Of a DNA stretch of 64,000 nt, positions 1-64,000 are shown one piece after another; position 1 is the stretch's first letter; the number at the start of each line of letters is the position of its first letter. A program made the translations under genes and the position numbers. Origin of the DNA: an uncultured Devosia sp. (GTDB lineage: Bacteria; Pseudomonadota; Alphaproteobacteria; Rhizobiales; Devosiaceae); the NCBI RefSeq assembly GCF_913055165.1, contig NZ_CAJXJS010000012.1:1-64000 (forward strand). Reading direction: 5' to 3'. The notes beneath the pieces were generated by a model. That model saw only the letters and a program-made list of their open reading frames with translations. It searched no databases and was not told the DNA's origin.

Positions 1-1
1 A

Positions 2-427
2 GAGCTCAACACTTCGGCTGATGAATATTTCGGCGAAGTGGCCTTCTCGGGTGGTCACGAGCAGAGCGTGATGGCCTTGGTCAACGGCACGTTCGACGCG
101 GTGGCCACCCATTGGCGCAACGAGACTGCCGGCAATATCCAGACCATGGAGGGCAAGGGCCTGATCGAGAAGGGCTCGACCCGCATCATCTGGAAGTCCC
201 CGGTCATCCCGAACACCCCGGTGATGATGCTGACAACCCTGCCGCAGGAACTCCAGGATGAGTTCAAGGCCGTGCTGATGGCCTTCCCCGAAAAGGACCC
301 GGAAGGCTTCGCGGAATATACCCGCGGCACCTCCAGCGGATATGTCGCCGCCACCCACGATGACTATCTCGACGTGATCGCCATAACCGAGTTCAACGCC
401 GAACAACGCCGCAAGAACGGCAACTGA
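2..427 (+). CDS. phnD: Phosphonate/phosphate-type ABC transporter substrate-binding protein, C-terminal part (5' truncated by window)
   Basis: Open frame from base 2 (ELNTSADEYFGEVAFSGGHEQSVMALVNGTFDAVATHW) matches the PhnD C-terminal motif; followed directly by two PhnE-type permeases; TGA overlaps the next ATG. Confidence 0.85.
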   Translation, partial: ELNTSADEYFGEVAFSGGHEQSVMALVNGTFDAVATHWRNETAGNIQTMEGKGLIEKGSTRIIWKSPVIPNTPVMMLTTLPQELQDEFKAVLMAFPEKDPEGFAEYTRGTSSGYVAATHDDYLDVIAITEFNAEQRRKNGN

Positions 428-1395
428 TGTCCCTGCCTGCCGGTGCGCATTTCGCGCGCCGGCTCTTTTTCCGCGAGGCGCGCGTGTCCACCATCACCCA
501 GACCAATGGCCGGCTGTCTTCGACCACGCGCGCAGAGCGCATCCATTCCTTCGAGGACCGTTACCGGCAGCAGCAGTTCACCCGCCGGAACTGGACCCTG
601 CTCTATGGGGCACTTTTTCTCGCTGCCCTGATCGGTTCGGTTGCCGTCAGCGACTTCAGCATTCCGGGCCTCCTCAAAGGCCTGCCTATGGCCTGGAACT
701 ATATCGCCGGAACGCTCCCCTCGCTTTCGGTGGAGAATTTCTGGGCCGACTTGGCCGACTGGTACTGGGGCCTGCGTTTCTGGACCCGCCTGCTTGTAGA
801 GACCATTCTGATGGGCTTTGTCGGAACGGTTTTGGGCGGTGCTGTCGCCTTGCTGCTGAGCTTTCCCGCTTCGCGCAATCTGGTTGAGAACACCGGCATT
901 TATTTCATTGCGCGCCGCACTCTCGAATTCTTCCGAACCGTACCCGAACTGGTCTTTGCGCTGATATTCGTCTTCGCCTTTGGGCTGGGCCCCTTCGCCG
1001 GCGTCCTTGCCATCGCTGTGCACACGGCCGGTTCGCTCGGCAAGCTCTTTGCCGAGGTCAATGAGAATGTCGATCCGCGTCCAATCGAGGGGGTGCGCGC
1101 GTCCGGCGGTAACTGGCCCATGATCATGCGCCTGGGTGTGGTGCCGCAAGCTTTGCCGAACTATGCGAGCTACCTGCTGCTGCGCTTCGAGATCAATGTT
1201 CGCGGCGCTTCTGCGCTTGGTCTGGTTGGCGCCGGCGGTATCGGCGAAGACCTCTACGTTGCCATCCGGCAGTTCGAATACACCGATATCTCAGCGATCA
1301 TGCTGCTGCTCATCCTCACTACTTCGGTGATCGATATTTCCTGTGAATCCATTCGCCATCGGCTCATCGGCCACAACCTGACGCAGAGCGCCTGA
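427..1395 (+). CDS. phnE: Phosphonate-type ABC transporter permease
   Basis: PhnE-like motifs (RTVPELVFALIFVFAFGLGPFAGVLAIAVHTAGSLGKLFAE; ASALGLVGAGGIG). Confidence 0.9.
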   Translation: MSLPAGAHFARRLFFREARVSTITQTNGRLSSTTRAERIHSFEDRYRQQQFTRRNWTLLYGALFLAALIGSVAVSDFSIPGLLKGLPMAWNYIAGTLPSLSVENFWADLADWYWGLRFWTRLLVETILMGFVGTVLGGAVALLLSFPASRNLVENTGIYFIARRTLEFFRTVPELVFALIFVFAFGLGPFAGVLAIAVHTAGSLGKLFAEVNENVDPRPIEGVRASGGNWPMIMRLGVVPQALPNYASYLLLRFEINVRGASALGLVGAGGIGEDLYVAIRQFEYTDISAIMLLLILTTSVIDISCESIRHRLIGHNLTQSA

Positions 1396-1396
1396 C

Positions 1397-2227
1397 ATGA
1401 CCCTTGCCTCACACGCCGACGTCTCTCGCCTGAAGCGCACTCACCCGGGCATCTTCACCAAACCACCTTTGGAGCGTCTGCGCGACTGGTGCTTGTGGCT
1501 CGGGTTTCTCGGCGTAATGGGTTTTGGCCTGTGGTGGATCGATGCTTCGCCGCTGCGAGTCATCAATGGGCTGAACAAGCTGGGCCTGTTGGTTACCCTG
1601 ATGATCCCGCCTTGGCCGGGCGATGGCTTCTGGGACTACTGTCTGGCTATGGCCGAGACCCTGGCAATGGCCTTTCTGGGTACGCTTATCGCCTTCGTTG
1701 TCGCCTTGCCACTCGGCTTTCTTGGCGCCAAGAACATCGTGCCCAATTGGCTGTTCCATTTCGGCCTGCGGCGGTTCTTCGACGCCTTTCGCGGCATTGA
1801 CGGGCTGGTGTGGGCTCTAATCTTCGTGTCAGCGGTGGGTCTGGGGCCTTTTGCGGGTGTGCTGGCCATTGCGGTCGGCGATGTGATGGTCTTCGGGAAG
1901 CTCTTTGCCGAAGCAATCGAAAACGTCGACCGGAAACCGGTGGACGGCGTGCGCGCTTCAGGCGGTGCCGGGCTGCACGTGGTGCGGCTGGGTGTGTTCC
2001 CACAGGTGTTTCCGGTGATGATGAGCCATGTGCTCTATTTCTTCGAGTCCAACGTCCGGTCAGCAACGATCCTGGGCATCGTCGGCGCTGGCGGTATCGG
2101 CCTGCAATTGTCGGATCGCATCCGCATCAACAACTGGCAGGAAGCTGCCTTCATCATTCTGATGATCTTGGTGACCGTGGCTGCGATTGACGCCATCTCC
2201 CGTCGCATCCGGGCGAAGTTGATCTAG
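1397..2227 (+). CDS. phnE: Phosphonate-type ABC transporter permease (second PhnE)
   Basis: PhnE-like (RGIDGLVWALIFVSAVGLGPFAGVLAIAVGDVMVFGKLFAEAIENVD; GIVGAGGIG). Confidence 0.9.
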   Translation: MTLASHADVSRLKRTHPGIFTKPPLERLRDWCLWLGFLGVMGFGLWWIDASPLRVINGLNKLGLLVTLMIPPWPGDGFWDYCLAMAETLAMAFLGTLIAFVVALPLGFLGAKNIVPNWLFHFGLRRFFDAFRGIDGLVWALIFVSAVGLGPFAGVLAIAVGDVMVFGKLFAEAIENVDRKPVDGVRASGGAGLHVVRLGVFPQVFPVMMSHVLYFFESNVRSATILGIVGAGGIGLQLSDRIRINNWQEAAFIILMILVTVAAIDAISRRIRAKLI

Positions 2228-2332
2228 TGGATCGAGTCGATGCGGGCCGCTGAATTGGCCCTTTGCGCCGACTGCACTCCACCTGTTCCGAGACAACCTG
2301 ACATCAATGGCAGGATACGGTTGGTTCCCCGG

Positions 2333-3388
2333 TCAGCTTGATCGGGGAACGCCATCAGGGCCGCCGCGCGGACCATCGACGGGTAGCCGTGTGTCCGAGG
2401 CAGTAGCTTCCTGGCCAAGCCCCTCCAGCGCCCGGGCGGCTCTGCGCCGTTCCCGGTAGCGGTTGAATTGCTGGTCCGCCAGGACGCCAACCAGGATGAC
2501 TGCCCCCATCACGGCAAAGTTGAGCGACGAGGGAATACCGAGAAGGTTGACGAGGTTTTGCAGCTCTTGAAGCAGCACCGCGCCCAAGACCACGCCAATG
2601 ATCGATCCCTCGCCGCCCCGGAGGGAAAACCCGCCAAGCACCGCTGCGGCGATGGCATAGAGCTCATAGAAATTGCCGTGCGAAGATGGCTGAACAGACT
2701 TGGTGAACATGGCGAAATAGACTGCGGCGACCGCAGCCAGCACTGCGCTGATCACATAGGCTCCAGTGATGACTGCGTCGGTCTTGACGCCGGAATAGCG
2801 CGCTGCATCCTCATTCTTGCCCACCGCATAAAGGTGGCGTCCGAACACCGACCGATGCAGTACCAGCCAGGCTACAATGGCCACCAGGATCATGGCCCAG
2901 AAGGCGTGGGGTACCCCAAAGGACCGGCCGATCGTCAGCCATTCCAGTTCGGGATAGCTGGCGCCGAAGGGGAAGCCTGCCGTCGCTTCACCGGTGTAGC
3001 CGCGGGCCACGCCACGATAAATAAGCAGGCCGCACAACGTCACCACAAATGGTTGCATCTTGAGCCGGGTGATCAGCAGGCCGTGAGCCAGTCCCATGGC
3101 CGCGCCAAGACAGATGGTAATGGCAATGGCCAGGGGCCAGGGGACGCCATACTTGCCTACCATGTCGACAAAGATCACGCCCAATAGGGCGATCATCGAA
3201 CCCACCGAGAGGTCGATGCCGCCAGTCATGATGACAAAGCCCTGGCCGATCGCAAACAAGCCGAAAAGACCGATCAAATTGGCCGTGTTGCCCAGATTGA
3301 TGGGGGACAGGAAGAGTGGGTTGCGCAGGTAGACGATTGCTCCCACGACGATGATCAGGACCGCCAGTCCCATGTCTTTCTTGTGCAT
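2333..3388 (-). CDS. Sugar (ribose-type, CUT2) ABC transporter permease
   Basis: RbsC-like: GGIDLSVGSMIALLGV, GKNEDAARYSGV, AAAVLGGFSLRGGEGS. Confidence 0.9.
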   Translation of the reverse strand: MHKKDMGLAVLIIVVGAIVYLRNPLFLSPINLGNTANLIGLFGLFAIGQGFVIMTGGIDLSVGSMIALLGVIFVDMVGKYGVPWPLAIAITICLGAAMGLAHGLLITRLKMQPFVVTLCGLLIYRGVARGYTGEATAGFPFGASYPELEWLTIGRSFGVPHAFWAMILVAIVAWLVLHRSVFGRHLYAVGKNEDAARYSGVKTDAVITGAYVISAVLAAVAAVYFAMFTKSVQPSSHGNFYELYAIAAAVLGGFSLRGGEGSIIGVVLGAVLLQELQNLVNLLGIPSSLNFAVMGAVILVGVLADQQFNRYRERRRAARALEGLGQEATASDTRLPVDGPRGGPDGVPRSS

Positions 3389-3398
3389 AGTCCGTAAC

Positions 3399-4916
3399 CT
3401 ATTTTGCGCCGACGGCCAGCCGCAGGACGTTATGTTCCGAGAAATCCGACCGAGGCAGCATGCCGGCCACCCGGCCCTCCCTCAGCACCACGATGCGGTC
3501 GGACACACCGATGACTTCCTCCATGTCACTCGAGATCATCGCCACCCCGACGCCACTATCGGCCAGGGCGCGCATCAGGGCGTAGATTTCCGACTTGGCC
3601 CCAACGTCGATACCGCGTGTCGGCTCGTCAAAGATGATCAGGCGCGGTTGCATGGAGAGCCATTTGCCCAGGACAACCTTTTGCTGATTGCCACCGGACA
3701 GTTCGGCAGCGTTGCGCCTGACACTATCGGTCTTGATACCCAGCTTCAGGCGCTGGTCTTCGGCACGCTGGTCGATGGCCCGATCCGAGACCATGCCCAG
3801 ATGCATGACCGCGCCCAGATCCGGCAGGGCAATGTTGTCCGAGATGGCACTTTCGAGCAGCAAGCCGGCCTGCTTGCGATCTTCGGGCACAAGATAGATG
3901 CCCGCGGCGATGGCCTGTCGTGGTGACGATACGGCGAACTCGCGACCGTCCAGCAGGACCTGGCCATCGATGACCTTTCCGATGCCGAAGATGGCTTCGG
4001 CCAGTTCGGTGCGTCCCGCACCAACCAGGCCGGCAATACCCACGATTTCGCCGGCGCAGATGTCGAGCGTGACGCTGGAGCGCGGATTGGACGCAATGCG
4101 GACATCGCGCAGCGCCAGGATCGGCTCGCCTCGTGGCTGTGCTGGCTCGACATAGAGCGACTTGAGATCGCGGCCGATCATCAGGCGGATCATTGCATCA
4201 TGCGTGATCCCCTCGCGGCCCAAGGTGCCGGCGTTCCTGCCGTCGCGGAGACCAACAACGCGATCGGCACACTCTTCGACCTCGCCCAGACGGTGCGAGA
4301 TGTAGATGACGGAGACACCGTGAGCCTTGAGATCGGCAATGACTTTCATCAGCGTCCGGGTTTCGGACAAGGTCAGTGACGAGGTCGGTTCATCCATGAT
4401 GACGATGCGGGCGTCGATGGAGAGCGCCTTGGCAATTTCGAGAAGCTGCCGCTCCGCCAGGGAAAGCGAGGCGACCTGCGCCTCGGGACCAAAGCGGGCG
4501 CCGACACGCTTGAGCAGCGGAGCCGCTGCCCGGGACATGGCGGCAGAGTCGAGCAGGCCAAGCGAGGAGCGGATTTCGCGTCCAAGAAAGATGTTGGCAG
4601 CTACGCTGAGGTTGTCGAAAACATTGAGTTCTTGATGCACGAAGGCGATGCCGGCAGCCTGCGATTGCGCGACGTTCAGGCGGCTATAGGCCACGTTGTC
4701 GATGCTGATGTGCCCCGAGCTCGGCTCAATGACGCCACCGAGGATCTTCATGAGCGTCGATTTGCCGGCGCCATTTTCGCCGATTAGGGCGACGACTTCG
4801 CCGGGCCATATCTCCAGATGCACGGCTGAGAGTGCCACCACTCCAGGATAGACCTTGGAGATATTTTCCAGCCGCAGAAGTGGGGCAGGAGATGTTTGGT
4901 CCGTATCAGTCATCAA
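3399..4916 (-). CDS. Sugar ABC transporter ATP-binding protein, two-domain RbsA/MglA type
   Basis: Walker A GENGAGKST, LSLAERQ, second domain LSGGNQQKVVLGKWL, DEPTRGIDVGAK. Confidence 0.92.
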   Translation of the reverse strand: MMTDTDQTSPAPLLRLENISKVYPGVVALSAVHLEIWPGEVVALIGENGAGKSTLMKILGGVIEPSSGHISIDNVAYSRLNVAQSQAAGIAFVHQELNVFDNLSVAANIFLGREIRSSLGLLDSAAMSRAAAPLLKRVGARFGPEAQVASLSLAERQLLEIAKALSIDARIVIMDEPTSSLTLSETRTLMKVIADLKAHGVSVIYISHRLGEVEECADRVVGLRDGRNAGTLGREGITHDAMIRLMIGRDLKSLYVEPAQPRGEPILALRDVRIASNPRSSVTLDICAGEIVGIAGLVGAGRTELAEAIFGIGKVIDGQVLLDGREFAVSSPRQAIAAGIYLVPEDRKQAGLLLESAISDNIALPDLGAVMHLGMVSDRAIDQRAEDQRLKLGIKTDSVRRNAAELSGGNQQKVVLGKWLSMQPRLIIFDEPTRGIDVGAKSEIYALMRALADSGVGVAMISSDMEEVIGVSDRIVVLREGRVAGMLPRSDFSEHNVLRLAVGAK

Positions 4917-5018
4917 GTCCGCCTGCTCGGCTGGAGAGAGAATTCACTAGCGTTGGACGTGCCCGCACCGGGGCCTGGTACCGGCCAGGTCCCGATGCGG
5001 ATGCGTTGGCTGGGAGGA

Positions 5019-5966
5019 TTACCCGCCAATACGCGCCTTGAGTTCCGCCTCGAAGGCATCGACATTGGACTGATCGATGACCTTGGTGGGAACAATGATC
5101 AACTCATCCTCCGGGATGCCCGAAGTGTCACCTTCCAGATAGTCGGCCATCAGGTGCATGCCCTGGTAGCCCCACTGGTAGGGATCCTGCACAACGGTCC
5201 CCGCGAAACTCCCCTCACGCACCGCGCCCAGGGTGATCGGATCTTCGTCGAAGGCGATGACCGTGACCTGGCCCAACTTGCCCGCGGCCTGCAGGGCCTC
5301 ATAGATCTTGGGCGGATTGTATGAGTAGAAACCGACCATGCAATTGATTTCCGGATTGGCGGCCAGCACGTCATCGACATTGGAGCGGGCGCGGGCAAAG
5401 TCGACATCGTCGCCGCGTACGTCCACAAGCTCGATGCCAGAGCCCTCGATGGCCTGACGGAAGCCGGCGATGCGTTCCACCGCGTTATCGGCGCCCAGGA
5501 AACCGACGAAACCCATGCATTTGCCGCCATCCGGCAGCGCCTTGACGGCGATCTCGCCTGCCTGGACACCTGCATCGGTGTTGGACGAGCCCAGATAGGC
5601 CAGGCGGTTGCTGTCAGGGGCATCGCTGTCGGTGGTGAACAGGGGGACCTGGGCGGCAATGCGATTGAATGCGTCCGTCGAGTTTTTCGGATCGGCGGAA
5701 GAAATCATGATCGCATCGGTGCCGGCGGCGACAAGGTCGTCCATCAGCGCGTTCTGCAGCGCGGCTGTGCCCTGAGCGGGATAGCGGAACTGCAGTTCGT
5801 AGTCGGGCAGTTCCTCTTGTGCCTTGGCGACGCCGGCTTCGGCCAGCTTCCAGAAGTCAGACGCGGCATTGACCACAAAGGCCAACTGGGGCTTGTCCTG
5901 AGCCATTGCCGGACCGGCCAGCATGGCCGCGAGAACGGCGAGTGAAGCAGCATTTGCAAGTTTCAT
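5019..5966 (-). CDS. Periplasmic sugar-binding protein (ribose-type)
   Basis: Signal peptide MKLANAASLAVLAAMLAGPAMAQ, then Peripla_BP_4-like fold; start trimmed from ORF start 6005 to the signal-peptide Met. Confidence 0.88.
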   Translation of the reverse strand: MKLANAASLAVLAAMLAGPAMAQDKPQLAFVVNAASDFWKLAEAGVAKAQEELPDYELQFRYPAQGTAALQNALMDDLVAAGTDAIMISSADPKNSTDAFNRIAAQVPLFTTDSDAPDSNRLAYLGSSNTDAGVQAGEIAVKALPDGGKCMGFVGFLGADNAVERIAGFRQAIEGSGIELVDVRGDDVDFARARSNVDDVLAANPEINCMVGFYSYNPPKIYEALQAAGKLGQVTVIAFDEDPITLGAVREGSFAGTVVQDPYQWGYQGMHLMADYLEGDTSGIPEDELIIVPTKVIDQSNVDAFEAELKARIGG

Positions 5967-6134
5967 AGCATCCTCCCATGACGGTCGTCCCTCGGACGTT
6001 GTCACCGACGATTTGATGTGCCGAATGACAAACCGCTGCCATTCGGCGGTAGATACCCGCCGTCAGATTTGCCCGTTCGCCCGGTGTACGGACAGCAAGC
6101 TCTGATGGTCGGATATTGGGTTTCGCATCATCGC

Positions 6135-7109
6135 CTATCCAGGATACCAGACGATGCGCGGATCATCGGGGGCGCGGTCATAGGTCCATGCCCGGTCGAT
6201 GAGTTGTTTGAGGTCAACAAGCGGTTGCCAGCCCAAGAATAGCCGAGCCTTGGCATTGTCGAGCCAGTTGCTGTGAAAGGGCGTATCTATTTCGGCGGCC
6301 GACAACCCGCGTGTCGCGCGCAGGTGCTCGGCAACCTCGCCGTAGTCAACGGGCGCGTTCATCGAAATGTTGAACAGCTGTCCCTCTGCGGCGGCATTGT
6401 CGAGCGCCGACAGAATGGCGCTCACCAGATCGTCGACATGGATGAAGTTCCGTCTGAGCGGCATGCCGCGTACATCACGCAGCAATGGGATGGTTTCATT
6501 GCGGGCGTAGCTGGAGATTTGATCGGGTGCGAGCAGCTCCGTCCAGGACGGTCCGCCGAATTGCTCACGAAAGCTCAGTGCGTAGCGGAAGTCGTCCTTT
6601 TCCATGATCCAGGGTGCACGCAGACAGCACGTGTTGATGCCATACTGGATGCGATACTGCTCCAGCATGACTTCCTCGATCGCCTTGGTCAGCGCATAGC
6701 AGCCCGGATAGGCGCGGCGCGGGGACATTTCGGTGATCGGTTCGTCGTAGGGCTGCTGGATGTGGCCGACGGTGCAGTCCCCGCTAATCAGCAGGAACTG
6801 GTGGGCGCGAGGTGCCTTGCGAAAGGCCTCGAGCAGGTTGAACATACCCTTGACGCCGATATCGATGGCCAGTTTCGGCGACTCCTTGACCGACGCCATG
6901 TGAAGCACGTGCGTGACCCCGTCCATGGCGGATTCCATGGCGTCCGCATCGGAAATAGACGCCTGGACAATCTCAACGGACGGATCATCAATGATCCGGT
7001 TGTTGCAGATTGCTCTGATCTGCCAGTCAGCGAACCTGGGGTCTGCCCGAAACGCAGGCAGAAAGCTGGCACCCACCTTGCCGGTGATGCCGGTAACAAG
7101 CAGTCTCAC
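6135..7109 (-). CDS. NAD-dependent epimerase/dehydratase family protein
   Basis: N-terminal VTGITGKVGASF Rossmann motif; YALTKAIEE active-site-like motif. Confidence 0.85.
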   Translation of the reverse strand: MRLLVTGITGKVGASFLPAFRADPRFADWQIRAICNNRIIDDPSVEIVQASISDADAMESAMDGVTHVLHMASVKESPKLAIDIGVKGMFNLLEAFRKAPRAHQFLLISGDCTVGHIQQPYDEPITEMSPRRAYPGCYALTKAIEEVMLEQYRIQYGINTCCLRAPWIMEKDDFRYALSFREQFGGPSWTELLAPDQISSYARNETIPLLRDVRGMPLRRNFIHVDDLVSAILSALDNAAAEGQLFNISMNAPVDYGEVAEHLRATRGLSAAEIDTPFHSNWLDNAKARLFLGWQPLVDLKQLIDRAWTYDRAPDDPRIVWYPG

Positions 7110-7134
7110 GCCTGAACCTCTTTGTGAGTGGTCT

Positions 7135-7159
7135 GGGCGTGGCGAGTTGCGCCACGCCC
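7135..7159 (-). terminator. Inverted repeat downstream of the sugar-binding protein gene
   Basis: GGGCGTGGC-gagttgc-GCCACGCCC just 3' of the 7170..8156 CDS; no long U-tract. Confidence 0.4.
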
Positions 7160-7169
7160 CGTTGGTTGG

Positions 7170-8156
7170 CTACTGGGCGCAGAAGCCGGGCTCTTCGCGC
7201 GTGCAGACGTCCAGACCCGTGTAGATCGGGTCGTCGACCTGCTCGCCGTTGATGAGCTGGATCATCACGTCAGGCGAGCGCTGCCCCATTTCGAAAGGCC
7301 GCTGACCGATCTGGGCGTGGCTGCGGCCCTCGTTGAAGGCCTGCACCTGCGGCGGCAGTGTATCGCCTGCGACGATGATGAGGTCGTTGCTGGACAGCCG
7401 GTCCATGACCTGATCCGTGACCTGGGCGTAGGCCTGTGGGGCGAACTGCGCCCAGCCGCCAACCAGGATGAAGGCGTCCAGATCCGGATTTGCCGTGAAA
7501 ACGTCGGCCATTTGCTGGTTGGCAAGGTCCGCCTGGTCATTGGTGAAGACAGGGCAGCCCTCGATCTCGGACCAGCCGGATTGGCCGGTGAGACGATCAG
7601 TACCTTCGGAGCCAGCAATTGTGTCGCGGAAACCAGCTGCGCGCGCATTGATGTTGTCCGCCGCTACGTTGCCCAGCTGCAGGCACACCGTGCCGCCATC
7701 GGGCTTGAGGCGCATCGCCTGTTCGGACATCATGACGCCCATCAGGTAGTTGTCCGTGCCCAGAAATGTCGCGCGGAGGTCCCGATCGGCTTCTGACAGA
7801 TCGGCGTCGACGGTCATGACGGGGATGGATGGGGCGATCTCCCGCAGACGATTGGCCATCGCCGGCGCGTTGGACGGAGAGATGGCGATTGCTGCAACGC
7901 CGCGTGTGATCAGATCGTCAACGAGCTGCACCTGTCCGGCCTCGTCGGCGCTCGAGGCGGGTCCGGTGTAAAGGCATTCATACTCGGAGTCTGGGTTGTT
8001 GGCTGCCCAATCCTGGCAGCCGAGATTGATCTGTTCAAAGAACGGGTTGTCGAGACCTTTCACGACAATGGCCAAAGTCTGCTTGTCCTGGGCCTGAACC
8101 TGCGTGGCAGCGAGCGCGAGTGCAGCCGCCGCTATGGTGATCTGGTTGAGCTTCAT
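7170..8156 (-). CDS. Periplasmic sugar-binding protein (CUT2)
   Basis: Signal peptide MKLNQITIAAAALALAATQVQA; KGLDNPFFEQINLGCQDW; trimmed from ORF start 8219. Confidence 0.87.
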   Translation of the reverse strand: MKLNQITIAAAALALAATQVQAQDKQTLAIVVKGLDNPFFEQINLGCQDWAANNPDSEYECLYTGPASSADEAGQVQLVDDLITRGVAAIAISPSNAPAMANRLREIAPSIPVMTVDADLSEADRDLRATFLGTDNYLMGVMMSEQAMRLKPDGGTVCLQLGNVAADNINARAAGFRDTIAGSEGTDRLTGQSGWSEIEGCPVFTNDQADLANQQMADVFTANPDLDAFILVGGWAQFAPQAYAQVTDQVMDRLSSNDLIIVAGDTLPPQVQAFNEGRSHAQIGQRPFEMGQRSPDVMIQLINGEQVDDPIYTGLDVCTREEPGFCAQ

Positions 8157-8251
8157 TCGTTGATTTCCTCCCTCTGGATGTTCGGCATGGCGCCGCCGAA
8201 CGGGCCGCCGCCCCGCCATGCTGTTGTGTGCAGGTGTCGCGCGGTCGCAGC

Positions 8252-8304
8252 GATAATATAAATCAAACCACTGGAGTGACTGATCATATTATGTGATAAT
8301 ATCA
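8252..8304. promoter_or_regulatory. AT-rich divergent regulatory region with repeated GATAATAT half-sites
   Basis: GATAATAT at 8252-8259 and 8295-8302, inverted ATATTAT at 8286-8292, between divergent 7170..8156(-) and 8453..9193(+). Confidence 0.4.
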
Positions 8305-8452
8305 GCACCGGAATGGGATGCGCGTCAACCCACTTTGTGTTGCGGGTCGCAAGGCTGGGCATGAGGAAGGGGTTGCGGCGCTGTCGGAGGAACGGCGGAC
8401 GCGACGTGACCCTTGCGGGAAGACGACGCATGCGAGGTAGAAAGGGAGGCGC

Positions 8453-9193
8453 ATGAGCGCATTGAGACTGGACGGCGTGAGTAAGCACTTCGGTGCTATT
8501 CAGGCCCTGAATGACGTATCTCTGGCGATTGAGCCGGGTGAAGTTGTGGGATTGATGGGGGACAACGGGGCGGGCAAGTCGACCCTGGTCAAAGTCATTG
8601 CCGGCAATTTCGCTCCAACCAGCGGTGCGCTCTATGTGGGGGATCGAAAGGCGGAGTTTCACAAGCCACGCGACGCTCAGCGCGCCGGCATTGAGGTCGT
8701 CTATCAGGATCTCGCCCTGTGCAACAATCTATCGGCAGCGTCCAATGTGTTTCTGGGGCGGGAGCTGCTGCGCAAGATCGGGCCGCTGCGGCTCATTGAT
8801 TATTCCGGCATGCACGCCAAGTCGGCGCAGCTCTTCGCTCGCCTCAAGTCCGAGACAAGGCCGCGCGATCTGGTGCATCGGATGTCCGGTGGACAGAGGC
8901 AGGCCGTAGCCATTGCGCGGACCCTGCTCACCGATGCGCGGATCGTGCTGATGGACGAGCCCACGGCGGCCATTTCCGTTCGTCAGGTCACAGAGGTGCT
9001 CAACCTCATTCGCAACCTGCGGGACCATGGAATCGCGGTGGTCCTGATCAGTCACCGCATGCCGGACGTTTTCGAAGTCGCGGACAAGATAGCGGTGCTG
9101 CGCCGTGGCCGGTTGGTTGCGAGCAAGCGCGCCGCCGAGTCGTCACCAGAAGAAGTGACCGGATTGATTACCGGGGCCATCGAGGCCGCCTGA
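8453..9193 (+). CDS. Sugar ABC transporter ATP-binding protein, single-domain (FrcA-like)
   Basis: GDNGAGKSTLVKVIAG, MSGGQRQAVAIARTL, LMDEPTAAISVRQ; only one nucleotide-binding domain. Confidence 0.9.
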   Translation: MSALRLDGVSKHFGAIQALNDVSLAIEPGEVVGLMGDNGAGKSTLVKVIAGNFAPTSGALYVGDRKAEFHKPRDAQRAGIEVVYQDLALCNNLSAASNVFLGRELLRKIGPLRLIDYSGMHAKSAQLFARLKSETRPRDLVHRMSGGQRQAVAIARTLLTDARIVLMDEPTAAISVRQVTEVLNLIRNLRDHGIAVVLISHRMPDVFEVADKIAVLRRGRLVASKRAAESSPEEVTGLITGAIEAA

Positions 9194-9212
9194 ACCGCCG
9201 AGGACAACACGA

Positions 9213-10217
9213 ATGTCGACCAATTCAACACTTGATGAAATCATCGGCGCATCCGAACACAAGAGCCTGCTCGCCCGGCTGTCGAGCCGGCAAACCTTCT
9301 GGGTCTTTCTTGCGGCTGTGCTGGCCTGCCTGGCGCTGACCCTGCTCACCGATACCTTTGCCACCGAGAGGAACCTGTTCAACGTCTCCCGCAATTTCGC
9401 CTTTGTGGGAATCATAGCCATCGGCATGACAGCCGTGATCGCCTCCGGCGGCATCGATCTCTCGGTTGGGTCGACGGTCGTCCTTTCTGCCATGACGATC
9501 GCGGTGATCATGTCAGGCGGAATGCCGATATGGATTGGCATACCCGTTGCCCTGCTGGCTGCGGTGGCGGTGGGGCTGGTGAACGGCATATTGATCGCCT
9601 ATGCGGGCATGCCCGCCTTCGTCGTGACGCTTGGCATGCTGTCACTGGCGCGAAGCCTGGCCATGGTGCTCTCCAACAACAAGATGATCTATGAATTTGG
9701 CCCGGATCACAGCTTGCTGCTGGGGCTCGGTGGAGGGTCCACCCTGGGCATGCCGAACCCGTTGATCGTTCTGGCTGTATTGGCCGTACTGACAGGCTTT
9801 GCCTTCCGGTGGACGCGCTGGGGCCAGCATCTGTTCGCCATGGGCGGCAATGAGCAGGCCGCCAAGCTGACCGGCATTGCGGTCAAGCCACTCAAGGTTT
9901 CGGTCTATGTGTTTTCAGCTTTTACGGCCGGTATCACCGGTATTCTGGAAGTGGGCTGGCTGGGTGGGGTGACCACCAATCTCGGTCAGGCCATGGAGCT
10001 GTCGGTAATCGCTGCGGCCGTGATTGGCGGCGCCAATCTGGCCGGCGGTGTTGGCACCGCGTTTGGGGCGGTGGTCGGGGCGCTGCTGATCGAGGTCATC
10101 CGCAACAGCCTGATCCTGCTCGGTATCAGCACCTTCTGGCAGGGCGCCTTTGTTGGCTCGTTCATCGTCATTGCCGTGGCGTTCGATCGCCTGCGCAGCG
10201 CACGCTCGTCCGAGTGA
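9213..10217 (+). CDS. Sugar (CUT2) ABC transporter permease
   Basis: GGIDLSVGSTVVLSAMTIAV; AAAVIGGANLAGGVGT. Confidence 0.9.
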   Translation: MSTNSTLDEIIGASEHKSLLARLSSRQTFWVFLAAVLACLALTLLTDTFATERNLFNVSRNFAFVGIIAIGMTAVIASGGIDLSVGSTVVLSAMTIAVIMSGGMPIWIGIPVALLAAVAVGLVNGILIAYAGMPAFVVTLGMLSLARSLAMVLSNNKMIYEFGPDHSLLLGLGGGSTLGMPNPLIVLAVLAVLTGFAFRWTRWGQHLFAMGGNEQAAKLTGIAVKPLKVSVYVFSAFTAGITGILEVGWLGGVTTNLGQAMELSVIAAAVIGGANLAGGVGTAFGAVVGALLIEVIRNSLILLGISTFWQGAFVGSFIVIAVAFDRLRSARSSE

Positions 10218-10247
10218 GGCCAGGCACGTTCGGGGCAGGGCGGTCGT

Positions 10248-11312
10248 TTACTCGGCCGCCCCCTCCAGCGCTGGCTGACGCGTGCCCAGCGTCGACTCGC
10301 GCTCGATCAATTCGCACTCGACCTTGATGCGCTTGGGACCTGTCGTCAGGCCATTGACTGCGTCCAGCAACAGTTCGGCCGCTGTCTGCCCCATTTCGTA
10401 TTGGGGTAGCACCAGGGTGGTCAGCGGCGGGTGCAGGAAGCGCGCGATTTCGCGGTCGTCATATCCGATCACCGCAACATCATCAGGTATCTTCAGCCCA
10501 AGTTGCTTGAGCGCGTCGAAACAGCCCATGGCCATGAGATCGTTCGCGCAGAAGATGGCATCGGGCGGATTGTCCAGAGCCATGAGTTCGAGCGTCATCT
10601 GAAAACCTGACGAGGGCTCCCAGTTCCCGGGTTTGACCAGGTCCGGATCAAACAGGATGTCGTGCGATGTGAGGGCTTGCTTGTATCCCTTGAGGCGGTC
10701 CCGGGGATTATCCAGGCCGCGCTGCCCGTTGATCATGCCGATCCGTCTGCGACCCAGACCAATCAGGTGCTCGGTGGCGACCCTGCCGCCCAACAGGTCC
10801 GCCGGCAGCACTGAAGGCAGAACGCCGTTCTGGTCATAGCAGTTCACCAGAACGGCCTGATGTTCGGCAAAAGCGGCCGGCAGGTTGACCTGACGGGTCA
10901 GGATGGTGCCATAGATGATGCCCAAAATCGGCTGGTCGACCAGGTTCGTCAGAAGGCCCTCTTCGAATTCGGCATCGCCATGACTGACGGCCATGAGCAC
11001 GTTCACACCATAGTCGAGTGCCTTGTCCCGGGCACCTTCGAAGGCAAGGGTCATCCACGGATCGGTGGATGCTTCGTCCGCGACAAACAGGATTGTCGCC
11101 TGGTCATTGCGGGCGGATTTTGGGCTGCGACGGACGAATTTATAGTTGAGCCTGTCAGCTGCTTCCATGACGCGCTTGCGGGTTTCGTCGCTCAGGCGGG
11201 CAAGCTTGCTGCCGTTCAGGACGAGGGAAACAGTGGCTTGTGAGACGCCTGCAGCCGATGCGACGTCCATCATTGTGGGTCGGCTACCGCGGGGGCGCTT
11301 CGAAGTGGACAT
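10248..11312 (-). CDS. LacI family transcriptional regulator
   Basis: N-terminal TMMDVASAAGVSQATVSLVLNGSKLARLSDETRKRVMEAADRLNY HTH plus periplasmic-binding-like domain. Confidence 0.92.
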   Translation of the reverse strand: MSTSKRPRGSRPTMMDVASAAGVSQATVSLVLNGSKLARLSDETRKRVMEAADRLNYKFVRRSPKSARNDQATILFVADEASTDPWMTLAFEGARDKALDYGVNVLMAVSHGDAEFEEGLLTNLVDQPILGIIYGTILTRQVNLPAAFAEHQAVLVNCYDQNGVLPSVLPADLLGGRVATEHLIGLGRRRIGMINGQRGLDNPRDRLKGYKQALTSHDILFDPDLVKPGNWEPSSGFQMTLELMALDNPPDAIFCANDLMAMGCFDALKQLGLKIPDDVAVIGYDDREIARFLHPPLTTLVLPQYEMGQTAAELLLDAVNGLTTGPKRIKVECELIERESTLGTRQPALEGAAE

Positions 11313-11417
11313 GGCTCCGCTGAAAACTCCAATGCATGGCAGGCATTGCGAGCTTGGTGGATGGCAAATCCGAGAAAGTCAAGTTGGACGCCGTTGCTGT
11401 CGCGGTGGCTAATGGAC

Positions 11418-11441
11418 AAAAAAGCCCCGCAGATGCGGGGC
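11418..11441 (-). terminator. Rho-independent terminator for the minus-strand sugar transporter operon
   Basis: GCCCCGC-agat-GCGGGGC stem with A6 on + strand (U-tract on minus). Confidence 0.8.
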
Positions 11442-11500
11442 CAGTTGCCGGCCAAAAAATGCGACGTGATTGGCCTTTGGGAGATCCAGGAACAAGGGTT

Positions 11501-11526
11501 GTCCGGGGTGGCGGACCACCCCGGAC
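11501..11526 (-). terminator. Stem-loop directly after the 11534..12475 stop codon
   Basis: Perfect 11-bp inverted repeat GTCCGGGGTGG-cgga-CCACCCCGGAC. Confidence 0.55.
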
Positions 11527-11533
11527 ATAAGGT

Positions 11534-12475
11534 TTAGTTCAGGAACTGATCGACGTTCTCCTGGGTGACGACGTCGTTGCCCGTGTAGATGATCTCGTCG
11601 ACAGTCTCGCCATTCTTGATGGCAAGCAGCGTGTCCATGGCCTTCTGACCCATCTCATAGGGGCGCTGGCCGACGAGGCCATGTGCATAGCCTTCCTTGA
11701 GCAGTTCGAGCTGCTGGGGAAGGGTGTCCGCCACCACCAGAGCGAGTTCACCGCTGTCCACTTCCGCCTTGTACTGGTCGACAAAGTTCTTCCAGCCGTC
11801 GGGCGCGAACATGGGCCAGCCACCGACCGGCACGATGGCCGAGATATCCGGATTGGCGGTCTTGAGATCGCCCATCTGCTGCACGGCAAGGGCGATATCG
11901 TCGTTCGAGAAGGTCGGCGAACCGGGCACTTCGGTCCAGTTCGAACCGGCAAGGGCCTCACGCACGCCATCGACGCGCAGGGCCAGGTTCGGTGCGGCGG
12001 CTCCTCCGGAGATCATGCCATAGGTGCCACCATCGGGCGCCACCTGCAGCAGCAGCTTGCCCAAGTCTTCACCGAACAGCTTGTTGTCGGTGCCGACATA
12101 GGCGGTGCGGGTGCTGTCGGGGGCATCGGAATCGAAGGTGATAACAGCAATGCCAGCCTCAGTGGCACGGTCGATGACGGTGGTGGCGGCGGCAATGTCC
12201 GACACTGAAATGGCCAGACCGTCGACGCCCTGAGTGATCAGATCCTCGATGATCTGGGCCTGGGTGGTGGCTTCGTGCTCGACCGGGCCGATATAGAGGC
12301 AGGTCACATTGCCCAGTTCAGCGGCCCGGGCCTCGCAACCGTCGCGGGCCAGGTCAAAGAACGGATTGTTCATTGCCTTGGGCACGACAGCGAAGGTGTA
12401 GCTGTCCTGGGCAATGGCGGTACCGCCGAGGAACATGGTGGCGATCGTACCGAGCACGATTGCAGTTTTGGTCAT
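11534..12475 (-). CDS. Periplasmic sugar-binding protein (CUT2)
   Basis: MTKTAIVLGTIATMFLGGTAIAQDS signal peptide; KAMNNPFFDLARDGCEARA; start at 12475, not the ORF start 12898, which overlaps the permease. Confidence 0.88.
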   Translation of the reverse strand: MTKTAIVLGTIATMFLGGTAIAQDSYTFAVVPKAMNNPFFDLARDGCEARAAELGNVTCLYIGPVEHEATTQAQIIEDLITQGVDGLAISVSDIAAATTVIDRATEAGIAVITFDSDAPDSTRTAYVGTDNKLFGEDLGKLLLQVAPDGGTYGMISGGAAAPNLALRVDGVREALAGSNWTEVPGSPTFSNDDIALAVQQMGDLKTANPDISAIVPVGGWPMFAPDGWKNFVDQYKAEVDSGELALVVADTLPQQLELLKEGYAHGLVGQRPYEMGQKAMDTLLAIKNGETVDEIIYTGNDVVTQENVDQFLN

Positions 12476-12597
12476 AATAGTCTCCTCCGTTGGGCTTGCC
12501 CCCGGGCAAGCCGCTTCTGTTGCCAGCGGATGTCTCCGCTGGCCATTTGACACCCGGCCCAGCCCCCTCGGCCGGACAGGGCGATCTCGATGTAAAC

Positions 12598-13629
12598 TCA
12601 GCCGTTGCGCGACGAGCGCAGCCGGTCCACCAACACGGCGGCAACGATGATCGCGCCCACCAGGGTCTGCTGCCAGTAGGGGTCGACGCGCGCCAGGACC
12701 AGTCCGTTTCGGATCACCTCGATGAGGATGCAACCGATAATGGCCCCGGCCGCCCCGCCGACGCCACCCGCCAGGTTGGCGCCGCCGATCACGGCAGCCG
12801 CGATAATGGTCAGCTCGTACGCGGTGGCGAGATTGGCCGGAGCCGAGCCGAGCCAGCCGGAAATGATGATGCCATTGACCCCGGCGGCCAGCGAACACAG
12901 CACGTAGACCTGGATCTTGACCCGATCGACCGCGACGCCAGTCAGCCGCCCAGCATTCTCATTGCTGCCGATGGCAAAGACATGTTTGCCCCAGGCCGTG
13001 TGGTTGAGCGCCACCCACATGATTGCCGCACAGATGATCAGGTAGAAGAAAGCCACGGGCACTTCGCCGAACTTGCCTGCGGTGACAGCAAGGAAGAGTT
13101 CCTTGTCCGGTCCGGCGGGGAATGTGCCGCGGCCCTGAGTGGCCACATAGACCAGGCCACGCACCATGGAGAGTGTGCCCAGCGTGGTCACGAATGGACT
13201 GAGCTTGAGCTTGGCGATTGCCACTCCATTGAACAGACCTACGGCCGCCGCGGCGGAAAGACCTGCAACAAGGGATATCAGGAGCGCGCTGCCGGCAAAG
13301 GGATAGAATTCGGCCGTGTTCAGGCCGTTCATTGTCAGGGAAGTGATGGTGGCGGCCAGAGCAATTGTCGACCCCACGGACAGGTCGATCCCCCCTGTAA
13401 TGATCACCAGCGTTATGCCCAGCGTGGCAATGGCGATGAAGGAGAAATTGCGGGTGATATTGGAGACATTGCCGCTGGTCAGAAAGTTGGGTGACAGGAA
13501 GCTCATGACGATGATGAGCAGGATCAGCGCCGCCAGCACATAAGCCGACTGGCTGGCCAGGAATCCGCGCTGCCAGAAGCGGGTGCGTCCCACATTGGTG
13601 AATGTCGTGGCATGGGTGTCAGTCATCAC
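12598..13629 (-). CDS. Sugar (CUT2) ABC transporter permease
   Basis: GGIDLSVGSTIALAATITSL; AAAVIGGANLAGGVGGAAGA. Confidence 0.9.
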   Translation of the reverse strand: MMTDTHATTFTNVGRTRFWQRGFLASQSAYVLAALILLIIVMSFLSPNFLTSGNVSNITRNFSFIAIATLGITLVIITGGIDLSVGSTIALAATITSLTMNGLNTAEFYPFAGSALLISLVAGLSAAAAVGLFNGVAIAKLKLSPFVTTLGTLSMVRGLVYVATQGRGTFPAGPDKELFLAVTAGKFGEVPVAFFYLIICAAIMWVALNHTAWGKHVFAIGSNENAGRLTGVAVDRVKIQVYVLCSLAAGVNGIIISGWLGSAPANLATAYELTIIAAAVIGGANLAGGVGGAAGAIIGCILIEVIRNGLVLARVDPYWQQTLVGAIIVAAVLVDRLRSSRNG

Positions 13630-14369
13630 GCAGCCTCCTTGGCGCCGGTGATCAGCGCTGTGACTTCTTCAGGCGAGGATGCAGTAATGGCCTTGTCAGC
13701 GACCTTGGTGCCCCGGCGCATGACGATGACGCGTTCGCACACCGCGAAGACGTCGGGCATGCGGTGGGAGATCAGGATGACAGCAATGCCGGCCTCTTTG
13801 AGGCGGTGAATAAGGTTCAACACCTCGGCGACTTGCCGCACCGAGATGGCAGCGGTGGGCTCGTCCATCAGGATCAGCTTGGCATCGGACAGCCGGGTGC
13901 GGGCGATCGCGACAGCCTGGCGCTGTCCGCCAGACATCTGCCGCACATAGTCGTCCGCGCGTGTCTCAGACTTGAGCTCGGCAAAGAGTTCGGCCGCCCG
14001 GGCGTTCATGGCGGCATGCCGCAGGAAGCGGAGTGGTCCAATCTGGCGCTTGAGTTCCCGGCCCAGGAAGATGTTCTCGGCGGCAGTCAGATTGTCGGCC
14101 AGAGCGAGATCCTGGTAAACGGTCTCGATGCCTAGCCGCCGGGCTTCGCCCGGGCTGTGGATATGGGCACGACTTCCCGAGAAGTGCAGCGTACCGGCGG
14201 TCGGCTGATAGATGCCCGATATGATCTTGACCAGCGTCGACTTGCCGGCGCCATTATCTCCCATCAGGCCGACGACCTCGCCGGGCTGAATGGTAAAACT
14301 GACATCGGAGAGCGCTCGGATGGCGCCGAACTCCTTGGTCACGCCTGATAGTTCCAGTAGTGCCAACAC
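13626..14369 (-). CDS. Sugar ABC transporter ATP-binding protein, single-domain (FrcA-like)
   Basis: GDNGAGKSTLVKIISG, MSGGQRQAVAIARTR; start placed at GTG 14369 (GGGGAGG just upstream), ATG 14423 is the alternative; stop overlaps the permease start. Confidence 0.88.
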   Translation of the reverse strand: MLALLELSGVTKEFGAIRALSDVSFTIQPGEVVGLMGDNGAGKSTLVKIISGIYQPTAGTLHFSGSRAHIHSPGEARRLGIETVYQDLALADNLTAAENIFLGRELKRQIGPLRFLRHAAMNARAAELFAELKSETRADDYVRQMSGGQRQAVAIARTRLSDAKLILMDEPTAAISVRQVAEVLNLIHRLKEAGIAVILISHRMPDVFAVCERVIVMRRGTKVADKAITASSPEEVTALITGAKEAA

Positions 14370-14662
14370 GTCCTCCCCTTGTTGGCGACATTCATGTGGG
14401 AGGTTTTGTTTGAGGCTGGACAAGGCAAGACCACTCAGAGCCGCTTTTGACGCGGTTGAGATGTCACCCCTACAGCCTATCCTCCTCTTCCTGCTGAAAT
14501 CGTTACCACGCTCGCATTAGTGTTACAATACGATAAATGCCACTGCGCGGTCCTGCGCCCCACGTGCTTCAGCATGCTCGAAGGAAAACGCAAACCAGGT
14601 GCATGCGTTCCGGCGCAGAAGGCAGTCGTTGCCTGGCCGGTCTCGATGTGCAAAGGTGCCTA

Positions 14663-14678
14663 TTGCATACGAATGCAA
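14663..14678. promoter_or_regulatory. LacI-type operator, copy 1, overlapping a candidate -35
   Basis: TTGCATACGAATGCAA; candidate promoter TTGCAT-16 bp-TATGCA. Confidence 0.75.
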
Positions 14679-14686
14679 GTATGCTA

Positions 14687-14700
14687 TGCATACGTATGCA
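14687..14700. promoter_or_regulatory. LacI-type operator, copy 2
   Basis: Perfect palindrome TGCATACGTATGCA, 23 bp centre-to-centre from copy 1. Confidence 0.78.
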
Positions 14701-14791
14701 ATAGGTAGGAACGCTGCAGAGTTGCGGCAGCCGGATGCCCGGTTTTCGCAGCGAGGGTGGGTACCAGGTACCCAAAGTCAGGAGAAACAAC

Positions 14792-16030
14792 ATGAAGCCC
14801 CTTATCACACTCGCCATATCGGCGACTGCCCTGGCCCTGGGAACGGGCGCCGCCTTCGCCGACTGTGGGATCGAGGCCGGTTCGGTCCGCATTCTCAGCA
14901 ATGACTTTGAGGCATTGCGCACGATCAATGCCACTGCTCAGGAATGCGCTTCCGACGCCGTGGTGGTGACTGCCAACGCGACGGCCGAGCACAAGGAAAT
15001 CCAGGTACCGGCCCTGACCATCAATCCAGCCGAATACACCGTGGCGGTTGTGGCCAACAATTCCATCGTGCCGCTGCTCAATGCGGACCTGATCCGGCCA
15101 CTCGATGATCTGGTCGCCAAATACGGCCAGGACCTGCAGCCCAGCCAACTGGTCAAGATCGACGGCAAGATCATGGCCATCGCCTTTATGGGCAATGGTC
15201 AGCACATGTTCTATCGCAAGGACATTCTGGAAGAGGCCGGTATCGAGCCTCCCAAGAGCTATGACGAGGTGCTGGCCGCCGCCGCTGCCATCAAGGAAGC
15301 GGGGTTGATGGAGTATCCGCTGGCGGCCTCGGTCAAACCCGGCTGGGACCTCGCGGCGGAATTCGTCAACAACTACCTGGGCACAGGCGGCGAGTTCTTT
15401 GCCCCAGGCAGCGCCGAGTTGACCATCGACAATGAAAACGGGCGCGAAGCCCTGCGGGTCATGCGTGAAATGACCGCCTATATGGATCCTGATTACCTCA
15501 CTTATGACGCCACCGAGATCCAGAAGGAATATGAAGCCGGCAATGTCGCCATCATGAATGAGTGGGGGTCGCTGGCTGGCGCCATTCTTGACGACGAAGG
15601 CGCAGTGGACGGCGTGGTCGAGAACACTGTTCTGACTGCCGCGCCCACCATCGGCGGCGGTTCCACGCCGGCAGCGGCGCTGTGGTGGGACGGGTTCACC
15701 ATCGCCAAGAATATCTCGGATGAAGACGCTGAAGCCTCCTTCCGGGCCATGGTTCACGGCGTTTCCCCGGACATGATGATGGCCAATAAGGATGTCGCCA
15801 CGTGGCTGATCGCGGGCTACGAACCCGGTCCGGCCGCAGTCGGTGTCATTGCCAATGCCAATGGTGGTGCGCGCCCCTATCCGATGCAGCCCTATATGGG
15901 ACTGCTGCACACCGCGCTCTCTACTGAACTGGCTGAATTCATGGCTGGCAGTGAGGATGCCGACCAGGCACTTGCAGACGTCAAGGCCGCCTACGACACT
16001 GCTGCCCGCGGCGCTGGGTTCCTTCAATAA
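14792..16030 (+). CDS. CUT1-type sugar ABC transporter substrate-binding protein
   Basis: Signal peptide MKPLITLAISATALALGTGAAFA; SBP_bac_1-like body; followed by CUT1 permeases and ATPase. Confidence 0.88.
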   Translation: MKPLITLAISATALALGTGAAFADCGIEAGSVRILSNDFEALRTINATAQECASDAVVVTANATAEHKEIQVPALTINPAEYTVAVVANNSIVPLLNADLIRPLDDLVAKYGQDLQPSQLVKIDGKIMAIAFMGNGQHMFYRKDILEEAGIEPPKSYDEVLAAAAAIKEAGLMEYPLAASVKPGWDLAAEFVNNYLGTGGEFFAPGSAELTIDNENGREALRVMREMTAYMDPDYLTYDATEIQKEYEAGNVAIMNEWGSLAGAILDDEGAVDGVVENTVLTAAPTIGGGSTPAAALWWDGFTIAKNISDEDAEASFRAMVHGVSPDMMMANKDVATWLIAGYEPGPAAVGVIANANGGARPYPMQPYMGLLHTALSTELAEFMAGSEDADQALADVKAAYDTAARGAGFLQ

Positions 16031-16051
16031 GTTCTTCCTCCAGCAAGCTGC

Positions 16052-16077
16052 GCCTCCTCCCGTACGCGGGAGGAGGC
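16052..16077. terminator. Intercistronic stem-loop between SBP and permease genes
   Basis: Perfect inverted repeat GCCTCCTCCCG-tacg-CGGGAGGAGGC without a T-tract. Confidence 0.5.
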
Positions 16078-16199
16078 TCCCCGCTCGCGCTGCGCAACTG
16101 AAAGTTCGCTGCTAGCGAAGGGCCGAACGCAGGTTTTGCACCATGGGCTCGCCCGTTCCGTTCTGATGCCGACAGGCTAGGCACTCTGAGGAGGCAGGC

Positions 16200-17231
16200 A
16201 TGCCGCACAAGACATTCTTTGCTTTCATCCTGCCATCGCTGATTGCCATGGTGCTGTTCATTGCCCTGCCGATCGTGTCGGTCGTGCTGCAGTCGCTCTA
16301 TGTCAGTCATGAGCAGGTCATGGTGGAGGTCGAGAACTGCCAACCCTTCGGCGGCTGTACAAGCGAATTGCGCGTCGATTCAGAGGCCACTGCCGCGCTG
16401 CGAGATGCACAACCGCTGGGGCGGTTCAACGGTCTGGGCACCTATGTCGACCGGGCCCACCTGGCAAGCGCCGAGCTGGGTGCTATCCTCTCGTCCGATC
16501 GCGGCTTGCCGGCGAAATGGGCACAGATCCTCAACTTGCCCTTCTACAAGGCGCTGATTTTCACCCTGGTCTATTGCTTTGTCGTGACGCCGCTGGCCAT
16601 GGCGCTGGGCTTTAGCATCGCGCTGGCGGTCAATGCCCTGCCCAAGGTGACCAAGGGGCCGATCATCTTCTTCTCGCTTCTGCCCATGATCATCACGCCG
16701 CTGATCGGCTCGTTGATCCTTTATTGGATGCTCAGCCCTAATGGCATTCTGGGCGCAACCATCCAGCATATTTTCAGCGACCCGACCCTGTCGCTGCGCG
16801 CCTCCCCGGCGCTCACCTGGGGCGCGTTGCTGACCTATGGCGTCTGGACCAATGCACCGTTCTCCTTTGTGGTGTTTTATGCCGGTCTGCAGACCGTGCC
16901 GGGAGACACGCTGGAATCGGCGATGATCGATGGCGCCTCACGCTGGGAGCGCATCCGCTTCGTCATCATCCCACACCTTGCCCCGCTCGCAACCTTCGTG
17001 GCGCTGGTGCAGCTGATGGACAATTTCCGCGTCTTTGAACCCATTGTGGGGTTCTCGGCCGAAGCCAATGCCACCTCCCTGAGCTGGCTGATCTATAACG
17101 ATCTGAGCGGGGACGCGCAGCAGTTCGGCTCGGCCGGAGCCACCTCGGTGCTGACAATTATCGGGGTCGTCATCCTGCTTTCGCCGGTGCTGGTGCGCAC
17201 CTGGCGTGAATTCAAGCACAAGGCGGTGTGA
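16200..17231 (+). CDS. CUT1-type ABC transporter permease
   Basis: MalF/UgpA-like; EAA-like loop ESAMIDGASRWERIRFVIIPHLAP. Confidence 0.9.
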   Translation: MPHKTFFAFILPSLIAMVLFIALPIVSVVLQSLYVSHEQVMVEVENCQPFGGCTSELRVDSEATAALRDAQPLGRFNGLGTYVDRAHLASAELGAILSSDRGLPAKWAQILNLPFYKALIFTLVYCFVVTPLAMALGFSIALAVNALPKVTKGPIIFFSLLPMIITPLIGSLILYWMLSPNGILGATIQHIFSDPTLSLRASPALTWGALLTYGVWTNAPFSFVVFYAGLQTVPGDTLESAMIDGASRWERIRFVIIPHLAPLATFVALVQLMDNFRVFEPIVGFSAEANATSLSWLIYNDLSGDAQQFGSAGATSVLTIIGVVILLSPVLVRTWREFKHKAV

Positions 17232-18118
17232 TCATGTCCGAAGCAATGGCCCACAAGCGCCCCGTACTGCTCAACACGCTAATTTATGGCTTCATCGTCT
17301 TCTGGGTGATCCTGGCCGCGGTGCCGTTCCTTTGGACGGTCTGGGGATCGTTCAAGGTTGAGGCGGATTTCTTCTCTCGCGAGAGCTGGTGGAATGCGAT
17401 TTTCGGTACCGCCACCATCCGCCAGACCGGCGAGGCCTTCACCGGCGCCGGATATTACGGTGCCTGGATTACCCGTGACTTCTGGCGGGCCGCGTTCAAT
17501 ACCGTGATCGTCACGATCTGCGTCACCGCCATTTCCCTTACTCTTGGCACACTGGGCGGCTACGCGCTGGCGCGCTCGGGCCGCAATTACGCCTTCTGGA
17601 TATTGATCGCGGCGCTGGTGTTCCGGGCCATGCCGCATATTACGCTGGTCTCGGGATATCTTCTGCCGTTCTTCCAGCTCAATATCTGGGGCGTGCTGCC
17701 CACCTCCATCATCGTGCTGGTGGCGATCAACCAGCCCTTCACGCTCTGGATGCTGCACTCCTTCTTCCTCTCGATCCCCAAGGATCTCGACGAAAGCGCC
17801 ATGGTGGATGGCTGTACCCGTTTCCAGGCCTTCAGGCTGGTGATCATGCCGGTCATGTGGCCGGGCGTGGTGACGACGGGGCTCTTCAGTTTCCTGCTGG
17901 GCTACAATGACTTCGCCGTGACGGCCATGTTGCTGAGCGCCGACAACCAGACCATGGTGCCCAAGATTTCGAGCTTCCTGGGCTCCATCCAGGAGACGGG
18001 CAATGTGATGTATGCCGTGGCCGCCGTGGTCTCGGCCACCGCGCCGCTCTTCATTCTCGTGCTCTTCTTCCAACGCCAGATCGTCAGCGGCCTGACCGCC
18101 GGCGCAGTGAAAGGCTGA
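17228..18118 (+). CDS. CUT1-type ABC transporter permease
   Basis: MalG/UgpE-like; EAA loop DESAMVDGCTRFQAFRLVIMPVMWPG; overlaps the preceding gene. Confidence 0.9.
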   Translation: MIMSEAMAHKRPVLLNTLIYGFIVFWVILAAVPFLWTVWGSFKVEADFFSRESWWNAIFGTATIRQTGEAFTGAGYYGAWITRDFWRAAFNTVIVTICVTAISLTLGTLGGYALARSGRNYAFWILIAALVFRAMPHITLVSGYLLPFFQLNIWGVLPTSIIVLVAINQPFTLWMLHSFFLSIPKDLDESAMVDGCTRFQAFRLVIMPVMWPGVVTTGLFSFLLGYNDFAVTAMLLSADNQTMVPKISSFLGSIQETGNVMYAVAAVVSATAPLFILVLFFQRQIVSGLTAGAVKG

Positions 18119-18122
18119 TCCC

Positions 18123-19175
18123 ATGGCCCAGATCCGTCTCAAGAACGTCTCCAAGCGCTGGAACAAATTTGTCGGCGTCGACAATTTCAACCTCGACATT
18201 GCCGACCAGGAATTCCTGGTTTTGCTGGGACCTTCGGGGTGCGGCAAGACGACGACCATGCGCATGATCGCGGGGTTGGAGGAAATCACCGAAGGCGAAA
18301 TCTGGATCGGCGACCGGCTCGTCAACAAGCTTGAGCCCAAGGACCGCGATATTTCCATGGTGTTCCAGAGCTACGGGCTCTATCCGAACATGACGGTCTA
18401 CGAGAACATTCGTTTCCCGCTCAAGGTCCGGAAGATACCCCAGGACCAGCATAATGAACGGGTCATGAAGGCGGCGGCGATGGTGGAGCTGGAGCCGTTC
18501 CTGGAGCGACGGCCGGCGGCACTTTCGGGCGGGCAGCGGCAGCGCGTGGCGCTGGCCCGGGCGATCGTGCGCGAGCCCAATGCGTTTCTGATGGACGAGC
18601 CCCTCTCCAACCTCGATGCCAAGCTGCGCGTCTCGACCCGCGCCCAGATCAAGAACCTGCACCACGCGCTCAAGACTACCACGATCTATGTGACGCATGA
18701 TCAGATCGAGGCCATGACCCTGGCCGACCGCGTGGTGGTGATGAACAAGGGCGTGGTGCAGCAGGTCGGCACGCCGATGGAGATCTACGACCGCCCCGCC
18801 AATACATTTGTCGCGAGCTTCATCGGTTCGCCGGCCATGAACCTTGTCAGCGGCGAAGTGAAGGATGGTGTCTTCACCAGCCAGGGCATTCGGATCAAAG
18901 GGCTGCCGGGGACTGCAAGCGGCGCTGTCACGCTCGGGTTCCGGGCCGAGGACGCGACCCTGGCCGAAGCCAATGGCCAGATTGAAGCGCCGATCTATTC
19001 GGTTGAACTGCTGGGCGAGGCCACCATGCTTTCCATGCGCGTGGCAGGGGAGCTGGTTTCCATCAAGGTGGGCAAGGACTATCGCGCCGAGATTGGCGAC
19101 ATGGCCCGCATTGCGATCCCGGCTTCGGCTTGCCATCTGTTCGACAATGCCAGCGGCGCGCGGATCGAGGCCTGA
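18123..19175 (+). CDS. CUT1 ABC transporter ATP-binding protein (UgpC/MalK type)
   Basis: GPSGCGKTTTMRMIAGLEE, LSGGQRQRVALARAI, C-terminal TOBE-like region. Confidence 0.92.
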   Translation: MAQIRLKNVSKRWNKFVGVDNFNLDIADQEFLVLLGPSGCGKTTTMRMIAGLEEITEGEIWIGDRLVNKLEPKDRDISMVFQSYGLYPNMTVYENIRFPLKVRKIPQDQHNERVMKAAAMVELEPFLERRPAALSGGQRQRVALARAIVREPNAFLMDEPLSNLDAKLRVSTRAQIKNLHHALKTTTIYVTHDQIEAMTLADRVVVMNKGVVQQVGTPMEIYDRPANTFVASFIGSPAMNLVSGEVKDGVFTSQGIRIKGLPGTASGAVTLGFRAEDATLAEANGQIEAPIYSVELLGEATMLSMRVAGELVSIKVGKDYRAEIGDMARIAIPASACHLFDNASGARIEA

Positions 19176-19178
19176 ACC

Positions 19179-20702
19179 ATGGCGCGGGACGGCGCATTTG
19201 ATGATCGGTTCAAGGCCGCGCTAGAGGCGGCGGGGTTGAGGCTGACTGCGGACGAGGCAGCGGGTGTGGAAAAGCTTGCTGCGTGGATGCATGACGGGCT
19301 CGCTGCCCAGGAGCATCCGCAAGGTCTTGCCCGGCCTGACGAGGCCATCTGTGATCTCGACATATTCGCGCTGGGTGCGCGCCTTCGCGAAGGGCGGCTC
19401 TCCGCACTCGAATTGACGCGCGCCACATTGGCCCGCATTGCTGCGCGGGACCCGGTCTATCTCAGTTTCTATCGTGTGCTGGAAGAAAGTGCGCTGGCGG
19501 AGGCCGCGCAAGCAGACAGCGAACTCGCCGAAGGTCTGGACCGTGGGCCACTCCATGGCATCCCCGTGGGCATCAAAGACCTGATCGATGTCGCAGGCGT
19601 GCCCACGACGGCCAATGCGCCGGGCCGGGCCGATGTAACTGCCAAGAACGACGCCGAGGTGGTTCACCGCCTGCGCGAGGCGGGTGCCATCATTATCGGC
19701 AAGCTCGCGACCTATGAATGGGCCACGGTCGGACCGGACAAGAACGGGCTGTTTCCGCCGGCACGAAATCCCTGGAATCCCGAGCATATTACCGGCGGCT
19801 CCTCCTCGGGCTGCGCCGCTGCCGTTGCCGGCGGGTTGATCCGCACTTCGATCGGCACCGATACCGGCGGCTCGGTGCGCGGGCCGAGCTTCTACTGCGG
19901 CACTGTGGGTCTCAAGCCCACCTATGGCACTGTGTCGACCCATGGCGTACTCGACCTGGCACCCAGCCTCGATCATGTCGGTACGGTCAGCGCAACTGTC
20001 GCCGAGGCCGCGCTGACCCTGGATGTCCTCGGTGGTCGGGTGGGCCAGCAAGCGGCGTGTTCGCGCATCGGGGAAGCCCTATCCGGCTTACGGGTCGGCT
20101 ATGCCCGCAACTGGTTTGTGCACGATCCCCAGGCCATGCCCGAAGTCGCCGCGGCAATCGACACCGCCATATCGGTGCTGTCGCAGCTTGGCGCTGTGGT
20201 AAACGAAGTGGAGATGCCCGACTATGCGGGTGTGGAAGTGGCGGTGGCGGCGATACTGCATGCGGAAAGCTTCAGGCTGCATGCCGATGGTCTGCGTGAT
20301 AACCCCGAGGCCTATGGGCGCCGCGCCTATCTCAGTCTGGCGGCCGGCCTGGCGCTCACAGACGCCGAAGTGACCAGGGCGCGTGATGCTGGCGAGGCCT
20401 TCCGAGCCACCGTCGATGGGCTGCTGGACCGGCACGACGTGCTGATTACCGTGGGCGCGCTGACCACGGCCTTGCCCGTTGCGCCCTTCGAGAAAGAAGC
20501 CGTGTGGACGCCCATGCGCACCATCGGCTTCAACGTGTCCGGCCACCCGGTGCTGGCGGTGCCGATCGGGTTTCACCAAGGCCTGCCCATCGGCATGCAG
20601 ATCATCGGACGGCATCACGATGAAGCCCGGATCGTCCAAGTCGGCCACGCCTATGAGCGGGCCACCGACACCAGCCTGCAAAGACCACCCGTGCCGCGAT
20701 GA
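19179..20702 (+). CDS. Amidase-signature family amidase
   Basis: GIPVGIKDLIDVAGVPTTANA and GGSSSGCAAAVAGGLIRTSIGTDTGGSVRGP amidase signature. Confidence 0.9.
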   Translation: MARDGAFDDRFKAALEAAGLRLTADEAAGVEKLAAWMHDGLAAQEHPQGLARPDEAICDLDIFALGARLREGRLSALELTRATLARIAARDPVYLSFYRVLEESALAEAAQADSELAEGLDRGPLHGIPVGIKDLIDVAGVPTTANAPGRADVTAKNDAEVVHRLREAGAIIIGKLATYEWATVGPDKNGLFPPARNPWNPEHITGGSSSGCAAAVAGGLIRTSIGTDTGGSVRGPSFYCGTVGLKPTYGTVSTHGVLDLAPSLDHVGTVSATVAEAALTLDVLGGRVGQQAACSRIGEALSGLRVGYARNWFVHDPQAMPEVAAAIDTAISVLSQLGAVVNEVEMPDYAGVEVAVAAILHAESFRLHADGLRDNPEAYGRRAYLSLAAGLALTDAEVTRARDAGEAFRATVDGLLDRHDVLITVGALTTALPVAPFEKEAVWTPMRTIGFNVSGHPVLAVPIGFHQGLPIGMQIIGRHHDEARIVQVGHAYERATDTSLQRPPVPR

Positions 20703-20745
20703 TGCGGCCAAACCTCGCGTTCAAACGCGCTTTGGAACTATTTGC

Positions 20746-20759
20746 TGCATACGTATGCG
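20746..20759. promoter_or_regulatory. LacI-type operator, copy 3
   Basis: TGCATACGTATGCG, 33 bp upstream of the HisD-family gene. Confidence 0.72.
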
Positions 20760-20792
20760 GCTTCTTGAAAACACTATCGAGGGGAGCCACCC

Positions 20793-22121
20793 ATGCCAAT
20801 CTGGCTGAAGCGCGGTAAGGATGTCGAAGAGCGGGCGGAGGCGGATCGTCAAGTCCGGGCAACCGTTGAAACCATCCTGGCCGATATCGAAAAGCGCGGT
20901 GACGAGGCGGTGCGCGAGCTCTCGCTCAAGTTCGACAAATGGGACCGCAACGACTTCCGGCTAAGCCCGGCGGAAATCGACGCCTGCAAGGCGCAGCTGA
21001 CTGACCAGGATCTCGCCGATATCGAATTTGCCCAGACCCAGGTGCGCAATTTTGCGCAAAAGCAGAAGGACACGATGCTCGAGCTCAGCGTCGAGACCCT
21101 GCCGGGCGTGACGCTGGGGCACCGGCATGTGCCCATCAATGCCGTGGGTTGCTATGTGCCGGGCGGCAAATATCCGCTGCTTGCTTCGGCGCATATGTCG
21201 GTTCTGACTGCCAAGGTGGCTGGCTGTCCGCGTGTCATCACCTGCGCGCCCCCCTTCAATGGCAAGCCGGCGACGGCGATCGTTGCTGCGCAGGCCATGG
21301 CAGGGGCCGACGAAATCTATGTGCTGGGCGGCATTCAGGCGATTGGCGCCATGGCCATCGGCACCGAAAGCATTGAGCCGGTCGATATGCTGGTGGGACC
21401 CGGGAACGCTTTTGTGGCTGAGGCCAAGCGGCAGCTTTATGGGCGCGTCGGCATCGACCTCTTTGCCGGTCCGACCGAGACGCTGGTGATCGCCGACGAA
21501 ACCGTGGATGGCGAGCTATGCGCCACGGACCTGCTCGGACAGGCCGAGCACGGCCCCAATTCGCCCGCTATCCTGCTGACCAATTCGGAGAAACTGGCCC
21601 GCGACACCATGGCCGAGATCGAGCGCCTGCTCGACATTCTTCCCACAGCCGATCTGGCGCGGAAATCCTGGGAGGACTATGGCGAAATCATTGTCTGCGA
21701 GAGCTACGAGGAGATGCTGGTCGAGGCTGACCGCATCGCGTCCGAGCATGTGCAGGTGATGACCGACCGCGATATGTGGTTCCGGGACAACATGACCAAT
21801 TTCGGCGCTCTGTTCCTGGGCCCACGCACCAATGTGGCCTATGGCGACAAGGTGATCGGCACGAACCACACCCTCCCGACCATGAAGGCAGCGCGCTATA
21901 CCGGCGGGCTATGGGTGGGCAAATTCCTCAAGACCTGCACTTGGCAAAGCGTCAGCACCGACGCTGCTTCGGCGATGATCGGTGAGTATGGTTCGCGGCT
22001 CTCCATGCTCGAAGGCTTTGTCGGCCATGCCGAACAGGCCAATATTCGCGTTCGGCGCTATGGCCGCCGCAACGTGCCCTATGGTACGGCTGCGACCCCG
22101 GCCAGAAAAAGCGATCACTAA
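20793..22121 (+). CDS. HisD-family (histidinol/sulfopropanediol dehydrogenase-like) NAD-dependent dehydrogenase
   Basis: [68 protein letters not shown]; not in a his operon. Confidence 0.88.
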
Positions 22122-22122
22122 C

Positions 22123-22887
22123 ATGACCCTGCCCAAGACCCCCAGCTTTCGCCTCGACGGCAGGCGCGCCCTGGTGACCGGTGGCACGCGGGGCATCGGG
22201 TTGGGGGCTTCGGTGGCACTGGCGGAGGCCGGCGCCCATGTCACAGTGGCGGCGCGGACGGCCGCGGATGTGGAGAAGGTAGTCAACGAGATGGCCGCGG
22301 CGGGACATGCGGTGGAGGGCGTGGCGCTCGACATAACCGATTTGGACGGCGTCAAAGCCTTCGTCGAGGACAGCGCGCCTTTCGACATCCTCGTCAATTC
22401 GGCCGGGACTGGGCGGCACAGCAATCTCGCCATGATCACGCCTGCGGACTATCAGGCCGTCATGCAGCTTAATCTTGCCGCTACGCTTTTTGTCACCCAG
22501 GCAGTGGTCGGCAAATTGCAGGCAGCGGGACTGGGCGGGTCGGTCATCAACGTCTCCTCGCAAATGGGCCATGTCGGCGGGCCTGACCGCGCCGTCTATG
22601 CGGCCAGCAAACATGCTGTTGAAGGTCTGACAAAAGCCTTGGCCATTGAGCTCGGGGCCAGCAATATTCGGGTCAATACGGTCTGCCCGACCTTTATCGA
22701 GACCGAATTGACGGCCAAGAACCTCAGCGACCCCGATTTCCGTGCCTGGGTCTTGTCCAAGATCAAACTGGGGCGGCTCGGGCGGGTGGAGGATATCATG
22801 GGGCCGATCGTATTTCTGGCTTCCGACGCGGCGGCGCTGATTACCGGCACCGCCCTCCTGGTGGATGGCGGATGGACAGCGGAGTAA
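22123..22887 (+). CDS. Short-chain dehydrogenase/reductase
   Basis: TGGTRGIGLGASVALAEAGA, NVSSQMGHVGGPDRAVYAASKHAVEG; start trimmed to ATG 22123. Confidence 0.92.
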   Translation: MTLPKTPSFRLDGRRALVTGGTRGIGLGASVALAEAGAHVTVAARTAADVEKVVNEMAAAGHAVEGVALDITDLDGVKAFVEDSAPFDILVNSAGTGRHSNLAMITPADYQAVMQLNLAATLFVTQAVVGKLQAAGLGGSVINVSSQMGHVGGPDRAVYAASKHAVEGLTKALAIELGASNIRVNTVCPTFIETELTAKNLSDPDFRAWVLSKIKLGRLGRVEDIMGPIVFLASDAAALITGTALLVDGGWTAE

Positions 22888-23942
22888 AAAAGCCGGGAGT
22901 GACCTCGTCGGAAGTTGCGCGGCGCGCCGGTGTCTCGCAGTCCGCAGTCTCCCGCACATTTACCCCCGGCGCCTCTATCTCCCCCAAGACCCGCGCCAAG
23001 GTCATGGATGCAGCCAAGGAACTGGGCTACCGGCCCAATGCCATTGCACGATCACTGATCACCAATCGCTCCCGCATCATTGCGGTCGTGATGGCTTATC
23101 TCGAAAATCTGTTCTATCCGGACGTGCTTGAGGAACTTGGCCGGCTGTTGGCCAAGGAGAATTATCGCCTGCTCCTGTTTACCGGACAGATGGATCGCGA
23201 TAGCGATCCAGTGTTCGACCAGTTGATGCAATATAGGGTCGACGGCATCATTCTGGCTTCGACGACCCTGTCTTCGCACCTCTCCGAAGAGTGTGCCACG
23301 GCGGGAATTCCGGTGGTGCTGTTCAACCGAACCACCGAGCGCGACGCGGTCTCCAGCGTCACCACCAGCAACCGCGAAGGGGGCCGGCGGATCGCCGAGT
23401 TCCTGCTCGCGGGCGGTCACAAGCGCTTCGGATACATCTCGGGCATCGAAAGCTCCTCCACCAATCGCGATCGCTTCGCCGGCTACCGGGAGGCTCTGGC
23501 GGCGGCGGGCCACGACGATATTGTCGTTGGCGTGGGCAACTACAACCGGACCGAAGCCGAAGTGGCGGTGCGGCAGATGCTGGGCCGGTCTGACAGGCCA
23601 GATGCGATCTTTGTCGCCAACGACCATATGGCCGTCGCGGTGATGGATGTGGCCCGCTACGAATTCGGGCTCAATATTCCAGAGGACCTCTCCATTGTCG
23701 GCTATGACGATGTCGGCCCGGCCCGTTGGACCTCCTATGGCATCACGACCATGAGCCAGCCGCTCAAGCGCATGGTGGAAGCCACGGTGGGCATGCTGAT
23801 GGGGCAGATCGCTTCCGGCGAAATCGAAGCCGAGCACCGCATCCTCAACGGCGAACTGGTGGTGCGGACCTCCGCGCGCCTGCCCAAGACCGGCATCGTC
23901 GAAGCCGACGGCCGGCGCATCTACAAACCCAGCAAAGCCTGA
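22872..23942 (+). CDS. LacI family transcriptional regulator (candidate owner of the TGCATACGWATGCA operators)
   Basis: VTSSEVARRAGVSQSAVSRTFTPGASISPKTRAKVMDAAKELGYRPN HTH; overlaps the SDR gene by 16 bp. Confidence 0.92.
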   Translation: MDSGVKKPGVTSSEVARRAGVSQSAVSRTFTPGASISPKTRAKVMDAAKELGYRPNAIARSLITNRSRIIAVVMAYLENLFYPDVLEELGRLLAKENYRLLLFTGQMDRDSDPVFDQLMQYRVDGIILASTTLSSHLSEECATAGIPVVLFNRTTERDAVSSVTTSNREGGRRIAEFLLAGGHKRFGYISGIESSSTNRDRFAGYREALAAAGHDDIVVGVGNYNRTEAEVAVRQMLGRSDRPDAIFVANDHMAVAVMDVARYEFGLNIPEDLSIVGYDDVGPARWTSYGITTMSQPLKRMVEATVGMLMGQIASGEIEAEHRILNGELVVRTSARLPKTGIVEADGRRIYKPSKA

Positions 23943-23989
23943 CGAAAATGCATGAAAAGAACATCGCTTTGCCACATCTGAAACCCATA

Positions 23990-24017
23990 TTGCATACGAA
24001 TGCAAAAATGCTATCCT
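23990..24017 (+). promoter_or_regulatory. LacI-type operator, copy 4 (23991-24004), overlapping a candidate promoter
   Basis: TTGCATACGAATGCAA; -35 TTGCAT, 16-bp spacer, -10 TATCCT, upstream of the bicupin gene. Confidence 0.75.
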
Positions 24018-24039
24018 GCCTCGCGAAAGGGGATAAATC

Positions 24040-25083
24040 ATGACCCAGAAGACCTGGACCCAAGCCGAAATGGAAAGGCGCCTGGTGCGCTATGCAGACC
24101 TGAAGGGGCTGCGCAACGCCTTCATCGACGCCCGCACGCCGGGTTCGGACCGCAAGGAGAATTTCACCATCATCGGGCCGGGCGTGTCGGAGAACCCGGC
24201 ACAGGTGGTGCATATCCCCGAGGCCCACGGCTTCAATGTCGGTGCGGCGCGCCAGCCTTATGGTTGCACCAATTCCCAGCACAGCCATCTCACCGCCGAG
24301 ACCTTCGTGGTGCATACCGGCAAGTGGCGCTTTGTCTTTGGTCCGGACAAGAGCGACGGCTATATCGATGTTGAACCGGGCGATGTGGCGACCGTGCCGA
24401 CGCACATGTTCCGCGGCTTTGAAAAGCTCGACGAGGGCACGGGCTTCCTCTTCGTGGTGCTTGGCCATGACGACCCCGGCAAGGTGGTCTGGGCGCCCAG
24501 CGTCTTCAAGATGGCCGAGGATTTTGGCCTGAAACTGCTCAAGGGCGGCAAGCTGATCGACACGACCCTGGGCGAGAAGGTGCCAGAAGGCGCCGAACTG
24601 GAGCAGCCCCCGAGTGCCGAAAAGCTCAAGGAACTGGCGACTCCACCCATGGCCGAACTGGCCAAATATGCCATCAAGTCCAGGGACATAAAGGGTGATC
24701 CCAACTCGCCGCTGGCGGGTCCGGGCGTAGAGGAAGCGGGCGTCATCGGCGACATTGACGGCCAGGACGGCATCAAGGCCGGGCCGATCATCGGGCACTG
24801 GAAGCACGACTTTACCTTGCGCCGCCTCAAGCTCGAGACGGGTGCAACCATTCCGGCCCATGCACGCGCCGAGCAGGAGGTGATCTTCGTCCAGTCCGGC
24901 ACGCTGGAATTTTCCTGGGATGGCGGCAGGCTGATCATGGGGGCCGGCGATACACTGACCGTGCCCGTCGGGCTGATGCATGGCTTCCGCAATCCGGCTT
25001 CGGCCGACGCCATCGCCTTCGTCATTCGTGGTGCGGCGTCGCCGGCAGCGCCGGTGTTTGCGGCAGCGCAGGCGGCGGAGTAG
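24040..25083 (+). CDS. Bicupin protein
   Basis: Two cupin-like modules (NSQHSHLTAETFVVHTGKWRFVFG; IPAHARAEQEVIFVQSGTLEFSW...VPVGLMHGFRN). Confidence 0.8.
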   Translation: MTQKTWTQAEMERRLVRYADLKGLRNAFIDARTPGSDRKENFTIIGPGVSENPAQVVHIPEAHGFNVGAARQPYGCTNSQHSHLTAETFVVHTGKWRFVFGPDKSDGYIDVEPGDVATVPTHMFRGFEKLDEGTGFLFVVLGHDDPGKVVWAPSVFKMAEDFGLKLLKGGKLIDTTLGEKVPEGAELEQPPSAEKLKELATPPMAELAKYAIKSRDIKGDPNSPLAGPGVEEAGVIGDIDGQDGIKAGPIIGHWKHDFTLRRLKLETGATIPAHARAEQEVIFVQSGTLEFSWDGGRLIMGAGDTLTVPVGLMHGFRNPASADAIAFVIRGAASPAAPVFAAAQAAE

Positions 25084-25089
25084 CGCGAG

Positions 25090-25809
25090 GTGACGGAAAA
25101 GAGACCCAATCCCACCATTTCGCCGCAGACGCTTGCCGCACTGCGCCAGGCTGATACGCCGACTGTGTGCAATGCGCTGGAGCATGTCATGGGTGGGCGG
25201 ACGGCGGAGGGGTTCACCAAGTTTCCGGTGGTCTGCGCCGATCCAAGCCTGCCGCCGGTGGTAGGATTTGCTCGTACAGCCAAGATACGGGCCTCGTCGC
25301 CGGCGCAGAAGCCGGCGGCCGAAGTGCGGGCGCTGCGGATGCAGTATTATGAATATGTTTCGGCGGGCGAGGGGCCGAATGTGGCGGTGATCGAGGACAC
25401 CGATTGGCCCCATGTCATCGGTGGTTTCTGGGGCGAAGTGCAGGTCGCCCAGCACAAGGGCCTCGGTGTTGCCGGAACGCTGACCAATGGTGTGTTGCGT
25501 GACCTGGGCATGCTGGACGAGGGCTATCAGGTGATTGCGGGGGCCGTGGGGCCCAGCCACGCCTTCGTGCATGTGACGGAACTGGATTGCCCGGTGACGG
25601 TGTTCGGTATGAGCGTGCGGCCGGGCGATCTCATCCATGCCGACCGGCATGGCGCCGTCGTCATTCCGGCGGAGCATATCGAGCGCATGGCCTGGGCCAT
25701 CGACGTGGTGATGCGCAAGGAAGTGCCGATATTGTCGGCGGCGCGGGCACCCGGGTTTACGGTCGAAAAGCTGCGGGCTGCCTGGGCCAAGGCGGATAAG
25801 GTCAGCTAG
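25090..25809 (+). CDS. RraA-like / 4-hydroxy-4-methyl-2-oxoglutarate aldolase family protein
   Basis: GLGVAGTLTNGVLRDLGML, VRPGDLIHADRHGAVVIP typical of the RraA/HMG aldolase fold. Confidence 0.82.
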   Translation: MTEKRPNPTISPQTLAALRQADTPTVCNALEHVMGGRTAEGFTKFPVVCADPSLPPVVGFARTAKIRASSPAQKPAAEVRALRMQYYEYVSAGEGPNVAVIEDTDWPHVIGGFWGEVQVAQHKGLGVAGTLTNGVLRDLGMLDEGYQVIAGAVGPSHAFVHVTELDCPVTVFGMSVRPGDLIHADRHGAVVIPAEHIERMAWAIDVVMRKEVPILSAARAPGFTVEKLRAAWAKADKVS

Positions 25810-25834
25810 CGCAATAGGTTACGAGAAATGACAT

Positions 25835-25860
25835 GGGCCGGTGTTTCCACCGGCCCTTTC
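25835..25860. terminator. Bidirectional terminator between convergent genes
   Basis: GGGCCGGTG-tttc-CACCGGCCC-TTTC. Confidence 0.65.
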
Positions 25861-25861
25861 G

Positions 25862-27163
25862 TTACGCGCTCTTCTTGATCTGCATGCGATCCAGCCGCAG
25901 TTGGGCGGCGCGGCGATGGCCTTCGAGGCCTTCGCTGGCGGATTGGCGGGCTGCCGGCGGGGCGACCTGCTTGACGCCTTCCTCGCTCAGCCATTGGTGG
26001 GTGGCGATCTTGACATAGGCGCCGACCCAGAGGCCGCCGGTATAGCGGCCGGCGCCCATGGTGGGGAGCGTATGATTGGTGCCGGAGCACTTGTCGGAAT
26101 AGACCACGCTGGCCAGTTCGCCGATGAACAAGCTCCCGTAATTCCTCAGCTTTTTGGCAAAGGCATGGGAGTCGGCAGTGTGGACCTGCAGGTGTTCGGC
26201 GGCGATGAGGTCGGAATAGGCGATCATCGCCTCTTCAGTGTCGCAGACGGTGATCTCGCCATAGTTGATCCAGGCTTCGCGGGCGGTGTTGGCGGTCGAG
26301 AGGGTTTCGAGCTGCTTATCGACTTCGATCAGCGTGGCTTCGGCCAGAGCCTGGTCGGTGGTGATGAGGCCAACGCGGGTACGGATGTCGTGCTCGGCCT
26401 GGGCAAGGAGGTCGGTGGCGATCATTTCGGCATCGCCGGTCTTATCCGCGACGACGAAAATCTCAGACGGGCCAGCGAGTTGGTCGATGCCGACGGGGCC
26501 GAAGACTTGGCGCTTGGCCTCGTTGACGAAGGCATTGCCGGGGCCGACGATCTTGTTGACGGCAGGGACCGTCTCGGTGCCATAGGCCATGGCGGCGATG
26601 GCCTGGGCCCCGCCGATGCGGAAAATCCTATCTGCGCCAGACAGATGGCAGCCGGCGATCATGGCCTTGTGGGCATTGGGCGGGAGGCAGGCGATGACCT
26701 CGTCGACGCCGGCAACTTTGGCGGGGACGATGGTCATTATGGGAGCAGATAGAAGGGGATAGCGGCCGCCGGGGACATAGCAGCCGACCCGCTCGATGGG
26801 GATGACGCGATGACCCATATGGACGCCGGGCAGGATCTCGACCTCGAGCGGCAAGATGGTTGAAAGCTGCGCCTGGGCGAATTTGCGGACGTTATCGATG
26901 GCAAATTCGGTGTCCTTGCGGGTCTGCGGATCAAGCTCAGCCAGAGCAGTTTGCCGTTCAGAATCAGTGACTTCGAAGACGTCGAGGTCCGCCTTGTCGA
27001 AGCGGGCGGAGTAGTCCCTGACCGCCTTGTCACCATGGGCGCGGACATTGGCGATGATCTCGCTGACCAGGGCTTCGACCGGTGCGTTGTCGCTTATTGA
27101 GGAGCGCTCGGGCGCCTTGACATAGGTGACACCGGGGAAAGGCGCGGAAACGGGATCGGTCAT
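25862..27163 (-). CDS. HisD-family NAD-dependent dehydrogenase, second paralog
   Basis: [68 protein letters not shown]; start trimmed to ATG 27163. Confidence 0.88.
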
Positions 27164-27250
27164 TGCGTACTCCAGGAGCAGGTCCAGGCTATCGATAATG
27201 AACGCATTCTGAACGGCGTCCGGCGTCTCGACAGCTCTCACTTTCGATCT

Positions 27251-27264
27251 TGCATACGTATTCA
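27251..27264. promoter_or_regulatory. LacI-type operator, copy 5 (one mismatch), in divergent intergenic region
   Basis: TGCATACGTATTCA between the second HisD-family gene (-) and the hydrolase-SnoaL gene (+). Confidence 0.68.
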
Positions 27265-27328
27265 AAATTTGCCAGAGTTTTTTGGTGAAACGAGCCTCGA
27301 TCTTTCGTCGGGGGCACGCGCCGGTGAC

Positions 27329-29263
27329 ATGAACACGCATGTGACGACCCAGTTGGCAAAGAGTGACCGGCACGCCTCGATCGTGCCGCTGCTGCTCTTG
27401 CCCGGCACGGTTTGCGACGAGCGCCTGTTTGCGCCCCTGATGGCGCAGCTGGACTACCCAGACATGCGGGTGATGGCGATGACAGGCGCCTCGACGGCGC
27501 CGGAACTGGCGGCGCGTATTCTTGAGTCCGCGCCGGATCGTTTTGCGCTCGCCGGGTTCTCGCTGGGCGGCATCGTGGCGCTGGAAATGATGGCGCAGGC
27601 ACCGGAGCGGATTGAGCGGCTGGCCCTGATCGATACGACTCCGCGCCCCGACCCCCAGGCCAATGCTGAGGTTCGGCGCAAGGCGGTCGAGAAGGCCAGG
27701 ATCGAGGGCATGGCGGGCTATATCCTTGATGCATGGGAAAAGCTGGTGTCGCCACGCAATGCCGGAAATCCCGAGTTGAAGGCCGCAATCATCGCCATGG
27801 CGCGCGACGCCGGAGCGGCGGTGCTGGCCGCGCAATCGGACGTGGCCATCAACCGCGCCGACAGCCGCCCCCGGTTGGGAGCCATCGCCGTACCGGTGCT
27901 GATCCTGGCGGGGGCGGACGAGCAAATCTGCCCGCTGGACGCCCATGAGGAATTGTTCGCCGGCATTGCCGGAGCGCGTTTCTTCACCATTCCCAAGGCC
28001 GGGCACTTCGCCCCGCTTGAAAATCCCGCTGCAGTGGCGCGTCATATGCGTGCCTGGCTGAGCGGCCCCAACAACGACCACAATGCCATGCCGGCAGCAG
28101 ACCAAGGAGCCACGATGAGCGAGAGTGACAGCACCAACAAGGGCAAGGGCGTGAGCCCAACCTCCCGCAAGGAAGAGGTGCTGCAGGTCGAGCGTCACGA
28201 CTATGTCGACCTGGCACCCACCGATCGCCCGCGCGGCCAGTCGCTGGACGGGTTTGATGACATCTACACCGACATTGTTGATTACATCATCCGCTGTACC
28301 CACAGGATCTGGGACGAGCGCGATATCGGGCTGATCTACACCCACTACACCCACAATTGCGTGCTCTATGGCACCACCGGCACGATCTATAATCGCGAAG
28401 ACATTGTGCGCGACACCATCCAGCGGCTGGTGAGCTTTCCCGAGCGCCGGGGCATGGGCACGCAGGTCATCTGGAACGGCAATGACAAGGATGGGTTCTT
28501 TACCAGCCATCTGGTGACCGGCTCAGGCCGGCACACCCAATACGGCCATTTCGGGCCGCCGACCGGAAAACCCTTTGTCAGCCGTACCATTGCCGACTGC
28601 ATGATCTTCCAGAACAAGATCTACCGCGAATGGGTGGTGGCCGACACCATGGCCATCATCCAGCAGCTTGGTCTCGATCCGCACCATTTCGCCATGAAGA
28701 CGGCCAAGGCCAAGTTTGATGCAGGCCTGACTTCGCTCGATATCGGCGAGAACCGCCGCTTTGTCGGCCAGACGCCGCCAGCGGAAAAGGCTGATACCTC
28801 ACTGGCCCACAATGATGTGGAAGCCCAGACCATCGAGATGCTGCATGAGGTCTTCACCAAGCGCATGTTCGGCCGCATTGCCCAGGACTACGCTCCGAAC
28901 GCCCAGTATCACGGACCGCTGATGAAGGAGCTTTATGGCCATGCGGCTATCATCCACCAGCATCTTGGCCTGATCGGCTCGCTGCCCGACGCCTCCTATG
29001 AAATCCAGCACGTGGCGTCCAACCCCTGCGAAGAGGGTGGCACCAAGGTTGCCGTGCGCTGGATCATGGAAGGACATCACCTCGGCTATGGCATATTGGG
29101 CACGCTGGGCGATCCGACCGGCAAGCGGGTGCAGGTGATGGGCATGAGCCATTATCACTGGAAGAACGGCAGAATCGCTGACGAGTGGACCGTTTATGAC
29201 GAGCTGAGCCTGCTGACCCAGGTCAAGCTGGGGCAACTGGCGGACGGTTCCGGCGACGAATAG
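27329..29263 (+). CDS. Alpha/beta hydrolase fused in frame to SnoaL-like (NTF2-fold) domains
   Basis: N-terminus: LPGTVCDERLFAPLM...FALAGFSLGGIVALEMM nucleophile elbow; C-terminus: SnoaL-like repeats; no stop between. Internal AAGGAG and ATG at 28115 may start a separate product. Confidence 0.78.
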   Translation: MNTHVTTQLAKSDRHASIVPLLLLPGTVCDERLFAPLMAQLDYPDMRVMAMTGASTAPELAARILESAPDRFALAGFSLGGIVALEMMAQAPERIERLALIDTTPRPDPQANAEVRRKAVEKARIEGMAGYILDAWEKLVSPRNAGNPELKAAIIAMARDAGAAVLAAQSDVAINRADSRPRLGAIAVPVLILAGADEQICPLDAHEELFAGIAGARFFTIPKAGHFAPLENPAAVARHMRAWLSGPNNDHNAMPAADQGATMSESDSTNKGKGVSPTSRKEEVLQVERHDYVDLAPTDRPRGQSLDGFDDIYTDIVDYIIRCTHRIWDERDIGLIYTHYTHNCVLYGTTGTIYNREDIVRDTIQRLVSFPERRGMGTQVIWNGNDKDGFFTSHLVTGSGRHTQYGHFGPPTGKPFVSRTIADCMIFQNKIYREWVVADTMAIIQQLGLDPHHFAMKTAKAKFDAGLTSLDIGENRRFVGQTPPAEKADTSLAHNDVEAQTIEMLHEVFTKRMFGRIAQDYAPNAQYHGPLMKELYGHAAIIHQHLGLIGSLPDASYEIQHVASNPCEEGGTKVAVRWIMEGHHLGYGILGTLGDPTGKRVQVMGMSHYHWKNGRIADEWTVYDELSLLTQVKLGQLADGSGDE

Positions 29264-29481
29264 GATCGGTGCCGGCGGAAGGGAGGCTCAAGGGTTCTTT
29301 TGCCGGCCGCCTGGGAGAGGCGGTGTCAAAGTCGCGGCCCGCAGGCAAATGTGCGGCGCAGGGGCAGCCGATGGCGTGATTTCCCTTTGGGCGCGCTTGC
29401 GGATATGCAGTGTTCCAGGCAAGCGTGGCGACAGGGTTTGGGGGAAACCGGCGGATGCCGGTCTGGCGGAGACCAGGAGTG

Positions 29482-30528
29482 ATGGAGCAGATACCGCGAA
29501 AGGTCGGAATCAAAGACATCGCCGACAAGGCGGAGGTGGCGACATCGACCGTGTCGCACGTGCTGAACGGAACGGCACCGATTTCGGCGGAAGTACGCGA
29601 GCGCGTGTTGGATGCCGCCAGCACGCTGGGGTATTTGGCCAAGCGCCGCGAAAAGGCCGCCATCGCGGTGTTGCGCAGCGTCATGCTCGCGGTGCCCAGC
29701 GATACGCTGCCGCACAACCAGGCCAATCTGTTTTCCTGGACGCTGCTCAGCCGGCTGATGCGGGACTGTGAGCGGCGCTCGATCCAGATTGTACCGGTGG
29801 AAGTGGACAAGCCCGGCCTCAGCGGGGCCGAACTGGTCGCGCAGGCCAAGGCCGCAAAGGTCGACGGCATATTGCTGCTCGCTGATGATCGCCCCGAACT
29901 GTTGCAGGAAATTGCCGGTTCAGGCATCCCGGCCGTGCTGATGAACGGCGAAGACCATGAAATGCAGATCGACAGTGTCACGCCGGGCAATCGCTTCGCG
30001 GCGCGCTATGTGACCAATTGGCTGATCAAGCAGGGGCATCGCAACATCATGCACCTGACCTGGGAAGGCCGCAGCACCGTCCGCCGGCGGCGTGATGGTT
30101 TTCTTGATGCGTTTCGAGCCAATAATTTGTCGCTGGAAACCGCCTATGTGCACCTTGCCGAGGGATATTTCCCTGAGATGGGCGCGGCTGCCATCCAGCG
30201 CTGGATCGCCAAACATGACGGGCTGGGCGGCATAACGGCGATATTCTGCGCGGCGGACAACCTGGCTTTGGGGGTTTTGACTGCGTTGCGCCAAGCGGGC
30301 TTTTCCATGCCGCAGGATGTTTCGGTTGTCGGCTTTGACGGGGTCGCGCTGGGCGAGTTCACGTCGCCCTCGCTCACCACGGTGAGCGTGCCGCTCGACC
30401 ACATCGGTGCGGCGGCGCTACATCTGCTCGAGCAGCGCATCACAAATGCCAGTGTTGCCTTGCCGGCCCACCGGTTGGAGCTGGGCTGCAAGCTCACTAT
30501 CCGAGGCAGTGTGCGTGCGCTGCCCTAG
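29482..30528 (+). CDS. LacI family transcriptional regulator
   Basis: VGIKDIADKAEVATSTVSHVLNGTAPISAEVRERVLDAASTLGYL HTH. Confidence 0.9.
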   Translation: MEQIPRKVGIKDIADKAEVATSTVSHVLNGTAPISAEVRERVLDAASTLGYLAKRREKAAIAVLRSVMLAVPSDTLPHNQANLFSWTLLSRLMRDCERRSIQIVPVEVDKPGLSGAELVAQAKAAKVDGILLLADDRPELLQEIAGSGIPAVLMNGEDHEMQIDSVTPGNRFAARYVTNWLIKQGHRNIMHLTWEGRSTVRRRRDGFLDAFRANNLSLETAYVHLAEGYFPEMGAAAIQRWIAKHDGLGGITAIFCAADNLALGVLTALRQAGFSMPQDVSVVGFDGVALGEFTSPSLTTVSVPLDHIGAAALHLLEQRITNASVALPAHRLELGCKLTIRGSVRALP

Positions 30529-30557
30529 GCCCTTGAGGCCGTGAGTGCCCGGGGCGG

Positions 30558-31727
30558 TCATGCGGGGCCGAAGAGGCCGGACAGCATATGACGACGCGCC
30601 AGCTCCACCCCACCCAGGAGACCCGCCCGCCCGCCGGTTTCGCTGCGGCGCATGGTGACGGGACGCGGCCAGGCACGGCTTACATGGTGGCGCACCCGCT
30701 CGATGAGTTCCTCACGCGCCCCGATGCTACCGCCGAAGACCAGAAGCTCGACATCGAGAAGCGAGAGAATGCTGACGACGCCCTGGGCCACAAAGCCGGC
30801 GGTCTCCTCGATAATGTCGAGGGCCGCCTGTTCGCCGGCACGGGCGGCAGCGAAAATGTCCTGCACGCTCATCCGGCTTGAGCCGCCTGCTGCCACATAG
30901 CGGCGGCGAATGCCGGCCTCGCCGACCTGATCTTCCAGAGTTGTCCAGCCGTTACCGGCTGACTGCCAGAGCGGCAGATAACCCATTTCGCCGGCACCAC
31001 CATGGGCGCCACGCAACAATTGGCCATGGACCATGAGGGCTCCGCCAATGCCGGTGCCCAAGGCGACAAAAGCGGTGTTCTGCATGGTATCTGGCGGATG
31101 TCCCATGGCTTCGGCGACAAGGGCGAGATTGACGTCATTGTCGAGCACGACGCTGCCGCCCAGCGCTTGGGCAAGCGGTGGGAGGAGGTCCACATCCTCA
31201 ATGCCGGGAAGATTGCCGGCCAGGCTCGCGCGGCCACTTTGGTCGATCGCGGCCGGCACGCCGATCACAGTGTTGCGGACGCGAAAGCGTGGTTGCCCTG
31301 ACTGGCTGCACAAGCGATCAGCGATAGCGGCGAGCTGGCTGACCAGCTCATCGGCGCCGTTCCGGCTGGTGGGCTCGGTATGTTCGGCCAGGAGCTTACC
31401 GCGCATGTCGCAGAGGGCAGAGGCGATCTTGGTGCCGCCGATATCAAAGCCCATGGCCAGGGCCGCGTCGGCACGCAGGGCATAGGATAGCCGGGAGCGT
31501 CCAGGCATGCCGCCATGGGCTCCGGTGACCTGGACGAAGCCGCGGCTTTCCAGATCGGCCAGAAGGTCCGAAACGGCGTGGATCGGCAGGCCGACACGCC
31601 GGGACAACGCGGGTCGCTGGAGCGATGCGGAGGCCATCAAAGTGTCCACTACCGTGCGTAAGTAACCGTTTGGAGAATTTTTTCCACGCCTACCGTTTAG
31701 GCGCCGTCCGGATGGGGGGTCCGGCAT
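30558..31727 (-). CDS. ROK family transcriptional regulator/sugar kinase-like protein
   Basis: N-terminal winged HTH (LSRRVGLPIHAVSDLLADLESRGFVQV) plus MGFDIGGTKIASALCD ROK domain; start uncertain. Confidence 0.82.
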   Translation of the reverse strand: MPDPPSGRRLNGRRGKNSPNGYLRTVVDTLMASASLQRPALSRRVGLPIHAVSDLLADLESRGFVQVTGAHGGMPGRSRLSYALRADAALAMGFDIGGTKIASALCDMRGKLLAEHTEPTSRNGADELVSQLAAIADRLCSQSGQPRFRVRNTVIGVPAAIDQSGRASLAGNLPGIEDVDLLPPLAQALGGSVVLDNDVNLALVAEAMGHPPDTMQNTAFVALGTGIGGALMVHGQLLRGAHGGAGEMGYLPLWQSAGNGWTTLEDQVGEAGIRRRYVAAGGSSRMSVQDIFAAARAGEQAALDIIEETAGFVAQGVVSILSLLDVELLVFGGSIGAREELIERVRHHVSRAWPRPVTMRRSETGGRAGLLGGVELARRHMLSGLFGPA

Positions 31728-31935
31728 ATGTCCTTGAATCTCCAGCCGATCTTGAATGGAAGTTGCCTCGTTCCAGTCCACATCGCGCCCCATTTTCGCC
31801 CTCATGCAATTTTTTTCGTCTTGCGGATGTAACAATCTATCGCAAAGATGGTGCATGTAACGGCATAAAGCGCACGAAATGCAAGGTGCATTGCACGCCA
31901 AAGTGTCGAAGCAGGAGAGGGAGAGGAAGGCGTCG

Positions 31936-31949
31936 TGAAAATACTTTCA
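31936..31949. promoter_or_regulatory. Candidate operator dyad TGAAA-N4-TTTCA
   Basis: TGAAAATACTTTCA upstream of the substrate-binding protein gene, divergent from the ROK regulator; similar dyad at 39478. Confidence 0.4.
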
Positions 31950-32039
31950 TACGATATGTCAGCCGCTTCCAGGGCAAAGCATGCGTTGGCGTTGTCACCG
32001 ACTGGGTGCATCGTGCCGCGCAAACTGAGGAAGACGTCT

Positions 32040-33947
32040 ATGAACGCCAAGAAGTGGATCGCGTCTGTCGCGATCGCGGCATTGTCGAGCACGGCAATGA
32101 CTGCAGCTGCCTGGGCCTTCCAGGAAGCACCAATGCTCACGGAAATGGTCGAGGCGGGGGAGCTGCCGCCGGTTGACGAGCGGCTGCCGACCAGCCCGAC
32201 TGTGGTCGAGGCCGTCGAAGTTGGCCAGTACGGTGGCACCTGGCACCGCGCCTATAGCGGTCCGGGCGACCGCTGGGGGCCGACCAAGCTGATGGAAGAG
32301 CGCGTGCTGAAGTGGACGGCCGATGCCGACGGCAATGCCGTGCTGCAGCCGGGCTATATCGAAAGCTATTCCGTCAACGAGGATTCGACCGAATTCACCT
32401 TCACGCTGCTGGAAGGCCTCAAGTGGTCCGATGGCATGCCGGTGACCACTGAGGACGTCGAGTTCTGGTACAAGGATGTCTTCCTCAATACCGAGATCGT
32501 CCCCAATATCGACCCGACCTTTGCGCCTGGCGGCAAGCCGCTTGAGCTGGAAATCAAGGATGAGCGGACCTTCACGATCAAGTTCGCCCAGCCCTATGTG
32601 TACTTCCTGCAGATCCTGGCCAAGGACTCGACAGGTGAGCCGAGCCTGGACCGCCCCAGCTTCCTTTTCCCCAAGCACTATCTGAGCCAGTACAATAACA
32701 ACTACGCCAGCGAAGAAGAGCTGGCTGCGGCGGCCGCCAAGTACAATGTTGAGAACTGGAAGGGGCTCTGGGGGTCCAAGGGCGTCCTGACCGCCTGGTG
32801 GAACAACCCCGAGCTGCCGGTGCTGACCGCCTGGAAGATTGAAACGCCGGCACCCGCCGACGTCGTGACCATGGTCCGCAATCCCTATTATTACGCGGTG
32901 GACCAGGAGGGGAACCAGCTTCCCTATATCGACCGCATCGAGCACCGCCTGTACCAGGATCCGGAAACGCTCAACCTGATGGTTGCGCAGGGCCAGATCG
33001 ACATGCAGGGCCGCGGCATGAACCTGGATAACTATACGTTCTACAAGGAGAACGAGGAGCGCGGAAACTATGAGGTCGTGCCCGGTCGTGACTCCAACGT
33101 CTGGTCGATCGTGCCGAACCTGACGGTCAAGGACGAAGTGCTGCAGGAGCTGTTCCAGAGCGCTGACTTCCGCCAGGCCATGTCGCTTTCGGTTGATCGC
33201 GAGGCGATCATCGAGCTGACCCAGTCGGGTCTTGCCAATGCGGTTGCGGTGGCGCCGGTCAATGGTTCGCCCTATCACAAGGACGATCTGTCCAGCCACT
33301 GGGTGGACTATGATCCGGACACGGCCGATAGCCTGCTTGATGGCTTGGGACTGACCGAACGCGACGGCGCCGGCTTCCGTCTCCGCCCGGATGGGCAGCG
33401 CCTCAGCGTCACCATCGAGACCAGCGACCAGGCCAATGCCAAGACGCTCGAACTGCTCTCGGGCATGTTCGCCGATGTCGGCATCGAGCTGCTGCCGCGC
33501 GTCATCGACCGGACGCAGTGGGACAATAATCGCGACAACAACGACTTCCAGCTCCAGTGGATGCCGTTCGACCGCCTCACCTATGTGCCGGCCGACCCGC
33601 GCCTGATGATGGGCAGCCAGTCCTATGGCACCGAGTACTTCAAGTGGTACCAGACCAATGGTGAGAGCGGTGTGGAGCCGCCTGAAGGCAGCGCCATTCG
33701 CGAAATGTACGCCGACTGGGACAAGGCTTCGCAGGCCGTGAGCCTGGAAGAGGCCGACGCCGCCGTCAATGAGATGATCGCGACCTTCGTGGATCAGGGC
33801 TATGTCATCGGCGTGTATGGCGAGGGCGTGCTGGTGAACATCGTTTCGGACCGCATGAACAACTTCGTGCCCAACCTGGTTCAGGACGACATCTTCCGCG
33901 GTGTGGGCATCGCCCGTACCCAGCAGTTCTGGCTCGACCAGGAATAA
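32040..33947 (+). CDS. Peptide/oligosaccharide-type ABC transporter substrate-binding protein (SBP_bac_5)
   Basis: MNAKKWIASVAIAALSSTAMTAAAWA signal; EFTFTLLEGLKWSDGMPVTTEDVEFWYKDV; trimmed from GTG 31935. Confidence 0.88.
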   Translation: MNAKKWIASVAIAALSSTAMTAAAWAFQEAPMLTEMVEAGELPPVDERLPTSPTVVEAVEVGQYGGTWHRAYSGPGDRWGPTKLMEERVLKWTADADGNAVLQPGYIESYSVNEDSTEFTFTLLEGLKWSDGMPVTTEDVEFWYKDVFLNTEIVPNIDPTFAPGGKPLELEIKDERTFTIKFAQPYVYFLQILAKDSTGEPSLDRPSFLFPKHYLSQYNNNYASEEELAAAAAKYNVENWKGLWGSKGVLTAWWNNPELPVLTAWKIETPAPADVVTMVRNPYYYAVDQEGNQLPYIDRIEHRLYQDPETLNLMVAQGQIDMQGRGMNLDNYTFYKENEERGNYEVVPGRDSNVWSIVPNLTVKDEVLQELFQSADFRQAMSLSVDREAIIELTQSGLANAVAVAPVNGSPYHKDDLSSHWVDYDPDTADSLLDGLGLTERDGAGFRLRPDGQRLSVTIETSDQANAKTLELLSGMFADVGIELLPRVIDRTQWDNNRDNNDFQLQWMPFDRLTYVPADPRLMMGSQSYGTEYFKWYQTNGESGVEPPEGSAIREMYADWDKASQAVSLEEADAAVNEMIATFVDQGYVIGVYGEGVLVNIVSDRMNNFVPNLVQDDIFRGVGIARTQQFWLDQE

Positions 33948-33955
33948 AATGACAC

Positions 33956-33985
33956 GGCCCGGGGCGGTATTGTCCGCCCCGGGCC
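33956..33985. terminator. Intercistronic stem-loop between SBP and permease genes
   Basis: Perfect 12-bp inverted repeat GGCCCGGGGCGG-tattgt-CCGCCCCGGGCC. Confidence 0.55.
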
Positions 33986-34039
33986 ATTCATGTGACGTGG
34001 GCCGACCAATTTCCCGGGCCGGCCCGGAGGAACAGCAAC

Positions 34040-35026
34040 ATGATCGCCTTTATTATCCGGCGCGCCCTATTGGCGATCCCGACACTAATCTTCATTTCGT
34101 TCATTTCCTTTGTGATCATCCAACTGCCCCCGGGTGACTACATCACCGCCTACGCAGCCGAACTGCGTCATCAGGGCGAGTACATCACCGAGGCGCAGGA
34201 AGCGGCCATGCGGGCCCAATACGGGCTCAACGATCCCATGGTGATCCAGTACTGGCGCTGGATCAGCAACATCATCTTCCACGGCGATTTCGGCTATTCG
34301 CTGCAGTGGAACGCGCCGGTCTCGTCACTGATCTGGGACCGTCTGGCCATTACCCTGGCCATCTCGACCCTTAGCCTGGTCTTCACCTGGATCATCGCCA
34401 TTCCCGTGGGCGTCTATTCGGCCACACGGCAATATTCCGTGCTCGACTATGTGTTCACGGTCTTCGGGTTCCTGGGCAAGGGCGTTCCTGATTTTCTCCT
34501 GGCGCTCATCCTGATGTGGGTCAGCTTTGTCTATCTCAACCTCAATGTGGGCGGACTGTTTTCACCGCAGTTCCAATCGGCGCCATGGAGCGTGGCCAAG
34601 GTGATCGACCTCCTTCAGCACATCTGGATCCCCCTGGTCGTGCTGGCCACGGGCGGCGCTGCCGGGCTCATCCGCGTCATGCGCGCCAATATGCTGGACG
34701 AGCTGGGCAAGCCCTATGTGGAAACCGCCTATGCGCAGGGTCTGAGCGAGGGCCGCGTGGTCTGGGGCTATCCGGTGCGCGTGGCGCTCAACCCCTTCAT
34801 TTCCACGGTGGGCTGGGCGCTGCCGGCGCTGTTCTCGGGTGACATCATCACCGCGGTGGTGCTCAACCTGCCCACGACCGGGCCGCTGCTGCTGCAGGCC
34901 CTCAAGATGCAGGACATGTATCTGGCCGGCAGCTTCATTCTCGTGCTCAGCGTCTTCACCGTGATCGGTACGCTGATTTCCGACGTCCTGCTTGCGTGGT
35001 TCGATCCGCGCATCCGCTACGCCTAA
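34040..35026 (+). CDS. ABC transporter permease (DppB type)
   Basis: MIAFIIRRALLAIPTLIFISFISFVIIQLPPGD; EAA loop. Confidence 0.9.
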   Translation: MIAFIIRRALLAIPTLIFISFISFVIIQLPPGDYITAYAAELRHQGEYITEAQEAAMRAQYGLNDPMVIQYWRWISNIIFHGDFGYSLQWNAPVSSLIWDRLAITLAISTLSLVFTWIIAIPVGVYSATRQYSVLDYVFTVFGFLGKGVPDFLLALILMWVSFVYLNLNVGGLFSPQFQSAPWSVAKVIDLLQHIWIPLVVLATGGAAGLIRVMRANMLDELGKPYVETAYAQGLSEGRVVWGYPVRVALNPFISTVGWALPALFSGDIITAVVLNLPTTGPLLLQALKMQDMYLAGSFILVLSVFTVIGTLISDVLLAWFDPRIRYA

Positions 35027-35037
35027 GGGGACATGCG

Positions 35038-36168
35038 ATGACCGAACAGACCATGACCGCGCCCGAGCTCGTCAACGACAAGAAAGAGGACCTGTATACG
35101 GCAAAGCCTTGGCAGCTGGTGTGGCGGCGCTTCTCCAAGCATACGCTGGCCATGATCTCGCTGTGGTTCCTGAGCCTGCTGATCCTGGCGGCGATCTTTG
35201 CCGACATGGTGGCTCCATACAGCCCCTTCGAGGTGCAGCGCCTGCGCACACTGGCGCCCCCGACCTCCATCCATCTGTTTCATGAAGGCGCGTTCGTGGG
35301 GCCGTTCGTCTATGGCCTGGCAAGAGAACGCGATCCTGAAACGGCGCGCGTGAGCTTTGTGGAGGATACCGAGAAAGTATTGCCCATCCGGCTCTTCCAG
35401 CCGGGCGATGATTACAATTTCTTTGGCCTGTTCCAGTCCAATATCCATCTGTTCGGCGTCGATGACCGGCGCAACCAGATCAATCTGCTAGGCACGGACG
35501 ATCTTGGCCGGGATGTGTTTTCCCGCCTGATGCATGGCGCCCGGGTCAGTCTTTCGGCCGGTCTGGTGGGCGTGGCCTTTGCCTTTGTGCTCGGGCTGAC
35601 CCTGGGGTCGATCTCGGGCTATTTCGGAGGCTGGATCGACAGTTCAATCCAGCGGCTGATGGAGTTCATCCGCTCCATTCCGACCATTCCGCTGTGGATG
35701 GGCCTTGCGGCGGCGCTGCCGATCGCCTGGGACCCGATCTTTGTCTATGTGCTGATCACGCTGATCCTGGCGCTGATTGGCTGGACCCACCTGGCACGCG
35801 TTGTCCGCGGGCAGTTCTTTGCCATCCGCAATGAGGACTATGTGCTGGCCGCAAGACTGGCGGGTGCCTCGGAATACCGGATCATCACCAAGCACATGCT
35901 GCCCTCGATGACCTCGTACATTATTGCGGCGCTGACTTTGGCGGTGCCGGAAATGATCCTGGGCGAGACGGCGCTGAGCTTCCTGGGGCTGGGCCTGCGC
36001 CCGCCGGTGGTGAGCTGGGGCGTGTTGCTGCAGGACGCGCAGAACCTGCGTTCGATTTCACTGGCCCCCTGGCTGCTGTCGCCGGGCATCGCGGTGGTGC
36101 TCACCGTGCTGGCCTTCAACTTCCTGGGCGATGGCCTGCGCGATGCCGCCGATCCCTATGGGCAATAA
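35038..36168 (+). CDS. ABC transporter permease (DppC type)
   Basis: LLGTDDLGRDVFSRLMHGARVSLSAG; ETALSFLGLGLRPPVVSWG. Confidence 0.9.
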   Translation: MTEQTMTAPELVNDKKEDLYTAKPWQLVWRRFSKHTLAMISLWFLSLLILAAIFADMVAPYSPFEVQRLRTLAPPTSIHLFHEGAFVGPFVYGLARERDPETARVSFVEDTEKVLPIRLFQPGDDYNFFGLFQSNIHLFGVDDRRNQINLLGTDDLGRDVFSRLMHGARVSLSAGLVGVAFAFVLGLTLGSISGYFGGWIDSSIQRLMEFIRSIPTIPLWMGLAAALPIAWDPIFVYVLITLILALIGWTHLARVVRGQFFAIRNEDYVLAARLAGASEYRIITKHMLPSMTSYIIAALTLAVPEMILGETALSFLGLGLRPPVVSWGVLLQDAQNLRSISLAPWLLSPGIAVVLTVLAFNFLGDGLRDAADPYGQ

Positions 36169-36172
36169 GACC

Positions 36173-37207
36173 ATGACCACTTCAATCATGCCGCCGGCGC
36201 GGTTGCTCGAACTGGACAATGTCCAGGTGCACTTTCCCATGCGGGAGGGCCTGGTGAAGGCCGTCAACGGCGTGTCCTATCACGTGGACAAAGGCGAAGT
36301 CCTCGGCATTGTCGGGGAAAGCGGCTCGGGCAAATCGATTACCGCGCGCGCCATCATGCGCCTGCTGCCCAAGCGGGCCGTGGATGCGGGCGGGCAAATT
36401 CTGTTCCGGCCACGCACTGGAGAGGAATTCGAGCTCTCCCAATTGTCCCGGAACAGCCGGGCTATCCGGCAGGTGCGCGGCCATCATATCGGCATGATTT
36501 TCCAGGAGCCGATGACGGCGCTGTCGCCGGTGCATACCATCGGCACCCAGATCATGCGGACCATCCAGCTGCATATGGGGTTGGGACGGGCCGCTGCGCG
36601 GGAGCGGGCCATCGACCTTCTGGCCAAGGTGCAATTGCCGCGTCCCAAGGAACTGGTGGATGCCTATCCCCACCAGCTCTCCGGAGGCATGCGACAGCGC
36701 GCGATGATCGCGCTGGCCATCTCCTGCGATCCAAGCCTGCTGATCGCGGACGAGCCGACGACGGCGCTGGACGTGACCACCGAGGCGCAGATCCTGGACT
36801 TGCTCAAGTCCCTGCAATCGGAATTGGGCATGGCGATCATCTTCATTACCCACAATTTCGGGGTGGTGGCCGATATCGCCGATCGGGTCTCGGTGATGTA
36901 TCTGGGGCGCATTGTCGAGACGGCCAGCGTCGACGACATCTTCTATGCGCCCAAGCACCCCTATACCCAGGCGCTGCTGCGCTCGATCCCGCGGCTGGGG
37001 GTCGACCAGGGACGGCGCCTGCCGACCATTCCGGGCATGGTGCCTGACCCCTTCAGCGTGCCGAGCGGCTGCGCATTCAACCCGCGTTGCAGCCACGCGA
37101 TCACCGGGCTTTGCGAGGTGCAGGACCCGCCCGAGAAGCGCTTCAATGGACAGATGTCGCGCTGCCATATTGCCGACCGCTTTGCCCAGGAGCTCGCCCA
37201 TGTCTGA
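36173..37207 (+). CDS. ABC transporter ATP-binding protein (DppD type)
   Basis: [36 protein letters not shown]-terminal [11 protein letters not shown]. Confidence 0.9.
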
Positions 37208-38249
37208 GGCCATGACCAATGCTGCGGCGATGCCGGACGATGTGCTGATCTCGATCCGCAACCTCAAAAAGTATTTCCCGATCACCGCCGGCTGGTTGCG
37301 GCGGAAGGTGGGTGACGTCAAGGCGATCGACGACGTGTCGCTCGATATTCGCAAGGGCGAAACCTTCGGTCTGGTGGGCGAGTCGGGGTCGGGCAAATCG
37401 ACCGTCGCCCGGCTGATGCTGCGCGCCTATTCGCTGACCGAGGGGCAGATCCTGTTCCGCCAGGCGGATGGTTCGGTTGTCGATCTGTCCGGTCTCACTG
37501 ACCGGCAGATGCGGGCAATGCGCCGGGAGATGCAGATGATCTTCCAGGATCCGTATTCCTCGCTCAACCCGCGCATGACGCTGCTTGAGCTGGTGGGCGA
37601 GCCCATGGTGATCCATGGCGTGGGTACACAGGCGGAAATCCGCGACCGCGTTGCAGAACTGTTGCAGGTGGTGGGGCTGCGCCCCGAATTCCTCAACCGG
37701 TATCCGCATGCCTTTTCCGGTGGACAGCGCCAGCGCATCGGCATCGCTCGCGCCCTGGCGCTCAATCCCAGCTTCATCGCAGCGGACGAAGCGGTGTCGG
37801 CGCTGGACGTGTCGGTCGCTGCGCAGAACATCAACCTGCTGCAGGACCTGCAGGAAAAGTTCGGCCTGACCTATCTGTTCATCACCCATGACCTGGGCAT
37901 GGTCGAGCATATCTCGGATCGCGTTGGTGTGATGTATCTGGGCCGGCTGATGGAAGTGGCCCCCACAGCGCAGCTCTTCGCCAAGCCGCTGCACCCCTAT
38001 ACCGAGGCGCTGATGGCGGCGGTGCCGCAGCCGGACCCGCGCGGCAATCGTACGCGCAAGCGCGTGCCGCTCAAGGGCGAGATCGCCAATGCGGCCAATC
38101 CGCCGCCGGGGTGCAGCTTCCACCCCCGCTGCCCCTATGCGCAGGCTAAGTGCGCCACCGAGGTGCCGGCGCTGCGGACAGTGACCGATGGACGCCAGGT
38201 CCGTTGCCACTTTGCGGAAGAATTGTCGCTGGTCGGGGCGATGGCATGA
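37200..38249 (+). CDS. ABC transporter ATP-binding protein (DppF type)
   Basis: [35 protein letters not shown]; start within the upstream gene end. Confidence 0.9.
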   Translation: MSEAMTNAAAMPDDVLISIRNLKKYFPITAGWLRRKVGDVKAIDDVSLDIRKGETFGLVGESGSGKSTVARLMLRAYSLTEGQILFRQADGSVVDLSGLTDRQMRAMRREMQMIFQDPYSSLNPRMTLLELVGEPMVIHGVGTQAEIRDRVAELLQVVGLRPEFLNRYPHAFSGGQRQRIGIARALALNPSFIAADEAVSALDVSVAAQNINLLQDLQEKFGLTYLFITHDLGMVEHISDRVGVMYLGRLMEVAPTAQLFAKPLHPYTEALMAAVPQPDPRGNRTRKRVPLKGEIANAANPPPGCSFHPRCPYAQAKCATEVPALRTVTDGRQVRCHFAEELSLVGAMA

Positions 38250-39466
38250 GAATGGTCACCGAGCTCGATCTGGCCGCGCAACTGGCGCCCCAGCTGATGC
38301 TGGACGCGCGCGAGCCCTATCGACCGGTGGCCATGGGCTATACTGTTTTCCGGGAGGCCGGGCAGTCGCCGTCATCCAAATTCTGGGTCGAACCCGCGGC
38401 GGCGGTGACGGTCGAATACGCGATCTATTATGACTGGGACATCGGGCACCTCTACGACCTCGAGCATGTATGGGTGCATGCGGGCGCGGACGGTCAGATC
38501 GTGCGGGTTGAAGCCTCGGCCCATGGCGGACGCCTGGTGATGGATGCGGGTGGAGGCCGGGCCGAGATGCGCGACGGACGCGCGCTCGTCTATGTCGAGG
38601 CGGGCAAACACGCCCATTGGGCGAGCCCGGACCTGATGGGCGAGAGGGACCGAAAGAAGCTGGCGGCGCTATGTGGCCGGCTGGCGGGCCTGGAGGGTGT
38701 GCATCTGGGCAATCCTTTCGCGCAACGGGGCGTCTATCGGGCAAATGGCGAGGACCATCGTCTGGCCCGGCTCAAGATGCGGCGCGACGCCTTTGCGCCA
38801 AGCCACCACTATGTGCCGCTGGCCCAGCCGGTATCCCTGATGCCCTGGCCGGCATGGGAGGCGGCCATTCCGCGTCGGATCGAGGCCGAGCTGGCTCGTT
38901 TGCGCGCCGAGCTGCCGCACCTCAAGGCGGTGTTGCTGGATTGCGGCGACACGCTGGTCGATGAGCGCACCGAGGAGAAGGAGCCGGGCAGTGAAGTGGT
39001 GCTGCGTGGCGAGCTGATCCCGGGGGCGGCCGAGACGATGCGCGCGCTCAAGGATGCGGGCTATCGCCTCGTGCTGGTGGCAGACGGCCCGCGGCAGAGC
39101 TTTGTGAACCTGCTCGGTCATCATCAATTGTGGGACCTGTTCGACGCCCATGTGATTTCCGAGGATGTCGGTGCGCTCAAGCCCGATGCACGCATGTTCG
39201 ATACGGCCCTTGAGGCTGTGGGCCTGGACCGGTCCGACAGCTGGCGCTGCGTCATGGTGGGCAATAATCTGTCGCGTGATATCAAGGGCGCCAAGGCGCT
39301 CGGCATCATTTCGGTCTTCATGGCCTGGTCGAGCCTGCGTAGCCATGTGGCGGCCGATATCAGCGAACATCCCGACTATACCATCCGTTCTCCCGAAGAA
39401 CTGCCGGCCCTGCTGGAGCAGCTGGAAGACCTGCTGCATTACCGGGGGCCGGCGCCCTTTTTTTGA
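38246..39466 (+). CDS. Uncharacterised N-terminal domain fused to HAD-superfamily hydrolase
   Basis: C-terminal KAVLLDCGDTLVDERTEE...VLVADG...GALKPDARMFDTALEAVG...MVGNNLSRDIKGAKALGI HAD motifs. Confidence 0.78.
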   Translation: MRMVTELDLAAQLAPQLMLDAREPYRPVAMGYTVFREAGQSPSSKFWVEPAAAVTVEYAIYYDWDIGHLYDLEHVWVHAGADGQIVRVEASAHGGRLVMDAGGGRAEMRDGRALVYVEAGKHAHWASPDLMGERDRKKLAALCGRLAGLEGVHLGNPFAQRGVYRANGEDHRLARLKMRRDAFAPSHHYVPLAQPVSLMPWPAWEAAIPRRIEAELARLRAELPHLKAVLLDCGDTLVDERTEEKEPGSEVVLRGELIPGAAETMRALKDAGYRLVLVADGPRQSFVNLLGHHQLWDLFDAHVISEDVGALKPDARMFDTALEAVGLDRSDSWRCVMVGNNLSRDIKGAKALGIISVFMAWSSLRSHVAADISEHPDYTIRSPEELPALLEQLEDLLHYRGPAPFF

Positions 39467-39477
39467 TGAGTGCGAAC

Positions 39478-39491
39478 TGAAAGTCCTTTCA
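39478..39491. promoter_or_regulatory. Candidate operator dyad TGAAAG-N2-CTTTCA overlapping a start codon
   Basis: TGAAAGTCCTTTCA, preceded by terminator-like GGGC-cggc-GCCC-T7 at 39446-39464. Confidence 0.35.
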
Positions 39492-41944
39492 TGACGACCC
39501 CATTGATGCGGATTGCCCGTGGCGACAGCCTGAACGCATGGGAGCTTTCCGCTGTTGACGCACGCTATTTTCCCGGCGAGGCCGCGCCGGCGCGCGACCC
39601 GCAAAACTACAAGTATATCAACGGCTTCGTTGATGTCGGAGACCTGCCATGCCGGGTGGCAACCTGGCAGGAGGTGGCCACGCGCAGCGTGCAATTGCGC
39701 ACCGACTGGGCAGTCGAGAGCCTCTATTTGCCGGGCAGCAATCGCCGGGTGGAGTTCAGCCAGTTCCGGCATCGTCCGACGCGCCTGGCGCGCTGGTGCC
39801 GGACCCGGGTGGCGGCGCCGGAGGATCGCTATTGTTCGTTCCGCCTGTCGACCCGCGGGGGCGTTCATATCTGGGTGGACGGCGCGTTGGCCGGCCGGTT
39901 CGAGCCCTATACCCGCAACAGCACCGAAGAAACCGTGGTGCATCTGCCGCTCAAGGCCGGGGGCAGCGAGATCGTCGTTCTGACCGAGGACATGGCCGAG
40001 CGGGACATCAACTGGTTCTATGAACTGGTACTGCTGGACGATGTGCAGCTCGACGTGTTCCTGCCCGGCGCCAAGCTCGGCAGCAATGTCGATACGCTCA
40101 AATCGCTCTCCAGCCAGGTGCGGACACGCGGCGATGTGATCACCGCGGGGGATGATGTGACGCTGGTCTTCGATACGCCTGCCGGCATGGCGATCGATAT
40201 TCGTGCTGTCGTCACCTCGACCTCGCATACCCACGCGACCCTGCTCGACACGACCGTTCCCCTGCCGAGCGGGGCCCGTGAGGTCACGCTCTGCAAGGGC
40301 ACGGACCTGCCGCAGGGCTATCACAATCTGGAGTTGACTTTCGTGGCCGGTGACAGCCGCGTCGCGCGCGGTATTGGTTGCCCGATCCTGCATACGCTTG
40401 AGCCGAAATCGCTGGGCGACACTCTGGCCGCACGCAAGGCGAGGGCACTGGAGCATGCGGCGGTCAACGGCGAAAACCGGATGGGCACGGCCGTGGCGCT
40501 GCTGGAAACCGGCAGGGCCGATGATCCGCGGTTGCGGCCGATCATCGAGGAGACGCTGCTGACCATTGCCGAGCGGCGCGACTGTGCCGATTTCGTCTCG
40601 GTGCCACTGCTCTGGGCGTGGATGCGGCACGGCAGTGACTTTCCCGCTGACCTGGCAGAGAAGACCCGGCAGACCCTGATCGATTTCCGCTATTGGGTGG
40701 ATGAACCGGGCAATGACGTGATGTGGTTCTGGAGCGAGAACCATGCGCTGTGCTTCCATGTGTCCCAGCTTCTGGCCGGGCTGGCGTTTCCGGAAGCGAG
40801 GTTCACGGCATCGGGCCGAACGGGGCGCCAGCAGGCCGAAATTGCGGCCGGGCGGCTCGATCTCTGGCTGACCTCGGTTGAAGAGGAAGGCTTGGCCGAA
40901 TGGAACTCGGCGGCCTATTACCCGGTGGATTTCATCGGGCTCCTGGCGCTCGCGGAACTGGCGCCGGAGCCCATTGCCGGGCGGGCAAAGGTGCTCTGCG
41001 ACCGCATCTTCACCATGGTGGCGCTGCATACGATGGCCGGCGTTCCTGCCGGGTCGATGGGGCGGGCCTATGACAAGGAATTGCGGGCGGGTCCCTTGAC
41101 GGAGCTGGCGCCTTTTGCGGCCGTGGCCTTCGGATCGGGCTGGCTCAATACGGGCGTCGCCTCACTGCCGCTTTTCGCTGCGGGCGCCTATGAGCCGCCG
41201 GCGGAATTGGCCCGCTATGCCGAACCGGCCGCGGGTGAAGTGGTGCTCGCCCGTTATAGCCAGGGCTATGGTCCGGCGGCCCTGCTCAGCCTCTACAAGA
41301 CCGCCGATGTGCAGCTTTCCACCAATAGCGGTGCCAAGGCGGGTGGCTATGGCCACCAGCAGCATGTGCTCGATCTGCGCTTTGCCAGCCATCCCATGGC
41401 CCGGAGCTGGCTCAACCATCCGGGTGAAGACGACCCCTGGGGGCAGCAGCGTCCGTCCTATTGGGGTGGCAATGGGGTGCTGCCGCGCGTTGGCCAGCAT
41501 CGCAATGCGGCGCTGGTGCTGTATCGGCTGGGCGCGTCAGCCCGGCTCGATTTCACCCATGTCTATGCTGCGCGGGCGGGGCTGGTCCACCACCTCGATG
41601 GCGATACACTGATCCTCGAGGGGGGCGGGGGCCTGGTGGCCTACAAGGCCATGTCGCCGCTCGAAGCCATGCAGAGCGGGCCCTGCGCCGGTATTGAATA
41701 TCGCCAGCAGGGGCGGGAGCAGGGTTGGGCCGTCATCGTGGCTGAGGGCCAGGACCTTATGACCTTCAAAGCCTATGTCGGCCGCTGTGTGCTGCGCTTC
41801 CAGGGTGGCGACAGGCTGGTGCTGGAACGGCCCGGCGCGCGGGGCCTCGGGCTTGACTGGTCCAGGGGATTGCTGGTCGGAGAGGCAGAAGAACAGGAGC
41901 CGTTTGGTGGCGTGGTCCCCAGGATCACCACCGAAAGGCTGTAG
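39491..41944 (+). CDS. Uncharacterised 817-aa protein, possible novel glycoside-active enzyme
   Basis: No family recognised; long helical mid-region with aromatic-rich stretches (WFWSENHALCFHVSQLLAGLAFPE), embedded in a mannoside locus. Confidence 0.6.
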   Translation: MTTPLMRIARGDSLNAWELSAVDARYFPGEAAPARDPQNYKYINGFVDVGDLPCRVATWQEVATRSVQLRTDWAVESLYLPGSNRRVEFSQFRHRPTRLARWCRTRVAAPEDRYCSFRLSTRGGVHIWVDGALAGRFEPYTRNSTEETVVHLPLKAGGSEIVVLTEDMAERDINWFYELVLLDDVQLDVFLPGAKLGSNVDTLKSLSSQVRTRGDVITAGDDVTLVFDTPAGMAIDIRAVVTSTSHTHATLLDTTVPLPSGAREVTLCKGTDLPQGYHNLELTFVAGDSRVARGIGCPILHTLEPKSLGDTLAARKARALEHAAVNGENRMGTAVALLETGRADDPRLRPIIEETLLTIAERRDCADFVSVPLLWAWMRHGSDFPADLAEKTRQTLIDFRYWVDEPGNDVMWFWSENHALCFHVSQLLAGLAFPEARFTASGRTGRQQAEIAAGRLDLWLTSVEEEGLAEWNSAAYYPVDFIGLLALAELAPEPIAGRAKVLCDRIFTMVALHTMAGVPAGSMGRAYDKELRAGPLTELAPFAAVAFGSGWLNTGVASLPLFAAGAYEPPAELARYAEPAAGEVVLARYSQGYGPAALLSLYKTADVQLSTNSGAKAGGYGHQQHVLDLRFASHPMARSWLNHPGEDDPWGQQRPSYWGGNGVLPRVGQHRNAALVLYRLGASARLDFTHVYAARAGLVHHLDGDTLILEGGGGLVAYKAMSPLEAMQSGPCAGIEYRQQGREQGWAVIVAEGQDLMTFKAYVGRCVLRFQGGDRLVLERPGARGLGLDWSRGLLVGEAEEQEPFGGVVPRITTERL

Positions 41945-42016
41945 GCGGCGCCTGCGGCGCTAAAGAGACTGAACCATCACGCAAGCTACGGCCTTGGGCC
42001 GGTCCGGAATTCAACG

Positions 42017-45000
42017 ATGCGCATTGAAAAGCTCGATCATCTTCTCGCCCGGCTGCGGAGCCGGATTTTCCAGCGGCTGGATACAACCCTGCCGCTGCGG
42101 TTCCGCCGGGGGCTGCCGGAAGAGCGGAGCAGGATTGTCGGGCAGGACCCGGCGAACTGGCAGGCGGTCGATCCGGAACTCGTCTGGGGGGAGCCGGAAA
42201 GCTATTTCTGGTTTGCCACACGCTTTGAATTGCCGGAGGCGGCGGCGGGGCGACGGGTGTTTCTCAAGGTCGATGCGCAGTTTGGCAATACGCGGGGGCG
42301 GTCGGACCCGCAATGCCTGGTGCGGGTCAACGGCAAGATTGCCCAGGGCGTGGATGGCAACCACCAGGAATTGCTGCTGAGTGAAGACGGGCTGGCCGGA
42401 GAGGTCTTTGACATCCTGCTCGAGGCCGGGACCATCGAGGACCGGCGCCAGCACGGCATGGCCATGGGGTTGATGTTGCATGATCCGCTCGTCGAGAAGG
42501 TGTTCTACGACCTTAGCGTGCCGCTCAATGTCGCGCGGCTTCTGGCGGCAGACGATCCGCGGCGGCACTTTATTCTGACCCGGGTCGATCGGGCGTTGCG
42601 TGAGGTCGATTTCCGGCCGGGCGATGCGGAGCGGTTTGCGGCATCGCTCCGCCGGGCCGAGGCCATCGGCGCGGAAATTTATGCGGCGGCCGATTTCGAG
42701 GAAAAGCCGGTGATCACGGTCACCGGGCACACCCATATCGATGTGGCCTGGCTGTGGCGCATCCGCGAGACGCGGCAGAAAATGGCGCGGTCCATGTCCA
42801 CGGCGCTGGCGCTGATGGAGCAATATCCGGACTATCGCTTCATGTACAATCAGGGTGTGCTGCTGGACTATCTCTCGGAGGATTATCCCGAAGTCTTCGA
42901 GCGGTTGCGGGGGCAGGTCAAGACGGGCCGGTTCGAGATCGAGGGCGCGCTATGGCTGGAGCCGGACGCCAACATCACCAATGGCGAGAGCTTCGTCCGG
43001 CATATTCTGCATGGCATCGCCTATCACCAGGAGACTTTCGGGGTCACGCCACGCATCTTCTGGCTGCCCGACACCTTCGGCTATTCGGCGGCATTGCCGC
43101 AATTGATGAAGCTCTCGGATGTGGATGTGTTCATCACCCACAAGCTGAGCTGGAACGACACCAATCGCATGCCCAACGAGACCTTCCACTGGGAGGGCAT
43201 CGATGGCAGCACGGTGGCGGCCTATTTCCTGACCACGCAGAATTACGATTCCAAGAGCATCGGCACCACCTATTGCCCCGATCTCAAGCCGACCCATGTG
43301 ATGGGGACCTGGCGGCGCCATGGCCAGCAGGACCTCAACAAGGAGTTGTTCCTGGTTTATGGCCATGGCGATGGCGGCGGCGGGCCCACCCGCGAAATGC
43401 TCGAAAACATCCGCCGCATGGAACAGGGCATCCCCGGTTGCCCCGCCGTGCGTCACGAGCATATGTGGCCGTTCTTCGAGCGCCTGCTTGGGCGCATGGC
43501 CGAACGGCCGCAGGACTATCCCACCTGGGTGGGCGAACTCTATCTCGAATACCACCGCGGCACGCTGACCTCGGTGGCCAAGAACAAGCGCAACAACCGG
43601 CGGGCTGAGCAGATCCTGCGCGAGATTGAGGCGCTGGCGGTGCTGGCCGAGCAGCGGGCAGGCATGACCTATCCAGCACGCGAATTGCATGAGCTGTGGC
43701 GGATCGTGCTGCTCAACCAGTTCCACGACATCCTGCCCGGTTCGTCGATCGGGGCGGTTTTCGATGACAGTGACCGGGACTATGCGGACTTCTTCGGCCG
43801 TGCCGAGACCTTGCGGGCAGAGCTGGGGGGCAACCTTGTATCCCAGGGAGAGTTCGCGCTGTTCAATGCGCTGGGCCGGCTACGGGATGGCTTGATCGAG
43901 ATTGAAGCCGATGCGCCCCATACAGTCACGACGGGCGGCGCGGACCTGGCGACGCAAACTTTACACCTGGCCGACGGCAGCACATGCCAGGGTGTGCCAG
44001 TGCGCGATCTGGCACCGCTGGCCCTGACACCGGTGAAACTTGCCGCAGGCGCCGCTGCTGCCGGTTCGGCAGATCTGAACGTCTCGACCTCGGTGCTGGA
44101 GAACAGCCTTATCGCGGCAAGGTTCGACGCCAAGGGCAGGATCGTCTCCCTGGTCGACAAGCGCTGTCAGCGCGAGCTGATCCCGCAAGGCGAAGTTGCC
44201 AACCGCTTCCAGGCCTATCGCGACATGCCGGTCGAATACGATGCCTGGGATATCGATGAGAGCTTTGAGGACCAGGTCTGGGATATCGATGAGCTGGTCT
44301 CGGCAGAGGTGGTGGAGACCGGGCCCTATCGGGCGGCCATTAGGTTCGAGTGGCGCTATGAAGGCTCGCGACTGGCGCAGGTCGTCTCACTGGAGGCCGG
44401 CAGCGACCAGCTCGGCTTCGACAGCTATGTCGACTGGCACGAGCATGACACGCTGGTCAAAACTGCCTTCCCGCTGGACCTGCTGGTACGCGAGAGTACA
44501 GCGGAGATTCAGTTCGGCCATGTGCGTCGGCCGGCCCACCGCAACACATCCTGGGACCAGGCCCGGTTCGAAACCGTCATGCATCGCTGGGTTGATCTGT
44601 CCGAGCCCGATTTCGGCGTGGCCATGCTCAATGACTGCAAATATGGCTATGACGTCGTGGGCAGTACCCTGCGGCTGACTGTGCTCAAATCGCCCACCTA
44701 TCCCTGGCCGATGGCGGATCAGGGCGAGCACCGGTTCCGCTATGCGCTGGTCGTGCATCACGGCCTGCTGGACAGTGATATTCCCGGCCGCGCCGAGGCC
44801 TATAACCTTCCCCTGAGACTGGTCGCGGGTGCGGCAAAGGGTCAGGTGGATACGGGTTCAGCGCTTCGCCTCGACGGCAAGGGCGTCACCCTCGAGGCAC
44901 TCAAGAAGAGCGAAAGCGGCGAGGGCATTGTGGTGCGCTTGTGGGAGACGCATGGCCGGGCGAACGAAGCGGTGCTGCACCTTCCGGCCGGTATCACGAA

Positions 45001-45115
45001 TGCCGAAATCGTCAACCTGCTCGAGCAAAAGGGACAGCGACTGACTATCGCAGATGGTGCGGTAACGCTGCGCTTTGCGCCGTTCCAGATTGTAACGCTC
45101 AAGCTCACTGCCTGA
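42017..45115 (+). CDS. Alpha-mannosidase, glycoside hydrolase family 38
   Basis: TGHTHIDVAWLWRIRETRQKMARSMSTALALMEQYPDYRFMYNQ, EIEGALWLEPDANITNGES, FWLPDTFGYSAALPQ. Confidence 0.93.
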   Translation: MRIEKLDHLLARLRSRIFQRLDTTLPLRFRRGLPEERSRIVGQDPANWQAVDPELVWGEPESYFWFATRFELPEAAAGRRVFLKVDAQFGNTRGRSDPQCLVRVNGKIAQGVDGNHQELLLSEDGLAGEVFDILLEAGTIEDRRQHGMAMGLMLHDPLVEKVFYDLSVPLNVARLLAADDPRRHFILTRVDRALREVDFRPGDAERFAASLRRAEAIGAEIYAAADFEEKPVITVTGHTHIDVAWLWRIRETRQKMARSMSTALALMEQYPDYRFMYNQGVLLDYLSEDYPEVFERLRGQVKTGRFEIEGALWLEPDANITNGESFVRHILHGIAYHQETFGVTPRIFWLPDTFGYSAALPQLMKLSDVDVFITHKLSWNDTNRMPNETFHWEGIDGSTVAAYFLTTQNYDSKSIGTTYCPDLKPTHVMGTWRRHGQQDLNKELFLVYGHGDGGGGPTREMLENIRRMEQGIPGCPAVRHEHMWPFFERLLGRMAERPQDYPTWVGELYLEYHRGTLTSVAKNKRNNRRAEQILREIEALAVLAEQRAGMTYPARELHELWRIVLLNQFHDILPGSSIGAVFDDSDRDYADFFGRAETLRAELGGNLVSQGEFALFNALGRLRDGLIEIEADAPHTVTTGGADLATQTLHLADGSTCQGVPVRDLAPLALTPVKLAAGAAAAGSADLNVSTSVLENSLIAARFDAKGRIVSLVDKRCQRELIPQGEVANRFQAYRDMPVEYDAWDIDESFEDQVWDIDELVSAEVVETGPYRAAIRFEWRYEGSRLAQVVSLEAGSDQLGFDSYVDWHEHDTLVKTAFPLDLLVRESTAEIQFGHVRRPAHRNTSWDQARFETVMHRWVDLSEPDFGVAMLNDCKYGYDVVGSTLRLTVLKSPTYPWPMADQGEHRFRYALVVHHGLLDSDIPGRAEAYNLPLRLVAGAAKGQVDTGSALRLDGKGVTLEALKKSESGEGIVVRLWETHGRANEAVLHLPAGITNAEIVNLLEQKGQRLTIADGAVTLRFAPFQIVTLKLTA

Positions 45116-45137
45116 CCACAACGGCCCAGGAGACCTG

Positions 45138-46250
45138 ATGATGATCCCTCCGCTCCCCGACACGTTGCCGGCCCCCGAAACATTCTCGCAAGGGGTATGG
45201 GTCAAGGGCGACTGGCACCTGCACTCCCGGCACAGCACCGATTCCACGAATAATCCGCAGTCCAAGATCATCGGCTTTGCCGAGCGCATGGGTTTTGACT
45301 ACCTCGCGATCACCGACCACGACGTGCATGTGATGGGGGCGGTGGCCCACCACACCTGGGCCGATCCGGAATTCCGGTCTGACAGCGTGTTGCTGTTCTA
45401 TGGCGCGGAACTGACGGCGCCGCGCGGGCATATCAACATTCTCTCGTCAGACCCCTATGATCATCAGCGCGTTTTCGATGCGCGCGATGACCGGGACTGG
45501 AACCTGCTCAAGCTCAAGCAGGAACTGGGGGTGCATATGTCGGCCAACCATCCCAGCACTAAGAACCATTACGGCTTTTCCTTCGACCTGGCGGATTCGG
45601 TTGAAATCTGGAACGGCTGCGTGTGGCCCAAGAATATTCCCGGCGTTCGCATCTGGGATGACATGCTGCTATCCGGGCGCATGCTGGGGGCACGTGGGGG
45701 CAGTGATGCCCATCATGGCGTACCCGACCGGCCAGACCAGATCGTGCCGCAAACCGTGGAGGCCACGTCCAATTATGTCGGCACGCCGACGACCTGGATA
45801 TTTGCCGCCGAGCGCAGCAAGCCGGCCATTCTGCAGGCCCTGGAACAGGGGCGCGCCTCGGTCAGTTCCAACCCCTATAATCCGCGGGTCGAGCTCTATG
45901 CCGATACGGACGGGGACGGGGTGATGGACATGATGATGGGCGACAATGTCAAACCCGATGGGCGGGAGGTGCGGTTCGAGGTGCGCCTGGTGGGCGGCGG
46001 CATTGCCGGCGCCAATTATGCCGTGCGGGTGATCAAGAACCGGAGCCCATTTGCCAGCCTGGTGACGGATGCGGACACGCGCAGCGTGCAATTCACCGAT
46101 ACGCCAGGGATTGGCGAGCGCAACTATTATCGGGTGGAGATCGAAGGACCGCAGGCGCCATATCCGGAAGTGCCCAATTCCATGGCGCAGAGCCAGAACA
46201 TGGTGGCGCTCTCAAACCCGCTCTATTTCAACTACAATCCTGCCTTCTAA
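45138..46250 (+). CDS. PHP-domain metal-dependent phosphoesterase-like protein
   Basis: GDWHLHSRHSTDSTNNPQSKIIGFAERMGFDYLAITDHDVH; GSDAHHG. Confidence 0.82.
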   Translation: MMIPPLPDTLPAPETFSQGVWVKGDWHLHSRHSTDSTNNPQSKIIGFAERMGFDYLAITDHDVHVMGAVAHHTWADPEFRSDSVLLFYGAELTAPRGHINILSSDPYDHQRVFDARDDRDWNLLKLKQELGVHMSANHPSTKNHYGFSFDLADSVEIWNGCVWPKNIPGVRIWDDMLLSGRMLGARGGSDAHHGVPDRPDQIVPQTVEATSNYVGTPTTWIFAAERSKPAILQALEQGRASVSSNPYNPRVELYADTDGDGVMDMMMGDNVKPDGREVRFEVRLVGGGIAGANYAVRVIKNRSPFASLVTDADTRSVQFTDTPGIGERNYYRVEIEGPQAPYPEVPNSMAQSQNMVALSNPLYFNYNPAF

Positions 46251-47551
46251 ATCCCAAGCTTGTCCTTGAGTGCGTACCACCAAGAGCCGAGCGTGGAATA
46301 TTGCGCGCGGAACATACGACCGCCGGGGAAGGGGATCCAGGGCAGGCTGGCGAAGGTGTCAAAACGGGTCATGTCACCGCGTACGGCTTCGGAGAGGATG
46401 CGCCCGAAAAGGTGCGAGCCGGTGACGCCGTGGCCGGAATAGCCATGGGCGAAATAGACGTTCTTGCCCAAGCGGCCCAATTGCGGAACGCGCGAGAAGG
46501 AGAGGGCGAAATTGCCGCTCCAGGCATAGTCGATCTTCACGTCCCGCAGCTGAGGGAAGACTTTGTCGAGGTTCGGCCTCAGCTTGGCGACAACGTCGGC
46601 GGGATCGGTGCCGCCATAGACCACCCCACCGCCGAAAATCAGGCGATGATCGGCCGAGAGACGGAAATAGTCGAGAATATAGCGGACATCCTCGACGCAC
46701 ATGCCGGTGGGCAGAAGGGCGTTGGCGCGGTCTTCGCCGAGCGGTTCGGTCGCCATCATCTGGGTGGAAACGGGCATGACGCGGGCGGTCAGCTCGGGCA
46801 CGACATTGCCCAGATAGGCATTGCCGCAGATCAGCGCAGTCCTGGCGCGGAGCTGCCCCCCGGCCACGTGGACCGTGGCACCGGAGGCGTCCTGCTCGAC
46901 CCGGATGACGGGTGAGTGCTCGAAAATGGTGCCGCCAAGGCTTTCAAAGGCCGCCGCTTCCCCCAAGGCCAGATTGAGCGGGTGCATATGGGCGCCCGAA
47001 TGGTCGATCATGCCGCCTTCATAGACGGTCGAGCCGATATGCTGGCGGATCTGGTTCTTGTCGAGCAGTTCATGGTCGTTCATGCCATGGGAGGCCCAGA
47101 GGTCCTTTTTGGCCTTAAGCTCTTCCATGTGCTTGGGCGTATAGGCCGCGTAGATATTGCCGCGCCTGAGGTCGCACTGGATGCCATAACGCTCAATGCG
47201 GTCATAGATGATGCCCGCGCCTTCCTGCAGCAGGCCGCCGACGAAGTTGGCCGTCTGCTGGCCATAGCGGCGCTGGATCGTGCCCAGGCTGGCGTTGAGG
47301 CCGTTGACGACCTGGCCGCCATTGCGACCCGAGGCGCCCCAACCCACTTCGGCGCCTTCGACAACCACGACCCTGAAGCCGTGTTCGGCAAGGCTGATGG
47401 CCGCCGAGAGGCCGGAATAGCCGGCGCCAACCACGCAGATGTCTGCCTCGACGCTGCCTTCGAGCCGCACCGGCTGGCGGATGATGTTGCGGGAGGCGGC
47501 GTAATAGCTTGGTGGATAGGCGCCGTCTCCGGCATAGGACGCGTCAGCCAT
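46247..47551 (-). CDS. FAD-dependent oxidoreductase, gamma-glutamylputrescine oxidase-like
   Basis: DICVVGAGYSGLSAAISLAEHGFRVVVVEGAEVGWGASGRNGGQV; next to a PuuA-like glutamine synthetase. Confidence 0.85.
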   Translation of the reverse strand: MADASYAGDGAYPPSYYAASRNIIRQPVRLEGSVEADICVVGAGYSGLSAAISLAEHGFRVVVVEGAEVGWGASGRNGGQVVNGLNASLGTIQRRYGQQTANFVGGLLQEGAGIIYDRIERYGIQCDLRRGNIYAAYTPKHMEELKAKKDLWASHGMNDHELLDKNQIRQHIGSTVYEGGMIDHSGAHMHPLNLALGEAAAFESLGGTIFEHSPVIRVEQDASGATVHVAGGQLRARTALICGNAYLGNVVPELTARVMPVSTQMMATEPLGEDRANALLPTGMCVEDVRYILDYFRLSADHRLIFGGGVVYGGTDPADVVAKLRPNLDKVFPQLRDVKIDYAWSGNFALSFSRVPQLGRLGKNVYFAHGYSGHGVTGSHLFGRILSEAVRGDMTRFDTFASLPWIPFPGGRMFRAQYSTLGSWWYALKDKLGI

Positions 47552-48912
47552 CAGATGGCCTCCAGATAGGCAGAGAATTCAAGGTCGGTGACCTGGGAGG
47601 CAAAGCCGGCGATCTCCTGGCGCTTGCAGGCGACGAACATGGATTGCAGAGCATTGTCGAAGATGCGCGGCACCATGTCCCCATCCTCGAAAGCGTTCAC
47701 GGCGGATGCCCAGTCGGCGGGCAGTTTGGGCAGGCGCTCGGAATAGGCCCGGCCCTTGAAAGGCTTGGGCGGCTTGATCTGGTCTTCGATGCCGACCAGG
47801 GCGGCGCCGAGGATGCCGGCCAGCACCAGATAGGGATTGGCGTCGGCACCCGAGACGCGGTGTTCGATGCGCCGCGCCTTGGGATTGCCGCCGGGAATGC
47901 GCACGGCGGTGGTGCGGTTTTCGTAACCCCAGGATATGGCGCTGGGCGCGTGGGTGTCGGGCCGCAACCGGCGATAGGAATTGAAATGGGGCGCGAAGAG
48001 CAGGGTGGTTTCGGCCATGCCGGCGAGCAAGCCACCGACCGCATGATGCATCACCTCCGAACCGCTCTCGGTGCCGTCGTCAAAGACATTGTTGCCGGCG
48101 GCGTCGTTGAGGCTGAAATGCACATGGAAGCCATTGCCCGAGCGGGCGCCATAGGGCTTGGCCATGAAGGTGGCGACGAGATTATGCTTGCGCGCGACGC
48201 CCTTGACGATGCGCTTGAACAGCACCGCATCGTCGGCGGCCTTGAGGCCGTTGGTGTGCAGGAGATTGATCTCGAACTGGCCGATGCCGTTTTCCGCGAC
48301 CGCGGTATCGGCGGGCACGTTCTGCTGCCGGCATTGCTGGTACACGTCCCGGAAGAACTCGCCGAAATCCTCAAGCTCATCGAGTGAGAGAATGGCATCG
48401 GAGTCCAGGCGCTTGCCGGTATAGGGGGAGATGGGGGGCTGGGCGGAGTCCGGATCGGGGTCGACCAGATAGAATTCGAGTTCGGTCGCCACGACCGGTT
48501 CGAGTCCCAGTTCGGCGTAGCGGCGCAGCACATGGGCGAGGGCCTGGCGCGGGTCGCCGAGGAAGGGAGTGCGCGCATCCTGGAACAGCCAGAGCGGGAT
48601 CATGGCGCTCGGGCGGGTGGTCCAGTTGATGGGCAGGGCGCCGCGCCCGGTGGGGCTGCAGATGCCGTCGGTATCGCCGGACGAAAAGACCATGGGATTG
48701 CCCATGATGTCTTCCCCCCAGACATCCACCCCGACAATGGAGAGGGGCATGCGGATGCCGTTTTCGGCCACGCGCTGCGCCTGATCGATGGGAATGCGCT
48801 TGCCGCGCAGGATGCCGTTGAGATCACATACGGCGGTGTGCAGGACTTCGATCTGTGGGTTATCCGCAAGCCAGGAGACGATATCTTCGTTTGCGGTCGG
48901 ATCGGAACTCAT
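47551..48912 (-). CDS. Glutamine synthetase family protein, gamma-glutamylputrescine synthetase-like
   Basis: GNGFHVHFSLND; RIPGGNPKARRIEHRVSGADANPYLVLAGIL; overlaps the oxidase gene by one base. Confidence 0.85.
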   Translation of the reverse strand: MSSDPTANEDIVSWLADNPQIEVLHTAVCDLNGILRGKRIPIDQAQRVAENGIRMPLSIVGVDVWGEDIMGNPMVFSSGDTDGICSPTGRGALPINWTTRPSAMIPLWLFQDARTPFLGDPRQALAHVLRRYAELGLEPVVATELEFYLVDPDPDSAQPPISPYTGKRLDSDAILSLDELEDFGEFFRDVYQQCRQQNVPADTAVAENGIGQFEINLLHTNGLKAADDAVLFKRIVKGVARKHNLVATFMAKPYGARSGNGFHVHFSLNDAAGNNVFDDGTESGSEVMHHAVGGLLAGMAETTLLFAPHFNSYRRLRPDTHAPSAISWGYENRTTAVRIPGGNPKARRIEHRVSGADANPYLVLAGILGAALVGIEDQIKPPKPFKGRAYSERLPKLPADWASAVNAFEDGDMVPRIFDNALQSMFVACKRQEIAGFASQVTDLEFSAYLEAI

Positions 48913-49037
48913 GCCTGTGCGTCGCCCTTTTTGTGTGACATAGCATCAGACTAGCAGGTGCTGACGCGTTGCGGGAGGCCGTGCTGAAAGATTGCGGATG
49001 TGGCGCAGGGGCGCCCGGACGAGCGGAGACAATTGGC

Positions 49038-50465
49038 ATGGGTGAGATGAACACGCGCCTGTTTATCGATGGCGCTTTTGTCGCCGGCGAGGGCCAGGTG
49101 GAAACTGCCTTCGAGCCAGCGCTGGGCAAGCCGCTGGCGGAAGTGGCCTCGGCCAGCGATGCGCAGATCGAGGCTGCCGTGACCGCTGCGGACAGCGCCT
49201 ATCGCGACTGGTCGAAGCGCACGCCGCGCGAGCGCAGCGCTGCCCTTTTGGCCATTGCCGACGCCATTGAAGCGCGGGCCGACCAGTTGGCCTTGGTGGA
49301 ATCGCGCAATGCCGGCAAACCGCTGCGCTTCGTCAAGGCGGCCGAACTGGTCAATGTGGCAGATGTGTTCCGCTTCTACGGTACGGCGATCCGCAACATG
49401 CCGGCACCAGCGGCCGGCAATTATCGCTCGCCGAACCGGGTGAGCATGGTGCGGCGCGATCCGATTGGCGTCGTCGCCCAGATCGCACCCTGGAACTACC
49501 CGCTGTTGATGGCGGCCTGGAAGATCGCGCCGGCGATTGCAGCGGGCAATGCGGTGGTCATCAAGCCTTCGGAAATGACGCCGCTGAGCCTTCTGGTGCT
49601 GAGCGAGATTTTTGCGGATATCCTGCCCGCGGGCGTCGTCAACGTGATCTGTGGGAATGGCCCGGATGTCGGAAACAGGCTGATCTCGCATGATCTGGTG
49701 CGGATGATCTCGCTGACCGGCGATGTGCGGACCGGCCGGGCAGTGTTGCAGGCGGCAGCCGGCAACAGGATCAAGCGTACACATCTGGAACTGGGCGGCA
49801 AGGCGCCGGTGATCGTGTGCGCGGATGCCGACCTGGACAAGCTGGTCGAAACCCTGCGCGAGGCGAGCTTTTACAATGCCGGCCAGGATTGTACCGCGGC
49901 TTGCCGCATCTTTGCCCATGCCGATGTGGTGCAGGGCCTGACCGACCGGCTGGAAGCCATGGTGGGCACGCTGGTCTATGGCCGCCCCGAACGGGACGAT
50001 GTGGAGTTCGGCCCGGTGATCAGCCAGCGGCAGCTGGAGCGGGTGGACGGCTTCGTCACGCGGGCGCGGCAGGAGGGTTTCGAGGTGATGCAGGGGGCAG
50101 CGCCGGAGGCCGAGGGCTATTTCTTTGCGCCGACGCTGGTGGCTGCGCCTATCGAGGCGGAAATCGTGCAGAAGGAAGTGTTCGGGCCGGTGCTGAGCAT
50201 CACGCCCTTTGCCGATGAGCAACAGGCGGTGGACTGGGCCAATGCCTCAGAATACGGGCTGGGCTCATCGGTGTGGTCGCGGAACGGCAGCCAGGCCATG
50301 GCTATTGCCAATGCGCTCGAATATGGCGTCACCTGGGTCAACACGCATGGCGTCATGGCTACGGAAATGCCCCATGGCGGCATGAAGAATTCCGGCTATG
50401 GGTCCGATCTCTCCATGCAGTCGCTGATCGACTATACGCAGATCCGCCATATCATGATCGAATAG
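49038..50465 (+). CDS. Aldehyde dehydrogenase (aminobutyraldehyde-dehydrogenase-like)
   Basis: PWNYPLLMAAWKIAPAIAAGNAVVIKPSEMTPLS; ELGGKAPVIV; YNAGQDCTAACR. Confidence 0.9.
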   Translation: MGEMNTRLFIDGAFVAGEGQVETAFEPALGKPLAEVASASDAQIEAAVTAADSAYRDWSKRTPRERSAALLAIADAIEARADQLALVESRNAGKPLRFVKAAELVNVADVFRFYGTAIRNMPAPAAGNYRSPNRVSMVRRDPIGVVAQIAPWNYPLLMAAWKIAPAIAAGNAVVIKPSEMTPLSLLVLSEIFADILPAGVVNVICGNGPDVGNRLISHDLVRMISLTGDVRTGRAVLQAAAGNRIKRTHLELGGKAPVIVCADADLDKLVETLREASFYNAGQDCTAACRIFAHADVVQGLTDRLEAMVGTLVYGRPERDDVEFGPVISQRQLERVDGFVTRARQEGFEVMQGAAPEAEGYFFAPTLVAAPIEAEIVQKEVFGPVLSITPFADEQQAVDWANASEYGLGSSVWSRNGSQAMAIANALEYGVTWVNTHGVMATEMPHGGMKNSGYGSDLSMQSLIDYTQIRHIMIE

Positions 50466-50485
50466 GCCTGCGGGTCCGAGCAGGG

Positions 50486-51328
50486 CTAGAGCCGGTAGAT
50501 GTGCCGGGCGTTGGCGTGGAGCAGCCTGTTCTGCTCGTCCTGGCTGGCGCCCTTGATAATCTCGCGTGTCGCGCCGACCCAGTCGGTCAGCGAGCCGCCG
50601 AGCGTGACGACCGGGTGGTCCGAACCCCAGACCACGCGATCCCATCCGAAGCTTTCGATAACATGCTCGACATAGGGGCGGAGCTGGTCGACCGACCAGC
50701 CGGGGCCAGCATAGGCCATGATGCCCGATATCTTGGCGTTGAGATTTTCCAGCTTTGCCAGCGCGGTGATGTTCTCCCGCCAGCTGCCGGGCTGCGACAG
50801 ATTGATATATTGCGCGCCGCAGTGATCGAGGATGAAGGTCACATCCGGACAGCGCCGGACCAGGGTCTCGCCGATGTGCAGCTTGTCGTGACGGACGACC
50901 AGATCGAAAGTGAGTTGGTGGCTGGCGAGCCGGCGGAGATTGTCCACGAACTGGGTGGACTGGCTCAGCTCGTCGGGGGCCTCGTGCAGGATGCGGCGCA
51001 GTCCCCTCACACCCGGGATGGCGGCGAGGCGCTCCAATTGTTGCGGGAAGTCTGCGTGCTCGGGCCGGCAGCCCGCAATGGCACCGGCAATGCCGTCGAG
51101 TTCCAGGACATGACGGGTCTCGGCTTCGATGTCGGCCTCGGCCACGTCAACTTCCATGTGCAGCGCTGCCTCAATGCCCAGGGGGCGGGCTTCTTCCAGG
51201 TAGGACTGGATGGTCCAGCGCCGGTCGAACGGGTGGCCAGTGGAGATCCAGGGATAGGTGAACCGCGTTGGATCGATGAGGTGCAGATGGGTGTCGATAA
51301 TTGGGATCATGGTCAGGTCTTTTGGCAT
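50486..51328 (-). CDS. Amidohydrolase_2 family (TIM-barrel lactonase-like) hydrolase
   Basis: MIPIIDTHLHLIDPTRFTYPW; TFILDHCG; VVWGSDHP. Confidence 0.88.
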   Translation of the reverse strand: MPKDLTMIPIIDTHLHLIDPTRFTYPWISTGHPFDRRWTIQSYLEEARPLGIEAALHMEVDVAEADIEAETRHVLELDGIAGAIAGCRPEHADFPQQLERLAAIPGVRGLRRILHEAPDELSQSTQFVDNLRRLASHQLTFDLVVRHDKLHIGETLVRRCPDVTFILDHCGAQYINLSQPGSWRENITALAKLENLNAKISGIMAYAGPGWSVDQLRPYVEHVIESFGWDRVVWGSDHPVVTLGGSLTDWVGATREIIKGASQDEQNRLLHANARHIYRL

Positions 51329-51390
51329 CTTGGCCTGCCGATGGCCAGCAGGCCGTGGGGGTTTGAAGGCTGTTTCACCAAGGGATGCGA

Positions 51391-52737
51391 CTAGCGCCGG
51401 ACGCCGAGCCGGCTCATCTTTTCGCTTAGGGTTCGGCGCGGCACCTGCAGGGCCTCGGCGGCGGCGGCGATGGAATTGTCATGGCGGTCCAACTCAGCTT
51501 CGATCAGGTGCCGCTCATAGGCGGCGACGCGTTCCGCCAGGCTCGCGCCGGAAATTTGCGGGGTGCGTTGGCCCAGAATATCGCCGATGGAACGGCCTGT
51601 TGCCCCGAGGCCGAGGGCAAAGCGGTCGGCCGCCGCCTTGAGTTCACGCACATTGCCGGGCCAGCCATGGGCCAGAAGCGCATTGATGTCGGCGGGATGA
51701 AGGCCGGGCGCCGGGCGACCGAAGCGGCGAGAGGCTTCACCCAGAAAGTGGTGGAAGAGGATGACGCAGTCATCCCCGCGCTCGCGCAGGGGTGGCAGGT
51801 CCAGGGTCGCCATGTTCAGCCGGTAATAGAGGTCGGCGCGGAAGCGACCAGCCTGGCTCTCGGCGTTGAGATCGACCTTGGAGGCCGCAATGATGCGCAG
51901 GTCGAGCGGTATCTGCTTGTTGGAGCCGACGCGCTCGACGACGCGCTCCTGGATCACCCGCAGCACCTTGGCCTGCGCGAGCAGGGGCATGGATTCGATC
52001 TCATCGAGAAGCAGGGTGCCGCCATTGGCATATTCGAACTTGCCCACGCGCTGACCCGAAGCGCCGGTAAAGGCGCCTGATTCATGGCCAAACAGCTCGC
52101 TTTCGATCAGCTCAGCCGGAATGGCCGCACAGTTGACGGCGACAAAGGGTCCCTTGGCGCGCGGGGAGAAATCATGAAGACACCTGGCGACGACCTCCTT
52201 GCCGGTGCCGGTCTCTCCCAGAAGGATGAGGTCGGCCGGAATTGCGGCCAGCTCCAGTACTGATCGGCGGAGGTCCTGCATGACGGGCGAACTCCCCACC
52301 ATGCGGGTGGCCAGTTCATTCTCGCCGCCATCGAGTCTTCGGCGCAGATCGGCGAGTTCCCGCTTCAGCCGCGCCTGCTCGGCGGCGCGCGTGATGGAGT
52401 TGACCAGCTGATCGGGCACATAAGGCTTTTGCAGAAAATCGAAGGCACCGGCGCGCATGGCCTCCACAGCCATGGGGACGTCGCCATGGCCAGTGATCAA
52501 AATGACTTCGGTGGGTAGGCCTCGCTCGGCTATCGAACGGAGGAGGTCGAGGCCAGAGAGGCCGGGCATGCGCACGTCGGTGAGGACGACATGAGGGTGG
52601 CTGTCGTCAATGGCGGCGATGGCCTGGGTCGCGTCGCTGGCCGTTGTGGTCTGAAAGCCGGACAGACGCAGCCATTGTTCGAGCGCGGTGCGCACCATGT
52701 CTTCGTCGTCAACGATGAGGACCGAGGGGGTGGTCAT
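51391..52737 (-). CDS. Sigma54-dependent response regulator (DctD-like)
   Basis: Receiver domain VLIVDDEDMVRTALEQWL; GETGTGKEVVARCLHDFS; GAFTGA motif; Fis-type C-terminal HTH. Confidence 0.93.
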   Translation of the reverse strand: MTTPSVLIVDDEDMVRTALEQWLRLSGFQTTTASDATQAIAAIDDSHPHVVLTDVRMPGLSGLDLLRSIAERGLPTEVILITGHGDVPMAVEAMRAGAFDFLQKPYVPDQLVNSITRAAEQARLKRELADLRRRLDGGENELATRMVGSSPVMQDLRRSVLELAAIPADLILLGETGTGKEVVARCLHDFSPRAKGPFVAVNCAAIPAELIESELFGHESGAFTGASGQRVGKFEYANGGTLLLDEIESMPLLAQAKVLRVIQERVVERVGSNKQIPLDLRIIAASKVDLNAESQAGRFRADLYYRLNMATLDLPPLRERGDDCVILFHHFLGEASRRFGRPAPGLHPADINALLAHGWPGNVRELKAAADRFALGLGATGRSIGDILGQRTPQISGASLAERVAAYERHLIEAELDRHDNSIAAAAEALQVPRRTLSEKMSRLGVRR

Positions 52738-54749
52738 GCCTTTTGTTCCCGATTAGCCGTTTTTCCCTTTCCTCCTATGGAGGCAGGAGGATCGGCCGCC
52801 GGCCGAGACGTGTGAGAGGTTCCGCCCGCGTTACGGACCGGCGTGAAGATCGTGGTCCCCTCGTCCGCCCTTCGGGCACCGTCTCCCACAAGGGAAGAAG
52901 GCGAGATGCTGTTGGCATCCGCCAAAGGAAGCGTCACCACAAATGTGCTGCCCTGGCCCGGCTTGGAGCGCACTGTGATGGTGCCGCCACTGTCGCGAAT
53001 GAGGCCATAAGAGATGGCGAGGCCCAAGCCCAGGCCCTTGCCCGCCGGCTTGGTGGTGTAGAACGGGTCGAACAGATTGGACATGTCGGCAGGCGCAATG
53101 CCCATACCGGTATCGGCAATGGCAATGCTGGCCGTTGCGTTCTGGTGGCTGACACCTATCGAGAGCACCCGCATGGGCGCGTCCTGCATGGCATCTGCGG
53201 CATTGGCGATTAGGTTGATCAGCACCTGTTCCAGATGCACCGGATGGGCTGAGACCCGTATCGGGGGGCGGGGACGGCGATATTCCACGTCGACACCGAC
53301 CTGCCGCAGGCGGTGGTCGGTCAAATCCAGGGCGTTGGCGATCGCCACGCCGATATCGGCCTCCTGGTTGGCCTGCGTCTCCTTGCGCGAGAAGGTCTTG
53401 AGATGCCCGGTTAGGCTCGAGAGGCGTTCGGCCACCTTGTCCATGGCCGACAGAACCGGACCCAGCTCGGTGCCGCCGCGACGTTGTTCGAGCAGGCGGG
53501 CGCTGGCCAGATGGGTCGCAAGGGCTGCGACCGGCTGGCTCACCTCATGGGCGACGCCAGCCAGAGCCTGGCCGAGGCTGGCCATTTTGGCGGCCTGGAC
53601 CAGCCCCTGCTGTGCCTCGCGTTCGGCCCGTTCAGCACGGACGCGCTCGGCGATTTCGGCGCGCAGCTGTTCATTGATGGTGTGCAGATCTTCGGTGCGC
53701 TCGGCCACGCGCTGTTCGAGCTGATTGTGATCGGCCAGACGCTGGGCGACGAGGCGCCGACGCTGTTCGAACAGGACGACAATGAGAATGAGCGCGGCAC
53801 AGGCCAGGGCAGCTGCCATGGCCATTGTGATCGCGCTCGCATAAAGCGGCGCCAGCGGCGTGAAGGCCAGAATGCTCCAGCCATGCTTTGGCAGGCGCAA
53901 CTCCTGCAGCATGAAATAGCCCGCGGTTTCCGGATCGGTACCGGCCAGAAGGGCGAACTCGGCGCCGCGCGATTGCCAGCGATCGGCCATGATACCGGTA
54001 TTGTCGATGCCATTTTCGCCATAACGCTGCTGCCCAGCAATGGCAGAGACCTGGGACAGGGGAATGGGCTGCAGCGGCCGATCGCGCCAGTCCGGCCGGG
54101 TGGAGAGGATAACCACGTCGTTGATATCGACAATGCCGATCAGCTCGCCCGAGCGCCACCAGGCCGCTTCGATCTCACCCAAATTGATCTTGGTGACGGC
54201 GACTCCCAGCGGACCGTCGGGGCCATCAACGCGCTGAGACAGAAACAGCCCCGGCACATTGGTGGAAATGCCGAAGGCATAGTATTCGGCGCGGCCGCGC
54301 GCCATGGCGTCGGCGAAATAGGGCCGGAAGGAATAATTGGTGCCCACAAGGCTAGTCAGGGTCCACCAATTGCTGGCGGCGACCACGCTGCCGGTATCTT
54401 CCATGAGGAAGATTTCGCTGGCGCCCGCAGTTTCGTTGAGCTGGCTGAGAAAGCCATTGGCGGCTTCGATGGCGGCCGGGTCGCTGGGGTTGTCGAGTGC
54501 GGCGCGGGTTTCGCGGGCCTGAGAGATGGCAACCGGCAGGTAGTGGAAACGCTCGATGATCGCCTCAAGGGTCCGGTCAAACAGGGCAAGGCGCCGCTGG
54601 GCCTGGGTTTCGGCGTCCCGCATGGCAGCGGTCAGGGTGAGTTCGAAGGCGACCCAGAAGACCAGCAGCACAACTGCAAGACCGGCGGCAATGGCAGGAA
54701 TGTGCCGTCGCCCCGTCCAGCGTCGCAATGTGGTGCCAAAGCTTGCCAT
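52734..54749 (-). CDS. Sensor histidine kinase (DctB-like)
   Basis: Periplasmic sensor region, ALAGVAHEVSQPVAALATHLASARLLEQRR H-box, GLGLGLAISYGLIRDSGG ATPase domain. Confidence 0.92.
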   Translation of the reverse strand: MASFGTTLRRWTGRRHIPAIAAGLAVVLLVFWVAFELTLTAAMRDAETQAQRRLALFDRTLEAIIERFHYLPVAISQARETRAALDNPSDPAAIEAANGFLSQLNETAGASEIFLMEDTGSVVAASNWWTLTSLVGTNYSFRPYFADAMARGRAEYYAFGISTNVPGLFLSQRVDGPDGPLGVAVTKINLGEIEAAWWRSGELIGIVDINDVVILSTRPDWRDRPLQPIPLSQVSAIAGQQRYGENGIDNTGIMADRWQSRGAEFALLAGTDPETAGYFMLQELRLPKHGWSILAFTPLAPLYASAITMAMAAALACAALILIVVLFEQRRRLVAQRLADHNQLEQRVAERTEDLHTINEQLRAEIAERVRAERAEREAQQGLVQAAKMASLGQALAGVAHEVSQPVAALATHLASARLLEQRRGGTELGPVLSAMDKVAERLSSLTGHLKTFSRKETQANQEADIGVAIANALDLTDHRLRQVGVDVEYRRPRPPIRVSAHPVHLEQVLINLIANAADAMQDAPMRVLSIGVSHQNATASIAIADTGMGIAPADMSNLFDPFYTTKPAGKGLGLGLAISYGLIRDSGGTITVRSKPGQGSTFVVTLPLADANSISPSSLVGDGARRADEGTTIFTPVRNAGGTSHTSRPAADPPASIGGKGKTANREQKA
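52857..52905. repeat. REP-like palindromic element inside the 3' end of the sensor kinase gene
   Basis: ctcgtccgcccttcgggcaccgtctcccacaagggaagaaggcgag resembles common Rhizobiales intergenic palindromic repeats. Confidence 0.55.
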
Positions 54750-54761
54750 GATGCTCCTGCT

Positions 54762-54775
54762 GGCAGAATTTTGCC
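54762..54775. promoter_or_regulatory. Candidate upstream activator site 1 for the DctD-like regulator
   Basis: GGCAGAATTTTGCC dyad. Confidence 0.6.
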
Positions 54776-54794
54776 GGGACCCTGCCTGATCATC

Positions 54795-54808
54795 GGCAAG
54801 TTCTTGCC
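54795..54808. promoter_or_regulatory. Candidate upstream activator site 2 for the DctD-like regulator
   Basis: GGCAAGTTCTTGCC dyad, centre 33 bp from site 1. Confidence 0.62.
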
Positions 54809-54860
54809 AATCCAGTTAACATGATCTCCGACAATTGCATATCTGCCTTGCGTTTTTGCG

Positions 54861-54877
54861 TTGGCACGGAGCTTGCA
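54861..54877 (+). promoter_or_regulatory. Sigma54 (-24/-12) promoter
   Basis: TTGGCACGGAGCTTGCA matches YTGGCACGRNNNTTGCW at every position. Confidence 0.85.
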
Positions 54878-54940
54878 AAGGGTGGGGCGAACCCCGGGAG
54901 GATTTCGGGGTCACGCAGTTTGGGAGGATAAACACAGATC

Positions 54941-55924
54941 ATGAAGACCATTCTCAAGACGCTCGCCTTTGGCCTTGCCGCCGGTTCCAGCCTGGTTTCG
55001 GTGGCCGCGATGGCCCAGGACTACCCCACGCAACCGGTGACGATCGTGGTGCCGTTCTCGGCTGGGGGCCCGACCGACACCGTTACGCGCCTGGTGGCCG
55101 CGGCGATGAGCGAAGAGCTTGGCCAGCAGGTGGTGGTGCAGAATGTCGGTGGAGCCGGCGGGACGCTGGGGGCCGGGCAGGTGGCCGCGGCGCCCAATGA
55201 CGGCTACACGCTGCTGCTGCACCATATCGGCATGTCCACCGCGCCCGCGCTTTATGCCAGCCTGCCTTATGCGCCCATGGAAGATTTTGCGCCGATCGGC
55301 CTGGTTACCGAGGTGCCGATGACCATCGTGGCCCGCAAGGATTTCGAGCCGGCTTCGCTGGAAGACCTGATCGCCTACATCAAGGAAAACGGCGAGAACA
55401 TCACCTACGCCAACGCCGGTATCGGCGCGGCCAGCCAGCTGTGCGGCATGCTGTTCATGGATGCGCTGGACACCAAGATGACCGAAGTGCCCTATCAGGG
55501 AACGGGACCGGCGATGACCGACCTGCTCGGCGGGCAGATCGACATGATGTGTGACCAGACCACCAACACGACCAGCCAGATCCAGGCCGGTGAAATCAAG
55601 GCCTATGCCGTAACGACTCCCTCGCGCATTGCCGTGCTGCCGGATGTGCCGACCATGGCCGAGGGTGGGGTGGAGAACTTCGAGCTGGCCATCTGGCACG
55701 GTCTCTATGCCCCGGCAGGAACCGATCCGGCGATCATTGACCGGTTGAGCCAGGCGCTGCAGGCGGCCCTTGCCGATGAGACGGTGGGCAACAGCTTTGC
55801 CGAGCTGGGGACCTATCCGGTTCCTGCCGATCTGGCCACGCCTGCTGCGCTGGCCGAGAAGCTGGAAGGCCAGATCGGCCTTTGGGCCGAGGTGATCGCT
55901 GCTGCCGGCGTCTCGGCGCAGTAA
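54941..55924 (+). CDS. tctC: Tripartite tricarboxylate transporter substrate-binding protein
   Basis: Signal peptide; YPTQPVTIVVPFSAGGPTDTVTRLVAAAMSEELGQQVVVQNVGGAGGTLGAGQVA. Confidence 0.92.
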   Translation: MKTILKTLAFGLAAGSSLVSVAAMAQDYPTQPVTIVVPFSAGGPTDTVTRLVAAAMSEELGQQVVVQNVGGAGGTLGAGQVAAAPNDGYTLLLHHIGMSTAPALYASLPYAPMEDFAPIGLVTEVPMTIVARKDFEPASLEDLIAYIKENGENITYANAGIGAASQLCGMLFMDALDTKMTEVPYQGTGPAMTDLLGGQIDMMCDQTTNTTSQIQAGEIKAYAVTTPSRIAVLPDVPTMAEGGVENFELAIWHGLYAPAGTDPAIIDRLSQALQAALADETVGNSFAELGTYPVPADLATPAALAEKLEGQIGLWAEVIAAAGVSAQ

Positions 55925-55992
55925 GTAAGTGCGAGCGCCGCGGCAGGAGCTGCGGCGCTCAACTGTCCGGACTATCCACGCATGCGATGCGC

Positions 55993-56015
55993 ACCCTCCC
56001 CGTCAAAGGGGGAGG
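55993..56015. repeat. Short REP-like palindrome
   Basis: ACCCTCCCCGTCAAAGGGGGAGGT between tctC and tctB. Confidence 0.5.
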
Positions 56016-56071
56016 TGTCGTTTCGGTGGGTTGGACGAGATCTGTGGCACTACGGGATTTGGGGGAGAGGC

Positions 56072-56533
56072 ATGGCACTCAACGCGTCAAAGAACGATCT
56101 GGCATCGGGGGCGATTTTCGTGGCCTTCGGCGCCTATTTTGCGCTGGAGGCGATGCGATACGAATTCGGCACGCCCTTCCGCATGGGCCCCGGCTTCATG
56201 CCCATCGTGCTCGGCGGTATCCTGGTTGCCCTGGGGATTGCGGTCGCCGCCAAGGGGATTGGCAAGCCTGACGAGGAGGCAGCGCCGCCCTGGCCGTGGC
56301 GCGGCATCGCGCTCGTCCTGGGCACGGTGCTGTTCTTTGCCGCGACCATCCGGGGGCTTGGTTTCATCCCGGTGGTGCTGATCTCCGGCTTCGTGACGGC
56401 CATGTCGTCGGTCAAGAACAATCTGGTTTCGGCCCTGATCATCTCCGTGGGCCTGTGTGTGCTGTGCCTGCTGATCTTTGTGGTCGGGCTGGGCATGATC
56501 GTGCCGCTGGTCGGCCCCTGGCTGCGCTTCTAG
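56072..56533 (+). CDS. tctB: Tripartite tricarboxylate transporter small membrane protein
   Basis: TctB-like four-helix membrane protein between tctC and tctA. Confidence 0.88.
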   Translation: MALNASKNDLASGAIFVAFGAYFALEAMRYEFGTPFRMGPGFMPIVLGGILVALGIAVAAKGIGKPDEEAAPPWPWRGIALVLGTVLFFAATIRGLGFIPVVLISGFVTAMSSVKNNLVSALIISVGLCVLCLLIFVVGLGMIVPLVGPWLRF

Positions 56534-56542
56534 GAGGGCCGG

Positions 56543-58048
56543 ATGGACCTGTTTTCTTCAATCTCGCTGGGTTTCTCGGTCGCCCTGGATCCCTTCAACA
56601 TCCTGTATTGCTTTGTCGGTGTGCTGCTCGGCACGCTGGTGGGCGTGCTGCCGGGCATCGGTCCGACTGCGACCATCGCCATGCTCCTGCCGATCACCTT
56701 TTCGCTCAATGCGGAGACGGCGCTGATCATGCTGGCGGGCATCTATTATGGCGCCCAATATGGCGGGTCGACCACGGCGATCCTGATCAACCTGCCCGGC
56801 GAAAGCTCGGCCGCCGTCACCGCCATTGACGGCTACCAGATGGCCCGTCAGGGCCGTGCAGGTCCGGCGCTGGCGGCGGCGGCAATCGGCTCCTTCTTTG
56901 CCGGATCGGTGGCGACCTTCCTCCTCGCCGCATTTGCGCCGCCGCTGGCGCGGGCCGCCCTCAATTTCGGCGCGCCGGAATATTTCTCGCTGATCGTGCT
57001 GGGTCTCTTGGTTTCCATTGCCCTGGCGCATGGCTCGATCCTCAAAGCGCTCGGCATGATCGTGCTCGGGCTGCTGCTGGGCATGGTGGGGCAGGATATC
57101 TATACGGGCACGCCGCGCTTCACCTTCGGGCTCCGGGAATTGTTCGGCGGGCTCAATTTCGTTGCCGTGGCAGTGGGCGTGTTTGGCGTCGCGGAAATCC
57201 TGCGCAATCTCGAAAACGAGCACGAGCGGGAAGTCGGCGTGAAGGCGGTCAAGAACCTGTGGCTGACACGCGATGACATCCGCCGCATCATCATGCCGGT
57301 GCTGCGGGGTACGGGCCTGGGGTCCATTCTGGGTATCCTGCCGGGTGGCGGGCATATCCTTTCGGCGTTCGCCTCCTATTCGGCGGAAAAGCGGTTGTCG
57401 AAGAACCCAGAGGAGTTCGGCAAGGGCGCCATCGAGGGCGTGGCGGGGCCGGAATCGGCCAATAATGCGGCCGCTCAGACCTCGTTCATTCCGCTGATGA
57501 CGCTGGGCATTCCCGCCCATCCGGTGATGGCGCTGATGATCGGGGCGTTCATCCTGCAAGGGATCACGCCGGGACCCAATGTCATCAACGAACAGCCAGC
57601 GCTGTTCTGGGGTATCATCGCCTCTATGTGGATCGGCAATCTGCTGCTCGTCATCCTCAACCTGCCGCTGGTGGGGCTGTGGGTGAAGATGCTCTCGATC
57701 CCCTATCGCGTGCTGTTCCCGGCGATCGTGCTGTTCGCCTGTATCGGCACCTTTTCGATCAACCAGAACGTCTATGACATCTATGCGATCGCCTTCTTTG
57801 GCATTGTTGGCTACCTGCTCATCCGCTTCGGCTGCGAACCGGCGCCACTACTGCTCGGTTTCGTGCTGGGGCCGCTGCTGGAAGAGCATTTGCGGCGGGC
57901 GATGATCATCTCGCGCGGTGATCCGATGATCTTCATCGAACGGCCGATCTCGGCGACCTTGCTGGCCATGGCGCTGGCAGCGGTGATTGTGGCGGTACTG
58001 CCATCGATCCGCAGGAAACGGGCCGAAGTCTTCGTGGAAGAGGACTGA
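56543..58048 (+). CDS. tctA: Tripartite tricarboxylate transporter large membrane protein
   Basis: [58 protein letters not shown]. Confidence 0.94.
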
Positions 58049-58084
58049 GTTAAAGCGGCCGGCTCCCTGAGCCGGCTGCATTGT

Positions 58085-59368
58085 CTAGCGCGGGCCTGTT
58101 CTGGATGCGTCAAGGCTTGCGGGCCGTCCCGGCAGGTCGAGTGTGCTTTCCCGGCGCGGCGCCGAAGCGATGACCTTGCCGGACTTGATGACAGCGAGGC
58201 GCGCGGCTTTTAGCCGGATGGCTTCGATCGGGTCGGCGGCCTGGAGCAGGACCATGTCGGCCTTGTTTCCAACCGCGATGCCATAGCCGTCCAGATGCAT
58301 GATTTTTGCCGGGCCGCTGGTGATGAGCTCAAAGCACTGTCGCATGGCCTCGCGGCTGGTCATCTGACCCACATGCAGACCCATTGAGGCGACTTCGAGC
58401 ATGTCGGCCTGCCCCAGGGAATACCAGGGGTCCATGACGCAGTCGTGGCCGAAGGCGCAGGTGATGCCATAGGTCAGCATTTCGGGGATGCGGGTCATGC
58501 CGCGGCGCTTGGGATAGGTATCGTGGCGACCCTGGATGCCGATATTGATCAGCGGATTGGCGGTGGCGCTGACCCCGGCCTCGGCCATCAGCGGCAGGAG
58601 CTTGGACACATAGTAATTGTCCATGGAGTGCATGGAGGTGAGGTGTGAGCCGTTGACCCGGCCATTGAGGCCGATGCGCTGGGTTTCATAGGCCAGCGTC
58701 TCGATGTGACGGGACAGCGGATCGTCGGTTTCGTCGCAGTGCAGATCGACGAGCAGGCCGCGCTTTTCGGCGATTTCGCAGAGGGCTTTCACGCTGGCTG
58801 CACCATCGGCCATGGTGCGCTCGAAATGGGGGATGCCGCCGACGACGTCCACACCCATGTCGAGGGCGCGGTTGAGAAGATCGATTGCACCGGGGTAGCG
58901 ATAATAGCCATCCTGCGGGAAGGCGACCAGTTGTAGGTCGATATAGGGCGCGACCCGTTTCTTGACTTCGAGCAGGGCCTCGACGCCGAGGAGGCGGGTG
59001 TCGCAGATGTCGACATGGCTGCGGATGGCAAGCAGGCCTTGCGACACGGCGAGATCGCAATAGGCCAGTGCCCGCTCGATGACCGCATCCTGGGTCAGGA
59101 GCGGCTTCAGTTCCCCCCATATCTGGATGCCCTCGAGCAGGAGGCCGCTTTCATTGTAGCGGGGCAGGCCGAGCGAGAGGGTTGCGTCCATATGGAAGTG
59201 GCAATCGACGAAAGGCGGTGAAACGAGTTGGCCGCCAGCGTCGATTGTCTGGCCGGCCTCACCAGCCAGCTTGGGCTCCAGCGCAGCGATGCGCCCCTGG
59301 CGGATGCCGATGTCCAAGCCGGTTCGGCCGTCGGGCAGGGTGGCATTGGTGAGCTTGAGGTCGAACAT
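58085..59368 (-). CDS. Cytosine deaminase-like amidohydrolase
   Basis: PPFVDCHFHMDATLSLG; HCDETDDP; GHDCVMDPWYSLGQADML (CodA-like). Confidence 0.87.
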   Translation of the reverse strand: MFDLKLTNATLPDGRTGLDIGIRQGRIAALEPKLAGEAGQTIDAGGQLVSPPFVDCHFHMDATLSLGLPRYNESGLLLEGIQIWGELKPLLTQDAVIERALAYCDLAVSQGLLAIRSHVDICDTRLLGVEALLEVKKRVAPYIDLQLVAFPQDGYYRYPGAIDLLNRALDMGVDVVGGIPHFERTMADGAASVKALCEIAEKRGLLVDLHCDETDDPLSRHIETLAYETQRIGLNGRVNGSHLTSMHSMDNYYVSKLLPLMAEAGVSATANPLINIGIQGRHDTYPKRRGMTRIPEMLTYGITCAFGHDCVMDPWYSLGQADMLEVASMGLHVGQMTSREAMRQCFELITSGPAKIMHLDGYGIAVGNKADMVLLQAADPIEAIRLKAARLAVIKSGKVIASAPRRESTLDLPGRPASLDASRTGPR

Positions 59369-59402
59369 TTCCGGTCTCGTACAGCTTGTTTGCGGTTCCT
59401 GC

Positions 59403-59540
59403 GTCTCCCTCCCCCTTGTGGGGAGGGATCAAGGGTGGGGGTGCAGTGGTTCGATGTCTGCGGGAGCCCAGACCCCCACCCAGCTTCGCTACGGCCTGAT
59501 GGCCAAGCTGCGCTACCCTCCCCACAAGGGGGAGGGAGAC
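59403..59540. repeat. 138-bp element with 25-bp perfect terminal inverted repeats
   Basis: GTCTCCCTCCCCCTTGTGGGGAGGG (59403-59427) / CCCTCCCCACAAGGGGGAGGGAGAC (59516-59540); inner arms GGGTGGGGGT / ACCCCCACCC. Confidence 0.85.
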
Positions 59541-59630
59541 GATGAACACTGGCACTAAGCACTTTCCATCCCTCCCCTTGTTGGGAGGGGTTGAGGGCCG
59601 GGTGAGCCCAAATAAAGGTATCAAAGCAAA

Positions 59631-59652
59631 AGGCGCGCTCTGTGGCGCGCCT
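59631..59652 (-). terminator. Terminator of the LLM oxidoreductase gene
   Basis: AGGCGCGC-tctgtg-GCGCGCCT with T-rich tract on the minus strand. Confidence 0.7.
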
Positions 59653-59657
59653 CGGGA

Positions 59658-60662
59658 TTATTTGCGGAAGGCGGGAATGACATGCCGCCCGTAATTGGCG
59701 ATGATTTCTTCCTCGTCGCCGCTGTCGAGATAGATGTTGAACTGGGTGACACCGGCCGCTTCCAGCTCATGCAGCTTGTTGATGTGGTCCTCGGGCTCGC
59801 CGAGCACACAGAAGCTCTCCACCACATCATCGGTGATGAAATCGAGATAGGGATTATCGGCCTGGCCGTGCTTGGAATAGTCGTAGCCCCGGCGCTTTTC
59901 GATATAGCTGGTGAGGCTCGATGGCACTTTGTCGCTATCGGCGCCGTATTTCTCGACAATATCGGCCACGTGATTGCCCACCATGGCGGGGAACCATTTC
60001 ACATGCTCGATGGCGCGCTTCTTGTCGCCGAAATAGGCCGGGGCGGCGGCCATGGAGCGGAAGTTCGACATATCCTTGCCGACGGCCTTGCCGGCCTCAA
60101 TGCACTGGTCGGTGAACCATTTGCAAAGGCCCGGATCGGCGATCTGCAACACGACACCTTCGGCATGCTCACCGGCAGTCTTCAATGCCAGTGGGCCATA
60201 GGCGGCGATCCAGCTGGGCATTTCGTGGCCGACGGCCCAGGGAAACTTCACGGCAGCGGGGATTTCGCCATAGGTGACTTCTTCCCCGCGCACCATGGCC
60301 TTGGTCTTGTCGATGAATTCGGCAACGCGCTTGAGGGTCGCCGGCTTCTTGCCCATGACGCGCATGGAGCTGTCACCACGGCCCACGGCAAGGTCGAAAC
60401 GGCCACCGGATTGCTTGGAAAGCGAACCGAAGATGGAGGCAGCGACCGACCAGTCGCGCACATCCGGATTGGTGACCAAGGGGCCGAAGCGCATGTCGGT
60501 GGTGTGTTCCATGCACATGGCGATGGCCGCGTAGCAATCGCGCCAGAGAATGTGGCTGTCATAGAACCAGCAATAGGAGAAGCCGGCATATTCGGCGGCG
60601 CGCACGAGGTAGCGGGCGCGCTCGTGTTCGATAAACCCCTTGAAGGTGATGCCGAATTCCAT
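59658..60662 (-). CDS. LLM-class flavin/F420-type oxidoreductase
   Basis: Bacterial luciferase-like: MEFGITFKGFIEHERARYLVRAAEYAGFSYCWFYDSH; GGRFDLAVGRGDSS; resembles the CPS_4043 group. Confidence 0.87.
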   Translation of the reverse strand: MEFGITFKGFIEHERARYLVRAAEYAGFSYCWFYDSHILWRDCYAAIAMCMEHTTDMRFGPLVTNPDVRDWSVAASIFGSLSKQSGGRFDLAVGRGDSSMRVMGKKPATLKRVAEFIDKTKAMVRGEEVTYGEIPAAVKFPWAVGHEMPSWIAAYGPLALKTAGEHAEGVVLQIADPGLCKWFTDQCIEAGKAVGKDMSNFRSMAAAPAYFGDKKRAIEHVKWFPAMVGNHVADIVEKYGADSDKVPSSLTSYIEKRRGYDYSKHGQADNPYLDFITDDVVESFCVLGEPEDHINKLHELEAAGVTQFNIYLDSGDEEEIIANYGRHVIPAFRK

Positions 60663-60748
60663 ATTGTTCCCCTGCGCTCCTGTGGCCCGGAAATTTGACC
60701 AGTCGATCAAATTTTTGAGTGTCCGAGGCACGAATGTCAATCGGGTAT

Positions 60749-61540
60749 TTACGTCGCGGACCCGGGGATTGCGCTGTCATAGACGATTGTGGGTGGTCCG
60801 CCGGTTTCATCGGACAGCAGCCGGGCGGCAACCCCATAGACGTCCCGCAGCAGGGTGGGATTGAGAATATCGGGCGGTGTACCGGAGGCGGCGAGCCGCC
60901 CCTGCGAGAGGACCACCAGATGGTCGCAGAACCGGGCGGCCAGATTTAGATCGTGCAGTGCGATGAGCACTGTGACGCCCGCATCGGCTTTCCTGCGCAG
61001 CAGGGTCAGGAGCTGCAATTGGGCCTGAATATCGAGATGGCTGGTCGGTTCGTCCAGCAAGAGCAGGCGCGGCTGCTGGGCCAGAGCCCGGGCAAGCTGG
61101 ACGCGCTGCTGTTCGCCGCCTGAAAGGGTAGCGAAGCGCCGCCTGGCGAAGCTGGCGACTCCGGCCTCCTGCATCGCCCGGGCGATGATGTCCGCATCTT
61201 CCGGGCTGGGTGCCGCCTGCCAGGCCGCCTCGAACGGAATGCGCCCGAGCGCCACCACATCCTGGACCGTGAGGCGTTCCTCGGTCGAGGCGGATTGTTC
61301 GACATAGGCCAGCATGCGGGCGCGGGCGCGGCGCGACATATTGGGAAGATCATGCCCGTCAAAGGTGATGCGCCCCTCGGCGGGTAACAGGCCCAGCATT
61401 GCCGCGAGCAGCGTCGATTTGCCGGCACCATTGGGGCCAAGCAGGCCGGTGATGCGGCCGGAAGGGGCCGCCATGCTCACATCGGTAAGGATGGGCCTGC
61501 CGGATTTCTGCACTGAAAGTCCGGTGATCAACAGGCTCAT
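60749..61540 (-). CDS. ABC transporter ATP-binding protein (FecE/BtuD type; candidate F420-0 transporter)
   Basis: GPNGAGKSTLLAAMLGLLP; LSGGEQQRVQLARALAQ; LLLDEPTSHLDIQAQ. Confidence 0.9.
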   Translation of the reverse strand: MSLLITGLSVQKSGRPILTDVSMAAPSGRITGLLGPNGAGKSTLLAAMLGLLPAEGRITFDGHDLPNMSRRARARMLAYVEQSASTEERLTVQDVVALGRIPFEAAWQAAPSPEDADIIARAMQEAGVASFARRRFATLSGGEQQRVQLARALAQQPRLLLLDEPTSHLDIQAQLQLLTLLRRKADAGVTVLIALHDLNLAARFCDHLVVLSQGRLAASGTPPDILNPTLLRDVYGVAARLLSDETGGPPTIVYDSAIPGSAT

Positions 61541-62538
61541 GTGATCCTCCTGTAGCGCAGCAGGACAAGGAGGAATACCGGCGCGCCGATCAGGGCCGTG
61601 ATGACGCCGACCGGCAGTTCACGCGGATCAAAGAGCGTGCGAGCGGCTGTGTCTGTCCACAGCATGAAGATGGCGCCGGCCAGCATGGCATGGGGCAGAA
61701 GTTTGCGGTGGCCCGATCCTACGGCGAGGCGAACTGCATGGGGAACCACTAGGCCGACAAAGCCGATGGCGCCGCCAATGGCCACCATGATGCCGGTGAG
61801 CAGGGCCGTGGCGCCCAGCAGCGTCCAGCGCAAACGTGGAACATCGATGCCCAGGCTCGCAGCGGCGGTATCGCCGAAGGCGAAGGCATCAAGAGCGCGG
61901 CCATTGGCCAGGATGAGGGGGGCGCAGAGCAGGAGCACGGCCGCCGCCAGGGCCGCGTCGGCCCATAGCGAGCCGGACAAGGACCCCATCAGCCAGCTGA
62001 GGATTTCCCGATAGCTGTCGCCGGTTGCCGACCAGAAGATGAGGAAAGAGGTTGCGGCAGACGCCAGGGCCGAGATGCAGATGCCGGTCAGGATGGCACG
62101 GCTGGGAGTCGCGCCGCCCAGAAGGGTGGCGATGACAAGGGCAAGGGCCAGTGCGCCCAGGCTGCCCAAAAAGGCGCCGAGCGGCATCAGCAAGGCCAGG
62201 CCGAGGAGCAGGAAGGTGACGGCGCCCAGCGCCGCACCGGAGGAGAGGCCCAGAAGATAGGGATCGGCGAGGGGATTGCGTGTGATCGCCTGCATCACCG
62301 TGCCGGAGAGGGCAAGGCCTGCGCCCACGCCCAGCGCGGTCAGTACACGCGGCAGGCGCAGTTCCCAGACAATGGCATCGCGCAGGCGGGAGACCGGGCT
62401 TTCAGGGAAAAGGCCGAGATGGTGGAGGATGACAGACCAGACCTCGTTGGGCGTGATGTCGGCAGGCCCGAGGGTGACAGCGACCACGGCGCTGAGGAGG
62501 GTGAGGGCCAAGAGAGCGAGGAAGGAGAAGCGGGTCAT
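61537..62538 (-). CDS. FecCD/BtuC-type ABC transporter permease (candidate F420-0 transporter)
   Basis: LRLPRVLTALGVGAGLALSGTVMQAITRNPLADPYLLGLSSGAALGA; GFVGLVVPHAVRL. Confidence 0.9.
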   Translation of the reverse strand: MTRFSFLALLALTLLSAVVAVTLGPADITPNEVWSVILHHLGLFPESPVSRLRDAIVWELRLPRVLTALGVGAGLALSGTVMQAITRNPLADPYLLGLSSGAALGAVTFLLLGLALLMPLGAFLGSLGALALALVIATLLGGATPSRAILTGICISALASAATSFLIFWSATGDSYREILSWLMGSLSGSLWADAALAAAVLLLCAPLILANGRALDAFAFGDTAAASLGIDVPRLRWTLLGATALLTGIMVAIGGAIGFVGLVVPHAVRLAVGSGHRKLLPHAMLAGAIFMLWTDTAARTLFDPRELPVGVITALIGAPVFLLVLLRYRRIT

Positions 62539-62549
62539 GAGGTGCCGTT

Positions 62550-62630
62550 ACCCCCACCTGTGGTCCCTCCCCACACCACGGCTCGGCCCAGCGCCTCCCT
62601 CCCCTTGATGGGGAGGGAATGGGGGTGGGG
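62550..62630. repeat. REP-like palindromic element inside the transporter operon
   Basis: ACCCCCACC ... CCTCCCTCCCCTTGATGGGGAGGG ... GGGGGTGGGG; related to the 59403 element. Confidence 0.65.
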
Positions 62631-62644
62631 CAACCTGGGTCGTT

Positions 62645-63586
62645 TCATTCCGCGAAGGTCAACCGCTTCAGCTGCTCGGCCATGTCGGCGGTGGCGGGCA
62701 CATTGCGCACGCCGGCTTCGGCTGCGGGAAAGGGGATGATGAGGTAGCGCTTGTTGACGACAGCATCGAGCTGGCTGGTGATGGGGTTTTCGGCCAGCAG
62801 GGTCTTTTTCTGTTCGGCCGAGTTCCACACGGCATCAACCAGCACGATGACGTCGGGATTGGCATCGACAATGGCTTCCCAACTGGCCGAGGTCCAGCCT
62901 TCCTCAACATTGTCGTAGATGTTTTCGAGGCCAAGCGCTTCCATGATCATGGCGGGGGGGTTGTGCCCGGCGCCGACATAGGGGGTCTTGGTGCCAGAGG
63001 AGTACCAGAGGGCAGTGAGCCCGCGCGGGTCAGGCTGGATCGCCGACAAGGTGGCGCGTTGTTCTGCAATGAGCCGGTATGCGGCATCCTCGGCATCGAA
63101 AATCATCCCCATCTCCTCGATTTCGGCGAAGAGCTGATCGAAGCTGAGCTTGGCGGGCTTGATCGAGCGGCAGGCAGCGGGGGCGACGTAGGTGGCCACC
63201 CCCAGATTGGCTAGCGTTGGGCGTTCGCCGGCGCCGTCAGCGGCAAAATTGCTCTCCCAGCCGCCATAGATGAAGTCGGGTTCGACCTCGAGCACCACTT
63301 CCTGGCTGGGCAGCTTGTCGGACAGGACCGGAATGCCGGCCCCGCCGAGGGCCAGGTGTGGCGGCAGGGGGCCGTCCTGAAAGCCGACACCGACGATGTG
63401 ATCGCCGAGGCCCAATGAGAGCAGGAGTTCGGTGGCCGTGGATTTGATGGTGACGACGCGTTCGGGTGGCGCTTCGATCGTTACGGTGAACCCGCAATTG
63501 TCGAGGGTCAGCGGATAGGTGGTGGCCGCCTGGGCCGGGAGTGCCAGCAGGGGCAAAATGAACGTGAGTTGACCGAGGTGACGCAT
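62645..63586 (-). CDS. BtuF/TroA-type ABC transporter substrate-binding protein (candidate F420-0-binding)
   Basis: Signal peptide; PPERVVTIKSTATELLLSLGLGDHIVGVGF; GGWESNFAADGAGERPTLANLGVATYVAPAACRS; 2-bp gap from cofE. Confidence 0.85.
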   Translation of the reverse strand: MRHLGQLTFILPLLALPAQAATTYPLTLDNCGFTVTIEAPPERVVTIKSTATELLLSLGLGDHIVGVGFQDGPLPPHLALGGAGIPVLSDKLPSQEVVLEVEPDFIYGGWESNFAADGAGERPTLANLGVATYVAPAACRSIKPAKLSFDQLFAEIEEMGMIFDAEDAAYRLIAEQRATLSAIQPDPRGLTALWYSSGTKTPYVGAGHNPPAMIMEALGLENIYDNVEEGWTSASWEAIVDANPDVIVLVDAVWNSAEQKKTLLAENPITSQLDAVVNKRYLIIPFPAAEAGVRNVPATADMAEQLKRLTFAE

Positions 63587-63588
63587 GG

Positions 63589-63999
63589 TCAGTCCTGCTT
63601 CTGCTTTTTTCTGGAGTTGATTTCGGCCAGCGCAGCTTCATAGCCGAGCCGGTAGGCCTCAGCAGTGCCGAAGCGGAACATGTCATCATCGCCTGTGCGA
63701 GCCAGGGTGCGGGCACCGGGGGCATCGAGGGTCTGCACGAAGCGGCCGAGACCACGCACCACCGCCACTGGGATGCCGGTGGTCTTGCCCTTGACCAGAT
63801 CCGCGGCGCCCGCGATCTCATCAGCGATGACCGCCTGGGTCACGTGCAGGGGGCGGCCATTGGCGTCGTTTTCACCGCGCAGATCGTCGGTCAATTGCAT
63901 GCCCGCGGCACCGATGGCCATATCGGTCTGTCCAATCCGCCAGGCGCGCCCGATGGTGTCGGTGATGATGACGCCGATGTCGACACCGAAACACTCACG
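63589..63999 (-). CDS. cofE: Coenzyme F420-0:L-glutamate ligase, C-terminal part (truncated by window edge)
   Basis: RECFGVDIGVIITDTIGRAWRIGQTDMAIGAAGMQLTDDLRGENDANGRPLHVTQAVIADEIAGAADLVKGKTTGIPVAVVRGL is CofE-like. Confidence 0.85.
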   Translation of the reverse strand, partial: RECFGVDIGVIITDTIGRAWRIGQTDMAIGAAGMQLTDDLRGENDANGRPLHVTQAVIADEIAGAADLVKGKTTGIPVAVVRGLGRFVQTLDAPGARTLARTGDDDMFRFGTAEAYRLGYEAALAEINSRKKQKQD

Positions 64000-64000
64000 C

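What the first reader, a model, noticed from the sequence alone, without database searches (positions are those of the whole stretch)
39491..41944. Unassigned 817-aa protein next to GH38, possible new carbohydrate-active family
No recognisable family by eye. It has an apparent beta-rich N-terminal region (sugar-binding-like: SFRLSTRGGVHIWVDGALAGRFEPYTRNSTEETVVHLPL) followed by a long helical segment with WFWSENHALCFHVSQLLAGLAFPE and RPSYWGGNGVLPRVGQHRNAALVLYRL, reminiscent of (alpha/alpha)6-barrel lyases/hydrolases plus a beta-sandwich.
Basis: inference. Interest (0 to 1): 0.6.

Follow-up and report, generated by a model that had tools for sequence, protein, structure and literature searches.

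The report
Probable new family of sugar-cutting lyases
A protein that soil and plant-associated bacteria keep next to sugar importers, and that databases call only 'hypothetical', is very probably a new family of enzyme that cuts imported acidic plant or microbial sugars by elimination, and it marks a sugar-eating pathway nobody has named.

Summary
The 817-aa protein is real. It matches no family in Pfam, NCBIfam or PHROGs and no PDB sequence, yet relatives occur in over 200 alpha- and gammaproteobacterial genomes, one Bacillota record and haloarchaea, annotated 'hypothetical protein'. AlphaFold gives a GH2-like jelly-roll/Ig front (1-305), an alpha/alpha domain (306-580) and an antiparallel beta domain (581-817). 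Searched alone, the catalytic half hits 28 PDB chains at E<=0.001, all polysaccharide lyases (PL8, 15, 17, 33, 35, 39 type). Its invariant Asn-His, Tyr and near-invariant His have about the spacing of the Asn/His-Tyr-His triad of PL15/17/39. The gene sits beside GH105 unsaturated-uronyl hydrolase (59 of 80 loci), and in the paralogue clade with KduI, KduD and sugar importers: a uronate-lyase pathway without another lyase. I conclude: a cytoplasmic oligosaccharide lyase of a probably new family. The window's genus (Devosia) mostly lacks GH105 but has a dedicated GH38 alpha-mannosidase (second GH38 in 14/17 genomes with the gene, 0/19 without; same pairing in the Bacillota locus). The substrate stays open: rhamnogalacturonan/gum-arabic-type Rha-uronate, or xanthan/glucuronomannan-type Man-GlcA. 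Activity is inferred, not shown; CAZy/dbCAN could not be searched.

The parts
39491..41944 (+). gene of the 817-aa putative oligosaccharide lyase (alternative GTG start at 39470)
   Evidence: open frame; 222 confirmed relatives in genome contigs
39491..40405 (+). residues 1-305: N-terminal all-beta part, jelly-roll plus Ig-like, resembling the N-terminal domains of GH2 enzymes
   Evidence: AlphaFold model; whole-model Foldseek hits are GH2 beta-glucuronidases/galactosidases, many over about 310-400 columns
40406..41230 (+). residues 306-580: alpha/alpha helical domain
   Evidence: AlphaFold models
41231..41941 (+). residues 581-817: C-terminal antiparallel beta domain
   Evidence: AlphaFold models
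40739..40744 (+). Asn417-His418 (SENH motif), proposed carboxylate neutraliser and catalytic His
   Evidence: 102/102 sequences; role inferred from spacing to PL15/17/39 triads
40916..40918 (+). Tyr476, proposed catalytic acid/base
   Evidence: 102/102 sequences; its neighbour Y477 varies; role inferred
41063..41071 (+). Arg525 and Tyr527 (GRxY motif), invariant, probably substrate binding
   Evidence: 102/102 sequences; role inferred
41417..41419 (+). His643 (NHPGE motif), proposed second catalytic His of the beta domain
   Evidence: 100/102 sequences; role inferred from spacing
42017..45115 (+). GH38 alpha-mannosidase-type partner, no signal peptide apparent
   Evidence: Pfam GH38 N, mid, C domains; linked to the lyase in Devosia and in a Bacillota locus
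38150..39466 (+). HAD-type hydrolase with a ~215-aa N-terminal part of unknown kind; start codon uncertain
   Evidence: Pfam HAD 251-385; within 300 bp of the lyase gene in 29/80 loci
31935..38249 (+). oligopeptide/oligosaccharide-type ABC importer: SBP_bac_5, two permeases, two ATPases (substrate uptake)
   Evidence: Pfam and NCBIfam; the same five genes precede the lyase gene in many loci
30558..31901 (-). ROK-family regulator, divergent from the operon
   Evidence: Pfam ROK E 5e-40
45138..46250 (+). CehA/McbA-family PHP metallohydrolase at the operon end
   Evidence: NCBIfam NF038032 127 bits against cut-off 80

Best explanation
The protein is a cytoplasmic polysaccharide/oligosaccharide lyase. 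An ABC importer brings an oligosaccharide containing a 4-linked uronic acid into the cell. The N-terminal GH2-like beta domains help to hold it. The catalytic half (an alpha/alpha domain plus an antiparallel beta domain) cleaves the bond at O4 of the uronate by beta-elimination: Asn417, with His418, neutralises the carboxylate, Tyr476 acts as acid and perhaps base, His643 as base or +1/+2 binder. This leaves a 4,5-unsaturated uronyl end. In most relatives the neighbouring GH105 removes that residue and KduI/KduD lead it towards KDG. In the window's Devosia clade the operon carries GH38 instead, so mannose-type residues are probably removed next and the unsaturated uronate may enter a KdgF-KduI-KduD set elsewhere in the genome. 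Shown by computation: family, conservation, predicted fold, linkage. Inferred: elimination chemistry, residue roles, pathway order, substrate.
For: Fold: catalytic-half model mean pLDDT 85.3, pTM 0.88; all 28 PDB hits at E<=0.001 are (alpha/alpha)n + beta lyases: PL35 GAGases 8khv/8khw, PL33 BT4410, PL17 Alg17c, PL15 Atu3025 and exoHep, PL8 chondroitinase AC and xanthan lyase, alginate lyase Dp0100. Residues: N417, H418, Y476, R525, Y527, H690 in 102/102 sequences, H643 in 100/102, including Bacillota and archaeal members; spacing 59 and 167 against 54/165-166 (PL15), 53/166 (PL39), 57/155 (PL17), 54/155 (PL35) (published triads from PMC12088678 Table 4). Context: GH105 within 300 bp in 59/80 loci, nearest solved relatives are the GH105 proteins 3qwt/3pmm; GH105-KduI-gene-importer-KduD operons with no other lyase (kinase, PfkB), TRAP version.
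Against: No biochemical evidence. No sequence or profile similarity to a known lyase family. Spacing to H643 is a pattern match, not a superposition. In Devosia GH105 is absent from 15/17 genomes with the gene, so there the product route is unproven; one such genome (G420) lacks KduI too.
Confidence: 0.8

Rival explanations
1. Substrate reading A: the lyase cuts a rhamnosyl-(1,4)-uronate bond (rhamnogalacturonan I oligosaccharides, or the Rha-(1,4)-GlcA caps of arabinogalactan/gum arabic), feeding GH105 unsaturated rhamnogalacturonyl/glucuronyl hydrolase.
For: Adjacent GH105 proteins are nearest to 3qwt/3pmm; GH28 next door in the Rhizobium/Agrobacterium clade (38/80 loci); L-rhamnose importer, mutarotase and aldolase genes beside the Thioclava copy; KduI/KduD in the paralogue clade.
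Against: Devosia, including the window genome, has no GH105 in most members and carries GH38 instead. GH105 also serves other unsaturated uronides.
Confidence: 0.4
2. Substrate reading B: the lyase cuts a mannosyl-(1,4)-glucuronate bond (xanthan side-chain oligosaccharides, glucuronomannan), so that unsaturated GlcA-(1,2)-Man remains, and GH38 then removes the alpha-mannose.
For: GH38 directly downstream in the window and a second GH38 in 14/17 Devosia genomes with the gene against 0/19 without (Fisher p 1.8e-7, not corrected for kinship); GH38, GH105 and ROK regulators beside the gene in a Bacillota record; 14/80 loci have GH38 within 9 kb. Known xanthan pathways pair a lyase, GH88 and GH38 (PMC10881899).
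Against: The Rhizobium clade has GH28 and mostly no GH38 nearby; no xanthanase, PL8 or acetyl-esterase was identified in the neighbourhoods; GH38 covers several activities.
Confidence: 0.35
3. It is a glycoside hydrolase with an alpha/alpha domain and beta sandwiches rather than a lyase.
For: Weak Foldseek matches to GH127/GH146 and BT_1003 (5mqo) further down the list; GH2-like front domains.
Against: Every PDB hit at E<=0.001 for the catalytic half is a lyase; invariant Asn-His/Tyr/His fits lyases. The GH2 resemblance concerns the non-catalytic front domains.
Confidence: 0.1
4. It is a uronyl C5-epimerase or a non-catalytic uronide-binding protein that reuses the lyase fold.
For: Epimerases and lyases share chemistry (general knowledge); nothing direct.
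Against: Catabolic operons with GH105/KduI/KduD need an unsaturated product and contain no other lyase candidate; the putative catalytic set is invariant, which argues against a binding-only role.
Confidence: 0.07

Closest known systems
(alpha/alpha)n-toroid plus antiparallel-beta polysaccharide lyases (PL8, PL12, PL15, PL17, PL21, PL33, PL35, PL39)
   Same: Predicted fold of the catalytic half; Asn/His-Tyr-His arrangement with closely similar spacing; as in exolytic oligo-alginate lyases, apparently an intracellular oligosaccharide step.
   Different: No detectable sequence or profile similarity; a ~305-residue GH2-like jelly-roll/Ig front replaces or precedes the usual start; distinctive invariant motifs DCxDF, SENHxLxFH, EWNSxxYYPxD, GRxY, NHPGE, RPSYW.
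PL27 L-rhamnose-alpha-1,4-D-glucuronate lyases (BT0263, BACCELL_00875)
   Same: Beta-sandwich front followed by an (alpha/alpha)6 domain, rhamnosyl-uronate elimination (PMC8377490); association with unsaturated-uronide metabolism.
   Different: The description of PL27 ends with the (alpha/alpha)6 barrel, whereas here a ~235-residue beta domain with H643 and H690 follows. No PL27 sequence was at hand, so relatedness was not tested.
GH105/KduI/KduD pectin-oligosaccharide utilisation operons
   Same: Same downstream enzymes and sugar ABC or TRAP importers.
   Different: The lyase slot is filled by this unassigned protein.
Xanthan degradation systems (xanthan lyase PL8, GH88, GH38)
   Same: Pairing of a lyase-fold protein with GH38 and GH88/105-type enzymes.
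   Different: The lyase is not recognisable as PL8 by sequence; no xanthanase identified; the window genome lacks GH88/105.

Membership tests
(alpha/alpha)n + antiparallel beta lyase fold class | alpha/alpha toroid followed by antiparallel beta domain | tested here: met
   AlphaFold models; 28/28 PDB hits at E<=0.001 are such lyases; a prediction only
(alpha/alpha)n + antiparallel beta lyase fold class | catalytic Asn/His, Tyr, His in one cleft | tested here: inconclusive
   residues conserved with similar spacing; positions in space not measured, loops of low confidence
(alpha/alpha)n + antiparallel beta lyase fold class | beta-elimination producing a 4,5-unsaturated uronate | not testable with these tools
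   needs an enzyme assay; operon context agrees
Heparinase II/III family (Pfam PF07940; PL12/15/17/21 relatives) | sequence/profile match | tested here: not met
   no Pfam hit at E<=1; hhalign against 30 PF07940 proteins from related genomes: probability 0.2%, E 0.31
GH105/GH88 | PF07470 match | tested here: not met
   no Pfam hit; GH105 is a separate neighbouring gene
GH2 | jelly-roll, Ig and TIM-barrel catalytic domain | tested here: not met
   only the front domains resemble GH2; no TIM barrel in the model
PL27 and PL26 | sequence relatedness to the CAZy family | not testable with these tools
   no CAZy/dbCAN library; no member sequence at hand; no PDB sequence hit at E<=10

The most novel reading that the evidence does not exclude
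A new polysaccharide lyase family, unrelated by sequence to any classified one, whose members are the missing intracellular lyase step of two related pathways: one through GH105/KduI in rhizobia and marine bacteria, and a GH105-independent one in Devosia in which a dedicated GH38 partners the lyase on a mannose-uronate oligosaccharide.
Probability: 0.5. Interest if true: 0.65.

Novelty: new variant of a known kind. Interest (0 to 1): 0.52.

Why it matters
If confirmed, it adds a lyase family to a well-studied fold class and names a protein carried on hundreds of rhizobial plasmids and chromosomes as 'hypothetical'. It fills the one missing step in otherwise complete uronide-catabolic operons of plant-associated bacteria, makes their diet testable, and offers a tool enzyme for acidic plant or microbial glycans. 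The swap of GH105 for GH38 within the family offers a natural experiment on substrate change.

Tried and rejected
Whole-protein fold search is dominated by GH2 front domains; rejected as a guide to catalysis and repeated with the catalytic half. Profile search of PDB sequences with the 13-member alignment gave only chance-like hits (SLD7, RNA polymerase subunit e''). Profile comparison with heparinase II/III gave nothing. Two own-genome PF04962 hits first taken for KduI are probably IolB, one beside an IolD-like gene; the true KduI-KduD pair is on contig C32. KduI presence was tried as a co-occurrence test and is uninformative: it is in 33/36 Devosia genomes regardless. GH105 shows no association with the gene inside Devosia (2/17 v 2/19). 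Viral fold library: two hits at E<=0.001, not followed; no phage DNA match. Literature searches for a named lyase in this context found none. A search centred on haloarchaea was not possible with the tool.

Full report
Observation. The frame 39491-41944 (+) encodes 817 residues with the quoted motifs. The upstream GTG at 39470 is also in frame. Neighbours are a divergent ROK regulator, a five-gene oligopeptide/oligosaccharide-type ABC importer, a HAD hydrolase, this gene, GH38, and a CehA/McbA-type PHP protein. The nearest named relatives are Devosia species, and same-genus genomes carry it at up to 81% identity, so I take the window to be a Devosia-type genome. The start MTTPLMRIARGDSLNAWELS shows no signal peptide by eye, so I place the protein in the cytoplasm (inference).

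Family. Pfam, NCBIfam, PHROGs and PDB sequence searches find nothing credible, also for distant relatives. The family itself is wide: 222 confirmed genome loci, 200 plasmid records, mostly Rhizobium and Pseudosulfitobacter, annotated 'hypothetical protein' where annotated, 9 of 399 genomes sampled across the phylum, with a second copy in several Rhizobiaceae-like genomes, a record labelled Subdoligranulum variabile at 33% identity, and 661-aa haloarchaeal forms that lack most of the front domains. A maximum-likelihood tree separates the paralogue clade, a Rhizobium/Agrobacterium clade and a clade that contains the Devosia group.

Fold. Full-length AlphaFold: pLDDT 85.6, pTM 0.85. The whole model matches GH2 enzymes through the front domains. 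The catalytic half alone (residues 303-817; pLDDT 85.3, pTM 0.88) matches 28 PDB chains at E<=0.001, and all are polysaccharide lyases of the alpha/alpha plus antiparallel-beta class. TM-scores are modest (0.31-0.48), as expected for distant kin with different domain angles, so I claim the fold class and not membership of one PL family.

Catalytic residues. In 102 sequences N417, H418, Y476, R525, Y527 and H690 never vary and H643 is kept in 100. A published comparison lists Asn/His, Tyr and His triads for PL12, 15, 17, 21, 35 and 39 (PMC12088678). Their spacings are 53-57 and 130-166 residues; here they are 59 and 167. The adjacent Asn-His pair also occurs in PL17, PL39 and exoHep. This is pattern agreement; coordinates could not be inspected.

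Pathway. GH105 lies within 300 bp in 59 of 80 loci. In Phyllobacterium, Shinella and Gemmobacter the operon reads LacI | GH105 - KduI - this gene - binding protein - two permeases - UgpC - KduD, with a PfkB sugar kinase next in Gemmobacter. In Pseudosulfitobacter and Salipiger TRAP importers take the place of the ABC set. R. johnstonii 3841 has GH105, GH28 and an ABC importer; Thioclava has rhamnose genes beside it. Such sets need an enzyme that makes the unsaturated uronide, and this protein is the only unassigned candidate. The unsaturated oligosaccharide could instead come from outside, made by other organisms, which is why activity must be shown.

The Devosia exception. PF07470 is absent from the window genome and passes the cut-off in only 2 of 17 Devosia genomes with the gene. 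In its place stands GH38: 14 of 17 genomes with the gene have a second GH38, none of 19 without it (p 1.8e-7, kinship not corrected), and in 8 the GH38 domain lies within 3 kb. GH38 (38% identical), two GH105 genes and ROK regulators also surround the Bacillota copy. D. oryzisoli has GH29 instead. The GH105-bearing outgroups suggest GH105 was lost in the Devosia clade. The window genome has a KduI-KduD pair with a cupin gene that looks like KdgF and a TRAP importer gene on contig C32, which could take free unsaturated uronate; but KduI is nearly universal in the genus, so this is compatible, not evidence.

Verdict. Cytoplasmic oligosaccharide lyase, about 80%. Substrate undecided between rhamnosyl-uronate and mannosyl-glucuronate linkages; it may differ between clades. 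Closest known kind: (alpha/alpha)n lyases. Not a member of heparinase II/III by the sequence test. Probably a new PL family, with the caveat that CAZy could not be searched and PL27, which also joins a beta sandwich to an (alpha/alpha)6 domain (PMC8377490), was not compared.

Noticed in passing
window 38150-39466: HAD hydrolase with an N-terminal part of about 215 residues without Pfam match; it precedes the lyase gene in 29/80 loci, so it probably belongs to the pathway. Its start codon is probably downstream of 38150, since the frame overlaps the ATPase gene.
   Followed up: partly
window 45138-46250: CehA/McbA-type PHP metallohydrolase at the operon end, also after GH38 in L003, L004 and L011; role in the pathway unknown.
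   Followed up: no
L141 364-19048: Record labelled Subdoligranulum variabile: lyase relative with two GH105, a GH38, two or more ROK genes, a PfkB kinase and an MGH1-like/GH63-type glycosidase; looks like a complete locus in Bacillota.
   Followed up: partly
L094, L102, L103, L096, L142: Paralogue clade with GH105-KduI-lyase-importer-KduD operons; the cleanest place to test the pathway.
   Followed up: partly
L008 12454-14055: Alpha-L-fucosidase (GH29) follows the lyase gene in Devosia oryzisoli, in the position of GH38 or GH105 elsewhere.
   Followed up: no
L035 and L036 (residue equivalent to H643): Two Rhizobium members have Gln in place of the otherwise conserved His643; natural variants for testing the role of this residue.
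   Followed up: no
L097 13782-15767, L143 9791-11776: Haloarchaeal relatives of 661 aa without most of the front domains, near heparinase II/III, Gfo/Idh and sugar isomerase genes.
   Followed up: partly
L101 (own genome contig C32, about 760-2348): KduI-KduD pair with a KdgF-like cupin, GntR-type regulator and TRAP importer genes.
   Followed up: partly
L150 (G420): A Devosia-type genome with the lyase gene in the UgpC-type arrangement, without GH105 over the cut-off and without a KduI match.
   Followed up: no
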